Source: Pyrinomonadaceae bacterium MAG19_C2-C3 (GTDB taxonomy: Bacteria > Acidobacteriota > Blastocatellia > Pyrinomonadales > Pyrinomonadaceae). Taken from it: a stretch of 64,000 nt of DNA. The stretch lies in the NCBI GenBank assembly GCA_024330265.1, contig JANDLT010000007.1, positions 1 to 64,000 on the forward strand, read 5' to 3'. Shown piece by piece: positions 1 to 64,000 of this stretch; position 1 is the first letter of the stretch, and the number at the start of each line of letters is the position of its first letter. Under the pieces are notes generated by a model. It was not told where the DNA came from. It saw nothing but the letters and a program-made list of their open reading frames with translations, and ran no database searches. The position numbers were made by a program, and so were the translations under genes.

Positions 1-87
1 AATGATTTTCAAACGCAAGCGACGAGATAAAAATTTCTGATTCAGTTTTCAAGCCATCGGATTTCACCACGAAGCGGCTAACAATAA

Positions 88-188
88 TTAGACCGCACGA
101 TGCGGTAAAAGTCATCTGTGGCGGGATTATACCGCAGTGTGCAGTAATTTGTGTGAAAAGTTGTGTTTTACCGCGCGGTGCGGTCTAA
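88..188. repeat. paired palindromes upstream of integron integrase
   Basis: Two 23-bp stretches (88-110 and 166-188) are inverted copies of each other with three mismatches. Each is also a short dyad of ACCGC/GCGGT. The word TTTTACCGC recurs near 204 and a variant, TATACCGCA, near 129. In integrons this side of intI usually holds attI and the intI promoter, so the dyads may be recombination or regulator sites. No canonical attC core (GTTRRRY) was recognised, so that role is inference. They could equally be a small dispersed repeat. Confidence 0.55.
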
Positions 189-258
189 TCACGGGATTAA
201 CGGGTTTTACCGCTTTGTCCGTGCCGATTTGGTAGTCTAAAAATTGAGGTGTCCTCGT

Positions 259-1218
259 ATGGAACGTCCGAAGTTGCTTGACCAAGTGCGTGAAGTGATG
301 CGGTTGCGACATTACAGCATTCGCACGGAGGAGGCTTATGTTAACTTAGCCAAACGGTTTATTCTGTTTCATAACAAGCGACATCCGCGTGAGATGGGTG
401 TGGATGAAATCAGGCAGTTTTTGTCGCATCTGGCAATCGAAGGAAATGTCGCGGCTTCAACGCAGAATGTCGCGCTAGCGGCGTTGTTGTTTTTGTACAA
501 GGAAGTTTTGAAAATCGAGTTGCCGTTGATTGATGGTGTTGAACGGGCGAAGAAGCCTGTGCGTGTGCCGACGGTGTTGACGGTGGAAGAAGTTAAAAGC
601 GTTTTGAATCTAATGAGCGGGGTGCATCACTCAATGGCTTCGCTGTTGTATGGCGCGGGGTTGCGGGTGATGGAGTGTGTGCGATTGCGCGTCAAGGATG
701 TTGATTTTGGTTATAAGCAAATCACGGTGCGCGACGGCAAAGGCGAGAAGGATAGGCGGACGGTTTTACCACAGCCTTTGATTGAATCTTTGCGGCTTCA
801 CTTGGCGCGCGTGCGGTTGCAGCACGAGGAAGATTTGCGAAACGGTGTTGGAGCGGTTTATCTGCCTTACGCGCTCAATCGCAAATATCCGAACGCGGCG
901 ACGGCGTGGGAATGGCAGTATGTGTTTCCGGCGAATCGTATATCGCGTGACCCACGTTCGGAACGCACGGGGCGTCACCACGCGGCGGAAGATGGTTTGC
1001 AAACTGCTTTGAAAAAAGCCGTTTGCGCGAGTCGCATAGAGAAGCGCGTCAGTTGTCACACTTTGCGGCACAGTTTCGCTACGCATTTGCTCGAAGCGAA
1101 TTATGACATTCGCACAATTCAGGAACTCTTGGGACATAAGAACGTGCAGACGACAATGATTTACACGCACGTCATGAATCGCGGCGGGGGCGGTGTGCGA
1201 AGTCCGCTTGAAATGTAA
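259..1218 (+). CDS. intI: integron integrase (tyrosine recombinase)
   Basis: This 319-aa tyrosine recombinase has an N-terminal SAM-like core-binding domain (about 1-95) and a C-terminal catalytic domain. The catalytic set is visible as R136, H267, R270, H293 and Y302. An insertion around 191-225 ([10 protein letters not shown]...[13 protein letters not shown]) is the integron-integrase-specific patch, which separates it from XerC/XerD. The start is the ATG at 259, with GAGG ten bases upstream; a TTG at 244 is the alternative. Integron integrases excise and insert gene cassettes at attI/attC sites. Cassettes would be expected to the left, outside the window. The gene ends just before a strong hairpin and looks intact. 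Confidence 0.9.
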
Positions 1219-1235
1219 AGTGAAGTCGAGGTTAT

Positions 1236-1283
1236 AAATCAAACGCGCCGCGATTCGTTAAAGATTCGCGGCGCGTTTGATTT
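1236..1283 (+). terminator. intrinsic terminator-like hairpin after intI
   Basis: A perfect 18-bp stem (1236-1253 with 1266-1283) and a 12-nt loop lie 18 bases after the intI stop. The arms begin with AAATC and end with GATTT, giving an A/T flank on both sides, so it could stop transcription from either direction. Confidence 0.8.
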
Positions 1284-1296
1284 TGAGTTGATAAGT

Positions 1297-1558
1297 AACT
1301 ACTCAGCCGTCTTCAGACGGCTTTCCCGAAGGGCATATAGACCAGCCGTTTGACGGCTGGGTTAGTAGTTGAAAAACAATTAAGGGCGTTTCTTCTCTAT
1401 TCCGGCTTCAGCCACTACCCCGAACGGCTCAAGCCGCTCGGCAAAAGCCCGGCGAGATACGGGCTGCTGAGATTGGTTGACACTCGTCCCCAGCCGTCGA
1501 ACGGCTGGTCTAAGTGCCGCTTCGCGGAAAGCCGCGTGAACGCGGCTGAGTTGTTACG
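1297..1558. repeat. ~260-bp palindrome-rich element, copy A
   Basis: A non-coding block built of several hairpins, including AGCCGTCTTCAGACGGCT and CAGCCGTTTGACGGCTG. Its reverse complement matches 3151-3415 along nearly the whole length. The two copies therefore flank gcvPB in inverted orientation. The ends carry AGCCG...CGGCT palindromes, as expected of a non-autonomous repeat or REP/BIME-like cluster. Open frames here are incidental. Confidence 0.8.
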
Positions 1559-1586
1559 TTGATAAAGCGAAACTCGTTCCGCCTTA

Positions 1587-3137
1587 TCAAGCTGCCGTCG
1601 CTTCAAGTTTTTCTTCCGGCTTCCAGCGCAATATGGGTTTGCGCGCGGCGGCGGCTTCGTCAAGTCTGCCGATGCGTGTCGTGTGCGGTGCTTCGATGAC
1701 GAGTTCGGGTGTGACTTCGGCTTCGCGGGCGATCTGTTTCATGGCTTCGATGAATTGGTCGAGTTCGGCGCGTCCGACCGATTCGGTGGGTTCAATCAAC
1801 ATCGCTCCTTGCACGATAAGCGGGAAGTAAATCGTCATCGGGTGGAAGCCGTAATCAATCAATCGTTTGGCGATGTCGAGCGTGTGGACGCCTTTTCGGG
1901 ATTGCATTTTGTCGGTGAAGACGACTTCATGCATCGGCGGAAGGTCAAAGGGTTTATCGAAATCTTGTGCTAGAGCGTGCGCGATATAGCGTGCGTTTAA
2001 GACGGCGGCTTCGGTGGCTTCGCGTATCCCGTCTTTGCCATGAGTTAAAATGTAGGCGAGTGCGCGAAGGTGCATTCCGAAGTTGCCATAGAAAGCTTTG
2101 ACGCGCCCGATGGATTTCGGAACATCGAAATCAAGTCGGTAAGAATCGTTCTCTTTGACGACGCGCGGCACGGGCAAGAAGGGTTCTAATTCTTTCGTAC
2201 AGCAACAGGGTCCCGAACCGGGTCCGCCGCCGCCGTGCGGAGTCGAAAAGGTTTTATGAAGATTTAAGTGAATCACGTCAACGCCCATGTCGCCGGGACG
2301 CGCGACGCCGACGAGGGCGTTCATGTTCGCGCCGTCCATATAGACGAGTCCGCCCGTCTTATGTATGACCGCGCAAATCTCACCGATGTTCGCCTCGAAC
2401 AAGCCGACGGTGTTCGGGTTGGTCAACATCAAACCCGCGATGTCAGCCCCCGCGCAGAGTTCGCGCAAGTGTTCCATGTCGGTTTGACCTTCGGCGGTTG
2501 AGCGCACGGTTTTGACCCTAAAGCCCGCGAGATTGGCGGAAGCCGGGTTCGTGCCGTGCGCGGAATCGGGGACAAGCATCACATCGCGTTTCGGGGCGGC
2601 GTTGCCTTCCGTATCAATCGTCGCGCCGTCGCGTTCGTCGAGGAAGGCGCGAATTAACATCACGCCGGTCATCTCGCCCTGCGCTCCGGCGGCGGGCTGT
2701 AAAGAGATGCCGGGAAGACCTGTGATTTCCGCGAGGTGAGTTTGAAGTTCATAAATGACGGCGAGCGCGCCTTGCGAATCAGCTTCGTTTGCGAGCGGGT
2801 GAAGGTTCGCAAAGCCCGCGATGCGCGCGACTTTTTCATTGAGGCGCGAATTATATTTCATCGTGCATGAGCCGAGCGGGTACATCCCCAAGTCAACAGA
2901 ATAGTTCCACGTCGAGATGCGGGTGAAGTGGCGCACGACATCGGTTTCGCTCACTTCCGGCAAGCCTTCGAGATCATCAGTGCGGCGCAAATCGGCGGGG
3001 ATGATGTCGTCGAGCGGTTGTTCGTCCACGTCTAATGCGGGAAGCTTATAACCGATTCTGCCTTCGTGCGAACGCTCGAAAATCAGGTTCTCGTTTTGCG
3101 TCGGATGCGTGGTGACTTTGGTGATGTTGGTGTTCAT
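1587..3137 (-). CDS. gcvPB: glycine dehydrogenase (decarboxylating) subunit 2
   Basis: The 516-aa P-protein beta subunit of the glycine cleavage system. With GcvPA it decarboxylates glycine and passes the aminomethyl group to lipoyl-GcvH in the cytoplasm. The PLP-lysine motif HLNLHKTFSTPHGGGG is present (Lys near residue 295), as are the DSAHGTNPASA and NPNTVGLFE segments of the aminotransferase fold. Length and ends are normal for the split, two-subunit P-protein. It is the last gene of gcvT-gcvH-gcvPA-gcvPB, but a 323-bp gap holding one of two inverted ~260-bp repeats separates it from gcvPA. It may therefore be transcribed less, or separately. Confidence 0.95.
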   Translation of the reverse strand: MNTNITKVTTHPTQNENLIFERSHEGRIGYKLPALDVDEQPLDDIIPADLRRTDDLEGLPEVSETDVVRHFTRISTWNYSVDLGMYPLGSCTMKYNSRLNEKVARIAGFANLHPLANEADSQGALAVIYELQTHLAEITGLPGISLQPAAGAQGEMTGVMLIRAFLDERDGATIDTEGNAAPKRDVMLVPDSAHGTNPASANLAGFRVKTVRSTAEGQTDMEHLRELCAGADIAGLMLTNPNTVGLFEANIGEICAVIHKTGGLVYMDGANMNALVGVARPGDMGVDVIHLNLHKTFSTPHGGGGPGSGPCCCTKELEPFLPVPRVVKENDSYRLDFDVPKSIGRVKAFYGNFGMHLRALAYILTHGKDGIREATEAAVLNARYIAHALAQDFDKPFDLPPMHEVVFTDKMQSRKGVHTLDIAKRLIDYGFHPMTIYFPLIVQGAMLIEPTESVGRAELDQFIEAMKQIAREAEVTPELVIEAPHTTRIGRLDEAAAARKPILRWKPEEKLEATAA

Positions 3138-3150
3138 AAAATAATAATAA

Positions 3151-3415
3151 TTAGTTAGCCGTCTTCAGACGGCTTTCCGCGAAGCGGCACTTAGACCAGT
3201 TCCGTTTGACGGCTGGAGACGATTGTTAATCATTCTCCTCAGCCCGTATCTCGCCGGGCTTTCGCACGCGGCTTGAGCCGTTCGGGTATGGTGGCTGAAG
3301 CCGGAAGAGAAGGACGTTAAAACGCCCTCCTTAATTCTTTGCCGCTTTCACCCAGCCCTCAAACGGCTGGTCTATGCGCCCTTCGGGGAAGCCGTCTGAA
3401 GACGGCTGAGTAGTT
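3151..3415. repeat. ~260-bp palindrome-rich element, copy B (inverted)
   Basis: The inverted partner of 1297-1558, filling most of the gcvPA-gcvPB gap. Shared blocks include the CCGGCTTCAGCCAC segment, the CCCGGCGAGATACGGGCTG segment, GGTCTAAGTGCCGCTTCGC and terminal AGCCGTCTTCAGACGGCT palindromes. Divergence is concentrated in loops. No gene is seen here. Confidence 0.8.
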
Positions 3416-3460
3416 ATAAATAATCTGAAATCTCAAATTTCAAGTCCGCAGTGCTTTGAT

Positions 3461-4810
3461 TCAAACGCAAACTTTGAAGGCTGCGACTAAATTATCAATC
3501 GCTTGTTTGGTATTGACTTCGGTGACGCAGACGAGAATGTCGTCCGTCAAATCATCGTAATAACGCGAGAGCGGGACGCCGCCGTTGATGTTGTGTTCGC
3601 GTGCGATACGGGATAGTAAATCTTCTGCCGCGACGGGTGCGCGAACGACGAACTCGTTGAATACAGGAGCGGAATAGGGAAGCGTGAAGCCGTCGAGTTT
3701 CGCTATTTCCCTTTGCGCGTAAGCCGCCTTTTGCGCGCACTGTACGGCGACTTCTCGAAGTCCGCGTCTGCCCATCGTGGTCATGTAAATAGTCGCGGCG
3801 AGAGCGATTAAACCTTGATTGGTACAGATGTTCGAGGTCGCTTTCTCGCGGCGGATGTGTTGTTCGCGCGTCGCTAAAGTTAAAACGAAACCGCGTCTGC
3901 CCTGTTTATCAGCCGCCGTTCCGACGAGACGACCGGGCATCTGTCGCGCGTACTTTTCGCGTGTCGCAAACATGCCGAGATAGGGTCCGCCGAAGGACGC
4001 GGGAACGCCGAACGATTGACCTTCCGCGACCACGATGTCCGCCCCGCATTCGGCGGGAGTTTTCAGTAGTCCAAGCGAGATGCTCTCCGTGACGGCGACG
4101 ATAAACAGCGCGCCGACTTTGTGGGCTTTCTCCGCGAGTGCTTTCAAGTCTTCAATCGAGCCGAAAAAATTTGGTGATTGAATCACAAGCGCGGCGATTG
4201 AATCATCGAGTTTCGCATCGAGTTCTTCGACCGTCGTGCGTCCGGTTTCGGCGTCGAAGCAGACTTCTTCGATTTCGAGTCCGGCGTGTTGAACATAAGT
4301 GCGGACGACTTCCAAGTATTCGGGATGCACGGCGGATGAGACGATGACCTTCGAGCGGCGTGTGACGCGCTCCGCCATCAATGCGGCTTCGGCGAGTCCG
4401 GTCGAGCCGTCGTACATCGAAGCGTTGGCGACTTCCATGCCGGTCAACTGACAGACGAGCGTTTGAAACTCGAAGATGTATTGCAGCGTGCCTTGCGAAA
4501 TTTCCGGTTGATAAGGTGTGTATGAAGTGAAGAACTCGGAGCGCGACAGCAAGCTGTCAACAATGGTCGGCGTGTAGTGCGTGTAAGCACCCGCGCCTAA
4601 AAAGCTTGAACGCGCGGCGGCGGTGTTGTGCGCGGCGAGGTCGCCGAACTTAGCGAGCAGTTCCATTTCGGACATCGCTTCGGGGATGTCCAAAGATTCT
4701 TTAAGACGAAATTGTTCGGGAATCGAATCGAATAAATCGGAAGCTTCTTTCAGCCCGACGACGCCGAGCATCTCGCGGCGTTCGTCGGGCGAGTTGGGTA
4801 TGTAGCGCAA
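3461..4810 (-). CDS. gcvPA: glycine dehydrogenase (decarboxylating) subunit 1
   Basis: The 449-aa alpha subunit of the split P-protein, the partner of GcvPB in glycine decarboxylation. The N-terminus (RYIPNSPDERREML) and the internal GAGAYTHYTPTIVDSLLSRSEF and SMYDGSTGLAEA segments are family hallmarks. The subunit lacks the PLP lysine, which is in GcvPB. The start is a TTG at 4810, chosen because the family N-terminus begins exactly there; no ATG lies close. It follows gcvH by 10 bases, so the two are co-transcribed and probably translationally coupled. Confidence 0.95.
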   Translation of the reverse strand: MRYIPNSPDERREMLGVVGLKEASDLFDSIPEQFRLKESLDIPEAMSEMELLAKFGDLAAHNTAAARSSFLGAGAYTHYTPTIVDSLLSRSEFFTSYTPYQPEISQGTLQYIFEFQTLVCQLTGMEVANASMYDGSTGLAEAALMAERVTRRSKVIVSSAVHPEYLEVVRTYVQHAGLEIEEVCFDAETGRTTVEELDAKLDDSIAALVIQSPNFFGSIEDLKALAEKAHKVGALFIVAVTESISLGLLKTPAECGADIVVAEGQSFGVPASFGGPYLGMFATREKYARQMPGRLVGTAADKQGRRGFVLTLATREQHIRREKATSNICTNQGLIALAATIYMTTMGRRGLREVAVQCAQKAAYAQREIAKLDGFTLPYSAPVFNEFVVRAPVAAEDLLSRIAREHNINGGVPLSRYYDDLTDDILVCVTEVNTKQAIDNLVAAFKVCV

Positions 4811-4820
4811 AGTCTTTGTA

Positions 4821-5213
4821 TTACTCCGTTTCTGTCTTCAAATAATCTTCGTACTCCGCAGGGTTGAGCAAGCTGTCAATATCGCTTGAATTACTAAGGC
4901 GAATCTTGACCATCCACGCTTCGCCGTGCGGGTCGTTGTTGACCTTCTCCGGTTCGTCTTGAAGCGTGTCGTTGATTTCGGTGACTTCGCCCGCGACAGG
5001 CATAAAGAGTTCGGACACGGCTTTCACCGATTCGACCGAACCGAAAGCTTCGTGCGCCGTGAACTTTTCACCGACTTTCGGAAGTTCGACATACACGACA
5101 TCGCCGAGCGCGTGTTGCGCGTGGTCTGTGATGCCGATTGTCCCCGTGTCACCCGCGAGGCGAACCCATTCGTGGTCTTTGCTGAAATGCAAATCTTCCG
5201 GGATGTTTGCCAT
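4821..5213 (-). CDS. gcvH: glycine cleavage system H protein
   Basis: The 130-aa lipoyl carrier protein that shuttles the aminomethyl intermediate between P-, T- and L-proteins. The lipoylation lysine is K64 in GSVESVKAVSEL. The N-terminal SKDHEWVRL and the hammerhead beta-sheet region are typical, and the length is normal. The ATG at 5213 has an AGGGG ribosome-binding site about nine bases upstream. It is the second gene of the gcv operon; the L-protein (lpd) is not in this window. Confidence 0.96.
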   Translation of the reverse strand: MANIPEDLHFSKDHEWVRLAGDTGTIGITDHAQHALGDVVYVELPKVGEKFTAHEAFGSVESVKAVSELFMPVAGEVTEINDTLQDEPEKVNNDPHGEAWMVKIRLSNSSDIDSLLNPAEYEDYLKTETE

Positions 5214-5252
5214 TTGAATTTACCCCTTTTCCTGATGATGCTTCCTGTGAAA

Positions 5253-5311
5253 ATTGATTCATTGACTCATTTTCACTTTGAGTCAATGAACCGATGAAAC
5301 AATGAATCAAT
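5253..5311. repeat. hairpin of ATTCATTGA-type words between gcvT and gcvH
   Basis: A bulged inverted repeat: 5253-5264 pairs with 5300-5311, and 5261-5269 pairs with 5279-5287. The arms are made of repeated words like ATTCATTG. The right arm reaches into the gcvT stop codon. It belongs to the tandem-word hairpin class found at many junctions in this window. Confidence 0.65.
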
Positions 5312-6434
5312 TCTTCTTCGGGCGTTTATAAAACGGCGTCGGAACGATGTTCGCCGCGACTGTGCGCCCGCGCACGTCAATGTGAATTTGCGTTCCGGTC
5401 GCGGCGTGTTCGATTGGAACGTAACCGAGTCCGATGTTTTTGTTGAGAAACGGCGCGGGGCTTGCCGATGTCACGCGCCCGACTTCTTTGCCGTCAATGA
5501 TTATCGCTTGACCGTCGCGGGCGATGCCGCGTTCGGTCATCTCAAAGCCGACGAGACGGCGCGTCAAGCCCGTTTCTTTCTGTTTGATTAGAGCGTCGCG
5601 CCCGGTGAAGTCGTCTTTATCGAGTTTGCAAATCCAACCCAAGTTGGCTTCGAGTAATGTGGTCGTGTCGTCAATCTCATGCCCGTAAAGCGACATCGCG
5701 GCTTCGAGGCGAAGCGTGTTGCGCGCCGCCAGACCGCACGCCGTGATGCCTTCGGGTGCGCCGTAATCGCCCGCGTCGAGAAATGTTTGCCAGAGCAGTT
5801 CGGCTCTATCGGCGGCGGCGTAAATCTCGAAGCCGTCTTCGCCCGTGTATCCGGTGCGCGAGATGATTGACGGCACACCCGCGACGACGCCTTCGCGGAA
5901 ATGGTAATACTTGATTTCGTCAAGCCGCGCATCCGCGAATGGTTGAAGGATTCTAAGCGCGTCGGGTCCTTGAATGGCGATTTGACAATAATCTTGACTG
6001 CGATTCGTCAAGGTCACATCGCCGTCGCCTTCGGTCTTGTGAGCGTTAAACCACTCCCAATCTTTCTCCGTCGTCGAAGCGTTGACGACCAGCCATAGAT
6101 GGTCTTCCGCAAAACGATAAACCAGCAAGTCGTCAACTACCGTGCCTTCGGGCGTGGTGATGGCGGAATAGTGCGCCTGCCCGTTAATCAATTTACGCAC
6201 ATCGTTTGACACGAGACGATTGACAAAGGGAATCGCCTCGCTTCCTCGCACCTCAAATTCGCCCATATGCGAGACATCGAAAAGTCCGCAAGCGTTGCGC
6301 GTGCGAAGGTGTTCTGCCACCGTGCCGGGTTGATATTGAACGGGCATATCCCAACCGCCGAAGTCAACCATGCGCCCACCCATGCGGCGGTGCATCGCGT
6401 TGAGCGGCGTTTGTTTAAGAGAAAATGCATCCAT
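5307..6434 (-). CDS. gcvT: aminomethyltransferase (glycine cleavage T protein)
   Basis: The 375-aa T-protein transfers the methylene group from aminomethyl-lipoyl-GcvH to tetrahydrofolate, releasing ammonia. The N-terminus (LKQTPLNAMHRRMGGRMVDFGGWDMPVQY), the GLFDVSHMGE motif and the GYTGEDGFEIY segment are diagnostic, and the length is usual. It is the first gene of the minus-strand gcv operon. An AGGAG stands 13 bases before the ATG, which is rather far. The 117-bp upstream gap shows no sign of a glycine riboswitch. Confidence 0.96.
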   Translation of the reverse strand: MDAFSLKQTPLNAMHRRMGGRMVDFGGWDMPVQYQPGTVAEHLRTRNACGLFDVSHMGEFEVRGSEAIPFVNRLVSNDVRKLINGQAHYSAITTPEGTVVDDLLVYRFAEDHLWLVVNASTTEKDWEWFNAHKTEGDGDVTLTNRSQDYCQIAIQGPDALRILQPFADARLDEIKYYHFREGVVAGVPSIISRTGYTGEDGFEIYAAADRAELLWQTFLDAGDYGAPEGITACGLAARNTLRLEAAMSLYGHEIDDTTTLLEANLGWICKLDKDDFTGRDALIKQKETGLTRRLVGFEMTERGIARDGQAIIIDGKEVGRVTSASPAPFLNKNIGLGYVPIEHAATGTQIHIDVRGRTVAANIVPTPFYKRPKKN

Positions 6435-6551
6435 GACGAAGCGATAACTCCTGCGCGACGAACGAGAAGATTTTAGAAGGCTTTAATTGAAGATGGAATG
6501 TAATCGGTCGGGAAACCTAACACGCCGCGCGCGTCCCGGTCAAGAAAGAGT

Positions 6552-8522
6552 TCAAGGTGTGAAATTGGCGCGGCGTTTGATGTCGGTGAAGCGTGGATCA
6601 TCGCGCAAATTATCGAATAGCGGACTCACTTTGAGCGTGGAAATCCACCATTCGCGGCTCTCAAGAGCTTCTTCGAGCAAAGCAGTCGCTTTGTCCCGTT
6701 CGCCGAGCGCGGCATATATGACGGCAATTGAACCTGCCTGATTTTTCATCCCCTTTAGTTCTTCAATCTGACGCCGTGCGTCGGCGTGCCTTCCGGCGAG
6801 CGCATAGACGTAACCGAGATACACAGGTGGTCCGCCGGGGTTGCGGACTTTCAGCCTGTTGGCGCGTTCGAGCGTCGCAATCGCTTCCGCATACATCCCT
6901 TTTTGCCCGTAAGCCACCCCCAAACCCATGAGCGCGGAAGGGTAATCCGGGTCGCCTTCAAGAATCAAACGAAACTCCTCGACGGCAGCATCGTAGCGGC
7001 GCGCATATATAAATACGAAACCCAGTATCGTGCCGTGAGTGGGGGTAACAGGATTAAGCTCACGGGCGCGCGATAACTCGGCGACGGCTTCGTCGAATCG
7101 TCCCAGCGATGCCAGAAATAAGCCTAATGAGTGATGCGAGGCGGAATTGTTCGGATCAAGTTCAATCGCGCGCCGCATATGGCGTTCGGCACCCGTCCAG
7201 TCATAATCGCTGCGCCACGCTATCTCTCCCATAAAGGAATGAGCCGGGGCGAGCGTTTCGTCCACGTCTATTGCCCGTAACACCAACTCCTTTTGTCGCC
7301 GGTAAGCTTGCTTCATCGTCAGCCCACGTCCCGACTGCCCGTAAGTTGTCGCCAACGCGACATGGGCAAGTGCGAAGTTCGGATCAAGTTCAATCGCCCG
7401 CTCAAGATACTCGCCACTGCGTTCTAACGATTCCGACGTGCTGCTGTTGAACATTAAGAAGCGTGCTTGCAGAAAAAGCCTGTAAGCCTCGGCATTCTGC
7501 GTCGGGCGGCGCGCCACGAGTTGACGTTCCTCGCCGCTTAATTCCAACCGGAGCGCATCGCTGACCCGCAAGGAAATACTGTCTTGCATGGCGAAGATGT
7601 CGGTTACCCGCTCGTCGAACGTGCCAGCCCACAGCGTCACGCCGTCAGACACATTCATTAAACGCACCGTGACACGCACGCGGTCATCCACACGCTGAAC
7701 GCTTCCTTCCAACACGGCTTCCACGCCGAGCGCGCGACCTGCCGCCACCGCGTCTAGCGGCTGTGCCGCGTACCGGCGCACGGCACTCGTCGGGCGCACA
7801 GTGAGAGATTTGATATTACCGAGTTTCGTAATTAGAGCATCAGCCATTCCGATGCCCAAGCGGTCGCTTGATTCTTGTTTCGCGTCGAGATCGGCGAACG
7901 GCAGCACTGCGAGCGAGCGCAGAATTGAGGTTGCGGCAGGTCTGCCGGTGTCGCTCGAACTCCGCCACCACGCCGCCGACGCGATGAGCGATGCGACGAG
8001 CAACGCCGCGCCGCTCACGACGAGAACGCGACGCGGCAAGCGGGACGCCTCAAAGATGCGCGGGTTTAAGTCAGTCGTCGCGCTCTGCGCCGCACCGGAA
8101 GTTGATGACGATTTAAGTGGTTGGGCGGCAGTTTCGGTTGGTGACGGTTCATCGTCAATCGTGGACGCTTTAGCAACTTCGTCCACCTCGCCAATCTCGA
8201 TGACCGGCGCGGCGAAGCGGTAGCCGTGCTTCGGCACCGTTTGAATGTAGTGGGCGTCGGAGGGCGTCTCGCCGAGAGTTTTGCGAAGGGCGGAGATGTT
8301 GCGATTGAGGTTGCCTTCTTCCACGAACGCATCGTGCCAGACGGTCTGTATCAATTCGTCTTTACTGACCAGACGCCCGTCGTTTTCGATGAGTACGAGC
8401 AGGATGTCAAAGAGTCTGGCGCGGAGCGGCACAATTTCGCCGTCCGCGCGCATAAGCGTGCGCTGGTCGGCGTCGAGGCGGAAGTCGCCGAACCGGTATT
8501 CCCGCTTGATTCGCTTGTTCAT
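6552..8522 (-). CDS. CadC-like winged-helix regulator with TPR domain
   Basis: A 656-aa one-component membrane regulator. Residues about 5-105 form an OmpR/PhoB-type winged helix (REYRFGDFRLDADQRTL...IQTVPKHGYRFAAPV). A low-complexity linker follows, then one transmembrane segment (about 163-185), a FlgO/adenylate-cyclase-associated type domain (SLAVLPFADL...LEGSVQRVDDRVRVTVRL) and at least six TPRs to the C-terminus. Start 8522 is chosen because the family begins near this methionine; an ATG 99 bases upstream adds an unlikely basic leader. The architecture is common in Acidobacteriota; the ligand and targets are unknown. It is divergent from the small secreted gene at 8949 and may regulate it or the large secreted genes that follow, which is only inference. 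Confidence 0.85.
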   Translation of the reverse strand: MNKRIKREYRFGDFRLDADQRTLMRADGEIVPLRARLFDILLVLIENDGRLVSKDELIQTVWHDAFVEEGNLNRNISALRKTLGETPSDAHYIQTVPKHGYRFAAPVIEIGEVDEVAKASTIDDEPSPTETAAQPLKSSSTSGAAQSATTDLNPRIFEASRLPRRVLVVSGAALLVASLIASAAWWRSSSDTGRPAATSILRSLAVLPFADLDAKQESSDRLGIGMADALITKLGNIKSLTVRPTSAVRRYAAQPLDAVAAGRALGVEAVLEGSVQRVDDRVRVTVRLMNVSDGVTLWAGTFDERVTDIFAMQDSISLRVSDALRLELSGEERQLVARRPTQNAEAYRLFLQARFLMFNSSTSESLERSGEYLERAIELDPNFALAHVALATTYGQSGRGLTMKQAYRRQKELVLRAIDVDETLAPAHSFMGEIAWRSDYDWTGAERHMRRAIELDPNNSASHHSLGLFLASLGRFDEAVAELSRARELNPVTPTHGTILGFVFIYARRYDAAVEEFRLILEGDPDYPSALMGLGVAYGQKGMYAEAIATLERANRLKVRNPGGPPVYLGYVYALAGRHADARRQIEELKGMKNQAGSIAVIYAALGERDKATALLEEALESREWWISTLKVSPLFDNLRDDPRFTDIKRRANFTP

Positions 8523-8717
8523 GCGGAGTTTCCGAAAAATTACGGGAAAATTTCGGCTTTTTGTCTTGAAACGAAAAGCTGTTTTAACTAGCGTGGCGAG
8601 GCTGAACAGAGGCGGAGTCAATCGCGGCGAGGCTAAGGAATAAGCGTCGCCGTCATATTAGAACAACCCTGCGGTGGAGGCAAACATTTACCTCTCTTAG
8701 GTTCTGTTGACATTTAG

Positions 8718-8855
8718 ACTGGAGCGCAAGCGTCCCGCTTGCCTTGAGCGCGAGAGCGCGAAAAAGTGTGCGCGAGATTTCAACTTAAATATCAGGTAAG
8801 CGTTTTTCGCGTCGAAGCGACGCTCATGGCAAGCGAGGACGCCCCTCGCTCCAGT
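8718..8855. repeat. inverted-repeat element in the 8523-8948 gap
   Basis: Imperfect terminal inverted repeats (ACTGGAGCG...CTTGCC at 8718-8744 and its mirror GGCAAGCG...CGCTCCAGT at 8828-8855) bound a 138-bp non-coding block. The rest of this 426-bp divergent intergenic region holds no gene that I can support. A TTGACA at 8707 has no good -10 box. Confidence 0.6.
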
Positions 8856-8948
8856 CAAAACAGCGTTGGGCGATTATTGCTTGAAACGAGTGCGGCAATA
8901 ATGAAAACGTTCAAGGAAAAGCACTCCAAAGCAACAAGAGGAAAAACC

Positions 8949-9248
8949 ATGAACAACAGCAAAGTTCAATTAAGAAGTTTTCGATGCGCCATGATTTGCT
9001 TGGTGTTACTCGCAGGATTTTTAACCCAAGCTAGCGGCGTGAGCGATTTTCTCGTTACGGCTAAATCTGCGGTTGATTCTAAAGCAAGTGCCACGAAGTA
9101 TAGGGTATTTTGCGACCATGAATCACACGGACGAAACGGTTATAGCACGATTTATTGCTATGACTATCCAAGAGACGCGGCTGATGTGGCGAACGCACAC
9201 AACAGATTCAACGCAGGACATTCTGCGCGTGTCGTTACTTGTAATTAA
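8949..9248 (+). CDS. small secreted protein, unknown function
   Basis: A 99-aa protein with a likely signal peptide: basic start (NNSKVQLRSFR), a hydrophobic core (CAMICLVLLAGFLTQ) and a plausible cleavage site around SG-VSD. The mature part is short, has three cysteines (CDHESHG, YCYDYP, terminal VTCN) and many Asn/His/Tyr residues. The ATG at 8949 has AGAGG about eight bases upstream; the frame stays open further upstream but crosses a palindromic repeat, so longer starts were rejected. I do not recognise the family. It stands alone between the CadC-like regulator and the large secreted proteins. Confidence 0.6.
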   Translation: MNNSKVQLRSFRCAMICLVLLAGFLTQASGVSDFLVTAKSAVDSKASATKYRVFCDHESHGRNGYSTIYCYDYPRDAADVANAHNRFNAGHSARVVTCN

Positions 9249-9368
9249 ACGTCACAACATCAAAACATAAGAGTAAAAGTGAGAGAGGCGTGAGTAGCTT
9301 TTTATGTTTAAACTTCTGCGAAGGAGTCTTTTAGATTAAATGCTCTCCAACAATTTTTTACCTTTGCT

Positions 9369-9550
9369 CTTAGCTGGACTTTATCCATTTTGGAAATGGG
9401 CGGCATCAATAAAAGACTTAGCGTTCTGACTATTAGCGAAACTTTTTGCAGGTCGTGGTTGTCACCGACATATTGAAATGTCCGCACTGAAAACAAAAGA
9501 CTTATGCCAGCGGCATTTTGGCATTCTAAAAATGGATAAAGTCGAGCTTA
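9369..9550. repeat. imperfect inverted-repeat element
   Basis: Left arm 9369-9391 (CTTAGCTGGACTTTATCCAT...) matches the reverse complement of the right end at about 9529-9550. The similarity continues inward through AAAGACTTA/TAAGTCTTT. The length is about 180 bp with no coding capacity. Its right end abuts the next palindromic element. Confidence 0.6.
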
Positions 9551-9791
9551 GAGCATGTCTGAAAAGTCTGTGTCCCGAAAGGGACATCCTGATAATAGCC
9601 CAGCGATTCATCGCTGGGAGCCGAGAGAAAAGCCGATGCAGTCCCGTCAGGGACGGCTGATGCTTCATTGTCGCCATTATTTCAGCCGTCCCTGACGGGA
9701 CTTCGCCCTTGATGCGTCGGCTATCCCCAGCGATGAATCGCTGGGCTATTATCAAATCGTCCCTCACGGGACTTTTCAGACACGCTCTTAG
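9547..9791. repeat. 245-bp MITE-like inverted-repeat element
   Basis: The ends CTTAGAGCATGTCTGAAAAGT and ACTTTTCAGACACGCTCTTAG are near-perfect inverted repeats. Inside are mirrored hairpins CCCAGCGATTCATCGCTGGG and blocks of GTCCCTGACGGGAC. Together with 9369-9550 it fills most of the 702-bp gap 9249-9950, which has no gene. It is probably non-autonomous mobile DNA or a BIME-like repeat. Confidence 0.75.
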
Positions 9792-9950
9792 TGGATTGAC
9801 CCACTAAACTCCTCGCGTTATGACCGCTTTCTGCGCCGTACACCTGACGCGGCACACTACTAACGCGGTTTTTCCAACGCAGATACGCCGCCACACTTGT
9901 CCCAACATTTCACCCATAGCACGTTTCCTCAAGACCAAAGGAGTCCCCAG

Positions 9951-12920
9951 ATGTTTAGAACTAAGACGATCATCGTAGCTACCCGGCACGCATTCTTTCA
10001 ACAACCATCACGGCACGCGGCGCGGCAACTGACACGACGCAAATGGCAATCCGGCGGAGTTCTGTTGGCGATGCTGCTGTTCGCGGGCGTCCTCTCCACC
10101 ATCGCCGCGCTCGCCGACGGCGCGACGACGATACTGGTGAGCGTCAACAGTGCGGGGACATTCAGCAGCAGCGGTTCTTTCGATCCGTCCATCAGTGCCA
10201 ACAACGGGCGGTATGTCGCTTTCTCCAGCGAAGCAAACAACTTGACGGCGAACGATACAAACGCAATCAAAGATGTATTCGTGCGCGACTTGCAAACCGG
10301 GACGACGACACTGGTGAGCGTCAACATCACCGGGACAGGCGGCGGCAACCATGTATCTCTCGATCCGTCCATCAACGCAAACGGGCGATTTGTGGCTTTC
10401 TCCAGCCTTGCCAGCGACTTGGTGGCGAACGACACGAACGGGACTATCGATGTATTCGTGCGCGACTTGTGGAAAAACACGACGCGACTGGTGAGCTACG
10501 TCAACAGCGCGGGGACGGCGGGCGGCAACAGTTCTTACTCTCCGTCCATCAGTGCCGACGGGCGGTATGTGGCTTTCTCCAGTGGTGCCAACAATCTGAT
10601 TGTGAATGACACAAACCTTACCACCGATGTGTTTGTACGCGACTTGGAATTTGGAATAACACTACTGGTAAGCCGCAAGTTCTTGGGAACAGAGAGCGGC
10701 AACGGACCTTCTCTCGATCCGTCCATCAGTTTCTACGGAGGGCATGTGGCTTTTCACAGCGCAGCCAGCGATTTGACGGCGAACGACACGAACGGGACTT
10801 ATGATGTATTCGTGTACGACTTGAAGGATGGCGCGACGGAACTGGCGAGCGTCAGCAGCGCAGCCACGTCGGGCAGCGGCAACAGTGGTTCCTTCTCTCC
10901 GTCCATCAGTGCCCACGGGCGGTATGTGGCTTTCAACAGTGGTGCCAGCGACTTGACGCTGAATGACACGAACAACAATTTAGATGTATTCATGCGCGAC
11001 GTGCAAAGCGAAACGACGACAATGGTGAGCGTCAACCGCGCGGGGACAAACGGCGGCAACCATTATTCTTACGAGTCGTCCATCAGTTCTGACGGGCGGT
11101 ATGTGGCTTTCCGCAGCGATGCCGGCGACTTGACGGCTATCAACACGTTCCGCACTTCCAGTATATTCGTGCGCGATTTGCAAACAAGCACGACTTCGCT
11201 CGTCAGCGTCAATAATAATGGTGCAATCGCCAACAATGTTTCTTTCAATCCGTCCATCGATTCCGACGGGCGCATCGTCGCGTTCCGCACCAAAGCCAAC
11301 AACCTCGACACTAGAGATTCGGGCAATGGTGATGACATCTATGTGCGTGAGTTGTCGCCCGCACCTGCACCCGCACAAATACAATTCGATTCCGCGACCT
11401 ACTCCGTCACCGAAAACGGCACGGGCGCAACCATCACCGTCACGCGCTCCGGCAACCTCTCCGCTCCCGTCACCGTCAACTACGCGACGAGCGACGACAC
11501 AGCTTTAGCCGGAAGCGACTACGATTCAACCGCGAACACGCTCGTCTTCGCCGCAAACGAAACCACCCAAACCTTCACCGTCCCTATCACCAACAATTCA
11601 ACTACCGAATCATCCGAAACCCTCAACCTCACACTCTCCAGCCCCTCAAGCGACGCGACACTTGGCACTCAAAGCACCGCCGTCTTAACCATCACCGACG
11701 ACGACACTGACGCGGACGGCGATGGCATCCCTGACGCTTCAGATAACTGTCCCAACGTCTCGAATGCCGACCAAGCCAACACGGACGGCGATTCGGAAGG
11801 CGACGCCTGCGATGCGGACGACGACAACGACACCGTGCTTGACGCTTCAGATAACTGCCCGCTTGTCTCTAACTCCGACCAACTCGATTCGGACGGCGAC
11901 ACCATCGGCAACGTCTGCGATGCCGATGACGACAACGACGGTATCAACGATGCTTCCGACAATTGCCCGCTCATCGCTAACTCCACGCAGGCGGACACCG
12001 ACGCCGACGGATTAGGTGATGCGTGCGATGCCTACAATGAACCTCCGGCGAACATACCGGTCAGCACTTTGACGCTCACCCCGACGAGCGTGAACGGCGG
12101 CGTACCCTCCACAGGCAAAGTAACCTTGAGCCGCGTGGCTCCGGCGGGCGGGGCGAGCGTTGTCCTCTCCAGCAATAATGCGGCGGCTGCCAGCGTGCCG
12201 CAGAGCGTAATTGTGCCGGGCGGCGGTCGCATCGCTACTTTCCCTGTCACCACCTACCCGGTCGCGGCTAACACTGCGGTGCGCGTCTCCGCCATCGGCG
12301 GCGGAACGACCAAGATCGCCACGCTGACAATCAAAGCACCGGTACTCACGAAACTAATTCTTAGCCCGACGAGCGTCACGGGGGGCATCCCCTCTACCGG
12401 CACGGTGACACTGAGCGGCGCGGCTCCCGCAGGCGGCACACTCGCCACGCTCTTCAGCAATAACACGGCGGCGGCGACTGTACCCGCGAGCATCACGGTT
12501 GATGCCGGAGCGACCACCGCGACCTTTGTAATTGCGACCTCTCCGGTGGCAGCGAACAAATCTGTCACAATCGCGTCAAGAGTCGGCACTGTGTCGAAGA
12601 CGGCACAATTGATTGTTAAGACACCCGTCGTCAGCCTCGTCACCTTAGACCCGACGAGCGTGGTGGGCGGAGCGACTTCGTTGGGGACGGTGACGTTGAC
12701 CGGAGTCGCGCCGACGGGCGGCGCAGTCGTTACTTTGCGGAGTTCACGGACAACGGCGGCGACTGTTCCGGCAAGCGTCACGGTAGCCGGAGGCGCAAGC
12801 ACAGCGACATTTATCGTGACGACGCGGACAGTGACGGCAAGCACCACCGCCACAATCTCGGCAACACGCAGCGTGACGAAGACGGCAATACTGTCCGTTA
12901 CGCCGTCGCAACAAAACTGA
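9951..12920 (+). CDS. secreted multidomain protein: beta-propeller, Calx-beta, TSP3, Ig-like repeats
   Basis: A 989-aa exported protein. A long basic N-terminus and hydrophobic segment (VLLAMLLFAGVLSTIAALA) form the signal. Then come about seven repeats of roughly 60 aa with GRYVAFSSxAxNLxxNDTN and DVFVRDLxTGTTTLVSV, i.e. PD40/TolB-like propeller blades (about 50-475). A Calx-beta domain follows (VTENGTGATITVTRSG...SETLNLTLSSP...ITDDD), then three thrombospondin-type-3 calcium-binding repeats (DADGDGIPDASDNCP). Last are three ~95-aa Ig-like repeats (LTPTSVNGGVPSTGxVTLSxxAPAGG). The start at 9951 has AGGAG eight bases upstream. No anchor or sorting tail is seen. A surface or adhesion role is inference. 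Confidence 0.8.
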   Translation: MFRTKTIIVATRHAFFQQPSRHAARQLTRRKWQSGGVLLAMLLFAGVLSTIAALADGATTILVSVNSAGTFSSSGSFDPSISANNGRYVAFSSEANNLTANDTNAIKDVFVRDLQTGTTTLVSVNITGTGGGNHVSLDPSINANGRFVAFSSLASDLVANDTNGTIDVFVRDLWKNTTRLVSYVNSAGTAGGNSSYSPSISADGRYVAFSSGANNLIVNDTNLTTDVFVRDLEFGITLLVSRKFLGTESGNGPSLDPSISFYGGHVAFHSAASDLTANDTNGTYDVFVYDLKDGATELASVSSAATSGSGNSGSFSPSISAHGRYVAFNSGASDLTLNDTNNNLDVFMRDVQSETTTMVSVNRAGTNGGNHYSYESSISSDGRYVAFRSDAGDLTAINTFRTSSIFVRDLQTSTTSLVSVNNNGAIANNVSFNPSIDSDGRIVAFRTKANNLDTRDSGNGDDIYVRELSPAPAPAQIQFDSATYSVTENGTGATITVTRSGNLSAPVTVNYATSDDTALAGSDYDSTANTLVFAANETTQTFTVPITNNSTTESSETLNLTLSSPSSDATLGTQSTAVLTITDDDTDADGDGIPDASDNCPNVSNADQANTDGDSEGDACDADDDNDTVLDASDNCPLVSNSDQLDSDGDTIGNVCDADDDNDGINDASDNCPLIANSTQADTDADGLGDACDAYNEPPANIPVSTLTLTPTSVNGGVPSTGKVTLSRVAPAGGASVVLSSNNAAAASVPQSVIVPGGGRIATFPVTTYPVAANTAVRVSAIGGGTTKIATLTIKAPVLTKLILSPTSVTGGIPSTGTVTLSGAAPAGGTLATLFSNNTAAATVPASITVDAGATTATFVIATSPVAANKSVTIASRVGTVSKTAQLIVKTPVVSLVTLDPTSVVGGATSLGTVTLTGVAPTGGAVVTLRSSRTTAATVPASVTVAGGASTATFIVTTRTVTASTTATISATRSVTKTAILSVTPSQQN

Positions 12921-13036
12921 GATGGTGGGTCAAACGAGAGCGAAGATGTAACTACAGATGGACATAGATAAACATAGTGGGAATGGAAGTATTTGGCAGT
13001 TCTTAAATTCTCACCTGACGCGGTGATTAGAATCCG

Positions 13037-13098
13037 ACTCATATCGCGCGTAATTAGGTAGGACGACAATGCGCCCTGCTTGAACGCGCGATATGAGT
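13037..13098. repeat. 15-bp perfect inverted repeat
   Basis: ACTCATATCGCGCGT at 13037-13051 and its exact complement at 13084-13098 are separated by 32 bases. It sits in the 309-bp gap between two secreted-protein genes and may be a regulator site or a weak terminator. Nothing else was identified in that gap except a leader motif near 13179-13205 that resembles 9811-9837. Confidence 0.6.
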
Positions 13099-13229
13099 TT
13101 GCACGGATGTTCTTCATCGGCAATTGACGAAGAACACTGAGCGGCTTGGACGCCCGCGAAACCCTCACCCGCTAATAACCTCGCATGTGACCGTTTTCTG
13201 TATCGCTTTATAAAGCAAGGAGTGTTTCC

Positions 13230-15833
13230 ATGATTTCCACACGTTATTCGTTCCATCACGTTAAGCCCTCGTCTAAAGCAAGAAGTTTGAAGGGAAATGA
13301 GCGACTCATACGCTATGCGTCGTACTTGCTCATGGTCACGCTGTTGATACAGCTACAAACGCCGCTCATCCATGGTCAAGCAATTGCTCCAATCGGCGAG
13401 AAAGGCTCGGCAGCGACGTTTAGCGAAAACCCTTTAGGCATCAGTCTCCACCGCGAACTTCTTTCATCTGATAACAATTGGCAAGCCTATCGCACCGTTA
13501 AGTTCGACGAACTGAAGCGTCTCGGTGTATTGACCGAATCTGCCGATGCTCCTGAGAAAGAACGTGATTCCAGTGTGACGATTAAGGGCAACGATGGTTT
13601 AGGTGCCTTCTTCCCCTTGCCGTTTAGTAATGGTGAGGGCGCATATGAGTATGCTTTTCGCCACTCGGCACCTAATCAGTACGATGCGAGTAGAATCGGC
13701 AAGTTTTTTGGTCCTACGCTCTCAGGCTTGTTTTTTGGCGACACTCGCATTAAGAATCAGCTTGCCACGCTCGGCGGGTTCGGAAGCCAACAGGCTTCCG
13801 CCGTCGCTCTCCAACAGGTTCAAAAATCCAACAGCGCGTCTAACCCACAACTCGGCTTAATCAGAAGTCTAAATAAACCCTTGTTCGGTGTTCCTACTAA
13901 CCAATACCTCGGCTCACCTACATATCCCGGTGGATTTGACATCAACATTCCTACTTTCAGTAGCGCGCCCCGCATCGATCCGTTGTGGAGCGGAGCCGGG
14001 GCGGGATTTAACTCTACTTCGCAAACAGTGCTGTCGGTATTAGGTTATAACTCGAATTCTTCGCAAAACTTCGCCTCTCAGTTCATCTCAAACTTAAACA
14101 CGTTTTCATCACCGTGGAATCCCGCGTTCACGAGATCGGGCGGGTTCAGGCTATTCAGCACTAGCCGGGCGGGTAAGCTGCAAACCACACAGCAAGTTTC
14201 ACCAATCGTTGCGACGCCTTTGGAAGCGTTGGAAGAAAAGTATGGAGAAATCGCGGGGCAGCAACTACAAGCATATTACTCTCCCGATCTTCGCGCGCTA
14301 CGCGCCACGCCCTATAAAATACTCACGGCACTCACCCACACAGACCCTCTATACATGTACTTAAGCTACGAACTCAACACCGTGTTTCAACAGATACTCA
14401 CCACGCGACCGAACTACAGGAACTTGGAAACACTGTCTCGAATAATCGCTTCATACTCCGAGCCGCCGACGAGTACGGAGGAATTGAAAAGGCGTTACAA
14501 CGCGCGCCTGTTGTATTTGTACTTAAGCGCGCAAGTGGAGTACGAGTGTTTTATCTTTCTGGCATCCAATCCGCGATTGGCATCCGACATCAACGAAACC
14601 TACTTTGTTTTACTAAAAATTCAAGACGGGGACTATACGCACCCGGCGGCGAGGCAAGCATTCGTTGATTTACAGGAACGCTTCAGGCAGAATTTTACGG
14701 GAAGCCGCGAGTATAAGAATTTCGTTGACGAGTACAAGGCACTGCTGGACGAGTATCCGGTTTTCAAAGAATATCTCCAACTGAATCAAGAAGTCGCTGC
14801 TCGAATTCCAACCTTCAACAATCACCCGAAGGTGAGAGCGGTCGAGAACATGACGAATGCCGCGCTACAAAGCCAAAGGGTAGGGAATACGATTAGTGTC
14901 AACTACCAACAGTACACCAACCGGGTTAATGAAATTTTGGCGGCGACCAATTTCACCGTCGAGGCTGAACGATTCCACGAGCAACTCAACGCACAAATTC
15001 AAGCCAATCCGACATACCGATTGATGACGCTCACGCAGTTGATCAACTTGATCGTGTTGCAAGACTACCAGAAGACTGTGCATGACACTGTTGCCCGGTG
15101 TTTCGCCACTTACGGCAATGCTTGTAATCCTTATGCCATTTCTGAACTCAACGCTTACATCTTCAGCGACAATACGGTACAACTGATTTCCAATGTCGGC
15201 GACCTTCTCGAAATCGAGAACACATTCTGGTACGACTTCTACAATAGCTCTAATTACTTAGATTTAGAGGTCGAAGCCGCCGAAAGAATCCAAAGGACGC
15301 TAGGTTTTTCTTCTCAGAACTCGCCCGAAGAAATGCAAGCGTTCGGAAGTTCAGTGTTCGACAGCTTGCTAGACGCGCGTGACCGGTTCAATCAATCCGT
15401 AGATTCTCTGCCGGAGTTAAACGCCCTGCAAACTGCCCGCACCGATTTAACCTCCACCTTTCAAAGCGATTCACTCGAACTTAAACGACGCTTCGAGCGC
15501 ATGGGGCAAATAGCCACGCAGTTGAAGGAAGGAACATTTTGCACCTACTCGACCACGCTGAACCAGCAGAGTTTTCAGGCGAAAGGCGGAGTCGGAACCG
15601 TAAATGTTACGACGCAGACTGCCTGCGCGTGGACGGCAACAAGCGGTGTGGATTGGATTAGATTGACACCCGGCACCAACACCTCCGGCAACGGAAGCGT
15701 AAGCTACACCCTGCTTGCCAACCCCAGCACCGTTGCACGCACCGGCACCCTCACCGTCGCCGGAAAGAACATCACCATTCAACAACTCGGACGTAAAGGG
15801 CGCACCAGTCGCTTTCCCAGAGTTAAAAGATGA
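13230..15833 (+). CDS. secreted protein with C-terminal BACON-like domain
   Basis: An 867-aa exported protein. The signal region is basic followed by LLMVTLLIQLQTPLIHGQ. The long middle part (about 60-760) is Gln/Asn/Tyr-rich, mostly helical in look, and not recognised. The last ~85 residues (CTYSTTLNQQSFQAKGGVGT...CAWTATSGVDWIRLT...GTLTVAGKNITIQQLG) match the BACON/Ig-like beta-sandwich pattern: a conserved W-T...WI, Cys on strand one and a closing I-x-Q. BACON domains are usually linked to carbohydrate or mucin binding. The ATG has AGGAG nine bases upstream. It is probably a functional partner of the 9951 gene, since both follow similar leader sequence; this is inference. Confidence 0.7.
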   Translation: MISTRYSFHHVKPSSKARSLKGNERLIRYASYLLMVTLLIQLQTPLIHGQAIAPIGEKGSAATFSENPLGISLHRELLSSDNNWQAYRTVKFDELKRLGVLTESADAPEKERDSSVTIKGNDGLGAFFPLPFSNGEGAYEYAFRHSAPNQYDASRIGKFFGPTLSGLFFGDTRIKNQLATLGGFGSQQASAVALQQVQKSNSASNPQLGLIRSLNKPLFGVPTNQYLGSPTYPGGFDINIPTFSSAPRIDPLWSGAGAGFNSTSQTVLSVLGYNSNSSQNFASQFISNLNTFSSPWNPAFTRSGGFRLFSTSRAGKLQTTQQVSPIVATPLEALEEKYGEIAGQQLQAYYSPDLRALRATPYKILTALTHTDPLYMYLSYELNTVFQQILTTRPNYRNLETLSRIIASYSEPPTSTEELKRRYNARLLYLYLSAQVEYECFIFLASNPRLASDINETYFVLLKIQDGDYTHPAARQAFVDLQERFRQNFTGSREYKNFVDEYKALLDEYPVFKEYLQLNQEVAARIPTFNNHPKVRAVENMTNAALQSQRVGNTISVNYQQYTNRVNEILAATNFTVEAERFHEQLNAQIQANPTYRLMTLTQLINLIVLQDYQKTVHDTVARCFATYGNACNPYAISELNAYIFSDNTVQLISNVGDLLEIENTFWYDFYNSSNYLDLEVEAAERIQRTLGFSSQNSPEEMQAFGSSVFDSLLDARDRFNQSVDSLPELNALQTARTDLTSTFQSDSLELKRRFERMGQIATQLKEGTFCTYSTTLNQQSFQAKGGVGTVNVTTQTACAWTATSGVDWIRLTPGTNTSGNGSVSYTLLANPSTVARTGTLTVAGKNITIQQLGRKGRTSRFPRVKR

Positions 15834-15851
15834 AGGCAACTTTACTGCACG

Positions 15852-15897
15852 AAACAAAAGGCGGCACCGCATATAAACGCGGTGCCGCCTTTTGTTT
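15852..15897. terminator. bidirectional intrinsic terminator
   Basis: A perfect 19-bp stem (15852-15870 with 15879-15897) has an 8-nt loop. GCGGCACCGC arms are flanked by AAAAG on one side and CTTTTGTTT on the other. It sits between convergent genes and can end both. Confidence 0.9.
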
Positions 15898-15932
15898 TAC
15901 CGAATTTACAACTTTGTCGGACGAGGATAGCT

Positions 15933-16766
15933 TCAGAAGCTGCTTTCGCGCACGTCCATTTTCTGGAACATAAAGACGACGCGCATCGTGCGCGGGCGTT
16001 GGTCGAGGGAAGCGGGAACGAACACCGCGCCGCGTCGCAAGGCGTCTTCGACTTCATCGAGCATACGCGGGTCGCGTGGCGGGCTGATGACTTCGGCAAG
16101 CGTGGCGTGACCGTCGCTAAAAACGTCTGCGAGAACAACCATGTCGTCTTCGCCCGTTGTATCGTCGTCCGGTGGTTCGTTCCACTGAAGTGAGGCGAGT
16201 TGTCCGTTCGGGTTGAGGCTGGGCGAGGTAATGGTGAAGGGTTCGCGGCTGGCGACGTAGGCTTCGGGTGTCACGGGTTGCGTCACATCGTAACCGGAGT
16301 GCGTTTGACTCGAAGCAAACGAATTGGCGTCTATCACACTGACGCCGACCGATTCATGTTCCATGCCGTGAAGCGCAACGAAGTTCGAGCGTAGCGCACC
16401 AAGCACGCCGAAGAATAAAATCAGCGACGCGAACGCTCCGACGGTGTAAGGCATGAGCCGCGAGAAAGACCATTGCCGCAGACGTTCGGAAAAGCCGACG
16501 GGCGTTTCGCTGTTCATCTGTGCGAGGGCGGCGCGTTCGGTTTGCAAGCGCGAGTTGATGACGGCGGCAAGGTCGGACGGTGCGGCGGAATGTGAGAGCA
16601 TCGCAAGCTGACGCACGACGGCGCGTGTGTGCGCGTGTTCGGCGCGACACACGGGACACTCGGCGAGGTGTTCGTCGCACGCTTGACGAAGCGAAGCGGG
16701 CAGGCAATCGTCAAGGTAAGTTGATGAGTTTCGTTGAAAATCTTCGCACGTCATATTGCACGTCAT
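15933..16766 (-). CDS. zinc-finger anti-sigma factor, membrane-anchored
   Basis: A 277-aa single-pass membrane protein. The N-terminal anti-sigma zinc finger is visible as H-x3-C-x2-C in CDEHLAECPVCRAE, with further Cys residues at the N-terminus. A transmembrane helix (about 110-130, VGAFASLILFFGVLGAL) separates it from a periplasmic domain. That domain contains an Asp-rich stretch and ends MRVVFMFQKMDV, a beta-rich tail common in acidobacterial anti-sigma proteins. It would sequester the ECF sigma factor encoded just upstream (17131-17802). Initiation could also be at the ATG at 16754. Unusually, a MITE-like element lies between the two genes. Confidence 0.8.
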   Translation of the reverse strand: MTCNMTCEDFQRNSSTYLDDCLPASLRQACDEHLAECPVCRAEHAHTRAVVRQLAMLSHSAAPSDLAAVINSRLQTERAALAQMNSETPVGFSERLRQWSFSRLMPYTVGAFASLILFFGVLGALRSNFVALHGMEHESVGVSVIDANSFASSQTHSGYDVTQPVTPEAYVASREPFTITSPSLNPNGQLASLQWNEPPDDDTTGEDDMVVLADVFSDGHATLAEVISPPRDPRMLDEVEDALRRGAVFVPASLDQRPRTMRVVFMFQKMDVRESSF

Positions 16767-16796
16767 AATTGTTCAAACCATGAAAACTTATATCTA

Positions 16797-17067
16797 CAAG
16801 TGAATGACTCATTTGTCCCGGCTGTTGTTTCCGTCGTGGGAAAACGAGCTTCGCGTTCAGCAGACGTGTAAATCAAAAATCGGATGATGAGCGTGCATAA
16901 AACGAGGCGGGCATAATTTCTGACGGGTGTTGCTGACCGTTTCAAAGTTGCCCGCGACGCACAAACGCGCATCGCCGCTTGAATGACGCACCGACTAAAT
17001 CTAATTCGCTTCCTGACCACTTTGGCACCGGATATATGTAAGCCGGGACAAATCAATCATTCACTTG
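16797..17067. mobile_element. MITE-like element between sigma and anti-sigma genes
   Basis: Terminal inverted repeats of 27 bp (16797-16823 and 17041-17067; 25 of 27 match, starting CAAGTGAATGA and containing ATTTGTCCCGGCT) bound a 271-bp block without a supported gene. It fills most of the 364-bp gap between the sigma and anti-sigma genes. No clear target duplication was seen. It is likely a non-autonomous transposon, or an ancient one. Confidence 0.65.
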
Positions 17068-17130
17068 TCAAAGAGCGGTTGCCCAAAACGGAGAGAGTTT
17101 CACAAAAACATCATTGGACGAAAGTGGCGG

Positions 17131-17802
17131 CTAACGAAAATGTTTTTCAAGCCGTCGTCTCAGTTCGGCACGCGCCCGCGACAATCTTGATTTAACCGTA
17201 CCGACCGTCGTCCCGACCGCTTGTGCGACTTCCTCGTAACTCAAGCCTTCGATGTCGCGTAGGACGACGATTTCGCGTTGCCTGTGTCCGAGTTTATCGA
17301 GAGCCGCGAACAACATCCGCTCACGTTCGCGCGTGAGCGCGGCTTGTTCCGGGTTGTCACTGCGCCCGTCGGGAAGCGAATTGTAAAGCGGGTTTTGCGT
17401 TTCGCCGGACTCATCCGAATCAAGTGAAATCGTCGAAGCCCGTCCGCGTCGTCGCCACCACCTTACGCGATTGCGGGCTTGATTGAGGGCGATGCGATAA
17501 AGCCAAGTTTTCAAATCCGCTTCGCCGCGAAAGTTGCCGATGTTGCGGAAAGCTTGCAAGAAAGTTTCCTGCGTCAAGTCGCGGGCTTCTTCCGCATCCT
17601 GTGTCAAACGCAACAGAAGTCCATAAACATCCGGTGTGCGTTCGGTCACAAGTTTTTCAAAACACGCCGCGTCGCCCGCGCGCAAGCGGTCAATAAACCA
17701 CGCTTCGTAATCAAGCCACACATCGCCGGGAGTCGCACGCTGCCCCGCAACGCCGCCGATGTCCGCTTCCGTGCGGAGAGCAATTGGCTCAAAGAAACGC
17801 AC
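17131..17802 (-). CDS. ECF-type RNA polymerase sigma factor
   Basis: A 223-aa sigma factor of the extracytoplasmic-function (RpoE/SigW-like) group. Region 2 is at about 40-110 (FEKLVTERTPDVYGLLLRLTQDAEEARDLTQETFLQAF...LKTWLYRIALNQARNRVR). Region 4 is at about 160-220 (LGHRQREIVVLRDIEGLSYEEVAQAVGTTVGTVKSRLSRAR). The start is GTG at 17802 with an AAAGG-type site eight bases upstream. It pairs with the zinc-finger anti-sigma gene downstream, although the two are split by 364 bp. Confidence 0.92.
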   Translation of the reverse strand: MRFFEPIALRTEADIGGVAGQRATPGDVWLDYEAWFIDRLRAGDAACFEKLVTERTPDVYGLLLRLTQDAEEARDLTQETFLQAFRNIGNFRGEADLKTWLYRIALNQARNRVRWWRRRGRASTISLDSDESGETQNPLYNSLPDGRSDNPEQAALTRERERMLFAALDKLGHRQREIVVLRDIEGLSYEEVAQAVGTTVGTVKSRLSRARAELRRRLEKHFR

Positions 17803-17971
17803 TAGGCTAACCTTTCCGCCTGTTTCGCTATGTGGTTCAATTCAAAAGTTCGGCGGCGCATCGTCCAACACATTGTTAGACACCGCTTCCGAAAAAGAGT
17901 TCCAAGAAAATTTTTATTGTCCTTCGTAATTTCGCGCCTTGTATGCTTAATTCACCAATCATTCGTTAAGT

Positions 17972-18093
17972 AGAAGCTATCTGAAAAAATGATTCACGTT
18001 TGTTTAGAGGCGGGCTATGCCCGCCGGTTCGGTGACAGAGGCGGGCATAGCCCGCCTCTAAACAAGATGTTTGATGATTTTGAAGCAGCTTCT
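17972..18093. repeat. TTTAGAGGCGGGC palindrome element, copy 1
   Basis: A perfect 25-bp inverted repeat (18001-18025 with 18040-18064) carries GTTTAGAGGCGGGC. It is nested in weaker outer arms AGAAGCT (17972) and AGCTTCT (18087). TCACCAATCA occurs on both sides (17952 and 18096). Two sequence-related copies lie at 20328 and 30816. The rest of the 429-bp gap holds only a promoter candidate. Confidence 0.75.
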
Positions 18094-18123
18094 AATCACC
18101 AATCAAATCGGTTTTTGTGTAAC

Positions 18124-18153
18124 TTGACAAGCTTCTTAAGCCGCACTTAGAGT
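18124..18153 (+). promoter_or_regulatory. candidate sigma70-type promoter for 18232 gene
   Basis: TTGACA at 18124-18129, an 18-bp spacer and TAGAGT at 18148-18153 (4 of 6 to consensus), about 78 bases before the GTG start of the downstream gene. Confidence 0.4.
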
Positions 18154-18231
18154 GTACCGCTTACCAAGCAACGCACGCCAAACCATTCATATACAACCGA
18201 CATACACACTAAAAGTAAGGTGCATTAAGAA

Positions 18232-19059
18232 GTGGCTCGAACAGTAACCAAGCAACGACGGCGCGAACTCAAACACGATAAGTTTCGTGACACGACGACC
18301 AGTTTTTTTGAACATCTCGGCAACCGGCTCGAAGGTCAGGGACGCACGATTCTATATGCCCTGGGCGCGCTCGTCGCCGTCCTCGTGCTGTTCATTTTGT
18401 TCTCGGCTTACAACCGCAGTCAATCGGAGAAGGCACGCGCCGCGCTCGGACGCGCGATTGACATCGCCAATGTTCAAGTCGCCGCCGCTCCCGCCCCGAC
18501 GCCCGCCCCCAATTCAACGCTTCCGGTTTTTACCAGCGAACGCGAACGCGCCGAACGCGCGGTGCGTGAATTTGAAGCGGTGGCAAACGATTACGGCTCC
18601 CCGCAAAGCGACATCGCGCGTTATCTCGCCGCGACTTATCGCCTCACACTTGACCGCGAACAGGCAATCAAGGAACTGCAAGATTTGACGAACAACTCGA
18701 ACGATGAGGTTGCCGCCAACGCCAAGTTCGCGCTCGCGCAAGCCCGCGAAACCGATGCTCAATACGACGCGGCGGCAAATCTTTATCGAGAGTTAATCAA
18801 CGACGATGACCGCGTGCAAGCCGTCGAGACGCTGAATCTGCGCTTGGCGAGTGTTTATGAAAAGCAGGGCAAGCGCAACGAAGCGGTTGATTTGTTGTTC
18901 GGCATCGTCAAGGAATCGCGCCAACGCAAGAAAGCGGACGGCAAGCCCGCCGCACCTTCGGCGGCTTCACGCGAGGCGGCGGAAAAGCTTCAAGAACTCG
19001 ATGCCGCCCGTTACGCCCAACTGCCGCCCGAACCGCCCGCCGCCAACCCATACTTGTAA
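18232..19059 (+). CDS. membrane-anchored tetratricopeptide (YfgM-like) protein
   Basis: A 275-aa protein with a basic cytoplasmic N-terminus (RRRELKHDKFRDTT), one transmembrane helix (about 40-62, ILYALGALVAVLVLFILFSAY) and a periplasmic helical domain. That domain contains TPR-like units (RYLAATYRL, AKFALAQARETDAQYDAAANLYRELI, LNLRLASVYEKQGKRNEAVDLL), with a Pro/Ala-rich linker near 85-100. The topology matches the YfgM/TPR_21 group, which assists envelope-protein folding in gammaproteobacteria; that function is inferred. The start is GTG at 18232, with TAAGG about a dozen bases upstream. It is followed by a tandem-word hairpin and then a membrane-protein gene. Confidence 0.7.
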   Translation: MARTVTKQRRRELKHDKFRDTTTSFFEHLGNRLEGQGRTILYALGALVAVLVLFILFSAYNRSQSEKARAALGRAIDIANVQVAAAPAPTPAPNSTLPVFTSERERAERAVREFEAVANDYGSPQSDIARYLAATYRLTLDREQAIKELQDLTNNSNDEVAANAKFALAQARETDAQYDAAANLYRELINDDDRVQAVETLNLRLASVYEKQGKRNEAVDLLFGIVKESRQRKKADGKPAAPSAASREAAEKLQELDAARYAQLPPEPPAANPYL

Positions 19060-19155
19060 AAGTAGAAAGTAGAAAGTAGAAAGGCGAAAGTGCAAAGCAG
19101 GGGGAGCGGTTTTCGGTCTTTCACTTTCGCCCTTCTACTTTCTACTTTCTACTTT
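19059..19155. repeat. hairpin of AAAGTAG heptamer words
   Basis: A 34-bp stem with a single mismatch (19059-19092 with 19122-19155). The arms are tandem copies of the 7-mer AAAGTAG. It begins at the last base of the preceding stop codon and ends six bases before the next start. Confidence 0.85.
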
Positions 19156-19160
19156 GCTTC

Positions 19161-20300
19161 GTGGATAATCTCACGCATTCACTCGTCGGGTTGACGGTCG
19201 CCAAAGCCGGGTTCGACCGCGCGACGCCTTACGCCGTTCCGCTTGCCGTCATCGCCGCCAACGCTCCCGATGCCGACATCGTGACGCTCTTAGCGGGCGA
19301 ATGGACTTACCTGCATCATCATCGCGGCATCACGCATTCCATCATCGGTGTCTTAACGATTGCCGTTGTGCTTCCGTTTCTGTTTTTAGGAATTGATAAG
19401 CTTCGCGCACGTTTCGGAAGCGATGACGGCGCGCGTCGCCCCCCGCGCTTCATCCCGCTTCTCTTAACCTCGCTTGTCGCATCGCTGACACACCCTCTGC
19501 TTGATTGGACGAATAACTACGGCGTGCGCCCGTTGTTGCCTTGGGATGCGAGTTGGTTTTACGGCGACTTGTTATTTATCCTTGACCCGTGGCTGTGGTT
19601 GAGCGTCGGCGGGTGTTCGTTTTTACTGACCGCGACGACGCGCGTGCGGCTTATCCCGTGGGCGTTGCTGGCAATGTTTCTGACGGGTTTGATTTTCGTT
19701 GTGCCGTGTCGGGCGGGCTTTCCATACCCGTTGATTTCACACGCTCTTTGGCTCTTGGGAATTGCCGGACTCGTCGTCGCGTATCGCTTTCGCGCCGGTG
19801 CGCGGTGGGGAAGGGGCGTCGCAATCGCGGCACTCGCCGGAATCGTGATTTATCTCGGCGGGCTTTCCCTCGTGCATCGCTACGCCGTGACACACGCACG
19901 ACTCGATTCATCTTCGATAACTTCGATTGACGGGGGCGTGCTTAAATTCGCGGCGACTCCGACACTCGCCGACCCTTTGATGTGGCGGTGTCTCGCGGAA
20001 ACCGAACGCAGTACGTTCCGCTTCGATTATAAAATCGCATCCGGCGATGATGCTTCGATAAGCAACGTGCGCCGCTTCGCCAAACCGACGAATGAAGCGG
20101 AACAAACGCGAATCGAGGCGGCGAAACAGGACGCGCGGGCGAGTGTGTTCTTAAATTTCGCGCGCTTTCCCGCCGTCCGCGCCAGCCGCGATTGCATCGG
20201 ACAAACTCTGATTGAGTTCGCGGATTTGCGTTATACCGAACCGGGCGCGCAACGTCGCGGCACGTTCAGTTTAACAGTCGTCGTGCCGAATGAAGATTGA
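19161..20300 (+). CDS. YdjM-like (DUF457) membrane-bound metal-dependent hydrolase
   Basis: A 379-aa polytopic membrane protein. The N-terminus MDNLTHSLVGL, then APDAD and the HHHRGITHS motif, plus THPLLDWTNNYG further on, are the conserved His/Asp positions of the YdjM/DUF457 family, annotated as membrane-bound metal-dependent hydrolases. About five hydrophobic helices follow. The C-terminal third (about 250-379) is soluble, and the protein is clearly longer than the ~200-aa YdjM. The start is GTG at 19161, directly after a hairpin and without a clear ribosome-binding site. The substrate is unknown. Confidence 0.75.
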   Translation: MDNLTHSLVGLTVAKAGFDRATPYAVPLAVIAANAPDADIVTLLAGEWTYLHHHRGITHSIIGVLTIAVVLPFLFLGIDKLRARFGSDDGARRPPRFIPLLLTSLVASLTHPLLDWTNNYGVRPLLPWDASWFYGDLLFILDPWLWLSVGGCSFLLTATTRVRLIPWALLAMFLTGLIFVVPCRAGFPYPLISHALWLLGIAGLVVAYRFRAGARWGRGVAIAALAGIVIYLGGLSLVHRYAVTHARLDSSSITSIDGGVLKFAATPTLADPLMWRCLAETERSTFRFDYKIASGDDASISNVRRFAKPTNEAEQTRIEAAKQDARASVFLNFARFPAVRASRDCIGQTLIEFADLRYTEPGAQRRGTFSLTVVVPNED

Positions 20301-20327
20301 GATTTTTTGCGAAAATAGAGACCCGTT

Positions 20328-20405
20328 CGTTTAGAGGCGGGCTTCCGCCCGCCGTCGGTCGTTAAATTTAACGACCGACGGCGGGCGGAAGCCCGCCTCT
20401 AAACG
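20328..20405. repeat. perfect 78-bp palindrome (TTTAGAGGCGGGC copy 2)
   Basis: Both 39-base arms are exact complements, centred between 20366 and 20367 (AAATTT) with no loop. It shares CGTTTAGAGGCGGGC with the elements at 18001 and 30816. It lies between convergent genes ending at 20300 and 20453, so it could act as a bidirectional terminator. Confidence 0.9.
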
Positions 20406-20452
20406 GGTTAAGAGTTTTTGTAAGAAGCCGGTACAAATTCGACTTCTCTTGT

Positions 20453-21661
20453 TTAAGCTTCCGGCGTGGTTTTAGATTTGCGCGAAGAAGGTTTCTTAGC
20501 GGCTTTCTCGCCCGTCGCCGATTTCTTGGCGCGTGGTTTCGCGGGTTTGGTAACGGAATCAACGATGTCGGAAACGGCGTGCGCGGCTTCGGATACGAAA
20601 TCCGAAACTCCCGTCGCAATGTCCGAACCGATGTCGCGCACTTCTTGAGGGACAATCGTGCGCGCCGCCTGTTCGGTCGCCGAAGCCACCAATGCGACCG
20701 CTTCGCTTGCCGTTGCGGGAGCGTGTTCGGGATTGAGCAATCCGTCCCAACGGTAACGCGGCTTGGCAGTTGGCTGTTGTAACTTGCGTATCACGAAGCG
20801 CGTCACGGCGTCCGTCACCCAGTGGTGATAAAACTCACCGACCGAAGCTATATCGGCGTCCGGCGCGGGATTCATAAAATCAATCGCGTAAGGCACATCG
20901 CCGCGAATCGCAAACTCGACCGTGTTGATGTCATAACCGAGCGCGCGGCACAGCGTCCGCACGTCCTTCGTGACACGTTCGGCAAGGGCGGGCGCGAGGT
21001 AGTTCGGGTCGTTGATGTACTGCTCGCCGCTCAAGTAAGTTTTGCGCGGGTCGTAAGGCATAATCATCACTTCTTCTTGCCCTATGCAGTAGCAACGCAC
21101 GAACTGGTCAAACGGTATGAACTCCTGAAGCGTCATGCACAGTTTATCGGTCGTGTCGTACACGCTCCACAACTGTTCGAGCGAATCAACGCGCGAAACA
21201 TTCTTCCAGCCGCCGCCGTCGAACGGTTTGATTATCGCCGGAAAGCCGACGTAATCTGTGATTTCCTGCCAGTTAAGCGGATATTCGAGATTGCGTAAGG
21301 AGTCATTGGTGACGCCTTCGATATAGTTCTTTTGCGGCAGAAGCACGGTGCGGGGAGTGGCGACGCCGAGTTTTTCCGCGAGTGAATAATTGAAAAACTT
21401 ATCGTCCGCCGCCCACCAGAAAGGATTGTTGACGACGATTGTGCCTTCGAGGGCAAGGCGTTTCATGAAGGCGCGATAGAACGGAATTTCGTGCGAGATG
21501 CGGTCAATCACGAGGTCATACTTGGCGACTTCATCATGGCGCACGCCGCCGATGGTTATCATCTCGGCGGTGATTTCGCCGTTGCTCTGTTCGGGGATGG
21601 TACGTATTAGGGCTTCTGGAAATGTGGTCTCGCGTCCAACGATAATTCCGACTTTTTTCAC
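20453..21661 (-). CDS. RimK-like ATP-grasp ligase with basic C-terminal tail
   Basis: A 402-aa protein. Residues 1-~300 form an ATP-grasp fold: a pre-ATP-grasp domain (KKVGIIVGRETTFPEALI), the nucleotide-binding segment GFPAIIKPFDGGGWKNV, TLQEFIPFDQFVRCYC, and a metal-binding end VEFAIRGDVPYAIDFMNPAPDAD. The family joins a carboxylate to an amine or thiol with ATP; the substrate here is unknown. The last ~80 residues are low-complexity, Ala-rich and then very Lys/Ser-rich (AKKPSSRKSKTTPEA), unusual for the fold and reminiscent of nucleic-acid-binding tails. It is preceded by a 13-bp tandem repeat array and may belong functionally with the ligase genes at 25-30 kb. Confidence 0.75.
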   Translation of the reverse strand: MKKVGIIVGRETTFPEALIRTIPEQSNGEITAEMITIGGVRHDEVAKYDLVIDRISHEIPFYRAFMKRLALEGTIVVNNPFWWAADDKFFNYSLAEKLGVATPRTVLLPQKNYIEGVTNDSLRNLEYPLNWQEITDYVGFPAIIKPFDGGGWKNVSRVDSLEQLWSVYDTTDKLCMTLQEFIPFDQFVRCYCIGQEEVMIMPYDPRKTYLSGEQYINDPNYLAPALAERVTKDVRTLCRALGYDINTVEFAIRGDVPYAIDFMNPAPDADIASVGEFYHHWVTDAVTRFVIRKLQQPTAKPRYRWDGLLNPEHAPATASEAVALVASATEQAARTIVPQEVRDIGSDIATGVSDFVSEAAHAVSDIVDSVTKPAKPRAKKSATGEKAAKKPSSRKSKTTPEA

Positions 21662-21722
21662 GATAATTTAATCCTTTCAGGAGTAACTTGGTTGATAGTA
21701 AAGCTCAATGCGAAGTTGCCAC

Positions 21723-21800
21723 ATTGCGACATAATATTGCGACATAATATTGCGACATAATATTGCGACATAATATTGCGACATGATATAGCGACACAAT
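21723..21800. repeat. six 13-bp tandem repeats upstream of ATP-grasp gene
   Basis: Six contiguous copies of ATTGCGACATAAT; the first four are identical and the last two carry one and two changes. They start 62 bases upstream of the minus-strand ATP-grasp start. A period of 13 is not a multiple of the helical repeat. It may be a regulator array, an iteron-like site or a slippage tract. The rest of the gap to 22096 has a duplicated GCGGGCGGGCATC word (about 21907 and 21969) and nothing else recognised. Confidence 0.9.
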
Positions 21801-22096
21801 ACAAGTTGAAATTATTTCGTTAAAAGCACAACCCGCGCTTGTGTGTGGCAACCGCTCCAGCGAAAACCCTGAACTGTACAGGCGGAGTTTGACTTGTGTC
21901 AACGCGCGGGCGGGCATCTTGAAGCACTAAAACAGGCATCCATAAACAGCACAAACGACGGCGGTGCGGGCGGGCATCCGTGTAAAGCCCGACCCGTGTT
22001 AAAATTCTTACTCCTTCAAAACGCGCCTTTACGTCCGTCGCGCGATTTGGTTCAACTTATAACTTGCCGACCCTGATTTTCTAAGGAGAGTTCGAC

Positions 22097-22933
22097 GTGC
22101 TTTCATGCCAACTTTCGCAAACCATTTTGCGAACATCTTTGCGAACAACGCGAAACGCGATGCTTACCTTCGCGGCTCTGTGCATAGTCGCGGCGGGCGC
22201 GGTTTCGCCCGTTTTCGCGCAAGACAAAAACAAACCCCCGACCGCCGAACAGGTTGCTGAAACCGTCGTCTTCGTGTACGGGCGGCGCGAGGGTTTGGCG
22301 CAGATTCGTCGCACGGGAGTTGAACGCGGGCGCGTCACCGTTGCCAAAACGGACGGCGCGACGGAACTGGTAAATTATGAGCGGCGGTTTGTGCGCGGCG
22401 AGAAAGCCGAGAAAGATAAAATCCGCGTTGACCAGAAAATGCCGACCGTCGAGTATTCTTTGTTGTTCAAAGACGGGCGCGTTTCCGGCATTATCAACGG
22501 TACGGAGTTCACGCCGCGTCAGGATGCGACCGAAGATTTGGTGTCGCAGATGCGGCACGGCATTGACGCGCTTCTCCGCTATAAAGAGAATAATTCGCAA
22601 GTCGTGTATGTCGGCAAAGAGAAAATCAAAAACATAGACATGCACATTCTCGATTTGATTGACACGGAGAAAAACCGCACGCGCTATTACATCAGCGCGA
22701 CGCCCGACATACGCAAAACCGGGCGCATCCTGTGGCTCGAATACGAAAGCCCGGTTGACGGCACTCCAACGAAATTCAAGCGCACGTTCCACAATTATAA
22801 CTACGCGCAAGGCACGCTCGTCCCGTACCGTTCGGTGCTGTACGCGGGCGATAAGCAAGTCGCGGAGACGCAAATTTTAACCGTCACTTACGGCATCAAA
22901 ATGGAAGATTCGGTATTCCAAGCCGCCGGATAA
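22097..22933 (+). CDS. periplasmic LolA/RseB-like fold protein, unknown function
   Basis: A 278-aa exported protein with a signal peptide (basic start, then MLTFAALCIVAAGAVSPVFA, cleavage near AQDK). The mature part reads as a curved beta-sheet of the LolA/outer-membrane-lipoprotein-sorting type: repeated ..VEYSLLFKDGRVSGIING.., ..RYYISATPDIRKTGRILWLEYESP.., FHNYNYAQGTLVPYRSVLYAGDKQVAETQILTVTYGIKMEDSVF. The closing motif D-S-x-F with preceding V-x-Y-x-I is typical of that fold. The start is GTG at 22097 with a strong AAGGAGAG six bases upstream. The fold is a pattern-level inference; the ligand is unknown. Confidence 0.6.
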   Translation: MLSCQLSQTILRTSLRTTRNAMLTFAALCIVAAGAVSPVFAQDKNKPPTAEQVAETVVFVYGRREGLAQIRRTGVERGRVTVAKTDGATELVNYERRFVRGEKAEKDKIRVDQKMPTVEYSLLFKDGRVSGIINGTEFTPRQDATEDLVSQMRHGIDALLRYKENNSQVVYVGKEKIKNIDMHILDLIDTEKNRTRYYISATPDIRKTGRILWLEYESPVDGTPTKFKRTFHNYNYAQGTLVPYRSVLYAGDKQVAETQILTVTYGIKMEDSVFQAAG

Positions 22934-22960
22934 AAGGGCATCGGGGAAACGACAACATAC

Positions 22961-23001
22961 AAACGGCGCGGCAAAGCGAAAAGGCTTTCACCGCGCCGTT
23001 T
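22961..23001 (+). terminator. intrinsic terminator
   Basis: AAACGGCGCGG at 22961-22971 pairs exactly with 22991-23001, with an inner AAAGC/GCTTT stem, followed by GAATTTTCAATTT. It lies 28 bases after the LolA-like gene. Confidence 0.85.
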
Positions 23002-23046
23002 GAATTTTCAATTTGACGGCAATTCGATATAGGCAATGACTAAAGA

Positions 23047-23127
23047 TTTATCCACGAAACACACGAAACAGCACGAAACAATACAGGATTTCTTTGAGTG
23101 TGTTGATTCGTGTGTTTCGTGGATAAA
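23047..23127. repeat. hairpin of CACGAAA words
   Basis: A perfect 20-bp stem (23047-23066 with 23108-23127). The left arm and loop repeat CACGAAAC at roughly 9-10 base spacing. It lies in the 348-bp gap before the sigma-factor gene, where no gene is seen. Confidence 0.75.
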
Positions 23128-23281
23128 AACTTTCTTGTCTGATGTTTTGGGAACTTACGCGATACGTTCGCGTGTAAAGAGAACAGGGAACAACCGTCAG
23201 ATTTTTTGCTTCGGTTGTCTCCATGTTTATTACCTTACAAATTTTCACGGTCGCGCATAATGGCGCATCTTCGGTGATTTG

Positions 23282-23941
23282 ATGACGACCATACTCGTCA
23301 ACCGCGACGATTTTCAGATGCACGCCGAAAGCGGCACGGCGCGCCTTGCGATGTTGTGCGAAGCGGCGTCCGACCACTTGCTGCTCGAAGCCGTGCGCGA
23401 CGGCAGCGAAGCCGCGTTTGCCGAACTTGTCAGTCGTTACCGCAATCAACTGACCAACTATCTTTACCGTCTGCTCGGCGACTACGAAATCGCGGTTGAC
23501 CTTTCACAGGAAAGCTTTATACGGGTTTATCGTGCGCGCGACCGTTATCAAGCGAGTCATGCGTTTTCAACTTACCTATATCGCATCGCCACCAACTTGG
23601 CGATTAGCGAGATGCGCCGCCGCAAACGCCGCCGACTTGTCTCACTCTCCACATTTTTCTCGTCGGGTACGAACTCAAGCGAAACTTCCACCGCGTTCGA
23701 TGTCCCGGACGCCCGACCTTTGCCGGATGCAAATCTGATTGCGCGCGAACGTCAATCAGCCGTGCAAGCCGCGATAAATACTTTGCCGGATAAATACCGC
23801 GTCCCGCTTGTCCTGCGCGACATCGAAGGGCGCACTTACGAAGACATCGCCACGCTGCTCGACATGAACGTCGGGACGATTAAATCGCGCATCAGCCGCG
23901 CCCGAAATTTTTTGCGCGAAAAGCTTGAAGGCTATCTTTGA
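23282..23941 (+). CDS. ECF-type RNA polymerase sigma factor
   Basis: A 219-aa ECF sigma factor. Region 2 is at about 35-110 (AFAELVSRYRNQLTNYLYRLLGDYEIAVDLSQESFIRVYRA...FSTYLYRIATNLAISEMRRRKRRR). Region 4 is at about 160-215 (INTLPDKYRVPLVLRDIEGRTYEDIATLLDMNVGTIKSRISRARNFLREKL). The ATG at 23282 directly follows a TTG in the same frame. It is the first gene of a plus-strand run with an anti-sigma factor and ligases; the anti-sigma gene begins 43 bases after its stop. Confidence 0.92.
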   Translation: MTTILVNRDDFQMHAESGTARLAMLCEAASDHLLLEAVRDGSEAAFAELVSRYRNQLTNYLYRLLGDYEIAVDLSQESFIRVYRARDRYQASHAFSTYLYRIATNLAISEMRRRKRRRLVSLSTFFSSGTNSSETSTAFDVPDARPLPDANLIARERQSAVQAAINTLPDKYRVPLVLRDIEGRTYEDIATLLDMNVGTIKSRISRARNFLREKLEGYL

Positions 23942-23984
23942 AACGCACGCGCACAACCGAAGCTTTAACCACGAACACATCACC

Positions 23985-25028
23985 ATGAATTGCCAAAAAT
24001 TCAAACATTATATTGACGACACCGAAGCGCGTGACGCGAAAGACCTCGATGCGATTGCCCGCCGTCACCTTGCCGCGTGTGCGACGTGTCAAGCCGATTT
24101 CGCCGCGCACGTCAAACTGCGTCACCTGTTGGGTAACTTGGAAGTCGTACCCGCGCCGCCCGATTTCGATGCCCGCCTCAACGCGCGTTTAACTTCCGCT
24201 CAACCTCAAATCGCCGCGCACGCATTTTTCGATTCGTTCCGCTTCACGCCAAGCCTCGCTTCCGTCGCGCTCTCCGTCGTGTTCGTCGTGTTTCTCGGCT
24301 TGGTGTTAATCGCCAATCTGCCGCAATCCGATACCGCGCAATTTCAAGCGAGAGTCGGGAACGATGTTGATAATAATGTTGACACCGCCGATTCGCGTAC
24401 CAACTCAAGTGCTGTCCCAAGTGCCGCGACTTCGCCCGTCGTCACCACCGCGTCGGAAGCGAAAGTTGAAATCAACAAGCCGGAAGTTGTCGCCTTAAAC
24501 ACCGCTTCGACTCCCAAAAGAACACCGACATATAAAAGAACATCAACCGCGAAGCGCATCACCGCGCGACGTGATGCTTTGCCTGTGATACCGGAACGTC
24601 CCGCACCAATCGGAACTGCCGACCAAGCCTCGCGCGCCAGCGACATCACGCGCGTCGCCAACGTCGAAGCGAACCCAACGGAAGACGCTTCATCGAACAT
24701 CACCGATGCCGCGCCGGTTATACGCGCGGAGTCGAAGCTTGATAAATCATTTGAGCGTTTCGGGATTTATACGGACGTTGAAATCATCGCCCGACCTGAT
24801 GTCCAATCTGATAAACAAACGGTTTTGCGCGTGACGCGAGTGCGGGCGGAGAGCGTCGCGGCACAGACGGACGTTCAAGTCGGCGACCGTATCGAAGCCG
24901 TGAACGATGTTCCGGTTGGCAATCTCAAAAACGAAGACATCGAAGCTTTAACTCCACCAAACAATCTGCGCTTGAAGATTCGCCGCGAAACGCGACGGCT
25001 CGAACTCGACTTAAAATTCCCCGAATAA
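23985..25028 (+). CDS. anti-sigma factor: zinc finger, TM helix, PDZ-like domain
   Basis: A 347-aa protein with three visible parts. Residues 1-60 are an anti-sigma zinc finger with H-x3-C-x2-C in RRHLAACATCQAD and an earlier Cys in MNCQKFKHYIDD. Residues about 80-105 form a transmembrane helix (SVALSVVFVVFLGLVLIANL). A Thr/Ser/Arg-rich linker leads to a C-terminal ~90-aa PDZ-like domain (VLRVTRVRAESVAAQTDVQVGDRIEAVNDVPVGN...LRLKIRRETRRLELDLKF). PDZ domains bind C-terminal peptides and regulate envelope proteases; one inside the anti-sigma factor itself is unusual. Start at ATG 23985; a TTG at 23925 would overlap the sigma gene. It probably binds the adjacent sigma factor. Confidence 0.8.
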   Translation: MNCQKFKHYIDDTEARDAKDLDAIARRHLAACATCQADFAAHVKLRHLLGNLEVVPAPPDFDARLNARLTSAQPQIAAHAFFDSFRFTPSLASVALSVVFVVFLGLVLIANLPQSDTAQFQARVGNDVDNNVDTADSRTNSSAVPSAATSPVVTTASEAKVEINKPEVVALNTASTPKRTPTYKRTSTAKRITARRDALPVIPERPAPIGTADQASRASDITRVANVEANPTEDASSNITDAAPVIRAESKLDKSFERFGIYTDVEIIARPDVQSDKQTVLRVTRVRAESVAAQTDVQVGDRIEAVNDVPVGNLKNEDIEALTPPNNLRLKIRRETRRLELDLKFPE

Positions 25029-25139
25029 ATATGCGGCGCAGTGCGGGCAAAGTGTGCTAACCTCGCGGCAATCTCTTTGAATTTCAAGCTTCAAAAGGTT
25101 GCCGTGAATGTCGGCAATCTTAATCTGCACAACCGCATA

Positions 25140-26498
25140 ATGTTGAACGAAGCCGTCTCCCACTATCACGAACTTCTCCAGCAAGGCGACATCGCCGAAG
25201 CCTCACGCCGCACACTCGACGAAGGTTTGGAAAACGCGCGCCTGATTTTCGGCGGGCGTCGTCTCTCGCCCTACTTGCGCCCGCACTTCGTCACCGAAGC
25301 CGATTGGACGCGCGTTTCCGGTATTTGCGAAATCGTGTGGAGCGCGATTCAGAAAGTCAAAAACCGGACGCAAACGCATCCCGCCCTGCTCGACGAACTC
25401 GGCATCACCGACATCGAACGCGAACTCGTCGCCGTCAATCCCGGCTATACGGCAGTCTCACCGACCGCGCGCCTCGATTCGTTTCTGACCGAAACGGCTT
25501 ATAGCTTCGTCGAACTCAACGGCGAAAGTCCCGCCGGAATCGCGTATGCCGATGCCGCGCTTGACATCTTTTCGACTTTGCCCGTGATGCGGAAATTTCA
25601 AGAGCGTTACACCGTGACCGCGCACAAAGGCAGCCACCTCATGCTCGAAGTTTTGTTGGGGGCGTATCAAGAATACTTGGGACGCAAACCCGACACCGCG
25701 CCGCGCATCGCCATCGTTGATTTAAGCGACCGTCCGACGGTGAAAGAGTTCGAGTTGTTCCGCGAATTTTTTGAGCGTCACGGTTTCCCGTCCGTCATCT
25801 GTGTCCCTGAACAACTTGAATACAAAGACGGCGAGTTGAGTTTTGAAGGGGAAAAGATTGACATCGTGTATAAGCGTCTGCTGGTCAATGAGTACTTGCC
25901 GGTGATGAACGACGCGCCCGCTTTGTGGCACGCTTACAGGGACGGCGCGGTGTGCATGGTCAACAGTTTTCAATCGAAAATCATTCACAAGAAAGCTTTG
26001 TTTGCGGTTTTGACAGATGAAAAATATACGAACCTTTTTAACCACGATGAGCAAAGAATAATCGCCGCCCATGTTCCCTGGACTCGTATGCTCGGAGACA
26101 CGCGGACGCGGCATAATGAGCGTGAGATTGAACTGCTCGACTTCGCCGTCACCAACCAATCGCGGCTCGTCCTAAAACCGAATGACGACTACGGCGGACA
26201 CGGCATCAGCATCGGTTGGAACACGACCGCAGCCGAATGGCAGACCGCGATTGATGAAGCGTTGCGCGTCGGTGATTACATTTTGCAAGAGCGTGTGCCG
26301 ACGGCGCGCGAACAGTTTCCGGCTTTAACCGATGACGGCGGCATCGAGTTTGCCGAACAGTTGGTTGACTTAGACCCTCTGCTTTTTAACGGCAAGGTCG
26401 GCTCGGCGTTCACGCGGCTTTCGGCTTCGGAACTGGCGAACGTCTCATCGGGCGGCGGCATGGTTCCAACCTTCGTTATCAGTGAAAAGAAGACCTGA
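25140..26498 (+). CDS. circularly permuted ATP-grasp ligase
   Basis: A 452-aa protein resembling the circularly permuted ATP-grasp group (glutathionylspermidine-synthase-like, DUF404/407 relatives). Segments include FVELNGESPAGIAYADAALDIF near 115-135, RIAIVDLSDRPTVKEFELF, VDIVYKRLLVNEY-type text, VNSFQSKIIHKKALFAVLTDE and the nucleotide loop LVLKPNDDYGGHGISIGW near 375, with ILQERV after it. Such enzymes form peptide-like amide bonds using ATP; substrates are unknown. The start could be GTG 25104, with AAAAGG just upstream, rather than ATG 25140. It follows the anti-sigma gene by 111 bases and precedes PilZ and GCS2 genes, so it is probably in one operon with them. Confidence 0.75.
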   Translation: MLNEAVSHYHELLQQGDIAEASRRTLDEGLENARLIFGGRRLSPYLRPHFVTEADWTRVSGICEIVWSAIQKVKNRTQTHPALLDELGITDIERELVAVNPGYTAVSPTARLDSFLTETAYSFVELNGESPAGIAYADAALDIFSTLPVMRKFQERYTVTAHKGSHLMLEVLLGAYQEYLGRKPDTAPRIAIVDLSDRPTVKEFELFREFFERHGFPSVICVPEQLEYKDGELSFEGEKIDIVYKRLLVNEYLPVMNDAPALWHAYRDGAVCMVNSFQSKIIHKKALFAVLTDEKYTNLFNHDEQRIIAAHVPWTRMLGDTRTRHNEREIELLDFAVTNQSRLVLKPNDDYGGHGISIGWNTTAAEWQTAIDEALRVGDYILQERVPTAREQFPALTDDGGIEFAEQLVDLDPLLFNGKVGSAFTRLSASELANVSSGGGMVPTFVISEKKT

Positions 26499-26533
26499 TT
26501 TACAAACTCCAATTCATTTAAGGAAAGCTTGCT

Positions 26534-26866
26534 ATGAATCCCGAATCGTTTTCACAGGCAGAAACAGCGGCTGATGAAAGACGCCGTTATGATCGCTCGC
26601 GTTTAATAGTGGACGTGTTTTTCGACGGCGGCGATTTAACCGGAGTCGCCAGCACGCAAGACATCAGCGCGGGCGGGTTGTACATGAATACGACCGCCGA
26701 CATTCCCATTGGGGCGCAGCTTTTGATTCGCATCCCGTTTGGCGAAAAACAGATTGTCGCACGCGGCGAAGTCGTGTTCAGCAACGCGGGGCGTGGCGTC
26801 GGCATTCAATTCAACAACATGAATGACGAAACCAAATCCGAACTCACGGGTTTGCTTCAACAGTAA
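26534..26866 (+). CDS. PilZ-domain protein
   Basis: A 110-aa stand-alone PilZ domain. Both signature elements of c-di-GMP binding are present: R17-x3-R21 (RRYDR) and D43-x-S45-x2-G48 (DISAGG). The rest follows the beta-barrel (PIGAQLLIRIPFGEKQIVARGEVVFSN, GVGIQF). AAGGAAAG precedes the ATG. It lies 35 bases after the circularly permuted ATP-grasp gene and 26 before the GCS2 ligase gene. It could therefore make the ligase pathway c-di-GMP responsive; this is inference from context. Confidence 0.9.
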   Translation: MNPESFSQAETAADERRRYDRSRLIVDVFFDGGDLTGVASTQDISAGGLYMNTTADIPIGAQLLIRIPFGEKQIVARGEVVFSNAGRGVGIQFNNMNDETKSELTGLLQQ

Positions 26867-26892
26867 GAATTTGAAGAAAGGTGAAGGCGGAC

Positions 26893-28026
26893 ATGGACGG
26901 CAAATACACTTTAGGAATTGAGGAAGAATTTCAAATTGTTGACCCCGAAAGTGGGGAACTTCGCTCGCACGTTTCCGAGATTCTCGAAGAAGGTCGTATG
27001 CTTTTGGGCGAACAGATTAAGCCCGAAATGATTCAATCAATGGTCGAAGTCGGGACGGGTGTGTGCCGTGATATTGAAGAAGCCCGCCGCGACATCACGA
27101 ACCTACGCGCCGGAATCTCGATGCTCGCACGCAAGCGCGGCTTGGCAGTCGTCGCCGCTTCGACGCACCCGTTTTCGCACTGGCAAGACCAGAAAATCTT
27201 CGACAACGAACGCTACGAAGTCATCGTCGAAGAAAACCAGATGCTCGCCCGCTCACTGCTGATTTTCGGGCTTCACGTTCACGTAGGGATGTCCGACCCG
27301 GAACGCACGATTCACATTATGAACGCCGCGCGGTATTTCCTGCCGCACGTTCTGTGTCTCTCGACTTCATCCCCGTTCTGGCTTGGCAACAATACCGGAC
27401 TCAAATCTTACCGCTCGAAAATCTTCGAGAAGTTTCCGCGTTCCGGCATCCCCGACCACTTCAGTTCGCACGGCGCGTTCAAGTCGTATGTTGAACTGTT
27501 AGTTAAAACCAAGTGTATCGAAGACGGCAAGAAAATTTACTGGGACGTGCGCCCGCATCCGTTCTTTCCGACGCTGGAGTTTCGCGTCTGCGATGTGCCG
27601 ACGCGCGTTGACGACACGATTGCGATTGCCGCTCTGTTTCAAGCAATCGTTGTGACACTTGATAGATTGCTTGACCGCAATCTCGGCTTCCGCTTGTATC
27701 GCCGCATGTTGCTTCAGGAAAATAAGTGGCGCGCCGTGCGTTACGGTTTGGGCGGCAAGATGATTGACTTCGGTAAACAAACGGAAGTCCCTGCGCGCGA
27801 TTTGATTATGGAACTGCTCGAATTTGTGGATGACGTGCTTGACGATTTGGGTTCGCGCAAAGAGGTCGAACACATTCACACCATACTTGAGCGCGGGACT
27901 TCCGCCGATGAACAACTTCGCGTGTACGAAGAAACCGGCGACCTCAAAGAGGTAGTCAAGATGCTCATCGAACGCACCATGGAGAACGTCCCGCGAGAAT
28001 TGGCAGCGGGAAGTCAGGGAACGTGA
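26893..28026 (+). CDS. GCS2/YbdK-type carboxylate-amine ligase
   Basis: A 377-aa member of the glutamate-cysteine ligase type 2 family. The opening YTLGIEEEFQIVD is the family's first active-site strand, and FGLHVHVGMSDPER, STSSPFWLGNNTGLKSYRSK, YWDVRPHPFFPTLEFRVCDVPTRVDD and ENKWRAVRYGL are further signatures. It ligates an amino group to a glutamate-like carboxylate with ATP. YbdK itself has weak gamma-glutamylcysteine activity, so the true substrate is open. ATG 26893 is preferred over GTG 26881 because the motif starts four residues later and AAGGCGG precedes it. It is the last gene of the run and is closed by a terminator at 28057. Confidence 0.88.
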   Translation: MDGKYTLGIEEEFQIVDPESGELRSHVSEILEEGRMLLGEQIKPEMIQSMVEVGTGVCRDIEEARRDITNLRAGISMLARKRGLAVVAASTHPFSHWQDQKIFDNERYEVIVEENQMLARSLLIFGLHVHVGMSDPERTIHIMNAARYFLPHVLCLSTSSPFWLGNNTGLKSYRSKIFEKFPRSGIPDHFSSHGAFKSYVELLVKTKCIEDGKKIYWDVRPHPFFPTLEFRVCDVPTRVDDTIAIAALFQAIVVTLDRLLDRNLGFRLYRRMLLQENKWRAVRYGLGGKMIDFGKQTEVPARDLIMELLEFVDDVLDDLGSRKEVEHIHTILERGTSADEQLRVYEETGDLKEVVKMLIERTMENVPRELAAGSQGT

Positions 28027-28056
28027 GTTCGATATAAGCAAGAGATATTAAGCAGC

Positions 28057-28094
28057 AAAAGAGGCGGCTCAACGAAAGTTGAGCCGCCTCTTTT
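28057..28094 (+). terminator. intrinsic terminator closing the ligase operon
   Basis: A 17-bp stem (AAAAGAGGCGGCTCAAC with GTTGAGCCGCCTCTTTT) and a GAAA tetraloop end in a T run. It lies 30 bases after the GCS2 stop codon. Confidence 0.93.
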
Positions 28095-28130
28095 AATCGG
28101 TTGAAGCGCAAAATCTCAAACCGCCGCTAA

Positions 28131-28271
28131 AGCGCAATGGCATTAAGTTAGGGATTTCTGACTTGCGGCTGTGCCGCCTGATGTGCGGAAAGGCTCTGCC
28201 TTTCCGGTAATCGGCTTTTTAATCTCCTCGCGGCTGCGCCGCCGATGTTTTTAACCTAATGCCATTGCGCT
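28131..28271. repeat. 141-bp inverted-repeat element
   Basis: The ends AGCGCAATGGCATTAAGTTA and TAACCTAATGCCATTGCGCT are inverted with one mismatch. Internal stems GGAAAGGCTCTGCCTTTCC and CGGCTGTGCCG/CGGCTGCGCCG are present. There is no coding content. Together with the terminator it accounts for the 303-bp gap 28027-28329. Confidence 0.75.
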
Positions 28272-28329
28272 AAAGCGGGTTGATGTTCACATGCGTAACC
28301 CGCGACGCCTTCGCGGTCAAGTGCAGAAG

Positions 28330-28830
28330 CTAAGTTGCGCTGTTTTCGCTTTCCAGTTCACGCATTTCTTTCAAAAAATCCAACGGCTCAACCACTTTAA
28401 GCGGGCGAAACCGGCGACGAAAATCTTTGCACTCGTCCGTATAACCCGTCATCAAATCAAGCAAATCGTTATCGCGGCTGACAATGTAATCCGCTTTGGC
28501 TTCAACGGCGAGATTGATATACGGCTCGTCATCCGGGTCGCGTGAATAGCTAAACTTTTTTGGAACTCGGCGAATTACCTGCGAATTTCTTCGCAATCGA
28601 ATAAGAAACGCTTCAACGACTTCATCGGTCAAAGTCTGAAAATGATTTCTGATTTCGGGACGATTCAAAACATCTTCGATTTCCGCTAAAACATCTTCGC
28701 TCAAATAAAGCCTGACCGAACCTTTTTCAACCAACCGCAAACATTCCGCCGCCACACTTTTCTCACGCGAAGCCGCTTGCAAATGAACATTGCAGTCAAA
28801 CACCGCTCCGACTAAAGCCGTTTGTTTCAT
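28330..28830 (-). CDS. PIN-domain toxin (VapC-like)
   Basis: A 166-aa PIN-domain protein of the PIN_3/COG1569 type. The N-terminal acidic residue in AVFDCNVHLQA, an internal LYLSEDVLAEIEDVL, and the C-terminal DPDDEPYINLAVEAKADYIVSRDNDLLDL carry the expected Asp/Glu active-site set for a metal-dependent RNase. Its start overlaps the upstream antitoxin-like gene by four bases (ATGA), the usual toxin-antitoxin coupling. The C-terminal RFRPLKVVEPLDFL is also typical. RNase toxicity is inferred from the family. Confidence 0.88.
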   Translation of the reverse strand: MKQTALVGAVFDCNVHLQAASREKSVAAECLRLVEKGSVRLYLSEDVLAEIEDVLNRPEIRNHFQTLTDEVVEAFLIRLRRNSQVIRRVPKKFSYSRDPDDEPYINLAVEAKADYIVSRDNDLLDLMTGYTDECKDFRRRFRPLKVVEPLDFLKEMRELESENSAT

Positions 28831-29102
28831 TCGCTTCGTCGGGCTTCGGAAGCCGCACGCCGCGCTTTTCGGAATAGACTATCTAATTCATCATCGTTTA
28901 TCCCGCTCGCTTCGACTTCATCCCTGAACGGTTTGAGGATTTCATCAAAAGGCTTTTCCGATAATTGTTGAATCCTTTGGCGTTTGAGAATCGCATCTTT
29001 AACAACCGATTCAACATATTCAGTAAGCGGCAAGCCCTGTTCTTTGGCTTGTTCGATTGCTGTCAATTCAACTTCCGGCTCAAGTTCGAGTGTTACTGTC
29101 AT
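28827..29102 (-). CDS. antitoxin for PIN toxin
   Basis: A 91-aa protein with an N-terminal strand-helix (MTVTLELEPEVELTAIEQAKEQGLPLTEYVESVVKDAI) of ribbon-helix-helix-like character and a charged C-terminal helical tail (LDSLFRKARRAASEARRSE) that would wrap the toxin. It overlaps the toxin gene by four bases. The pair is on the minus strand between the ligase operon terminator and the amidotransferase gene. The assignment rests on size, order and pattern. Confidence 0.78.
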   Translation of the reverse strand: MTVTLELEPEVELTAIEQAKEQGLPLTEYVESVVKDAILKRQRIQQLSEKPFDEILKPFRDEVEASGINDDELDSLFRKARRAASEARRSE

Positions 29103-29137
29103 AATTGCAAACGCTTTCGCAGCTAAGACCTCGCCGC

Positions 29138-30130
29138 TTATAGTGAGCTTACTGATGCCAACTCAGGTTGACGATGTTCACATGCGTAACCGGCGACGCC
29201 TTCGCGGTCAAGCGCGGCGCGCATGAAGTTCTCGAAGATGATGCGCCCGTCGCGCGATTCGTTGACGTGTTCCCAGCGCGTGCCGCCGTGCGTGCGACTC
29301 GTATCGTAATCCTCGAAAGATTTTTCAAGGTGAAACTGCACGGCGTAAATCAGTTGGTCATCGTTGCGCCGCATCATCATCTGATTTTTACACAGGTACG
29401 AAGACGCCAAAAGTTCAAAGCCTTCCGGCACGCGGTCGAGTTGCAAACCGTGATTCTGCCAGACGCGAAGGATGCGGGCTTCTTTCGTGTAGTCTTGCCA
29501 CACGCCGGAATGTTCGTCGAGTATGCCGCAGAAAATAGGGTCTTCCGGTGCGGTGATGCGGACGAAGCGATATTGATATTCGTAAAGTCGTCGCGCGCGT
29601 TGTTCCCATTGTTCGAGGTTGTCGAGCGTCACGACTTTCGCCCCGAAACTTAAACCGACGAGTTGATGCCCGCCGCAAATGGCGAGCGTCGGCGTTTGTG
29701 TGCGCGTGATAAATTCCGCAAAGCCTTCGAGAAGCGCGGGATGATACCAATCGAAATCACTCAATGTTCCACTCAACACGATTGCCTGCGGTTCAAATTC
29801 TTCGGCGACGCGCTCTATTTCCGAAAAATGCGCGACGCGCGTTTCGGGTTTTTGTACAAGCCTGTCAATGTTATTGAGGATGTTGCCAACCGCCAGTTTG
29901 CCAATCATGCGTTCACGATTGACACGCGCCGCGACGCCGCGCCCAAGTTCACGAATCGCTGTGTCCGATAAGTCGGCTTCGTCGTGAATCAAATCATTGA
30001 TGACAAGAACGCGAATCCGTTCGATGCGTTTTTCAATCGGTTCATAAACGCAGAACGAGCGTTGGTTAAACGGAAAGGGAAGCGGTTCGGGTTGGTCGTG
30101 CGGTGTCGTGGTGGTGAGTTCTATGGTCAT
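29138..30130 (-). CDS. class I glutamine amidotransferase-like protein
   Basis: A 330-aa protein with a type 1 GATase fold. The nucleophile elbow is PTLAICGGHQLVG (Cys), and the His/Glu of the triad are in YAVQFHLEKSFEDY. QAIVLSGTLSDFDWYHP replaces the usual SGGP loop. The C-terminus (THGGTRWEHVNESRDGRIIFENFMRAAL) is typical of amidotransferases or gamma-glutamyl hydrolase relatives. It may supply ammonia to, or cleave gamma-glutamyl products of, the nearby ligases; this is inference. Start ATG 30130 lacks a clear ribosome-binding site; TTG 30190 is possible. An unknown gene lies 70 bases upstream in the same direction. Confidence 0.8.
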   Translation of the reverse strand: MTIELTTTTPHDQPEPLPFPFNQRSFCVYEPIEKRIERIRVLVINDLIHDEADLSDTAIRELGRGVAARVNRERMIGKLAVGNILNNIDRLVQKPETRVAHFSEIERVAEEFEPQAIVLSGTLSDFDWYHPALLEGFAEFITRTQTPTLAICGGHQLVGLSFGAKVVTLDNLEQWEQRARRLYEYQYRFVRITAPEDPIFCGILDEHSGVWQDYTKEARILRVWQNHGLQLDRVPEGFELLASSYLCKNQMMMRRNDDQLIYAVQFHLEKSFEDYDTSRTHGGTRWEHVNESRDGRIIFENFMRAALDREGVAGYACEHRQPELASVSSL

Positions 30131-30200
30131 CGAAATTATCAGAAGGTTGGAACTGTCAAAATCTTTCTTCGGGAAGGTTTGATGCCGCAAGCCCGCGTTT

Positions 30201-30767
30201 TTAGACGACGGGCGCGCGTTGGCTGGTGGTCTGTTTGAAGTTTGGAACGGCAGAACCCGCGCCGATTTCGTGAATCTCGCGGCGCAAGTTCAAGATGATT
30301 TGTGCGCGCAGACGCGAACGAAAACTTTCCGTGCGTTCGGCAGCGAGATGAGAGATGAGAAGCAAGATACGTTGCCACGCGGATTCGAGTTCATCGGCAA
30401 GACGCGAAATGCGCGTGATGTCGTAAGGCACGGCGACGGCGGTGCAGCCGAGTCGCGCCCAAACCGCGAGATAGCGCGCGGTCGCAAGGTCGGGGCAGAA
30501 GACGCGCTGTTTTCCGATTTTGAGTTCCAACCCTAAAAGCGTGTGCTGAATTTCGATGCGAACCTGCCCACGCGCGGGGACGGGAAGATGAAACGAGCGC
30601 GTGCGAAGCGGCATGATAGTTTCGCGGTACTGCCACGCAAGCCACGTTTCACCCATAGTGTCTTTAATGCGAATCGTCATCTCATCGAGCGAAGGTAAAG
30701 AGGCGGCGTTTAGCCCCACGCTCACGGGCTGTCCCGCGTCTTGTAATTCAGTGACCACGTTCATCAT
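30201..30767 (-). CDS. conserved-looking protein of unknown function
   Basis: A 188-aa soluble protein, not recognised. It has a beta-rich first half (MTIRIKDTMGETWLAWQYRETIMPLRTRSFHLPVPARGQVRIEIQHTLLGLELKIGKQRVFCPDLATARYLAVWARLG) and a helical, Arg/Leu-rich second half (ISRLADELESAWQRILLLISHLAAE). There is no signal peptide. Start ATG 30767 is chosen because AAGGT stands five bases upstream; an upstream extension would run through a palindromic repeat. It is directly upstream of the amidotransferase gene in the same direction, so co-transcription is likely. Confidence 0.6.
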   Translation of the reverse strand: MMNVVTELQDAGQPVSVGLNAASLPSLDEMTIRIKDTMGETWLAWQYRETIMPLRTRSFHLPVPARGQVRIEIQHTLLGLELKIGKQRVFCPDLATARYLAVWARLGCTAVAVPYDITRISRLADELESAWQRILLLISHLAAERTESFRSRLRAQIILNLRREIHEIGAGSAVPNFKQTTSQRAPVV

Positions 30768-30815
30768 CTTTACCTTGCCCTTACCGAATAACCCTCTCAA
30801 AATTAACAAACACTT

Positions 30816-30878
30816 GTTTAGAGGCGGGCTATGCCCGCCTCTTCGGGCGACAACGGCGGGCATAGCCCGCCTCTAAAC
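30816..30878. repeat. TTTAGAGGCGGGC palindrome, copy 3
   Basis: A perfect 24-bp inverted repeat (30816-30839 with 30855-30878) and a 15-nt loop, with the same core as the elements at 18001 and 20328. It lies between nuoN (3' end) and the 30767 start. Confidence 0.85.
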
Positions 30879-30898
30879 GAACGGAGACCATAATTGAT

Positions 30899-32497
30899 TT
30901 ACCTAAGACGACTGACGTTTATCGCGTTGCGGCGGAACGCATCAATCACTTTACCGGGAAACACGCCCAAGTATAAAACGCCCGCGAGCGTCAAAATCAA
31001 CGTCACGGCGACGCTTGCCGGAACACGCGGCGCACGCCATTCCGTCGTGCGTTCGCGGAAAAACATTACCACAATCAAACCTAAATAGTAGTACGCCGAA
31101 ATCGCGGTGTTGATAACACCGACGACGACGAGCAAGGTCATCACGTTTCGATAGTCGTTCATAACCGCCGGGTCGAGTGCCGAGCGGAACACGACGACTT
31201 TGCCGATAAATCCGGCGGTTAAGGGAACGCCGAGCAGCGACAATAAAAACAATGAAAGCGCGAACGCGAGGGCGGGAGCTTTGAAGCCGATGCCCGTATA
31301 GTCTTCAAGTTCGGTGCGACGGTCGCCGCCGCGCGCAATAAGCATCACGATGGCGAACGCGCCGAGATTCATCACCGCGTAAGTCAGCATGTAAAACACG
31401 ACGCCCGCGATGGCATCGTTCTGCTTCGTGATGTCGAGCGTCACGCCCGCCGCGATGAAGCCGACGAGCGCATAACCCGCGTGCGCGATGGACGAATAAG
31501 CGAGCATCCGCTTGACGTTCTTCTGCACGAGGGCGGCGGTATTGCCGATGGTCATCGTCAGAATCGCCAACACGACGAGCGCATTAATCCACGCCGCATG
31601 AACTTGTATGCTAAGTGCGGAAGTTGCGACGAGCGGAAAGCCGAATACGAACACGCGCATAAACGCCGCGAACCCGGCGGCTTTCGGACCCGCCGCCATG
31701 AACGCCGTCACCACCGTCGGCGCGCCTTCATAAACATCCGGCGTCCAAACGTGAAACGGCGCGGTCGCAATCTTGAAGCCGAAGCCGATAATCATCAACG
31801 CCGCGCCCGCGAAAAGAAGTTGCGGATAAATAGCCGTCCCCGCCGCGATGCGGTCGGCGATAACAGCGATATTAGTCGTGCCGCCTTCAAGCGCGGTCGA
31901 GGTCGCGCCGTAAGTCAGGGCGATTCCGTAAAGCAGAAACGCCGACGAGAAAGCACCGAGAATAAAGTATTTGAGGGCGGATTCGTTCGAGCGTAAATCG
32001 TTGCGCCGAAAACCCGCCATCACATAAGTCGCAATTGAAAGAACTTCAAGCCCCAAAAAGATGATAACGAGGTCGCCGCCCGAAGCCATCAACATCATTC
32101 CGGCGGTCGCAAACATCAACAACGAATGAAACTCTCCGGCGGGCAAAGCTTCGCGCTCAACCCACAACATGGACATCAAAATCGTCAGCGCAGAGACGAT
32201 GAGAAATACGAACGTGAACGACAAACGCATTTGGTCAACGACAATCATGCCGTTAAAACTTGATGTCACCACGCCGCCTGTCCCGGCATCGTTCCACATC
32301 AAAACGCACGCCACGCCCGCCGCGACGATTCCCGCGAGCGAGATGCCGCCCGTCAGCCAACGCTGCTTGGGAGCGGCGAAAGCATCAACCAGCATCACGA
32401 GAACGCCCGCGATGATGACGATAAGTTCGGGAGCAATGGACGCGAAATTGACATCCACCGGGAGGGCTTGAAGGGCGAAAATTGGATTTATCAACAT
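30899..32497 (-). CDS. nuoN: NADH-quinone oxidoreductase subunit N
   Basis: A 532-aa antiporter-like membrane subunit of complex I, with about 14 transmembrane helices. Family segments include GLEVLSIATYVMAGFRRND, SALKYFILGAFSSAFLLYG, HVWTPDVYEGAPTVVTAFMA and VQKNVKRMLAYSSIAHAGYALVG, the latter carrying the lysine and histidine positions of the proton channel. It is the last gene of the minus-strand nuo operon. A TlpA-like gene is inserted between it and nuoM, 18 bases upstream. Confidence 0.95.
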   Translation of the reverse strand: MLINPIFALQALPVDVNFASIAPELIVIIAGVLVMLVDAFAAPKQRWLTGGISLAGIVAAGVACVLMWNDAGTGGVVTSSFNGMIVVDQMRLSFTFVFLIVSALTILMSMLWVEREALPAGEFHSLLMFATAGMMLMASGGDLVIIFLGLEVLSIATYVMAGFRRNDLRSNESALKYFILGAFSSAFLLYGIALTYGATSTALEGGTTNIAVIADRIAAGTAIYPQLLFAGAALMIIGFGFKIATAPFHVWTPDVYEGAPTVVTAFMAAGPKAAGFAAFMRVFVFGFPLVATSALSIQVHAAWINALVVLAILTMTIGNTAALVQKNVKRMLAYSSIAHAGYALVGFIAAGVTLDITKQNDAIAGVVFYMLTYAVMNLGAFAIVMLIARGGDRRTELEDYTGIGFKAPALAFALSLFLLSLLGVPLTAGFIGKVVVFRSALDPAVMNDYRNVMTLLVVVGVINTAISAYYYLGLIVVMFFRERTTEWRAPRVPASVAVTLILTLAGVLYLGVFPGKVIDAFRRNAINVSRLR

Positions 32498-32515
32498 TGA
32501 TTTAATTGGTTAAGC

Positions 32516-33112
32516 CTAACGCCGTGTGGACGCCTCACGAGAAGGTTTAGAGTTGTTTTCGGAAGCCAAAAGTAGCGTGTCGAGGCGTTGGCGCAAACGC
32601 GATTTATAAGGTTCGGGTTCGCTCATGCCGGTCAAGACGGGAGCGGTAAATTTTCCGTCCGCATCGAAAACCACGACCATCGGAAGTCGTGTGCGCGTCG
32701 CAAAATTCGCAAACGCAGCGCGCGTCTCGTCACGCAAAACGGGCATCGTCAATCTTCGTTCCTTAATGTAATGACGAAGCAGCGTATCTGAAATCTGCTC
32801 CGGGTCATCAATGCTGACCCATACGAAATCAATCGGCTTGCCTTTATATTCCTGTTTCAATTCTTCCAAAGCCTGAAGTTCGACGACGCACGGCACGCAC
32901 CACGTCGCACCGAACGAAGCGACGACGACGCGCCCGCGCAAATTTTCAACCGCAAACTTTTTATCATTCACGCCCTTGAGTTTAAGCACGGAAACGGACA
33001 CGTTCGCGGCGGACGGCGTTGATATGGAAGCGGGATTCTGAGCGCAAACCGTGATTGTCGAAGCAATGATAAGTGATGCAAAAAATGTGATATTCATCAA
33101 CCGCCACTTCAT
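32516..33112 (-). CDS. TlpA-like thioredoxin-fold protein, exported
   Basis: A 198-aa protein with a signal peptide or N-terminal anchor (NITFFASLIIASTITVCAQ) and a thioredoxin fold. The CxxC motif is C72-V-P-C75 in FGATWCVPCVVELQAL, followed by FVWVSIDDPEQ and the cis-Pro region RLPMVVVFDADG. The family reduces or isomerises disulfides in the periplasm, often for cytochrome maturation. It lies inside the nuo operon between nuoM and nuoN, which is not a usual place. Its start is 52 bases past the nuoM stop. Confidence 0.85.
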   Translation of the reverse strand: MKWRLMNITFFASLIIASTITVCAQNPASISTPSAANVSVSVLKLKGVNDKKFAVENLRGRVVVASFGATWCVPCVVELQALEELKQEYKGKPIDFVWVSIDDPEQISDTLLRHYIKERRLTMPVLRDETRAAFANFATRTRLPMVVVFDADGKFTAPVLTGMSEPEPYKSRLRQRLDTLLLASENNSKPSREASTRR

Positions 33113-33164
33113 AAGTATTTCTCCGCGCTTGCTCTGCGCCCTTTGCGTCTCTGCGGTTAGTCAA

Positions 33165-34757
33165 TTAAGGGCGTTGCTCTATCCGTGTTTGAGGTGAACC
33201 AGTCACATTTTCCGCATACCGCAACGTCCCGCCACCTTGCGGTGAAGCGACGCGCACGCGAACCTGTTCGATGCTGTCGCGCGTGCGAACCAGAAACGCA
33301 TTCGGATAGACGCCCATCACCACCATCAGGATGAGCAGAGGCGCGAGCAATCCGATTTCGCGGAAATTCAAATCGGGCAAACGGCGATTGGCTTCATTCG
33401 TGATGCGTCCGAACAATACACGTTGAAGCATCCACAACATATAAACCGCCGCCCATATAACGCCCGTCGCCGCGAACATCGTCGCCACCCACGCATATTG
33501 ATATGTACTGTTCCACATCCCCATCATGATGAGAAACTCACCGACGAAGCCGTTCAAGAATGGAAGCCCGACGCTCGATAGCGACGCGAAAACAAAGAGC
33601 GTCGAAAACAACGGCATAGGCTTGACCAGTCCACCGTATTCGGAAATCTCGCGCGTGTGACGACGTTCGTAAATCATACCGACGAGGAGAAATAGCGCGC
33701 CCGTCGAAACACCGTGATTGAGCATTTGATAAAGCGCGCCCTGCATCCCGTAGTCTGTGAACGAGAACAAGCCGAGAACGACGAAGCCCATATGCGACAC
33801 GGATGAATACGCGACGAGCCGCTTCACATCGGGCTGCACCATTGCGACGAGTGCGCCGTAAATAATTCCGATGATGGCAAGCGTGATGATGAGCGGCGCG
33901 AAGTAGCGCGACGCGGCAGGGAACAGGGGGAAGTTGAAACGCATCAATCCATAAGTTCCCAGCTTGAGCAAGATGGCGGCGAGGATGACCGAACCCGCCG
34001 TCGGTGCTTCCGTGTGCGCGTCGGGCAGCCAAGTGTGAAAAGGGAAAAGCGGGACTTTGATGAGAAACGCGAGCGCGAACGCACCGAAGATAAGCCTTTC
34101 AGTGGCGACGCTCAAGACAACGCTGCCGTCATTCATCGCACGCAAAATCGTCGGGTAATCGAACGTGCCGAACGAGTAATAAAGCGCGATGATTCCGGCG
34201 AGCATCAAGAGCGAACCGATTGCGGTATAGATAAAGAATTTGACCGCCGCGTAAATCCGTTTCTTGCCGCCCCAGATGCCGATAAGGAAGAACATCGGCA
34301 CAAGCGAGGCTTCAAAGAAAAGATAAAAGACGAGCAAATCGAGCGCGACGAACACACCAATCATCGCCGCTTCGAGCAATAGGATGAAGATGTAATAACT
34401 CGGTTGTCGTTCTTCAATTGCCGTCCAACTCGAAAGCACGGCAATCGGCATGATAAGCGTCGTCAGTAGCACCAGCCACAGCGAGATGCCGTCAATCCCT
34501 ATGTGATAGCGCGTATCGAGAGCGTTTATCCAAGGCACGTTCTGCTCAAAACGAAAGGTGGAGAGTTCGCTGTTGTCCGCGCCACTCAAGAGAATCAACG
34601 ACACGGCGAACGTCACAACGGTCACGGCAAGCGCAATCCACTTGTATTGTTTCTCATCGCGGTAAGGCGCGAACACGCTGTGAAGCCCGATGCCGATGCC
34701 GCCGATAACCGGAAGCAAGATGAGAATGGTGAGTAAATTAGACTCAAGAAACTGCAT
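33165..34757 (-). CDS. nuoM: NADH-quinone oxidoreductase subunit M
   Basis: A 530-aa antiporter-like subunit of complex I. Signatures include FRFEQNVPWINALDTRYHIGIDGISLWLVLLTTLI, FYLFFEASLVPMFFLIGIWGG, KVPLFPFHTWLPDAHTEAPTAGSVILAAILLKLGTYG and VKRLVAYSSVSHMGFVVLG. ATG 34757 is chosen, because the frame extension upstream runs through a palindromic intergenic region. The C-terminus is somewhat extended beyond the last helix (SIEQVRVRVASPQGGG). It lies 272 bases after nuoL, with a nested hairpin between. Confidence 0.95.
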   Translation of the reverse strand: MQFLESNLLTILILLPVIGGIGIGLHSVFAPYRDEKQYKWIALAVTVVTFAVSLILLSGADNSELSTFRFEQNVPWINALDTRYHIGIDGISLWLVLLTTLIMPIAVLSSWTAIEERQPSYYIFILLLEAAMIGVFVALDLLVFYLFFEASLVPMFFLIGIWGGKKRIYAAVKFFIYTAIGSLLMLAGIIALYYSFGTFDYPTILRAMNDGSVVLSVATERLIFGAFALAFLIKVPLFPFHTWLPDAHTEAPTAGSVILAAILLKLGTYGLMRFNFPLFPAASRYFAPLIITLAIIGIIYGALVAMVQPDVKRLVAYSSVSHMGFVVLGLFSFTDYGMQGALYQMLNHGVSTGALFLLVGMIYERRHTREISEYGGLVKPMPLFSTLFVFASLSSVGLPFLNGFVGEFLIMMGMWNSTYQYAWVATMFAATGVIWAAVYMLWMLQRVLFGRITNEANRRLPDLNFREIGLLAPLLILMVVMGVYPNAFLVRTRDSIEQVRVRVASPQGGGTLRYAENVTGSPQTRIEQRP

Positions 34758-34780
34758 ATAATTGAAGGTTGCACATAAAT

Positions 34781-34973
34781 CATCGCGTAGCGATGAGGTG
34801 AATTTAGCCGTGCGTTTCAACGCACGGAAATCGTCAATATCGCATCGTCGTCGCATTAGCGACGATTGAAAAAACTGGTCAGGTTCAACCGTCGCTAACG
34901 CGACGACGACGATTTTCATCGGCTACCGTGCGTTGAAACGCACGGCTAAATTCAAGCCACCGCTAACGCGGTG
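34781..34973. repeat. nested palindromes in the nuoL-nuoM gap
   Basis: The main stem is a perfect 28-bp inverted repeat (34800-34827 with 34926-34953) whose arms themselves contain the palindrome CCGTGCGTT/AACGCACGG. Outer small hairpins are CATCGC/GCGATG (34781) and CACCGC/GCGGTG (34958); inner repeats of CGTCGTCGC/GCGACGACG lie in between. It resembles the other multi-hairpin elements (1297, 9547) rather than the heptamer type. Confidence 0.8.
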
Positions 34974-35029
34974 AAAACACAGCTTTTGAATTTTTGCACA
35001 GGCTTCATATAATTTCGTTTGACAGACTT

Positions 35030-37396
35030 CTAACGGGCGAGGGCGGCGGCAAAGTAGCCTATGACGAGCAACGCGCCGAGCAGAATAATCGCCGCATAAG
35101 AACGCACGAAGCCGGGTTGAAGTTGACGCGCGCCGTTGCCCGCTTCGCGCGCGACTGTGCCGACGCCGTTGACGATGCCGTCAATCACTCCGACATCGAG
35201 AATGCGCCACAAGCCGACGCGCGAACCGTCTTTGATAGGTTCGATAATCGTCGCGTCGTAAATCTCGTCAACGTAGTATTTGTTTTCAAGCAAGCGCGGC
35301 ATCTGCGCGAGCGGGCGACGTTGGAAGTAAGTCCAACCCAAACCGATGCCGAATGCGGCGAGTAAGATAGAGACTCCCGCCAACACGCGCTCCGTAAAAA
35401 TCTCTTCGGGAGTGTGCGCGGCGGTCGCGCCTTCACCGTGCGGGACGCCTTCATGTTCGTTGGCACTGACGGGTGCGGAATGCGTTTCGGTGGTCGCGGG
35501 CGAACCGTGCGCGTCGTCCGCACCGTTCGCCGCCCCGCCTACAAAGTTCGGTTCATGCGCGATGACGGGTTCGAGCGTGTGGTGAAACGGGTTGTCAATC
35601 GCGCCCAAACTTAGAGCATAAGGCGCGCCGAGCAAGCCGCCAAACACCGAAAGCACGGCTAGGATGATAAGCGGGAGCGTCATCACGAGTGGCGATTCGT
35701 GCGGCTTTTGTCCGTGCGCGAGTCCATGATGTTCGTGTGCGTCTTCGTCGTCATGCTCATCATGTACGGCATGAACTTGATGCGATGCGTGAGATGTCGC
35801 CGCGCCGACATGTTCATCGGGCGAATGATGCTGGCGGTCATCAATCGTCGCGGTCTGCGCGTCGTGCGCGGTGGTTTTCTTGTCGGCGAAAGCTTGCGCG
35901 TGGGCTTCGTCGCCCTGTCCTCCGGCGTGCGCTTCGGCGAAACGCTCCGTTCCCCAGAAAGTCATCACCATCAATCGCGTCATGTAAATCGCGGTGATGA
36001 CGGCGGTGCAGAGTCCGACGAACCATAAAATCAAACCGAACGAATTGGATTGCGTCGAAAAGGTTTTATAAAGAATTTCATCTTTCGACCAGAAGCCCGC
36101 GAAAATCGGGATGCCGGAAATCGCCAGCCAGCCCGTCAGCATCGTCGCAAACGTAATCGGCATGTACTTCTTCAAGCCGCCCATCCGCCGCATGTCCTGC
36201 TCATGATGCATTCCGTGAATCACCGAACCCGAACCCAAGAACAACAAAGCCTTAAAAAATGCGTGCGTCATGACGTGGAAAATCGCGGCACTAAATGCAC
36301 CGACGCCGCACGCCAGCATCATGTATCCGAGTTGTGAAACCGTCGAATAAGCTAAAACTTTCTTGATGTCGTTCTGCGCGAGTCCAATAGTCGCGGCGAG
36401 GAGTGCGGTCGCCGCACCGATGACTGCGATAATCGCCATCGCGGTCGGGGCGCGAACGTAAAGCTCCGAACAACGCACAATCATATAGACGCCTGCCGTG
36501 ACCATCGTCGCGGCGTGAATCAGAGCCGAAACGGGAGTCGGTCCTGCCATCGCATCGGGCAGCCACACGAACAAGGGAATTTGCGCGCTCTTTCCGGTCG
36601 CACCGATAAACAGAAGTATCGCGGCGGAAGTCAGACCGCCCGCGATGAGCGCGTTTATCGTGAACGGGTCAACCGCCATCGTCGCAATGGTGGCGAAAGC
36701 ATTCGTCATCGCCGGAACTTGATTGCCGACGAGATTAGTCAAATCTGTTTTCTCAAAGAAACTGATGGAAGGCGCGCCCGCCGCCGCCGTGATAAAGAAC
36801 ACGAACATGATGCCTAAGATGACACCCCAGTCGCCTACGCGGTTGGCGATGAAAGCCTTCTTCGCCGCGTCTCCGGCTTCCTTGCGGTCAACGTAATAAC
36901 CAATCAAAAGGTATGAACAAAGCCCTACACCTTCCCAACCGACGAACATCAAAAGCAGATTATCGCCAAGCACGAGCGTCAACATCATGAACATGAACAG
37001 ATTCAGGTACGCAAAAAAGCGATAATAGCTTTTATCCCCGTGCATGTATCCGGTCGCAAAAATGTGAATCAACAAACCGACGAACGTGACGAAGCAGACG
37101 TATATGCCCGAAAGTCTATCCATCGCAAAACCGACATCGGCGCGAAAGTTGCCAACTTCCATCCACGTCCACAGGTGGCTCATCACGGGTCGCGCGGGTT
37201 CACTGAACAACGCCGCACCCGCACCGTTATTATCGGTGAAGGCAAGTATGAATGCGATGACGGTCGAGACTCCGATTGACGCGCACGCGACGAAGCCGAT
37301 AAACGCTTCACTCCGCACGCGCCGCCCGACAAGCCAGTTGATGACAGCCCCGATAAGCGGGGCGGCAACGATGAGGGAGAGCCAGTGGTTAGTCAT
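35030..37396 (-). CDS. nuoL: NADH-quinone oxidoreductase subunit L with His-rich insertions
   Basis: A 788-aa proton-pumping subunit; usual length is about 610-660. The core is clear: GDNLLLMFVGWEGVGLCSYLLIGYY, KSAQIPLFVWLPDAMAGPTPVSALIHAATMVTAGVYMI and IKKVLAYSTVSQLGYMML. The lateral helix and last transmembrane segment are at the C-terminus. The extra length comes from two hydrophilic insertions, about residues 484-565 and 600-662. They are rich in His, Asp, Glu and Ala (HDEHDDEDAHEHHGLAHG and others) and lie between the late transmembrane helices. They could bind metal or buffer protons; no function is known. It is preceded by nuoK and separated from nuoM by palindromes. Confidence 0.95.
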   Translation of the reverse strand: MTNHWLSLIVAAPLIGAVINWLVGRRVRSEAFIGFVACASIGVSTVIAFILAFTDNNGAGAALFSEPARPVMSHLWTWMEVGNFRADVGFAMDRLSGIYVCFVTFVGLLIHIFATGYMHGDKSYYRFFAYLNLFMFMMLTLVLGDNLLLMFVGWEGVGLCSYLLIGYYVDRKEAGDAAKKAFIANRVGDWGVILGIMFVFFITAAAGAPSISFFEKTDLTNLVGNQVPAMTNAFATIATMAVDPFTINALIAGGLTSAAILLFIGATGKSAQIPLFVWLPDAMAGPTPVSALIHAATMVTAGVYMIVRCSELYVRAPTAMAIIAVIGAATALLAATIGLAQNDIKKVLAYSTVSQLGYMMLACGVGAFSAAIFHVMTHAFFKALLFLGSGSVIHGMHHEQDMRRMGGLKKYMPITFATMLTGWLAISGIPIFAGFWSKDEILYKTFSTQSNSFGLILWFVGLCTAVITAIYMTRLMVMTFWGTERFAEAHAGGQGDEAHAQAFADKKTTAHDAQTATIDDRQHHSPDEHVGAATSHASHQVHAVHDEHDDEDAHEHHGLAHGQKPHESPLVMTLPLIILAVLSVFGGLLGAPYALSLGAIDNPFHHTLEPVIAHEPNFVGGAANGADDAHGSPATTETHSAPVSANEHEGVPHGEGATAAHTPEEIFTERVLAGVSILLAAFGIGLGWTYFQRRPLAQMPRLLENKYYVDEIYDATIIEPIKDGSRVGLWRILDVGVIDGIVNGVGTVAREAGNGARQLQPGFVRSYAAIILLGALLVIGYFAAALAR

Positions 37397-37410
37397 AAAA
37401 GTGCAGGAGT

Positions 37411-37495
37411 CAGAAGCCAGAAGTCAGGAGTCAGAATGGAAACAGGAAGCAAGCCGTTTATATTCTGGCTTCTGACTCCTGACTTCTGGCTTCTG
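37411..37495. repeat. hairpin of AGGAGTC/AGAAGCC heptamer words (nuoL-nuoK)
   Basis: A perfect 26-bp stem (37411-37436 with 37470-37495). The arms are 7-base words of the type CAGAAGC, CAGAAGT, CAGGAGT. It fills the 103-bp gap and ends five bases before the nuoK stop codon. Confidence 0.85.
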
Positions 37496-37499
37496 TTTT

Positions 37500-37805
37500 T
37501 CAAAGTTTCAAAAGGTTCGCGTCGTCCACGTCAAGGGATTCGCGGTTGCGGAACAGGGCGATGATAATGCCCAAACCAACGGCGGCTTCGGCAGCGGCGA
37601 CCGCCATCACGATGAAGACGAAAAGCTGTCCGTTGAGATTGTTAAAGAACGATGAGAACGCGACGAACGTGAGGTTGACGGAGTTCAACATCAACTCGAT
37701 GCACATGAACATCGAAATCGCGTTGCGCTTTAAGATGACGCCCGCGACGCCGATGGTGAACATCACGGCGGAGAGCGCGAGATACCAAGAAAGTTGTGGA
37801 GTCAT
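37500..37805 (-). CDS. nuoK: NADH-quinone oxidoreductase subunit K
   Basis: A 101-aa three-helix membrane subunit (MrpC/MnhC-like). [37 protein letters not shown] carries the conserved membrane glutamate (E36 region), and [24 protein letters not shown] holds the second one. Length and ends are exact for the family. It lies in the nuo operon between nuoJ and nuoL, with hairpins on both sides. Confidence 0.97.
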
Positions 37806-37819
37806 AGTGTTTATTTATT

Positions 37820-37906
37820 CATTGATTCATCGGTTCATTGATTCATTAAAAAGCATTGTGAACTTTGAAATGATTTTAATTGAGTTAATGAACCGATGAA
37901 TCAATG
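37820..37906. repeat. hairpin of GATTCAT heptamer words (nuoK-nuoJ)
   Basis: A perfect 20-bp stem (37820-37839 with 37887-37906). The words are ATTCATT/GATTCAT repeats, similar in style to the gcvT-gcvH hairpin at 5253. It fills the 110-bp gap between nuoJ and nuoK. Confidence 0.8.
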
Positions 37907-37915
37907 ATTCAGTTC

Positions 37916-38518
37916 CTATATGTTGTCAATCTTGAGTGTCCGGCGTTCGACGTGCTTTTTGCCGTCATAATCTTCTTCGACGAGAAGCAGAACGGTGGGA
38001 CGACGTGCGAGGGTTATCGCTCCGACAATCGCCATCAAAATCAAAATCGAAGTGATTTCAAACGGCAACAGATAATCGGTGAACAAGCCCGTGCCGATAC
38101 TCTTGGTCAAACCGATTTGCGAGTTGGCGGCATCGGCGTTCGGTACGCGCACGGGCGACGCGCCAACCGAATAAATAATAAACGCAGCTTGCGCGAACAG
38201 AATCGCCGCCCCGAAAATCGCCGCCGGAATCAGAAACTTCAAACGCAAAGGCTTGCGGACTTCTTCTTCGACGTTCAATAACATGATGACGAAGACGACG
38301 AGAACCATAATCGCCCCCGCATAGACGATGACTTGTACGGCGGCGATAAACGGCGCGCCGAGCAGAAGATAAAATCCGGCGAAGGAAATAAAGACCCCGA
38401 TAAGTGAAATCGCGGCGTAAAGCGGATTGCGCTGGACAACCATGGCGACGCCCGAACCGATGGCGAGTCCGGCTAAGACAATCCAGATGAGCGTTTGGAA
38501 AAGGTCGGCGATAATCAT
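37916..38518 (-). CDS. nuoJ: NADH-quinone oxidoreductase subunit J
   Basis: A 200-aa membrane subunit. Signatures include GSGVAMVVQRNPLYAAISLIGVFISFAGFYLLLGAPFIAAVQVIVYAGAIMVLVVFVIMLLN, with the pi-bulge helix region, and LLPFEITSILILMAIVGAITLARR at the C-terminal end. ATG 38518 is preferred to the in-frame TTG at 38527. The gene normally preceding it, nuoI, is missing. Instead a 153-bp gap with a hairpin separates it from nuoH. Confidence 0.94.
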   Translation of the reverse strand: MIIADLFQTLIWIVLAGLAIGSGVAMVVQRNPLYAAISLIGVFISFAGFYLLLGAPFIAAVQVIVYAGAIMVLVVFVIMLLNVEEEVRKPLRLKFLIPAAIFGAAILFAQAAFIIYSVGASPVRVPNADAANSQIGLTKSIGTGLFTDYLLPFEITSILILMAIVGAITLARRPTVLLLVEEDYDGKKHVERRTLKIDNI

Positions 38519-38577
38519 TATGTTCAATGGGGAGCTATCTCAAAAATGGGTTTCTCTCTGCGGTACTCTGCATCATC

Positions 38578-38628
38578 ACTCTGCGGAACTCTGCGTCCAA
38601 AGATTTTTAACGCAGAGTTCCGCAGAGT
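38578..38628. repeat. hairpin of CTCTGCG words at the position where nuoI is expected
   Basis: A perfect 19-bp stem (38578-38596 with 38610-38628) is extended by further ACTCTGCG and CGCAGAG words on both sides (about 38553-38652). It occupies the nuoH-nuoJ junction. No remnant of a ferredoxin-like gene is seen here. Confidence 0.8.
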
Positions 38629-38671
38629 TGAAGACGCGGAGACACGCAGAGTTTTCAAGCTTGCAAAACCT

Positions 38672-39730
38672 TCAGCGCGAGTAAAAGAAAACCGCAATCG
38701 TCGCCGTCAGGATGATGTTCAAAAGGGCGACGGGAAGCAGAAACTTCCAACCGAAGTTCATCAACTGGTCAAACCGAAAACGCGGCAGCGTCCCGCGCAG
38801 CCAGATGTAAAGAAACAAGAAGAAGAAGACTTTGGCGACGAAATAAAAGGGTCCGAGAATCGGAAATTCCGCGACGAACGGACCTTGAAAGCCGCCCAAG
38901 AACAACGTCGCTGCGAGCATCGAAACCGTCGTCATGTTGACGTATTCCGCGATGAAGAACAGAGCGAATTTCATCGCGCTGTATTCGGTATGAAATCCGG
39001 CGACGAGTTCGGTTTCGGCTTCCGGTAAATCGAACGGCACGCGGTTGGTTTCGGCAATCGCGGAAATCAGATACACGAAAAAGCCGAGCGGTTGAAAAAA
39101 GATGTTCCACTTCATCCCGAACCAACCGCCTTGTTGCTCCGCGATGCTGAACAGGTCGAGCGTTCCCGACATCAAGATGACACCGATGAGCGAGAGTCCG
39201 AGCGAGAGTTCGTAAGAAATCATCTGTGCCGCCGAACGAAGCCCGCCCATCAAAGAGTATTTCGAGTTTGATGACCAGCCCGCGAGGGCAATGGCATAAA
39301 CACCGACACTCGTCACCGCGAGAACGTAGAGCAACGCGACATCCATGCGCGCCACCGTCATCGGAAACGTGACGGGCGCACCAAAAAAGGTTTCACTAAA
39401 CGGCAACGTCACAACGGGTCCGAACGGATAAACGATGAGCGTCATCAGAGCCGAGATGATAGCGATAAACGGCGCGAGAATATAAATAAACTTCGTCGCT
39501 TTATCCGGGGCAATGTCTTCTTTGAAAATAAACTTGATGCCGTCGGCGAGCGGTTGAAGCAAGCCAAACCACCCGACGCGATTAGGTCCGAGTCGCCCTT
39601 GCATGACCGCCAGCACACGACGCTCAACCAGACTCAAGTAAGCGGTCAAAACCAGCACCGCGTTAAAGGCAAGGAAGATTCCGAGAAACTGCGCCCCGGC
39701 GATGAGAAGCGGATTGTTAGTGTCGAACAT
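38672..39730 (-). CDS. nuoH: NADH-quinone oxidoreductase subunit H
   Basis: A 352-aa quinone-site membrane subunit. The family pattern is strong: ERRVLAVMQGRLGPNRVGWFGLLQPLADGIKFIFKEDIAP, GWSSNSKYSLMGGLRSAAQMISYELSLGLSL, ETNRVPFDLPEAETELVAGFHTEYSAMKFALFF, and WLRGTLPRFRFDQLMNFGWKFLLP. It includes the glutamates lining the E-channel. It starts 109 bases after nuoG, with a heptamer hairpin in between. Confidence 0.97.
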   Translation of the reverse strand: MFDTNNPLLIAGAQFLGIFLAFNAVLVLTAYLSLVERRVLAVMQGRLGPNRVGWFGLLQPLADGIKFIFKEDIAPDKATKFIYILAPFIAIISALMTLIVYPFGPVVTLPFSETFFGAPVTFPMTVARMDVALLYVLAVTSVGVYAIALAGWSSNSKYSLMGGLRSAAQMISYELSLGLSLIGVILMSGTLDLFSIAEQQGGWFGMKWNIFFQPLGFFVYLISAIAETNRVPFDLPEAETELVAGFHTEYSAMKFALFFIAEYVNMTTVSMLAATLFLGGFQGPFVAEFPILGPFYFVAKVFFFLFLYIWLRGTLPRFRFDQLMNFGWKFLLPVALLNIILTATIAVFFYSR

Positions 39731-39739
39731 GATAGGTGA

Positions 39740-39836
<97 letters not shown>

Positions 39837-39839
39837 TTT

Positions 39840-42131
39840 TCAATCTGCCGCGATTGCCTCGTCACGACGCAAGGATGAATCAATCGTGATTTGATAGAGC
39901 GGCGAAATCAGTACCGTTTCGGGTTTCGGATTGCCCGCCGCGAGTAAATGGATCTGTGGAACTTTGCTAGTGAGTGTGCCGGGTTTGAAAAGTTCGTGAC
40001 CGACGTTCGGCGTCGTCATAATCTTTTCGCCGTCGGGTTTCATTTGCGAGACGCGCTCACGCAAAGTTTGCATGTCGTTCGACGTGTCGCGCCGTTCGCT
40101 AATTTGGTGTTTGACTTGAACGGGTTTCGATTCGTCTTTCAGTTGCGGGTAACGCAAGCCGTTATAAGCCGGAATGCGTTCCGCGAGTTCACGAAACACG
40201 GCGGACGCGGACATCTGAAAATCGAAATCCATGCCGAGAGTTTTGGCGAGTCCGGCAGTTATCATCCAATCCGCGCGCGATTGATGCACGGGCGCGATTG
40301 ATTGCCGCACGCGCTGCACGAGTCCATCGTTATTCGTAAATGTTCCGTCAACTTCGGCAAACGACGCGGCGGGAAACACTACGTCGGCATACTTCGTCGT
40401 TTCCGTTTCAAACAATTCTTGGACGATAAGGAGTTCGAGTTGCGCGAGGCGTTCTTCTTGCCCCTGTAAATGTTCGGGCAGAAAACTTCCGGCGACGTAC
40501 ATCGCGTGCAAGCCTTCGCCCGCCACCGCGACCATATCGCGCGCAGAGAGTTCACCGCTCATTAAACCCAAGTCGTGAACGCCGACGCTGTTGTTATAAA
40601 TCGGAAGCGGATGAAACAGAAACTTGCGCGACTCGCCTGCCATCATTGCCGGAAGTCCGGTGAGCGCGACTTGCGCGGCGTGGCTTAATTCGCCGCCGAA
40701 CATGACGATGCACGTTCCTTCGGTGTCGTTGATAAGCTTACGCACCGCGTCGAATTGTTCCGCCTCGATGCCAAGTGTTTTCATCGAACTCGCGGCTTGC
40801 GATTCATCCGTCAGGGCGAGAACGAAGGCATCTTCCGTGTTCGGGTTGATGTGCAAGAATTGCGATGCGGCTTGATTAAGGCGAATCGGCGTGCTGTTGA
40901 CGATGATGAGTTTCGCGCCGCCGTTTCGCACCGCCTGACGAATCTGTTTTCCGGTCAAAGGCTGTAACTCTTCCGGTTCGCCGCCGATGAGGATGATAGT
41001 CTGTGCGCGGCGAATGTCTTTGTGCGTCGCCAGAGGCGCGCTTAAATTCTCGAAAAAGGGAACGAGAGAAAACGCATCGGTCGCGCCGTAGTTCGGCGTG
41101 CCGACGAGTTCTTTCGCAAACTTGAGCAGAGCGTAGTTCGCTTCGTTCGTGATGCGCGGGCTGCCGACGATGCCGACGCTTTCCGCCCCGTGTTTATCCG
41201 CGACCTCTTTCAACCTGTTCGCCGCAAACTCGAAGGCTTGGTCCCACGTCGCGGGAATCAACTTGCCGCCCTTTCGATAACGAATCAAAGGCGTGCGAAG
41301 GCGTTGCTCATCGTTGATGAACGGATGCCCGAAGCGTCCCTTGATACATAGAAATTCACCGTTGATACCGTCAACATAACGGTCACGCGCGACGGAGCGC
41401 ATCACTTCGCCCGCGCGACTTCCAAGCGAAACCTGACACCCATCAGAACAGAACGTGCATGTCGAAACTGTCTGTTCCAATTCCCAAGGGCGGGCTTGGT
41501 GGCGATACGTTGCGTCAAGCAAAGTCCCTGTCGGGCAGACTTCGATGCAGTTGCCGCACTGCGAACAGTTGAGCCAACCGCCGTAAGTCCCGATGACGGT
41601 GTGCGCTCCGCGTCCGCCCGCTTCAATCGCATCTTCGCCCATCCATTCATCGCAGACGCGCGTGCATCTTTTGCACAAGATGCAGCGTTGCGGGTCGTTG
41701 CCAATCATCGGTGACAGAAACTTTTCGGGCGCGTAGTTTTTGCGTTCGCTAAACCTCTCTTCAAGTCCGCCCCAATCGAAAACCATTTCTTGCAATTCAC
41801 ACTCGCCGCCCCTGTCACACACAGGGCAATCAAGCGGGTGATTCGCCAAGAGAAACTCGACCATCCCGCGTCTGGCTTTTTCGATTTCGTCGGATTCTGT
41901 GGTGACAATCATGCCGTCCGTGCAGGTAACCGTGCATGAGGTTTGAAGCTTCGGCATCTTCTCGATTCGCACGAGACACGTCCGGCACGAAGCCTGAAGC
42001 GCGAGGTCTGAGTAATAACAGAACGACGGCACGTTATGGTCGTGTTCGCGGCACACGTCAATCAGACGCGCGCCTTTTTCGGTTTGATATTCGTTGCCGT
42101 TGATGGTGACTTTGATTAGTTCGGTTGACAT
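39840..42131 (-). CDS. nuoG: NADH-quinone oxidoreductase subunit G
   Basis: The 763-aa iron-sulfur subunit of the complex I peripheral arm. Cluster ligands are visible: a [2Fe-2S] set in CYYSDLALQASCRTCLVRI, the HxxxC set in HPLDCPVCDRGGEC, two ferredoxin-type [4Fe-4S] motifs (CILCKRCTRVC and CSQCGNCIEVCP), and the extra N7-type set CTFCSDGC with a later Cys in EFLCIKGRFG. A molybdopterin-oxidoreductase-like domain makes up the rest. A Uma2-like gene lies between it and nuoF. Confidence 0.96.
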   Translation of the reverse strand: MSTELIKVTINGNEYQTEKGARLIDVCREHDHNVPSFCYYSDLALQASCRTCLVRIEKMPKLQTSCTVTCTDGMIVTTESDEIEKARRGMVEFLLANHPLDCPVCDRGGECELQEMVFDWGGLEERFSERKNYAPEKFLSPMIGNDPQRCILCKRCTRVCDEWMGEDAIEAGGRGAHTVIGTYGGWLNCSQCGNCIEVCPTGTLLDATYRHQARPWELEQTVSTCTFCSDGCQVSLGSRAGEVMRSVARDRYVDGINGEFLCIKGRFGHPFINDEQRLRTPLIRYRKGGKLIPATWDQAFEFAANRLKEVADKHGAESVGIVGSPRITNEANYALLKFAKELVGTPNYGATDAFSLVPFFENLSAPLATHKDIRRAQTIILIGGEPEELQPLTGKQIRQAVRNGGAKLIIVNSTPIRLNQAASQFLHINPNTEDAFVLALTDESQAASSMKTLGIEAEQFDAVRKLINDTEGTCIVMFGGELSHAAQVALTGLPAMMAGESRKFLFHPLPIYNNSVGVHDLGLMSGELSARDMVAVAGEGLHAMYVAGSFLPEHLQGQEERLAQLELLIVQELFETETTKYADVVFPAASFAEVDGTFTNNDGLVQRVRQSIAPVHQSRADWMITAGLAKTLGMDFDFQMSASAVFRELAERIPAYNGLRYPQLKDESKPVQVKHQISERRDTSNDMQTLRERVSQMKPDGEKIMTTPNVGHELFKPGTLTSKVPQIHLLAAGNPKPETVLISPLYQITIDSSLRRDEAIAAD

Positions 42132-42180
42132 GTTGTTTATGAAAACTATCTATCGCACAAATAAAGAGAATCCTAGTGCT

Positions 42181-42735
42181 TCAACTGAAAATATATTCGA
42201 CGGGCAAGGTGAAACCCGGAACGACATCAAAGCCGTCAATCTGTTCGCCCGCTTTATATTGCGTGACGCTGTTGTCGGCGGCGTAGTACGCAAGTACGAA
42301 TTTACGCTTCAAATCAATCACCCAAACAAGGTGTGTCCCCACGTTAATCCACCATCCCGCTTTTTCTTGAACTTCCTTCTTCGTGTCGCCGGGCGAAACG
42401 ACTTCGACGGCAACATCGGGTGCGAAGGGAATATAGCCTTTCGGGATGTCGCCGTATTGCCGGAGACGCTCATTGCCGATAAAAGCGCAATCGGGCGCAC
42501 GCACATTATGGTTGTCAATCTTAAAACCTGTTTCGGCGGCGAGTACGATACCGAGTTCGTGCGCGAAGATATAAGAACCGAACGGCACGCTGAAGCGCAT
42601 CGTCTTAGCTCCATGTTCGCCGCCGGGTGGTGTCATCTGCTTGATTTCTCCGTTCACCAATTCGTAACGAAAACCGTCGTCCGGTATGCGTTCCAAATCG
42701 GCGGCAGTCATGCGCTGTGTGACCGTAGTGTTCAT
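42181..42735 (-). CDS. Uma2-family (DUF820) putative nuclease
   Basis: A 184-aa protein of the Uma2/DUF820 family, a PD-(D/E)xK-like fold. It begins MTAADLERIPDDGFRYELVNGEIKQMTPPGGEHG, and the candidate active-site residues are in RAPDCAFI and VAVEVVSPGDTKKEVQEKAGWWINVGTHLVWVID. Family biochemistry is largely unknown. Its position is odd: it sits in the nuo operon, 37 bases after nuoF and 49 before nuoG, in the same direction. It is probably an inserted passenger. Confidence 0.88.
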   Translation of the reverse strand: MNTTVTQRMTAADLERIPDDGFRYELVNGEIKQMTPPGGEHGAKTMRFSVPFGSYIFAHELGIVLAAETGFKIDNHNVRAPDCAFIGNERLRQYGDIPKGYIPFAPDVAVEVVSPGDTKKEVQEKAGWWINVGTHLVWVIDLKRKFVLAYYAADNSVTQYKAGEQIDGFDVVPGFTLPVEYIFS

Positions 42736-42772
42736 CGCGTGTGCCTATCCGTCAGGCGTTACTTTCGCAAAA

Positions 42773-44080
<1,308 letters not shown>

Positions 44081-44248
44081 AGTGGTCGGTGGTCAGTGGT
44101 CGGTGGTCAGTGGTCAGTGAAGCATGGGATTTATAATTGAGATGTCAAGCATAAAGTTGAACGTCAATGAGCGCGGTCTTCGCTTTTTACTGCCTACTAC
44201 CTACTGCTCTGCTTTTACTGACCACTGTCCACTGACCACTGACCACTG
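44081..44248. repeat. hairpin of GTGGTCA heptamer words (nuoF-nuoE)
   Basis: The left arm 44081-44120 is tandem GTGGTCA/GTGGTCG words; the right arm 44216-44248 is the complementary TGACCAC words. A ~95-base spacer contains short TACTGCCTACTACC words. It occupies the gap between the nuoE stop and nuoF start. Confidence 0.85.
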
Positions 44249-44250
44249 CA

Positions 44251-44805
44251 TCAAGGTAGTGAGTCGAGAATACCGTCAAGCTTTTCAATCGTCAGATTCT
44301 CGTGGTAATCAAAACCGATTTGGAGCATCGGCGCAGTTCCGCACGAACCCAAACATTCGACTTCGGAGAGGGAAAAACGTCCGTCTTCGGTTGTGCCGCC
44401 GGGCTTGATGCCGAGTCGTTTCGTGCAGTGTTCGGTGATTGCGCCCGCTCCCAAGATTTTGCAAGACAATGTGCGACATACTTGAATGTGATACTTGCCG
44501 ACGGGTTCGGTGTTTATCATCGAATAGAACGTCGCCACTTCCCACACGTCCGTAATGCGTATCCCCAACTTGTCGGCGAGAAACGCGACTCCCGGCGGGT
44601 CGAGATAGCCGCCGCGTTCGCGTTGAACGATAAACATCAATGGGATGAGTGCCGAGCGTTTGACCGGAAACTTGGCGATGTGCATATCCATCTCCCGGAT
44701 GATTTCCGGCTCAAATGTCGCAATCGAATCGGGCATTAAGCCTTCTTGCGGCAGTGGATTGTTCGGCGTGAACTGTGTGCTGTGAAGTGGTTGTTCGCTG
44801 TTCAT
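44251..44805 (-). CDS. nuoE: NADH-quinone oxidoreductase subunit E
   Basis: A 184-aa thioredoxin-like [2Fe-2S] subunit. The four ligand cysteines are in VCRTLSCKILGA and ECLGSCGTAPML. The helical N-terminal part (MHIAKFPVKRSALIPLMFIVQRERGGYL...DVWEVATFYSMI) is typical; the first ~25 residues are an extra polar extension. It forms the NADH module with NuoF. Two secreted-protein genes separate it from nuoD. Confidence 0.95.
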   Translation of the reverse strand: MNSEQPLHSTQFTPNNPLPQEGLMPDSIATFEPEIIREMDMHIAKFPVKRSALIPLMFIVQRERGGYLDPPGVAFLADKLGIRITDVWEVATFYSMINTEPVGKYHIQVCRTLSCKILGAGAITEHCTKRLGIKPGGTTEDGRFSLSEVECLGSCGTAPMLQIGFDYHENLTIEKLDGILDSLP

Positions 44806-44885
44806 TACTTAATGACGGCTCTTATCATCAGGGACAAGCTGTAGTGAGCATAATTAAATTATAGGATAGATTTTGTTCTCATCTA

Positions 44886-45773
44886 TCAACGACTGAACGT
44901 GCGTCCTTTAACAACGGGACTGCCGCATGGCACAGGTGACGGGGTGACGTTCTCGAAGTTGCGGATGTTATCGAAGACGTTGACGTTGTAGGCGCAGACG
45001 GCACTACTCATGCCCGTCAGATTGCCGATGCCGACAAAGGTTCCGCTCACGGTTGAAGAAAAGATACTGCCGGACGAGCGACCGAGAAACACGATGCCAT
45101 AGGTCGGAGATGGACCCAAACCGGAGTCGTTATCGGTGCTGGTGACGTGAACTTTGGTATTGGTGATTGTTACTTTGACATTGTCCTCTGCTCTGATTCC
45201 AAAAAAGTTGTTGTTCTCCACGCGGCAATCTTCAATGGCAACGCGCGAGTTTCCTCGTACTCGAATGCCGCCGTCCCATCTGCGTAGCGTGAGGTTACGA
45301 ATTATTATATAAGCACCGTTGGGAGCATTGACGGTAATGCCGTTTGACGCTTGACGCGCCGTGTTGTCAGCACCCCGCACCACAGCGTCAAGGCTCGCTT
45401 CGACTCCCGGCGCGGCTTGTAGAGTGAGGCTGCCTACGAGGTTGGGATTCGTCGGGATTGCTATTGCTTCAGCGAATGTACCGGAAGTGACGACTGTGAC
45501 GTTTCCGCGTCCATTCAATGCTGCCGAAATAGTACCGAAAACATTGTCGTCATCTGTATCTTCCGCTGCGCCGAGCCGACCATCGCCATCGTAGTCGCCG
45601 CATGTTCCCGGTATCGCCGCAATAGTTTGCAGAGGAGTGCAGTTGCCTTCAACTAGAGCCGTGTCCGCAAAAACTATCGTCACGCCGAAGAGGTTTATAA
45701 CGACTAAAACCACTCCTACTATCCATGTTCTTATAATATATTCAGCAGTTCTCTTTTGAATTTGATTCGTCAT
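44886..45773 (-). CDS. secreted right-handed beta-helix protein
   Basis: A 295-aa protein with a hydrophobic N-terminal signal (TWIVGVVLVVINLFGVTIVFA). The body has parallel beta-helix rungs with N/D-V-x-I-x-N spacing: GAYIIIRNLTLRRWDGGIRVRGNSRVAIEDCRVENNNFFGIRAEDNVKVTITNTKV. A Thr/Gly/Asp-rich N-terminal part holds DYDGDGRLGAAEDTDDDN, a calcium-loop-like stretch. The function may be polysaccharide binding or lyase-like, but no catalytic residues are evident. It is on the nuo strand, 18 bases after the metalloprotease gene, and is likely a passenger pair inside the operon. Confidence 0.7.
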   Translation of the reverse strand: MTNQIQKRTAEYIIRTWIVGVVLVVINLFGVTIVFADTALVEGNCTPLQTIAAIPGTCGDYDGDGRLGAAEDTDDDNVFGTISAALNGRGNVTVVTSGTFAEAIAIPTNPNLVGSLTLQAAPGVEASLDAVVRGADNTARQASNGITVNAPNGAYIIIRNLTLRRWDGGIRVRGNSRVAIEDCRVENNNFFGIRAEDNVKVTITNTKVHVTSTDNDSGLGPSPTYGIVFLGRSSGSIFSSTVSGTFVGIGNLTGMSSAVCAYNVNVFDNIRNFENVTPSPVPCGSPVVKGRTFSR

Positions 45774-45791
45774 TTTGCCCTCATTGGTCCC

Positions 45792-47765
45792 TCAAGGATT
45801 ACGGCAGCGACAAGCGAAGCAGTTTCCCGACTGAGGAATCCGTCGATACCTTTGCGTTTCCATATCCATCCGTTGAGACTGACCAGAGGTGAACTGGTTC
45901 CAGCATGTGCTAAGTGTGTAATTCATGTAATTCAGCACAGGGTCTAAACCGGGTAGAATAGAACATGTATCAGTTTGTGCACATGAAGTCCTGTCTTCAG
46001 GTTGTATATGGGCTGGCGTATCGTCGACGAAGTCATTAGTAGGATTGCCACTTTCATCAACTCCACACCCGCTTCTGAAGGTGTGTTCCAGTCCAAGCCA
46101 GTGTCCAACCTCGTGTACTGCGACGTTGCCGGTATCGAAAGTCGGTTCAGTTCCGCCGGGCAATGTTGTCCACTTGACGAAAACTCCATCACGCCGTCTA
46201 GGGTTCCCAGCGTATTGAGATGGGAATGTTCCATAACCTCTAATCTCTGTGACAATTGTTTTGGAAGCGTCGTTAGGGTCTTTGAAGCGCGCTCTCGTAT
46301 GCTTCGTATAGAAATTGAGACGACCGGAGTTACCACAGCGTAGTGCCTCCTTCATCTGCTTCTCCAGATTCACCCGACCATCCGGAAAATCTGGATCGTT
46401 CGCAATCGAGTGGAACCAGTCGCTATTTTCAGTGTACGAAACATCCGCGATGTAAAACCTGAACGGAGTGTCGACCCCGCCCGGCACTCCGCTAAACGCG
46501 CGATTAAGCATCACGATTTGTTCGTCAAGCTTGCTTTGCGGTAAGTAGCCTACTTCTTGCTCTAACGGGGCGGCAGTGCTTTCAGTAACGACGTGAAAGT
46601 GAATCGGCACTTTGATAGAGCCGGGGTCGGAGGGAAGGTAAGAGCCACTGGCAACAAACGCTTGTAGCTCTTGTTGATTCTGTTGAGATGCCTCCGCGTC
46701 GGGTTCTTCTGTTCCGCAAAAGGACGCTACCGACTGCCACGATGGTGAATACACTCGACCGCCGGTATCGGTGATTGCCGTCGGGTTGCTACCGTCGGCA
46801 TTCATCGTGAAGATTTGATTGATGCCGTTAATGTTCGTTTGAAAGACGACCTTCGTTCCGTCTGGCGACCAGCCCGCCCCCGTGTCGATTGAATAGTTAC
46901 TCGTCAAGCGCACTTGACTGCTGCCATCGGCATTCATTTTATACAGTTCCCAGTTGCCATCCCTCTGGCTCTGGAAAAGTATTTGACTGCCGTTGGGCGA
47001 CCAGTCAGGCGAATAGTCCCATCCGGGACTATTCGTGAGACGTACCGGATTACTGCCGTCTGCGTTCATAACGTAGAGTTCATAATTCGTGTTGATACCA
47101 TCACGATCCGTCGCAAAAGCGATCTTCGCACCGTCCAACGACCAGATTGGTGTCGTTTCGGTCACCGTGTTGGTCGTCAAGCGTGTCTGATTCGTACCGT
47201 CGGCGTTCATCAGATAGATCTCGGCGGTGCTGCCGTCGCGGTAGCTGGAGAACGCAATGTATCTGCTATCAGGCGACCATGACGCATAAAGTTCAATTGC
47301 AGTGTTAAAGGTGAGTTGCGTTTGGTTTGTGCCGTCGGCGTTCATCATAAAGATTTCTTGGTCGCCGTCACGATTGCTGTAGAAAACGATTTTCGTGCCG
47401 TCAGGAGACCATCGCGGCACATAATCACCCGCCGGATTGTTCGACAGGTTCGTCCAACCGCTTCCGTCGGCATTCATCGAATAGATTTCGTGGTTGCCAT
47501 CACGGTTTGTTTGAAACGCGATTTTACCGCCAACCGGAGTTTGCATTGGCGACATGGCAAGGGATGCCGTTGCTACTGGCGCGGCATACGAAGCCGCCGT
47601 CAGCGATGTGCCTTGTCGTAATAGTATTACCCCAACGATAGTTAGCAATGCCATGAGGATGGCAGCAATCCCGCTTCGGCGTTTGTTCGTAAATAGTGTT
47701 TTCAATGACAACGCAGCAATATGTAATTTTAATAGGTGTATGTTTTTATCGGGAGGGTACGACAT
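45792..47765 (-). CDS. secreted TolB-like propeller with M43-type metalloprotease domain
   Basis: A 657-aa protein. After a hydrophobic signal/anchor (SGIAAILMALLTIVGVILL) come about six PD40/TolB blades, each with xNRDGxxEIYxMNADGS and SPDGTKIVF (about 80-350). The second half has a zinc protease signature HEVGHWLGLEH (about residues 548-558) and a following YMNYTLSTCW Met-turn-like segment. That matches the pappalysin/M43 pattern, and Cys-rich text surrounds it. ATG 47765 is chosen; a longer frame would overlap nuoD. Substrate and partner are unknown. It is placed between nuoD and nuoE. Confidence 0.82.
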   Translation of the reverse strand: MSYPPDKNIHLLKLHIAALSLKTLFTNKRRSGIAAILMALLTIVGVILLRQGTSLTAASYAAPVATASLAMSPMQTPVGGKIAFQTNRDGNHEIYSMNADGSGWTNLSNNPAGDYVPRWSPDGTKIVFYSNRDGDQEIFMMNADGTNQTQLTFNTAIELYASWSPDSRYIAFSSYRDGSTAEIYLMNADGTNQTRLTTNTVTETTPIWSLDGAKIAFATDRDGINTNYELYVMNADGSNPVRLTNSPGWDYSPDWSPNGSQILFQSQRDGNWELYKMNADGSSQVRLTSNYSIDTGAGWSPDGTKVVFQTNINGINQIFTMNADGSNPTAITDTGGRVYSPSWQSVASFCGTEEPDAEASQQNQQELQAFVASGSYLPSDPGSIKVPIHFHVVTESTAAPLEQEVGYLPQSKLDEQIVMLNRAFSGVPGGVDTPFRFYIADVSYTENSDWFHSIANDPDFPDGRVNLEKQMKEALRCGNSGRLNFYTKHTRARFKDPNDASKTIVTEIRGYGTFPSQYAGNPRRRDGVFVKWTTLPGGTEPTFDTGNVAVHEVGHWLGLEHTFRSGCGVDESGNPTNDFVDDTPAHIQPEDRTSCAQTDTCSILPGLDPVLNYMNYTLSTCWNQFTSGQSQRMDMETQRYRRIPQSGNCFACRCRNP

Positions 47766-47793
47766 AAACGGGCGGCTCCTAATTTTTGAATCA

Positions 47794-49014
47794 TTATCTA
47801 TCAATTTCGCCAAGCACAATATCAATCGAACCGATGACGGCGACGACATCGGCAATCATTTCGCCTTCGACCATGATGGGTAGTGCGGACAGATTGACGA
47901 AACTCGGAGCGCGGAAGTGAACGCGGTTGGGTTTCGCGCCGCCGTCGGATTTGACATAAACGCCGAGTTCGCCCTTCGATGCTTCAATCGCGTGATAGAC
48001 CTCGCCCTTCGGTACGCTGAAGCCTTCAGCGACGATAAGGAAGTGGTGAATCAAGGCGTCCATATGCGTCTTCATCGCTTCGCGTTCCGGCAGTACGACT
48101 TTCGGCGCATCAGCTTTCACGGGACCCGGCTTCAAACGCGCCGCCGCTTGTCTGACTATTTTCAGCGACTCCGTCATCTCGCGCATACGCACCATGTATC
48201 GCGCCCACACGTCACCGTCCTGCTCGACCGGAACATCGAAATCGTAAGTCTCATATCCCGTGTAAGGATTCGCACGGCGTATGTCCAACCCTATGCCGCT
48301 GCCGCGCAAACTGGGACCTGAAATCCCCCAATCAATCGCGTCTTCCGGCGAGATATAACCGACGCCTTTCGTGCGACTCTGGAAAATCGTATTGCCGGTC
48401 AGGAGCGTATTGAACTCGGCGAGGGCAGGCGGAAAGTTATCTGTGAATTGTTTGACGCGCCGCTCGAATCCGCCGGGCAAGTCCATCATGATGCCGCCGA
48501 TGCGAAAGTAAGAAGGCGTGAGACGACCACCCGAACACGCTTCGATGAGATTCAAAATCTTTTCGCGTTCGCGGAAGCAATAAAAGAAAACCGTCATCGC
48601 TCCCAAATCAAGGGCGTGCGTACCAAGCCAGACGAGATGCGACGCGATGCGTTGAAGTTCACACATCAAAACGCGGATGACCTGCGCGCGTTCGGGAATC
48701 TCAAGACCCAAAAGCTTTTCGACCGCCATCACATAAGCGAGATTGTTGCCGAGCGGATTCAGGTAATCCATGCGGTCGGTGATGACGATGCCTTGCTGAT
48801 ACTTTTTATATTCAAAAAGCTTTTCCATGCCCGTGTGCAAGTAGCCTATATCGGGCGTGGCTTTGACAATCATTTCGCCATCAAGCACGAGTTCGAGACG
48901 CAAGACGCCGTGCGTCGAAGGGTGTTGTGGTCCCATCGAAATCGTCATCTGCGTGTCGAGCGGTTGGTCAATTACCTCAAACTGCGGCGGCAAGTTTTGT
49001 GTTGAAACACTCAT
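47794..49014 (-). CDS. nuoD: NADH-quinone oxidoreductase subunit D
   Basis: The 406-aa 49-kDa quinone-site subunit. Signatures include MTISMGPQHPSTHGVLRLELVLDGE, DIGYLHTGMEKLFEYKKYQQGIVITDRMDYLNPLGNN, ELQRIASHLVWLGTHALDLGA and the ending VEGEMIADVVAVIGSIDIVLGEIDR. Residues for quinone binding (HPSTHG) are intact. It is followed on the same strand by the metalloprotease gene, 28 bases away, instead of nuoE. Confidence 0.97.
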   Translation of the reverse strand: MSVSTQNLPPQFEVIDQPLDTQMTISMGPQHPSTHGVLRLELVLDGEMIVKATPDIGYLHTGMEKLFEYKKYQQGIVITDRMDYLNPLGNNLAYVMAVEKLLGLEIPERAQVIRVLMCELQRIASHLVWLGTHALDLGAMTVFFYCFREREKILNLIEACSGGRLTPSYFRIGGIMMDLPGGFERRVKQFTDNFPPALAEFNTLLTGNTIFQSRTKGVGYISPEDAIDWGISGPSLRGSGIGLDIRRANPYTGYETYDFDVPVEQDGDVWARYMVRMREMTESLKIVRQAAARLKPGPVKADAPKVVLPEREAMKTHMDALIHHFLIVAEGFSVPKGEVYHAIEASKGELGVYVKSDGGAKPNRVHFRAPSFVNLSALPIMVEGEMIADVVAVIGSIDIVLGEIDR

Positions 49015-49020
49015 AAGGGT

Positions 49021-49096
49021 AGTGATGAGTGATGAGTGATGAGTGATGAGTGAAAAGCCCGTTTAGCTCATCACTCATCACTCATCACTCATCACT
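49021..49096. repeat. hairpin of GTGATGA heptamer words (nuoD-nuoC)
   Basis: A perfect 30-bp stem (49021-49050 with 49067-49096) has arms of four tandem GTGATGA words plus two bases. It abuts the nuoD start on one side and overlaps the nuoC stop codon on the other. Confidence 0.93.
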
Positions 49097-49700
49097 AATT
49101 TATGCTGTACGGTTCGTAGCCGCGCAAAGGGAAGTCTTTGCGAAGGGCGTGACCCTGCCATTCGTCGGGTAAAAGTATGCGGCGCAGGTCGGGATGACCT
49201 TCAAAGACGACGCCGAATAAGTCGAAGGTTTCGCGTTCGTGCCAGTTCGCGGTTTTCCAGATTCCGGTGACGGTCGGAACGAGCGGGTCATCTTCATTGA
49301 GCAAAACTTTCAAGCGCAAGCGGTGAAAGTGTTTGGTTGAAAACAGATGATAGTTGACTTCAAAGCGCGGTTCTTCTTCGACGCCTCTGTCCGCACCGCA
49401 TAAATCGGCGAGAAAATTAAACTCAAGCTTCGGCGTGTGTTTCAGGTAATCGCAAATCTCGACGATATGTTCGCGCGGAACGATGAGTGTGACTTCACCG
49501 AAAGCCTGAATCACTTCGACGATTGAATCGGGTTGCGCGGCGCGTAAGAGTGCCGTGATTTGCTCGGCGTTGACGGCATTACTCGGCGTGCCGCTCGCGG
49601 CGGGTGTCTCCGTTCCCATCGTCGTGGCGGCGGTTGTCGATTTGCCCGTTGCATCGGATGCCGCGTCGGTTTGCGCGCCCTGTTTGTTTTCTTCAGCCAT
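49095..49700 (-). CDS. nuoC: NADH-quinone oxidoreductase subunit C
   Basis: The 201-aa 30-kDa subunit, separate from NuoD. Signatures include FNFLADLCGADRG, FEVNYHLFSTKHFHRLRLKV, ETFDLFGVVFEGHPDLRRILLPDEWQGHALRKDFPLRGYEPY. The first ~45 residues are an Ala/Thr-rich polar extension (GAQTDAASDATGKSTTAATT), longer than in most relatives. ATG 49700 is preferred over one 57 bases upstream because the upstream segment does not look conserved. Confidence 0.95.
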   Translation of the reverse strand: MAEENKQGAQTDAASDATGKSTTAATTMGTETPAASGTPSNAVNAEQITALLRAAQPDSIVEVIQAFGEVTLIVPREHIVEICDYLKHTPKLEFNFLADLCGADRGVEEEPRFEVNYHLFSTKHFHRLRLKVLLNEDDPLVPTVTGIWKTANWHERETFDLFGVVFEGHPDLRRILLPDEWQGHALRKDFPLRGYEPYSIN

Positions 49701-49791
49701 AAACTTTGGTGTCTTTGTGAACCTTATTATGGGGTTGCATGGAAGAAGCGACTTCATTCATAGAAGTCGCTTAAATCTTGAATCTTAAAAA

Positions 49792-50445
49792 TTATGAGGA
49801 ACGTCGTCGTTCGTGACGCGAAGGGAACGTGTACGGCTTATTACTGGCGACGAGTTGTTCGGTCTGGCTTTGCGCTGCCGAGTCATTCGTCGCGGAAGTT
49901 CCCGATGCGGGAAGCGTTCCCGGCGGCACGACCTCGCGTGCTTCCGCGACGCGAACGTCGGGACGGTCACGGAAGGATTCCTTCATCACCTTGTCCTGCA
50001 ACATCATAATCGCGTGAATCAACATTTCAGGACGCGGCGGGCATCCGGGAATATAAACGTCCACCGGCACGACTTTATCCACACCCTGTACAATCGCGTA
50101 ATTGTCGAACACGCCGCCCGAAGTCGCACACGCCCCCATCGAAATCACCCATTTCGGTTCGGGCATCTGGTCGTAAATGCGTCGCACGACGGGAGCCATT
50201 TTCCTTGAGACGCGACCCGACACAATCATCACGTCAGCCTGTCGCGGCGATGCGCGAAAGACTTCCGAGCCGAAACGCGCAAGGTCATTGCGCGCACTCG
50301 TCGCGTTCATCATCTCAATCGCACAGCACGCCAAACCGAAAGTCGCGGGCCAGAGCGACGACTTACGCGCCCAATTCACGAGCGAATCGAGTTGAGTCGT
50401 CAAAACTTCCGGCAACGCTTCTGAAATTATGTTCTCTAAACCCAT
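49792..50445 (-). CDS. nuoB: NADH-quinone oxidoreductase subunit B
   Basis: A 217-aa subunit carrying cluster N2. Ligands are in [13 protein letters not shown] (tandem Cys), [13 protein letters not shown] and [12 protein letters not shown]. Normal length is about 160-180; the extra ~45 C-terminal residues are polar ([15 protein letters not shown]) and end in a basic HERRRSS. It lies between nuoA and nuoC. Confidence 0.96.
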
Positions 50446-50483
50446 TTGTACCTCTTTGAATCGAAACTTAGTTTGGCATCGGT

Positions 50484-50555
50484 GTCAGAACCGTCTGCGG
50501 TAGCGGGCGGTTTATGGTCGTAGTTCAACCGACCGCTACCGCAGACGGTTCTGAC
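50484..50555. repeat. 23-bp perfect inverted repeat (nuoB-nuoA)
   Basis: GTCAGAACCGTCTGCGGTAGCGG at 50484-50506 pairs exactly with 50533-50555, with a 26-nt loop. It lies within the 124-bp gap between nuoA and nuoB. It could attenuate or stabilise the operon message. Confidence 0.85.
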
Positions 50556-50569
50556 TTCCGCAAATGAAA

Positions 50570-51043
50570 TCAAGCGGCTTTACGTTCAACCTGAATCGCC
50601 GCCAACCTCTCTTGGCGGGCTAAGATTTTGGCTTCCGTCTCGGCTTCGACACGCGCCCTGTCGCCCCATTCAAACGTACCCTTCTTCACGACATAAACGT
50701 ATCCGACGAGCAACAGGGCGACGAACACCATCATCTCGATGTAGATAAACGCGGCGTTGCCCGACGCGACGAAATCCCTGAACACAACCGCCCACGGCAC
50801 AAGGAAAATCACTTCGATGTCGAACAGGATGAACAGCATCGCAATTAGATAAAACTTGACCGAGAAGCGTTCCCGCGCCGAACCAACGGGGTCTTTGCCG
50901 CACTCGTAAGGCATCAATTTTGTCTTCGTTGCCTTGCGTTGACCAAGCAATGCCGACAGTATGACTTGCGACGAACCGAAGCCCGCCGCGACCAAGAACA
51001 TCAACAAAATCGGCAGGTAAGCTATGAGTTGAAATTCATTCAT
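50570..51043 (-). CDS. nuoA: NADH-quinone oxidoreductase subunit A
   Basis: A 157-aa three-helix membrane subunit. The conserved loop KLMPYECGKDPVGSARERFSVKFYLIAMLFILFDIEVIFLVPWAV is complete. The C-terminus has an extra ~30-residue charged tail. It is the first gene of the operon and is preceded by a good promoter candidate at 51139-51167. Confidence 0.96.
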   Translation of the reverse strand: MNEFQLIAYLPILLMFLVAAGFGSSQVILSALLGQRKATKTKLMPYECGKDPVGSARERFSVKFYLIAMLFILFDIEVIFLVPWAVVFRDFVASGNAAFIYIEMMVFVALLLVGYVYVVKKGTFEWGDRARVEAETEAKILARQERLAAIQVERKAA

Positions 51044-51138
51044 AACGGTGGAATCTAGGCGGACGGCTGGCAGACTTCGTTAAAGTCGCCGCGCCCTTCA
51101 TGCTTGCACAAATAGATTGAGAATCAAGGTACAAGCTC

Positions 51139-51167
51139 ATCCTAGACTCATCACAAGGGACTGTCAA
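51139..51167 (-). promoter_or_regulatory. candidate sigma70-type promoter for the nuo operon
   Basis: On the minus strand, TTGACA (51167-51162), a 17-bp spacer and TAGGAT (51144-51139), about 95 bases ahead of nuoA. An 8-bp inverted repeat AGATTGAG/CTCAATCT (51114-51121 and 51172-51179) brackets the boxes and could be an operator. The rest of the 279-bp divergent gap shows only a small GGCGGACA hairpin at 51255-51282. Confidence 0.5.
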
Positions 51168-51322
51168 GAACCTCAATCTTTACGTTTAAGTCTTGTTTTA
51201 CGGGGGAAATTTCAAGAAAATTGACCGTCTCAAAATGCGTGTGCTACTTTGCTTGGCGGACATCGAAGAATGCCTGTCCGCCTTCCTTCATTGCATCTTT
51301 CATCGTTGAACATTAAGCAAAC

Positions 51323-52174
51323 TTGATAACCGGATTCAACACAGACGTTGAGCATGACGGGATAACCTATCACGTCCAAACCGAAGACAAAGGTTTGCAG
51401 TCGCCGCTCATACTGACGCTCGTCTATCACGGCGGGGCGATTCTCGCCGCCCGTCGCACGCCCTACGATGATTTGATTGGCTCAGGTTTTCAGGAATCAA
51501 CGCTCGCCGAACGTCTCGCGCGCCAACATAAATTGATATGCGCCGCGATAAAAGTCGGACGCCTCAAAGATTTACAACGCAAATCCGAACCGCCACCGGC
51601 AACGATAATTGAAACGTCGGTACTTGAAACCAAGGGCGCGGATTTCAACCGCGACAACCTCAATCAGTCATCGCCGCTTGACCTTCTTCCCGCGCCGGAA
51701 ATTGATGTCGCGGCGGCTTCGCAATCTTCACCCGCCGACCTTTTAACGCCCGACCATTTATCGTCGGGTCAAACGCCGCTGCCCTCGCAACCCTCGACGG
51801 TGCGAATCGCTAAGTCGGGCATCGCGGACTTCGCCCGTGTCGCCGATGACGCGGCGCGCTTACCGCAACTCGCACTTTTAGACGAACAACCACTGCTCGC
51901 GGGCGAACACGTCAAGCTTCGTGTGCATGTATTTGACGACACGGGAAACCCCCGAAAGTTTGCAGGGGCGACAATCAAAATCAAAATCATCGGCACGGCG
52001 TTTCCGCCCGTTCAACACCAAACCAATGCCAACGGCGAAAGCATTGCGACGTTCAATCTGTCACTTCCCGCCTTCAAAGCCGGACGCGCCGTGCTGCTCG
52101 TCACTGCCAGCATCAGCGGTTATGAATTAGAATTGCGTCGCATCATCAAGGTACACGCACGAGCCACGACATAA
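51323..52174 (+). CDS. conserved-looking protein of unknown function with Ig-like C-terminus
   Basis: A 283-aa protein, not assigned to a named family. The N-terminal ~85 residues (MITGFNTDVEHDGITYHVQTEDKG...LTLVYHGGAILAARRTPYDDLIG) form a compact conserved-looking domain. The middle is Pro/Ser-rich. The C-terminal ~100 residues (LLAGEHVKLRVHVFDDTGNPRKFAGATIKIKIIG...TNANGESIATFNLSLPAFKAGRAVLLVTASISGYE) read like a bacterial Ig-like or carboxypeptidase-regulatory beta-sandwich. No signal peptide is seen. The start is TTG at 51323 and lacks a clear ribosome-binding site. thiS begins 12 bases after its stop, so the two are probably co-transcribed. Confidence 0.65.
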   Translation: MITGFNTDVEHDGITYHVQTEDKGLQSPLILTLVYHGGAILAARRTPYDDLIGSGFQESTLAERLARQHKLICAAIKVGRLKDLQRKSEPPPATIIETSVLETKGADFNRDNLNQSSPLDLLPAPEIDVAAASQSSPADLLTPDHLSSGQTPLPSQPSTVRIAKSGIADFARVADDAARLPQLALLDEQPLLAGEHVKLRVHVFDDTGNPRKFAGATIKIKIIGTAFPPVQHQTNANGESIATFNLSLPAFKAGRAVLLVTASISGYELELRRIIKVHARATT

Positions 52175-52186
52175 GGAAGTAAAATT

Positions 52187-52396
52187 TTGCGAATCGAAGT
52201 CAACGGCGAACCGCGCGAACTCTCCGACGGCACGACGCTTGCACAACTCATCGCCCATCTCGGTTACGCCGGAGAACGCATCGCCGTCGAACTCAACCGC
52301 GAAGTCAAACGCCGTAGCCTTTGGGACGACACGAAGTTAAACGACGGCGACAAAATCGAAATCGTTCACTTTGTAGGCGGCGGAATAAAAAACTAG
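52187..52396 (+). CDS. thiS: ThiS-like sulfur carrier protein with C-terminal tail
   Basis: A 69-aa ubiquitin-fold sulfur carrier for thiazole synthesis with ThiG. The sequence MRIEVNGEPRELSDGTTLAQLI...VELNREVKRRSLW...DGDKIEIVHFVGGG is typical. The start is TTG at 52187 with AAGGAAG seven bases upstream. Normally the chain ends in the glycines, whose C-terminal carboxylate is adenylated and thiolated. Here three residues (IKN) follow GGG. Either the tail is trimmed or this ThiS is not charged in the usual way. Confidence 0.88.
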   Translation: MRIEVNGEPRELSDGTTLAQLIAHLGYAGERIAVELNREVKRRSLWDDTKLNDGDKIEIVHFVGGGIKN

Positions 52397-52483
52397 AAAG
52401 TAGAAGAGTAGTGGAAAGGGAGAGCTTTTAAGAAAGCTTGAATTAAGAAGTTCGGCAACTTCCTTTGTTTTCAACCGCGTTTC

Positions 52484-53133
52484 AGCCACAAACGCGGCGA
52501 CCATCTTCATAGCCCACGTCGTGAGACGTGGGAGCGCATTCGATAAAAGAATTGAGCCGCGTAAGCGGCGGCATAACATGGCGCACACCTACACAGACGT
52601 TCTCATTCACATCATCTTCAGCACCAAAGACCGCTATCCGTTTCTTAAAGATGAATTGCTTGCTGAAACACATTCATATATAGGCGGTATCGTTCGCAAT
52701 CTAAAGGGCAAGCCCGTTCGTGTCGGTGGCGTTGCCGACCATGTACATCTTCTCGCATGGCTGCCGCCGACGATAACGATTTCCGACGCTGCGCGGGACA
52801 TAAAAGCCAATTCATCACGTTGGATAAGTGGGCAAGGGGTAAAAGATTTCGCATGGCAACGCGGCTACGCGGCTTTTAGCGTGAGTCATTCAAATATCGG
52901 GCAAGTCGCACAGTACATCGTGAATCAAGCCGCGCATCACCGGCGCATGACGTTTAAAGAGGAATACATCAAGTTTCTTAAAGCGCACGGCGTTGTTTAT
53001 GACGAGCGATTCGTGTTCTCTCGATGAGTCGTGACGGATGATGCCGCCGCTTGCGCGGCTCAATTCTTCTATCGAACATGCGTCCCACGTCTCACGACGT
53101 GGGCTATGAAGATACCGCCGCGTTCGCGGCTAG
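52484..53133. mobile_element. RAYT unit: transposase gene flanked by inverted palindromic repeats
   Basis: About 90 bp upstream (52484-52574) and 93 bp downstream (53041-53133) of the transposase gene are inverted copies. Shared parts are GCCCACGTCGTGAGACGTGGG, the word TTCGATA(A/G)AAGAATTGAGCCGCG and the hairpin AAGCGGCGGCAT. Each arm holds REP-like stem-loops. This is the layout of REP-associated tyrosine transposases: the gene carries its own REP pair. The unit separates thiS from thiG. Confidence 0.85.
52578..53027 (+). CDS. REP-associated tyrosine transposase (IS200-like, Y1_Tnp)
   Basis: A 149-aa HUH-family single-strand transposase. The metal-binding His-x-His is in VADHVHLLAWLPP, with the N-terminal HIIFSTKDRYPFL and the C-terminal catalytic Tyr region in GQVAQYIVNQAAHHRRMTFKEEYIKFLKAHGVVYDERFVF. 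IS200 relatives are about this size. The ATG at 52578 is used; an upstream GTG at 52521 lies in the repeat. The flanking inverted palindromes are typical of RAYT systems. It may mobilise or process palindromic repeats of its own family. Confidence 0.9.
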   Translation: MAHTYTDVLIHIIFSTKDRYPFLKDELLAETHSYIGGIVRNLKGKPVRVGGVADHVHLLAWLPPTITISDAARDIKANSSRWISGQGVKDFAWQRGYAAFSVSHSNIGQVAQYIVNQAAHHRRMTFKEEYIKFLKAHGVVYDERFVFSR

Positions 53134-53281
53134 AAGTCAATGCCTTTTCCATGAATCATTTCTCATCATTTCTCTACGAATCATTTTCTTAAACAAGCAA
53201 TCGTTCTATGTTTATTAACCGCGTCCGAAAAGAGTTAAACTTGCGCCCTGAATCAAGCACCGAAGGAGCATCAGTTTAATC

Positions 53282-54097
53282 ATGTCCGCCGCCATCGCCG
53301 AACACGCAACAATACACACCTCCACACACGCCGAAAACTACCGCATCGGCGCACACACTTTCACCTCACGCCTCATCATCGGGACGGGGAAGTATCGTTC
53401 GCACGAAGAAATGCAACGCGCGCATCGCGCAAGCGGAGCGGAGATGGTGACGGTCGCCGTGCGGCGTGTGCCTCTGGATAGAAGCACGAAATCTTTCTTG
53501 GATTACCTCGACCCTGCGATGAAAATCCTGCCAAACACCGCCGGATGCTATACCGCCGAAGACGCGATTCGCACCGCGCGTCTCGCACGCGAAGCCCTCG
53601 ACACGGATTTAATCAAACTCGAAGTCATAGGCGACCAGACGACTCTATTTCCCGACAATGAAGGGACTCTGGAAGCCGCACGAATTTTGGTGAAAGAAGG
53701 TTTCGTCGTGCTGCCTTACTTTAGCGATGATTTGATTATGGCGAAGAAGCTACTTGATTGCGGGTGCGCCGCCGTGATGCCGCTTGCCGCTCCGATTGGT
53801 TCGGGTCTCGGCATCTGTAATCCGGCGAACATCCGCATCATGCGCGAACAATTGCCGGACGCGCTGATAATAGTTGATGCCGGAGTCGGGACGGCGAGTG
53901 ATGCCGCGATTGCGATGGAGTTGGGAGCGGATGCCGTCTTGATGAACACCGCGATTGCCGAAGCGGGCGACGCCGAAAAGATGGCGCACGCGATGAACTT
54001 TGGCATCAAAGCCGGACGCCTTGCTTATGAAGCGGGACGTATGCCGCGCCGCCTTTACGCGAGTGCTTCGAGTCCGTTGCATGGTGTGATTAAGTGA
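53282..54097 (+). CDS. thiG: thiazole synthase
   Basis: A 271-aa TIM-barrel enzyme that forms the thiazole phosphate of thiamine from deoxyxylulose phosphate, ThiS thiocarboxylate and dehydroglycine. The Schiff-base lysine is K112 in [56 protein letters not shown] and [28 protein letters not shown] are hallmarks. AGGAG lies 13 bases before the ATG. It is split from thiS by the RAYT unit and now has its own upstream region. Confidence 0.96.
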
Positions 54098-54104
54098 ACA
54101 TGAT

Positions 54105-54177
54105 TTAACCACAGAGACACAGAGATTAAAGGCAAAAGAGGCACAGAGAATCGGAAACTCTGTGCCTCTGTGGTTAA
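54105..54177. repeat. nested hairpin of CACAGAGA words
   Basis: GAGGCACAGAG (54138-54148) pairs with 54159-54169. Outer TTAACCACAGAG (54105-54116) mirrors CTCTGTGGTTAA (54166-54177). The left side also has tandem CACAGAGA. It lies between the convergent thiG and the methyltransferase gene, so it probably also terminates. Confidence 0.75.
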
Positions 54178-54216
54178 AAGATGCGGGACGTATCAAACCC
54201 GAATCGAAGCTTGCGG

Positions 54217-56118
54217 CTAAACACTAACCGTCAATACTTGATACTCCGGCAATGCTTGAAACACGTCGAGGGCGAAGCCGACATTGCCGAACGGTGCGGA
54301 GACTTGCACGCCTTGAATATGCTCACGGGCTTCGGTTAAGAGTTCGCGGGCGATGGTCAAACCTTCTTCGCGGGCATGTTCCTTGCTTTTCTCCGACGCG
54401 ACGCGCATACGCTCCATTACGGGGGCGGGGACGCACACGCCGGGAACTTCGTTATGCAGAAATTCGGCGTTGCGGTACGACACAAGGGGCCAAATACCGG
54501 CGACAATCGGGATGCGAAAATCTTTGATGCGCTCAAGGAAAGCGAAAAGTTGTTCGTTATCGAAAACGGGTTGCGTGATGGCGTATTCCGCTCCGGCTTC
54601 GACTTTATATTCAAAGCGTTTAAGTTCGTGGTCTAAGTTCAACGCACCGGGATTGACGCCGACACCGATGCAAAACGCGGTCGGGCAGCCTATCGGATTG
54701 TTGCCCAAATCCAAACCGTGATTGAGTTTGTTGACCATGTTCGTCAAGCCAATCGCGTCAATATCAAACACGGCGGTCGCGTCCGGGTAAGGTCCCATTT
54801 TCGGCGGGTCGCCCGTAATGAGCAGTAAGTTTCTCAAACCCAACGCCGCCGCGCCGAGCAAGTCCGACATCATCCCCAGAAGATTTCGGTCACGACAACA
54901 ATAATGAAGCACGGCTTCGATTCCGATTTCGCGTTCAACCAGAAGCGCGGTTGCCTGCGCGCTCATGCGTGTCTGGGCGCGCGGTCCGTCGGGAATGTTG
55001 ACGGCGTTGACGCCCGCGTCTTTTAAGAGTCGTATGCTTTCGAGCGTCTTGTGGGCATCGCAACCTTTCGCGGGCAGGACTTCAACCGAAGTCACAAATT
55101 CGCCGTGTGCGATGCGTGATGACCAATTCGATTTCTCTGTTGGCGGGACGACGCGAATGTCCGACGGTGTGAGTTCTTCGACGCGAATCGGGGTTAATGA
55201 AGTTTCGGCGGGAAGGTCTCCAGTGTAAAACTTTTGCCCACGCGGAGAAGCGGCGCGCACCGCAGCGGCGATTAGTTTGATGTGCGCCGGAGTCGTGCCG
55301 CAACAACCGCCGATGAATTTCGCTCCCGCCTGAATCAGACGTTGCGCGTACTTCGCCATGTATTCGGGCGAACACATATAAAACTGTCGCCCTTGCACGT
55401 CGCGCGGGAGTCCCGCGTTTGGTTGCGCGGAGAGTTTCTTTGGCGTGACCTTATTCATCTTCTCAATCGCGGCGAGAACGATGGCGGGACCGACGCCGCA
55501 GTTTAAGCCGATAACGTCCGCGCCCCATTCATCGAGACGTGAGGTGAAGACTTCCGGCGTCGTTCCGAACGAAGTATTGCCGCTTGGCAAAATCGTCATC
55601 TGCGCGACAATCGGTAAATCGCTGACTTCACGCACGGCACGAATCGCTTGCCTGATTTCAGATATATCGGAAAAGGTTTCGAGAATGAATAAATCAACAT
55701 TGCCTTCGACGAGGGCTTCGACCTGTTCCTTAAACATCTCCTTGGCTTCGTCGAACGAAGTCGGACCGTAAGGCTCTATGCGAAGCCCAAGCGGACCTAT
55801 CGCCCCGGCGACGTGCGCGCGTTCACCTGCGGCTTCGCGTGCGAGTCTGGCGGCGGCGACGTTGATAAGCCGCAGACTGCCTTCCAAGCCGAACTGTTGA
55901 AGGTGGTGACGACTCGCTCCGAAGGTGTTGGTTTCGATGACTTCCGCTCCGGCGTGTATGTATTCGCTGTGAACATCGCGCACCAGTTCCGGGTTCGTCA
56001 GGTTGAGTTCGTCGTAACAACGATTGATATAAACGCCTTTCGAGTAAAGGCGCGTGCCGATAGCACCGTCGAAAATCGTGATGCGATTACTGCTTATAAC
56101 TTCGCTAAAGGTTTCCAT
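54217..56118 (-). CDS. bifunctional homocysteine S-methyltransferase / 5,10-methylenetetrahydrofolate reductase
   Basis: A 633-aa two-domain enzyme of the Bacillus YitJ type. The N-terminal half (1-~290) is a homocysteine methyltransferase: FDGAIGTRLYSKGVYI, ETNTFGASRHHL, VIGLNCGVGP and the zinc pair in FIGGCCGTTPAHI. The C-terminal half (~320-620) is MTHFR-like: FVTSVEVLPAKGCDA, VNIPDGPRAQTRMSAQ, LLLITGDPPKMG, YAITQPVFDNEQLFAFLERI. It links one-carbon reduction to methionine synthesis, drawing on the pool fed by the gcv system. It is a single-gene unit here. Confidence 0.92.
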   Translation of the reverse strand: METFSEVISSNRITIFDGAIGTRLYSKGVYINRCYDELNLTNPELVRDVHSEYIHAGAEVIETNTFGASRHHLQQFGLEGSLRLINVAAARLAREAAGERAHVAGAIGPLGLRIEPYGPTSFDEAKEMFKEQVEALVEGNVDLFILETFSDISEIRQAIRAVREVSDLPIVAQMTILPSGNTSFGTTPEVFTSRLDEWGADVIGLNCGVGPAIVLAAIEKMNKVTPKKLSAQPNAGLPRDVQGRQFYMCSPEYMAKYAQRLIQAGAKFIGGCCGTTPAHIKLIAAAVRAASPRGQKFYTGDLPAETSLTPIRVEELTPSDIRVVPPTEKSNWSSRIAHGEFVTSVEVLPAKGCDAHKTLESIRLLKDAGVNAVNIPDGPRAQTRMSAQATALLVEREIGIEAVLHYCCRDRNLLGMMSDLLGAAALGLRNLLLITGDPPKMGPYPDATAVFDIDAIGLTNMVNKLNHGLDLGNNPIGCPTAFCIGVGVNPGALNLDHELKRFEYKVEAGAEYAITQPVFDNEQLFAFLERIKDFRIPIVAGIWPLVSYRNAEFLHNEVPGVCVPAPVMERMRVASEKSKEHAREEGLTIARELLTEAREHIQGVQVSAPFGNVGFALDVFQALPEYQVLTVSV

Positions 56119-56207
56119 AATTGAGTTGGTTCAAAGAATGCGGACGAAAATGTATGGCGGTTGTGCCGTCGAAGATTTGCTTCTATAAAAAAATTGCTTC
56201 AAATAAA

Positions 56208-56248
56208 AAGAAGTCCCGCGCCGTGATTTGAACGACGCGGGACTTCTT
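56208..56248. terminator. intrinsic terminator-like hairpin in 56119-56454 gap
   Basis: AAGAAGTCCCGCG (56208-56220) pairs exactly with CGCGGGACTTCTT (56236-56248). A T-rich or A-rich flank is present on both sides. It would end the metallophosphoesterase transcript (minus strand). The rest of this 336-bp gap shows no gene or repeat. Confidence 0.75.
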
Positions 56249-56454
56249 CGGAAAACGAAAACTTAAAGCGGTCTGGAAAAGCGTTTGATAAATTCTTTAG
56301 CCGTTTATTTTTCGTGGTCGCAAGTGACTATAAATCACCACGTTGTTCTTGGAGTTGGCTTATACGCTGATTTTTGATGAAAATCAAGCCGCTCGTTCTC
56401 AATGAGATGACTGAACCGAATATGAGGCGAAGTCAATCGAATCGCTCAACTCCC

Positions 56455-57411
56455 TTATCGAAGCGTGAAGAAGGTTAGTTCGGGGCGACAGTTGATGCGT
56501 ACAGGGACGACGCTAAAGCCTATGCCGCGATTGACGTAGAGGCGATTGCCGGGTTGCCCGTAACCGTCAATCCAACCATCAGCATATATTTTCTCGTCGC
56601 TAAGTAACGCCATCCATGACCAATTCGGCGTGAACGGCACGCGCAACTGCCCGCCGTGTGTGTGACCGGCGAGGGCGAGCGGTGCGCTTCCCTGTGGGAA
56701 CAGGATGAACGAATCCGGGTTGTGCATGAAGGCGATGCGCGGTGCGCCGTCCGGGACTTGCGCGAGTGCGACTTGCGGCTTGTCAGTGTTGGCGACGTGC
56801 GAGCCGACACCGACGAGGTAAAGCGCGCTATCGCCCGCTTGCCCGCCGTCGTTCTTTGCGTCCGACACGAGCGATACCGCTTCGTTATCAAGCACGCGAA
56901 TCCCCGCGCTCTGAAGTGCCGCTTGCAAGTTGCGCGCGAGCAATTCGTTCTTCGCGTACTTCACCGTCGGCATTCCGTAATCGTGATTGCCGAGTACGGC
57001 ATAAGTCGGGATGCCTGCTTGCGCGAGCGGGCGGAGAAGATTAGTAACTTCGTCTATCTCCTCTCTAAATTCAAGGAAGTCTTCGCGCTCCGTGTCGTCC
57101 GGTTCATCTTCGGTCGGGTGATAAACGAAATCTCCGGCGATAAGCGCGGCGGCGGGACGTTCTTCGACAATGCGATTGACGATGCGGCGAATGGTGTCCG
57201 TGTTATCAAGCCACATGCCGACTTGAAGGTCGGCGATGAGCGCAACGCGCTTGCCTTGACACGCGGCGGGCAGATTGGGAACGTCGGCTACTTCTTCCTT
57301 TACATCCATCAAGCGCGGCTCAATGCCCACGCCCCACACGAGAAGCAGAAGCAGCACGACCGTTAATATCAGCAAGCCATATTTGATGAATTTTTTCACC
57401 GCATTTCTCAT
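56455..57411 (-). CDS. membrane-anchored metallophosphoesterase (YkuE/YaeI-like)
   Basis: A 318-aa calcineurin-like phosphoesterase with an N-terminal transmembrane helix (about 8-27, FIKYGLLILTVVLLLLLVWGV). Metal-binding motifs are VALIADLQVGMW, ALIAGDFVYH, AVLGNHDYG, FMHNPD and LAGHTHGGQLRVPF. The first motif is D-L-Q where relatives usually have D-x-H, so one metal ligand may differ. Relatives act on UDP-sugar or phospholipid head groups at the membrane; the substrate here is unknown. Confidence 0.88.
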   Translation of the reverse strand: MRNAVKKFIKYGLLILTVVLLLLLVWGVGIEPRLMDVKEEVADVPNLPAACQGKRVALIADLQVGMWLDNTDTIRRIVNRIVEERPAAALIAGDFVYHPTEDEPDDTEREDFLEFREEIDEVTNLLRPLAQAGIPTYAVLGNHDYGMPTVKYAKNELLARNLQAALQSAGIRVLDNEAVSLVSDAKNDGGQAGDSALYLVGVGSHVANTDKPQVALAQVPDGAPRIAFMHNPDSFILFPQGSAPLALAGHTHGGQLRVPFTPNWSWMALLSDEKIYADGWIDGYGQPGNRLYVNRGIGFSVVPVRINCRPELTFFTLR

Positions 57412-57547
57412 CGCACGATGCCTCCCTAATCTGCCATAGTTTGCCGACGGCTAAGTTGTGAGGGCGACCCGTGTGGCTTACAGCCCGCCGCGATTGCTAA
57501 GTATGCGGGTATAAGATCTGTCGCTACAATCCCGCACTATCGACGCC

Positions 57548-58381
57548 TCAACGCTTTTGACAGCGCGGGCAAAAGTAGGTTGAACGACCGCCCTGCGTCT
57601 TGCGTTCAATCAACTTCGCGCACACGCCGCACGGTTCGCCTTCGCGGTCATAGACTCGCCAACTCGCTTCGTAACCGCCGCCGTAATAACTGCCGTCAAT
57701 GTTTTCCGGGTTCACATTCAAAGTCGAACCGTGCGCGACGGATTCGTTTAAGACCGCGACAATCGCCTTGTGAAGCGACGGCACGCGGCGTTTGGAAAGC
57801 CCGCTTGCGATTTGAAACGGATTGATTTTCGAGATGAACAAAGCTTCCGCCGCGTAGATGTTGCCTAAGCCCGTGACCTTCGTTTGGTCGAGCAAGGTTT
57901 CTTTCAGCGTGCGCTTTGAACGGCTCAAAACATCCGCGAGATATGTGGGCGTAAAATCTTCGGAGAAGGGTTCGGGAGCGAGTCCCTTCAATTCTTTCGC
58001 CGTCGGCAAATCTTCCGTTCCGATGATTCGCATAAAACCGAAATGGCGTTGGTCGGAGAAAATCAAACGTCGTTCGTCGTCAAGATAAAATATCGCGTGC
58101 GTGAATTTCGGCAAGCCTACTTCCACAGGCAACAACAAAAACCTGCCCGACATACGCAAGTGAACCATCAACACACAAGCATTATCGAGATGAATCAGAA
58201 TGTGTTTCCCGCGACGATTAACGTGCGTCACCATCGCACCGCGTAACCGCGCCGCGAAATCTTTCGGCGTGTGCGCGGGCGCGAGCCTTTGGCGCAAAAG
58301 TTCGGCTTCGATGATGCGCCGTCCGATTATGAGTTGATGTAAAGCGCGGGCGACGAGTTCAACTTCGGGAAGTTCAGGCAT
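57548..58381 (-). CDS. mutM: formamidopyrimidine-DNA glycosylase
   Basis: A 277-aa DNA repair enzyme for oxidised purines (8-oxoguanine). The catalytic N-terminus PELPEVE (Pro2, Glu3) is exact. LLDQTKVTGLGNIYAAEALFISKINPF is the helix-two-turns-helix region, and the C-terminal zinc finger is CGVCAKLIERKTQGGRSTYFCPRCQKR. Length is normal. A small beta-barrel gene starts upstream on the same strand, 36 bases away. Confidence 0.96.
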   Translation of the reverse strand: MPELPEVELVARALHQLIIGRRIIEAELLRQRLAPAHTPKDFAARLRGAMVTHVNRRGKHILIHLDNACVLMVHLRMSGRFLLLPVEVGLPKFTHAIFYLDDERRLIFSDQRHFGFMRIIGTEDLPTAKELKGLAPEPFSEDFTPTYLADVLSRSKRTLKETLLDQTKVTGLGNIYAAEALFISKINPFQIASGLSKRRVPSLHKAIVAVLNESVAHGSTLNVNPENIDGSYYGGGYEASWRVYDREGEPCGVCAKLIERKTQGGRSTYFCPRCQKR

Positions 58382-58417
58382 GGAGAGTTGAGCGTTAATT
58401 GAATTTTCAAGGTTAAA

Positions 58418-58681
58418 TTATTCAGCCGCGATAATCTTGCCTTCTAAAATTTTCAAATCAAAAGTCGGCGGTTCAACGGTCAACGAAAACTCGTTCGGCT
58501 CGATGTGATTTGAATTTAGAAACGCGACGGTTTTTATTTTAACTTCGATTGCGCCGCACTCCGTCACGGCAATCGCAGTTGAATCGGGCTTGACTTTCCC
58601 TGACAGCAATTCGCCGTCGAGAATCCACACATTAGCCACAGGCAATCGCGCACTACGTTTAACTAAAAATCTATAACTCAT
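58418..58681 (-). CDS. small EF-Tu domain II-like beta-barrel protein
   Basis: An 87-aa protein. The pattern MSYRFLVKRSARL...ANVWILDGELLSGKVKPDSTAIA...IEVKIKTVAFLNSNHIEPNEFSLTVEPP follows strands of translation-factor domain II (G-x-V/L-xSG-x-VK-x-D...). Small stand-alone versions are seen in many bacteria; function is unknown. ATG 58681 is used; an upstream ATG at 58705 is possible. It precedes mutM by 36 bases, so co-expression is likely. The fold call is pattern-based. Confidence 0.6.
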   Translation of the reverse strand: MSYRFLVKRSARLPVANVWILDGELLSGKVKPDSTAIAVTECGAIEVKIKTVAFLNSNHIEPNEFSLTVEPPTFDLKILEGKIIAAE

Positions 58682-58870
58682 AATAAAGTTCAGGCATGGG
58701 AGCAATAAAGCTAATGCAAAAGTCAGATTTTCACGACACTGTAAAAAGCGCGATGCCGTGAGCTAAGTTGGAAAATAAAGATTACCAAGCGACAAAGCAA
58801 CAGGCACGAATCTTGCGCTAAGAGTTTTCATGTCAGCTATAAAAGTCGAATTACAGAAAAGAGAAATCAG

Positions 58871-59299
58871 ATGAAATCACTTATCGCGCTTCTTTTAACT
58901 TGGTGTTTGTTCGTCGCATCTTCGCCCGTCGCGTTCGCTCAACAGGGTGGAACTTCAGCCGCGCAAAAGTCCATCGCAAAAATTAAGCAGAAGGTCGAGA
59001 AGATTGGTTATAACAACAACGTCACGGTGAAATTAGCGAACGGCGCGTATATTCACGGCACGATTAAGAACATCGAAAGTGACCGCTTCTTCGTTGCCGA
59101 AGTTGACCGTGTGAATATCGCTGAAATCAATTACGGCGACGCGACGAAAATTCAAAAGGGTTATGGCAACGTCAACCGCATCACCGGCAAGCGCAATAAT
59201 GCGCGCACGCAAAGAATTCTCGGCATTGTCGGAGTCGCCGTCCTCGCCACATTGTTGATTGCCCCCATCGTTGCCCTTGGAACTCAAGAAGGCGGTTGA
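58871..59299 (+). CDS. exported small protein with Sm/LSM-like core and C-terminal TM
   Basis: A 142-aa protein with a signal peptide (SLIALLLTWCLFVASSPVAFA, cleavage after AFA-QQ), then a 55-aa stretch NVTVKLANGAYIHGTIKNIESDRFFVAEVDRVNIAEINYGDATKI. That stretch has the spacing of an Sm-like beta-barrel (V-x-L-x-DG-x-x-x-G-x-I-x-x-I). The C-terminal hydrophobic helix (ILGIVGVAVLATLLIAPIVAL) is near the end. AGAAAAGAG precedes the ATG. Similar small proteins are seen in related genomes in my recollection, but the function is not known. Confidence 0.6.
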   Translation: MKSLIALLLTWCLFVASSPVAFAQQGGTSAAQKSIAKIKQKVEKIGYNNNVTVKLANGAYIHGTIKNIESDRFFVAEVDRVNIAEINYGDATKIQKGYGNVNRITGKRNNARTQRILGIVGVAVLATLLIAPIVALGTQEGG

Positions 59300-59326
59300 T
59301 AAAGCAGAAGTTTGACGCGCGATAGT

Positions 59327-60745
59327 TTATCCGGTCATCGCGCGTCCGGCTTCGAGCAGTTCGTGCATCTTCTGTTTTGAAGTCGCTTCCGCATAAACGC
59401 GCAAGGCGGGTTCTGTTCCCGATTGACGAAACAAGAGCCACGATTCATCGTCAAAGATGAGTTTTGTACCGTCCATTGTCGAGACTTCCGCGACTTCGTA
59501 TCCGGCGACTTGCGCGGGAGTTTGCGCGGCGAGACGGGCGACTAAGGCTTGCCCGCGTGCGACTTCAAAGTGCAAATCTATTCTGCCGAAATAGAATTCG
59601 CCGAACTCCTTGTGCATGTCTTTAACCATCTCGGACGGCGGCTTTCCGGCGTGGGCGATGGCTTCGAGAAAGAGCAGGGAATTGAGTATGCCGTCGCGTT
59701 CGGGGATGTGATTTTTAACTCCGATGCCGCCGGATTCCTCCGCCCCGATAAGGATGTCGTCGCGCATCATTAAGTCCGCGATGTACTTGAAACCGATGGG
59801 CGTGTCGTAGAGTTTGAGATTCAATTTGGAAGCGAGCCGTGTCATTAAAACGGATTGCGAAAACGTGCGAACCACGCCGCCCGTCATCCTTCGGTTGCGC
59901 GCGAGATGAAGCAGGATAAGCGGCACGACTTCGTGCATCGTCATCGTCTCACCCAATTCATTGACCGCTCCGACTCTATCGGCGTCGCCGTCTGTGAGAA
60001 GCGCGACGAGAGCCTGTGAGTTGATGACCGCATCTTTCGCGGGGCGAATGTTCTGGTCAATCGGTTCGGGATTGATGCCGCCAAAAAGCGGGTCACGCTT
60101 GGCGCGTATGGTTTCGGTTTGCAACCTGCCGCCCTGTAAAAACGATTCAACCCAAAGCCCGCCACTGCCGTGCATCGGGTCAATCACGATGCGTGCGTTC
60201 ATTGCTTTCAAGCGTTCAAGGTCAACGTAATTTTCAATCGCCCGACGATAAGTTTGCGTCGCTCCGGCGAGTTGCGGTTCGTCTTCTCCGAACTCCGGTT
60301 GAGGGAAATCACCGCGACGAATCTCGCTTTTATCAAGCAAGCTCTCAACCGCCCGCGTCGTTTCCGGCGGTGCGCTGCCGCCGAACGCGGCTTTGATTTT
60401 GAAGCCGTTAAAGTGCGGCGGATTGTGCGACGCAGTAATCATCACGCCGCCTGCCGCTCCGAGTTCTTTGACCGCCCATGAGACGAGCGGCGTCGGCACA
60501 TCGGTTGAAAAAAGATGTGTTGTGATGTCGTTGCCGTGCATGATTTGCGCGACACGATGCGCGAAGTTTTCCGACATGAAACGGCGGTCATAACCGATGA
60601 CGATTGATTCGTTCGCGTCCGATTCCCCTTTGACGAAAGCGGCGTAAGCCTGCGCGACACGTTCGAGATTCGCAAATGTGTATTCGCCTGCGATGATGGC
60701 ACGCCAACCGTCCGTGCCGAATTTGATGGTGGTGTTCGATGTCAT
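59327..60745 (-). CDS. phosphohexomutase (phosphoglucomutase/phosphomannomutase)
   Basis: A 472-aa alpha-D-phosphohexomutase. The N-terminal FGTDGWRAIIAGEYT, the phosphoserine loop MITASHNPPHFNGFKIK (about 97-113), the metal loop LLTDGDADRVGAV, the sugar loop GAEESGGIG and the C-terminal phosphate-binding RQSGTEPALRVYAEA are intact. It interconverts hexose 1- and 6-phosphates. ATG 60745 is used because the TTG at 60754 lies in a hairpin. It forms a sugar-nucleotide pair with the 60816 gene upstream. Confidence 0.93.
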   Translation of the reverse strand: MTSNTTIKFGTDGWRAIIAGEYTFANLERVAQAYAAFVKGESDANESIVIGYDRRFMSENFAHRVAQIMHGNDITTHLFSTDVPTPLVSWAVKELGAAGGVMITASHNPPHFNGFKIKAAFGGSAPPETTRAVESLLDKSEIRRGDFPQPEFGEDEPQLAGATQTYRRAIENYVDLERLKAMNARIVIDPMHGSGGLWVESFLQGGRLQTETIRAKRDPLFGGINPEPIDQNIRPAKDAVINSQALVALLTDGDADRVGAVNELGETMTMHEVVPLILLHLARNRRMTGGVVRTFSQSVLMTRLASKLNLKLYDTPIGFKYIADLMMRDDILIGAEESGGIGVKNHIPERDGILNSLLFLEAIAHAGKPPSEMVKDMHKEFGEFYFGRIDLHFEVARGQALVARLAAQTPAQVAGYEVAEVSTMDGTKLIFDDESWLLFRQSGTEPALRVYAEATSKQKMHELLEAGRAMTG

Positions 60746-60816
60746 AGTGTTCAAAGTTCAAGGTTCAAAGTTCAACGTCCAAAACCTTAAACTTTGAACC
60801 TTGAACTTTGAACACT
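60746..60816. repeat. hairpin of GTTCAAA heptamer words
   Basis: A perfect 27-bp stem (60746-60772 with 60790-60816) has arms of tandem GTTCAAA/GTTCAAG words. It begins right at the phosphohexomutase start codon and ends on the stop codon of the upstream nucleotidyltransferase gene, filling the whole junction. Confidence 0.93.
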
Positions 60817-61859
60817 TAGCTCGTTCGCGTGTAATCGGTGAGCGATGTTTTGTCGCCAAGCACCGCGCCCGCGCCGATTTGGGCATGATGTCCGATGATG
60901 CAACTGCGTCCGATGACGGCGTTTGAAATGACGGCGTTCGTGCCGATGTTGGAATGTGACCAGACGACGGAATCTTTAATCTGCGCCTTCTCCTCGATAT
61001 GGCAGCCTTCACCGACAACCGAGTTGGTGATGCTCACTCCGGCTTTGATGGTGCAGCCTTCACCGATAATCGAAGCCTCGTCAATCTGCGCGTCGTGTTG
61101 CGTGAACGTCCCGCGCCCGCGTTCTTCTTCAGTAAAGCGTATGCGCCCAACGCGGTCGGCGAGCAGGTCGTGATGGGCTTGGAGGTATCTTTCGGGTGTG
61201 CCTAAATCAATCCAGTAACTAAGCTGCGGGATGTGCGCGAAAAACTTTTCGTCGCGTTCAAGCAAGGCGGGGAAGACTCCGTATTCAAACGAAAAGTTTT
61301 CACCGTCGGGAATGATGTCGAGAACGTGCGGCTCTAAAATATATGTCCCGGCGTTGATGGTGTTGGACGTGGTTTCGTCAGGATTCGGCTTTTCGAGAAA
61401 GCGAAGCACGCGCCCGTCTTCATCCGTTTCGACGACGCCGTAAGCACTGACATCTTCGACGGGAGCTAAGACAATCGTCGCTGTCGCGTGGCGTTCACGG
61501 TGTTCGCCTATCACGGCGTCGAGGTCGAGGTCGGTTAGAATGTCGCCGTTAAAAACGACGGTGGTTTCGCGTATGTGTTCTTCAGCGAACTTGTATGCTC
61601 CCGCCGTTCCCATAGGGTTTGGTTCGACGGTGTAACGAAGTCTGACTCCGTGTTGTGAGCCGTCTCCAAGCAGTTGTTCGATTTTCTGCGGTTGATAATT
61701 AAGCGACAAAGTAATGTCGGTGATTCCGGCGCGCTTCAGGGTTTCGATTTGATAAAGCAGAAACGGGCGATTGCAAATCGGGACAATCGGCTTCGGCGTA
61801 TAAACGGTGAGTGGGCGAAGTCGCGTTCCCTTGCCACCGGCTAGGATAAGTGCTTGCAT
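60816..61859 (-). CDS. sugar-1-phosphate nucleotidyltransferase with left-handed beta-helix
   Basis: A 347-aa mannose-1-phosphate guanylyltransferase-like enzyme. The nucleotide loop is ALILAGGKGTRLRPLTVYTPKPIVPICNRPFL. VVFNGDILTDLDL and YWIDLGTPERYLQAH follow in the catalytic domain (1-~235). A hexapeptide-repeat beta-helix (~245-347) has I-G-E-G-C and VVGEGCHIEEKAQIKDSVV steps. It activates a sugar phosphate to an NDP-sugar for cell-surface polymers. The nucleotide specificity cannot be told by eye. It is followed by the phosphohexomutase. Confidence 0.9.
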   Translation of the reverse strand: MQALILAGGKGTRLRPLTVYTPKPIVPICNRPFLLYQIETLKRAGITDITLSLNYQPQKIEQLLGDGSQHGVRLRYTVEPNPMGTAGAYKFAEEHIRETTVVFNGDILTDLDLDAVIGEHRERHATATIVLAPVEDVSAYGVVETDEDGRVLRFLEKPNPDETTSNTINAGTYILEPHVLDIIPDGENFSFEYGVFPALLERDEKFFAHIPQLSYWIDLGTPERYLQAHHDLLADRVGRIRFTEEERGRGTFTQHDAQIDEASIIGEGCTIKAGVSITNSVVGEGCHIEEKAQIKDSVVWSHSNIGTNAVISNAVIGRSCIIGHHAQIGAGAVLGDKTSLTDYTRTS

Positions 61860-62020
61860 CGTAAATTTACTCGCTTACATCAATGGATATTAGGGCTTGG
61901 AAATTAATATGGGCGGCGAGTCTAGCATCGTCGCGTGAGAGGCATCAAACGATGATTTTGCGAGACGCGAAGTTGAACGCCGATGCTCCTAGCCGGACAT
62001 TAACCTGATAAGTGAGTTGT

Positions 62021-62050
62021 TTGACAGCGATGAGAAGCGAACGCGATAAT
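62021..62050 (+). promoter_or_regulatory. candidate sigma70-type promoter for acetyl-CoA acetyltransferase gene
   Basis: TTGACA (62021-62026), an 18-bp spacer and GATAAT (62045-62050, 5 of 6 to consensus) lie about 105 bases before the ATG. It stands in a 296-bp gap between divergent genes with no other feature seen. Confidence 0.55.
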
Positions 62051-62155
62051 CGAAATCGTTAATCGCAAACAAGATGTTGCTTATCGTTTATGCTTCGCAT
62101 CGGAAGCATTGAGAACTGTTTAGCCGAAAATAATTTAAGAAGGATTTTAAGCGTT

Positions 62156-63343
62156 ATGAGTGAACAAGCCGAAGCCGTGATTATCAGTGCGGTGCGAACA
62201 CCGACGGGCAAGTTTCAAGGCACATTAAAAGATTTCAAAGCGACGGAATTGGGAGCGATGGTTGTGCGTGAAGCCATCAGGCGCGCCGGTATAGAACCGG
62301 AAAAAGTTGATGAAGTGATTATGGGCTGCGTCGTGCAAGCCGGAACGGGGCAGAACCCCGCACGTCAAGCCGCGCTCAAAGCGGGCATCCCGTTCGGCGT
62401 GTCGGCATTGACGATAAATAAAGTGTGCGGTTCGGGTCTGAAGGCGGTGATGCTCGCCGCCAACGAAATCAAATTGGGTGAAGCGACGTTCGTCGTCGCG
62501 GGCGGAATGGAGTCAATGTCAAACGCTCCGTACCTTTTGACCGGAGCGCGCGAAGGCTATCGCATGGGCGACCAGAAGGTTGTGGATTCGATGGTGCATG
62601 ACGGTTTGTGGTGCGCGTTCGAGAATTTCCATATGGGCAACACGGGTGAAATCGTCGCCGATAAGTACACCGTGTCGCGTGAGGAACAGGATGAATACGC
62701 CGCCAACTCGCATCGTAAAGCCGCCGAAGCGATTAAAGCCGGACGCTTCAAAGATGAGATTTTAGCCGTCGAGATAAAGCAGAAAAAAGGTGACCCTATT
62801 ATTTTCGATACTGATGAAACTGTGCGCGGCGAGACGACGAAAGAAGTCTTAGCAAAACTCAAACCCGCGTTCAAAGCCGAAGGCACGGTGACGGCGGGCA
62901 ACGCGCCGCCGGTCAATGACGGCGCGTCGGCACTCGTCGTGACATCGCTCGCACAGGCGAGAGAGTTGGGCATCGAACCGATGGCGCGCATCGTCGCGCA
63001 AGCCACATCGGGACTCGAACCGCGTATGCTAATGATGGCTCCGGTGGACGCGATGAAGAAGACTCTGGCGAAAGCCGGATGGACGTTTGATGAAGTTGAT
63101 TTAATCGAAATCAACGAAGCGTTTTCCGTGCAGGCGGTAGCGATTATCCGTGAACTTAAATTGAATCCTGAAATCGTCAACGTCAACGGCGGGGCGGTCG
63201 CGCTCGGTCACGCGATTGGTCAATCTGGCTCGCGTGTCTTGACGACGATGCTCCATGAAATGAAACGTCGCAACGTGCGGCGCGGACTCGCGGCGTTGTG
63301 CTTGGGCGGCGGCAACGCGGTGGCGATGGCGGTCGAGCGGTAA
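62156..63343 (+). CDS. acetyl-CoA C-acetyltransferase (thiolase)
   Basis: A 395-aa thiolase II type enzyme condensing or cleaving acetoacetyl-CoA. The active-site Cys is C91 in [11 protein letters not shown]. Further motifs are [43 protein letters not shown] (His) and [14 protein letters not shown] (second Cys). Length is standard. The ATG at 62156 is chosen; the frame is open upstream but unconserved-looking. AGAAGGA lies about a dozen bases upstream. Confidence 0.95.
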
Positions 63344-63364
63344 GCCGTAGTTAAGTTCGTCTCT

Positions 63365-63431
63365 GCGTCCTCTCGCGTCCCTGCGGTAAAAAGCTTTAAG
63401 ATTTATTAACCGCAGAGACGCGAGAGGACGC
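63365..63431. repeat. hairpin of GCGTCCTCTC words
   Basis: GCGTCCTCTCGCGTCCCTGCGGT (63365-63387) pairs with 63409-63431 with one mismatch. It contains the repeated words CTCTGCGTCC and CTCTCGCGTCC. It lies downstream of the thiolase gene and could stop transcription. Confidence 0.8.
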
Positions 63432-63506
63432 AAAGGAAAAACGCAGAGTCACTTTTATTTATCCAGTCGGAAATTTGTCAGCAATGTGAAATTCGAGGAA
63501 CGAAGC

Positions 63507-64000
63507 ATGACACCTGAACAACATAATAATTTAGTCGCCAACCTGCATCTCGCTTACGCCGGATTGCAAAGTTTGATTCTGCTCGGCTTGGGGCTTTTCT
63601 TTGTCCTTATCTTCGCCAACATTCCGGGCGAGGGCGGCGAGGCGGCGTTTCTCGGCGGCTTCATGGCGATTATCTTTTTCATATCGTGGTTGTTTTCCGC
63701 CGTGCCTTCGTTCATCGCCGGATACGCGATGAAGAAACGTAAATCGTGGGCGCGCATCGCCAGTATCGTCGCTTCGTGCATTGCGACGATAAACATTCCA
63801 CACGGCACGGCGTTGGGCGTTTATTCATTGTGGTTTTTGTTCGGTGAGAAGGGAAATCAGTTTTATCAGGAAGCGCAAAATCCTTCGTACATGACACCGC
63901 CGCAAATAAACCCGGCTTACAATCCAACTTATTCGACTCCGAATTTTGACGAACGGCGCGAGCGTGAAACGGTTTATGCACCGCCGACACAGCCACCCGA
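63507..64000 (+). CDS. membrane protein of unknown function (cut at window end)
   Basis: The first 164 codons of a gene that runs off the right edge. The N-terminus is MTPEQHNNLVANLHLAYAGLQS, then three hydrophobic segments (about 22-38, 48-70 and 86-105, e.g. LILLGLGLFFVLIFA and MAIIFFISWLFSAVPSFIAGYA). A Pro/Tyr/Asn-rich cytoplasmic or extracellular tail (YMTPPQINPAYNPTYSTPN) follows. The ATG at 63507 has GAGGAA six bases upstream. The LHLAYAGLQ...GEGGEAAFLGGF layout resembles small integral membrane proteins of unknown role in related genomes. The function is not recognised. Confidence 0.75.
   Translation, partial: MTPEQHNNLVANLHLAYAGLQSLILLGLGLFFVLIFANIPGEGGEAAFLGGFMAIIFFISWLFSAVPSFIAGYAMKKRKSWARIASIVASCIATINIPHGTALGVYSLWFLFGEKGNQFYQEAQNPSYMTPPQINPAYNPTYSTPNFDERRERETVYAPPTQPP

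Follow-up and report, generated by a model that had tools for sequence, protein, structure and literature searches.

Predicted amidoligase neighbourhoods, reportedly described by Iyer, Abhiman, Maxwell Burroughs and Aravind in 2009, are said to bring together ATP-grasp ligases, GCS2-type ligases and peptidases that make peptides or modify proteins. The locus described here resembles them in keeping ATP-grasp and GCS2-type ligases in a conserved neighbourhood. That work is not known to include a PilZ gene, a pairing with a glutamine amidotransferase (GATase) or an adjacent ECF sigma module. A literature search found no paper joining PilZ, ATP-grasp and these ligases.

Three other systems invite comparison with the enzymes. 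The synthesis of glutathione and glutathionylspermidine (GCS and glutathione synthetase, GspS; YgiC, YjfC) likewise pairs GCS2 with a circularly permuted ATP-grasp (cpATP-grasp) of the eukaryotic-type glutathione-synthetase/GspS fold. Here, however, identity is 12-17%, a RimK-like ligase, a GATase and PilZ are added, and the genomes encode BshC. The RimABK system of Pseudomonas also links an amide ligase to c-di-GMP: c-di-GMP stimulates RimK, which is under the control of the phosphodiesterase RimA (PMC10092738). That system has no PilZ and RimK itself responds, whereas in the present locus the PilZ gene lies between those of other ligases, and the RimK-like protein falls under the RimK cut-off. 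Cp1B, the ATP-grasp of E-64 biosynthesis, shares the fold (weak profile match to 9cjn; PMC12568646), but it is a fungal enzyme that joins trans-epoxysuccinate with an amino acid and works without GCS2 or PilZ.

The regulators recall sigmaE-RseA-DegS of Escherichia coli: an ECF sigma factor with a GGAAC -35 element, a membrane anti-sigma factor, a periplasmic partner of the PDZ/HtrA type, autoregulation and envelope targets. They differ in that the HtrA-type partner lacks the catalytic triad, a bare PDZ sits on the anti-sigma in the window genome, the -10 element is CGTGTA and the targets include a secretin.

Gene order in the window and in relatives

The window, as we call the whole 64,000-nucleotide stretch analysed, comes from the genome of a soil acidobacterium (Acidobacteriota, Blastocatellia, Pyrinomonadaceae). 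Its relevant features are the following.

20453..21661, minus strand (divergent): RimK-like ATP-grasp ligase, putative pathway partner (rimK_fam 5e-10, below cut-off)
22097..22933, plus strand: family-less secreted protein, kept upstream of sigma in several genera
23150..23176, plus strand: predicted ECF promoter of the sigma gene, GGAACTTACGCGATACGTTCGCGTGTA (motif shared by 18 upstream regions)
23282..23941, plus strand: ECF sigma factor (Pfam and NCBIfam; best start ATG 23282, conserved)
23985..25028, plus strand: anti-sigma (HxxxCxxC, transmembrane) with C-terminal PDZ (best start ATG 23985; N-terminal part matches family anti-sigmas)
24804..25016, plus strand: PDZ region, homologue of the final c6 PDZ (phmmer; PDZ_6 3e-8)
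25053..25063, plus strand: predicted separate promoter for the ligase unit, with extended -10 TGTGCTAACCT (TGTGnTAnnYT conserved)
25140..26498, plus strand: circularly permuted ATP-grasp ligase (profile match, AF2 model, Foldseek; glutathione-synthetase/GspS fold)
26534..26866, plus strand: stand-alone PilZ protein (Pfam PilZ 7e-13)
26893..28026, plus strand: GCS2-family carboxylate-amine ligase (best start ATG 26893; GCS2 3e-60)
28057..28094, plus strand: terminator hairpin of the ligase unit (17-bp perfect stem)
29138..30190, minus strand (convergent): class-I glutamine amidotransferase, putative pathway partner (GATase 5e-18)

The earlier note had placed five genes and a terminator in one order on one strand, and all were found on the plus strand: ECF sigma, anti-sigma, cpATP-grasp, PilZ, GCS2 and terminator. 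When relatives' loci were compared, the order sigma, anti-sigma, c6 (a third regulator gene), cpATP-grasp, PilZ, GCS2 appeared in about 20 loci from 12 genera, a recurrence that takes the neighbourhood far beyond chance. A cultured strain, Pyrinomonas methylaliphatogenes K22, has the same arrangement (two loci). Conservation of the middle genes as neighbours, which the note proposed as a check, holds: 24/24 family loci have PilZ flanked by cpATP-grasp and GCS2, and PilZ adjoins GCS2 at two further loci where cpATP-grasp has moved.

The wider neighbourhood held in part, its genes adjoining in 12 genera and standing apart in about 10. Two genomes have the sigma unit next to RimK, with cpATP-grasp and PilZ-GCS2 located elsewhere; in other families of the class RimK, cpATP-grasp and GCS2 are tightly grouped and the sigma gene is missing from those operons. 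The secreted protein at 22097..22933 has no match in Pfam or NCBIfam, and its orthologues adjoin sigma at 11 loci. Comparative evidence thus indicates that the block is two adjacent units, one of regulators and one of ligases.

The sigma factor, its partners and its targets

The sigma factor has regions 2 and 4 only (Sigma70_r2 4e-19, r4_2 2e-17, Pfam), an adjacent anti-sigma with an HxxxCxxC motif and a transmembrane segment, and an autoregulated promoter, as in ECF sigma/ZAS anti-sigma pairs (the segment, a single apparent stretch, was judged by eye). Pfam zinc-finger models all scored below threshold on the anti-sigma, so its zinc-finger label comes from the motif and from homology to anti-sigmas, itself below cut-off (NF052375 5e-7, RsrA 1e-3). 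HxxxCxxC (HLAACATC in the window) is present in 20/21 family orthologues, the exception being truncated where its contig ends.

In relatives, c6 encodes a DegQ-like double-PDZ protein. It aligns with DegQ over its full length (1.5e-32) and has lost the His/Asp/Ser triad: TDL has become TGL, GNSGG is gone, and the His position is unaligned, with no His there. The window genome lacks c6, and homology indicates that a PDZ related to the last c6 domain is fused to its anti-sigma instead (phmmer whole-sequence E 2.5e-5, 1.8e-4 and 7.9e-4). No paper linking a PDZ anti-sigma with Acidobacteria was found in a literature search. We infer a sensing role for these PDZ domains: the membrane anti-sigma would hold the sigma factor, periplasmic C-termini would probably be sensed by the catalytically silent DegQ-like protein, and in the window genome the single PDZ on the anti-sigma would take over that role. 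Once released, the sigma factor would transcribe the gene that encodes it and genes of the envelope, among them one for a secretin.

The motif GGAAC-N16/17-CGTG(T/A)A occurs upstream in 18 sequences including the window, where the spacing is N16 and the -10 is CGTGTA. A whole-genome scan of 12 genomes gave 37 matches against 3 in the reversed control; the regulon search in the window's own genome used exact patterns. Downstream of the matches lie genes for secretin, PDZ, DUF3108 and coiled-coil proteins, all of which recur, and for pilin and T2SSF proteins. The regulon of this sigma factor is unusually readable, and its partner is a catalytically dead relative of HtrA.

Control of the ligase genes

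The earlier note put the ligase operon under the ECF sigma factor. On that account, envelope stress would cause the sigma factor to transcribe from 23176 through to 28057 and so switch on the ligases. Such a single operon would fit the shared strand, the order kept in 12 genera and the short gaps (between regulators and ligases, 111 nt in the window and 47-270 nt in most relatives). It would also fit the window's lack of a strong terminator between anti-sigma and cpATP-grasp; a strict search for a conserved terminator at that position succeeded at only 1/22 loci. Read-through from the sigma promoter may therefore occur.

The promoters argue otherwise. The sigma promoter is the sole high-scoring ECF site in the window (29.6 bits; the next scores 14.3), and a PWM scan of the window and 24 family loci placed an ECF site before the sigma gene and before no ligase gene. 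The other genomic targets of the sigma factor are envelope genes. The ligase unit has a conserved -10 of its own: TGTGnTAnnYT lies 32-105 nt upstream of cpATP-grasp at 20/24 family loci, against 0.16 expected from shuffling, and it is kept at locus L126, where the upstream genes differ. The two units also separate in other genera, as described above. At L129 opposite-strand ORFs lie between c6 and cpATP-grasp, and at L095 a 17-bp terminator does. With an inter-unit terminator in just 1/22 loci, the case for separability rests on the promoter and these relocations. We conclude that the ligases are apparently not switched on by the neighbouring sigma factor, and we regard the single operon as unlikely. 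The ligase unit would instead be read from its own primary-sigma-type promoter through cpATP-grasp, PilZ and GCS2, ending at the hairpin (-31.8 kcal/mol, z -8.4).

The cpATP-grasp leader was also considered as a riboswitch; its fold is strong in the window (z -6.4), but it is not conserved and has no Rfam match.

The ligases and their possible product

GCS2 scores above curated cut-offs (PRK13515, 540.5 bits against 371; TIGR02050, 316 against 176) and matches the YbdK structures 1r8g and 1tt4 (about 1e-53 to 1e-52). The cpATP-grasp, which by conservation starts at ATG 25140 and not at 25041, falls short of the Pfam cut-off (CP_ATPgrasp_2 3e-5, 23.6 against 32 bits) and matches the profile of 3n6x at 1e-10. 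Its predicted model (AF2, pLDDT 89.5) resembles human glutathione synthetase (Foldseek TM 0.70), 3n6x (0.61) and GspS (0.6), as well as YgiC and Cp1B. With KPND..GG conserved and E125-x-N127 invariant within the family, fold and ATP-site motifs assign the modelled protein to the cpATP-grasp ligases. It is present in 69/69 good-quality genomes of Pyrinomonadaceae.

The PilZ protein carries the c-di-GMP motifs RxxxR and (D/N)xSxxG (RRRYDR and DISAGG in the window). All aligned orthologues have RRxxxR and DIxxGG(L/F)Y, the second motif reading DISxGG in most and DIGxGG in a few. PilZ is dispensable for catalysis, since several genera keep the enzymes without PilZ near GCS2. Long open frames at distant GCS2 loci, considered as GCS2-PilZ fusions, proved to be mere frame extensions.

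The suggestion that the RimK-like ligase and the GATase may belong to the pathway gained support from neighbourhood and co-occurrence. The former, named RimK-like because it scores below the curated TIGR00768 cut-off (39.1 against 143.4 bits), is found in other families immediately upstream of cpATP-grasp or GCS2 or in the vicinity of either. The GATase scores above cut-off, has the class-I Cys nucleophile and His-Glu pair (LAICGGHQ, FHLEK), and lies within 5 kb of GCS2 in 10/21 genomes carrying both in a phylum sample. Their co-occurrence with cpATP-grasp ties both to the ligase unit: the RimK-like gene is found in 29/29 genomes with cpATP-grasp, and the GATase only in such genomes (21/21), counts that, like the RimK/GCS2 association (Fisher 7e-22), are uncorrected for phylogeny.

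What do these enzymes make? The top Foldseek matches of cpATP-grasp are glutathione and homoglutathione synthetases, so GCS2 might form gamma-glutamylcysteine and cpATP-grasp act as glutathione synthetase. The canonical enzymes leave room for this: GshA (PF04262) is missing from 10/10 genomes, and the GshB ATP-grasp (PF02955) from the window genome and from each of the family members tested (5/5), being present in 2/10 genomes, both outside the family. Against it, a fold shared at 12-17% identity predicts no substrate, and 10/10 genomes encode the bacillithiol-synthesis protein BshC, which makes glutathione an unlikely product and led us to demote the assignment; Acidobacteria are predicted to make bacillithiol and to lack gshA-B (PMC6282198). 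We consider a glutathione-like thiol very improbable.

Alternatively, the ligases could tag a protein by RimK-style glutamylation or peptide addition, with PilZ as a c-di-GMP switch. The RimK-like partner suits this idea, and in Pseudomonas RimK a glutamate ligase under c-di-GMP control is already known (PMC10092738). However, the RimK-like protein misses the cut-off of the RimK family by 100 bits, neither a small protein nor an NTN peptidase came up as a conserved partner, and the cpATP-grasp fold resembles small-molecule peptide ligases. The GATase, and the esterase and M29-type peptidase neighbours in other families, better fit metabolite chemistry. Protein tagging seems to us a poor prospect.

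The best reading is a multi-ligase pathway to a peptide-like amide, much as the earlier note had proposed for the product. We think it somewhat probable that the locus comprises two separable units, an autoregulated envelope-stress module and a c-di-GMP-tuned gamma-glutamyl-peptide/amide ligase pathway. What the analysis shows is which genes are present, that they are conserved and co-occur, the promoter motifs, the separability of the units, the fold and the loss of the protease triad. For the pathway we infer the substrates, the order of steps and the binding of c-di-GMP. GCS2 would join the gamma-carboxylate of glutamate to an amine, cpATP-grasp would add the next amide bond and the RimK-like ligase a further residue, and ammonia for a terminal amide would come from the GATase; PilZ, on binding c-di-GMP, would tune GCS2 activity.

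A bolder proposal, which we hold to be doubtful, is that GCS2 and the glutathione-synthetase-fold ATP-grasp form a family-wide core pathway to a new gamma-glutamyl peptide or amide, whose first committed ligase is gated by a dedicated c-di-GMP-binding PilZ. If true, non-ribosomal amide synthesis would be controlled by a second messenger, with PilZ as the adaptor. The occurrence of cpATP-grasp throughout the family suggests a core product in a dominant soil phylum. With its invariable place between two amide ligases, PilZ makes a clean test case for direct c-di-GMP control of small-molecule synthesis.

Gene block and gene order

The gene order and families proposed in the earlier note were found as described on the forward strand of the window, with three gene starts shifted downstream on the basis of conservation:

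23282-23941, +, ECF sigma factor
23985-25028, +, anti-sigma with HxxxCxxC, transmembrane stretch and PDZ domain
25053-25063, putative extended -10 of the ligase unit, TGTGnTAnnYT
25140-26498, +, circularly permuted ATP-grasp (cpATP-grasp)
26534-26866, +, PilZ protein
26893-28026, +, GCS2 ligase
28057-28094, +, terminator, a perfect 17-bp hairpin

The block is real and conserved. By protein similarity, its close relatives lie in Pyrinomonadaceae and Blastocatellia bacteria (Acidobacteriota), including the cultured Pyrinomonas methylaliphatogenes K22; cpATP-grasp is carried by 117 of the 119 genomes in the family, and none of the 69 good-quality ones lacks it. Gene order was read from the flanks of about 60 family loci. 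Twelve genera (g1, g5, g6, g121, g128, g129, g135, g136, g138, g140, g141 and g142) share the order sigma, anti-sigma, c6 (a DegQ-like gene not in the window), cpATP-grasp, PilZ, often c14 (a small protein, also not in the window), GCS2 and, in most of them where the contig reaches, a convergent class-I glutamine amidotransferase (GATase). PilZ lies between cpATP-grasp and GCS2 in 24/24 clustered loci. Roughly ten further genera have cpATP-grasp relocated, for instance after c9 and c18; PilZ-c14-GCS2 (locus L087) or GCS2 (L081, L082) stays with GATase there.

Several further features accompany the block. Shortly after the ligase terminator is a MITE-like inverted repeat (28124-28278), whose two 27-nt arms are 89% complementary and separated by 101 nt. 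A PIN-domain toxin-like gene with a small partner (28330-29102, -) is inserted between GCS2 and GATase, where none was seen in relatives. A conserved protein (30201-30863, -) that matches no known family lies between GATase and a NuoN-like gene in most family loci.

The sigma factor and its probable targets

Upstream regions of the sigma gene share GGAAC-N16/17-CGTG(T/A)A in 18 sequences including the window, with a near pattern in L094. Across 12 whole genomes, a stricter ECF pattern gave 37 hits; its reversed control gave 3. Downstream of such sites a secretin gene recurs in six genomes (here at G000:C97; PF00263, 3e-26), as do genes for a coiled-coil envelope protein (five genomes), a double-PDZ protein (three) and DUF3108 (two); a pilin-like and a T2SSF protein are single cases. 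From its own promoter motif and these probable envelope targets, the sigma has the appearance of an autoregulated envelope-stress factor. Other sites, among them three of the four read in this genome apart from the sigma's own, fall inside reverse-strand reading frames and probably arose by chance. A 28-nt inverted repeat (93%) at 23047-23127 lies shortly upstream of the ECF promoter. Elsewhere in the window, 17161-17316 (-) gives another ECF sigma region-4 match.

The c6 proteins (L106:7301-9028 and orthologues) form a family of DegQ-like double-PDZ proteins beside the anti-sigma that have lost the catalytic triad. c6 aligns with DegQ over its full length (1.5e-32); the catalytic Asp and Ser are missing and no His stands at the His position. 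The C-terminal PDZ of the window's anti-sigma matches the last PDZ of c6 (2.5e-5 to 8e-4) where c6 itself is absent, which points to gene fusion. Such a fusion argues that anti-sigma and c6 may work together.

Does this sigma control the ligases, as the earlier note held? Neither the window nor 24 family loci have an ECF site upstream of cpATP-grasp, PilZ, GCS2, the RimK-like ATP-grasp or GATase. Of 24 clustered loci, 20 (0.16 expected) carry the extended -10, at a distance of 32-105 nt upstream of the cpATP-grasp gene, and L126 keeps it although the genes upstream differ. Opposite-strand ORFs (L129) or a strong terminator (L095) separate c6 from cpATP-grasp, and in genomes G025 and G298 the sigma unit adjoins RimK-like, with the ligases far off or on other contigs. 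Read-through from the sigma promoter is possible, since the gaps between units are short. Taken together, the missing sites, the ligases' own -10 and the separable units indicate that the ligases are probably not under the ECF sigma; control by it is not supported. Between 25020 and 25145, a segment running from the end of the anti-sigma gene across the cpATP-grasp leader, the predicted fold is unusually stable (-50.1 kcal/mol, z -6.4); the leader fold is absent in most relatives, and an Rfam search of the leader gave no match.

Ligases, partners and PilZ

The suggestion that the RimK-like gene at 20453 and the GATase at 29138 may belong is supported by co-occurrence among 199 genomes of the phylum, in counts that ignore shared ancestry. 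Genomes with cpATP-grasp have RimK-like in 29/29 and GCS2 in 25/29; this type of GATase occurs with cpATP-grasp in 21/21 and never without it. RimK-like and GCS2 co-occur in 43 of the 199, at most 5 kb apart in 25. Other families of the class have a tight operon of RimK-like, cpATP-grasp and GCS2 (L039-L044). In more distant phylum members RimK-like adjoins GCS2, with varying extras: an esterase-like gene, a further ATP-grasp-like or M29-type peptidase-like gene, a GATase-like gene or a PGM1-type ATP-grasp. A second, more distant cpATP-grasp paralogue (G000:C143:3381-4676, locus L055; 38% identical) is also present in many relatives, near RimK-like in some.

The nearest structural matches of the cpATP-grasp model (pLDDT 89.5) are GspS and the glutathione synthetases of humans and plants (TM 0.6-0.7, 12-17% identity), and GCS2 scores above the PRK13515 cut-off. 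These matches suggest gamma-glutamyl transfer, with a second amide bond formed afterwards. The family members examined lack canonical GshA and GshB. A role in making the main thiol is unlikely for this pair, because BshC was found in 10/10 genomes and bacillithiol is predicted for Acidobacteria (PMC6282198).

Both c-di-GMP motif regions of PilZ are kept in all orthologues, and PilZ is linked to GCS2 more closely than to cpATP-grasp; on these grounds GCS2 would be its likeliest client. Pseudomonas RimK is a precedent for an amide ligase under c-di-GMP control (PMC10092738). In the present block a PilZ switch, like the product, is something we infer. The individual protein families are already known, and the new element is the PilZ linkage. 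The ligase set is an uncharacterised multi-ligase pathway, probably a core one, with a PilZ partner.
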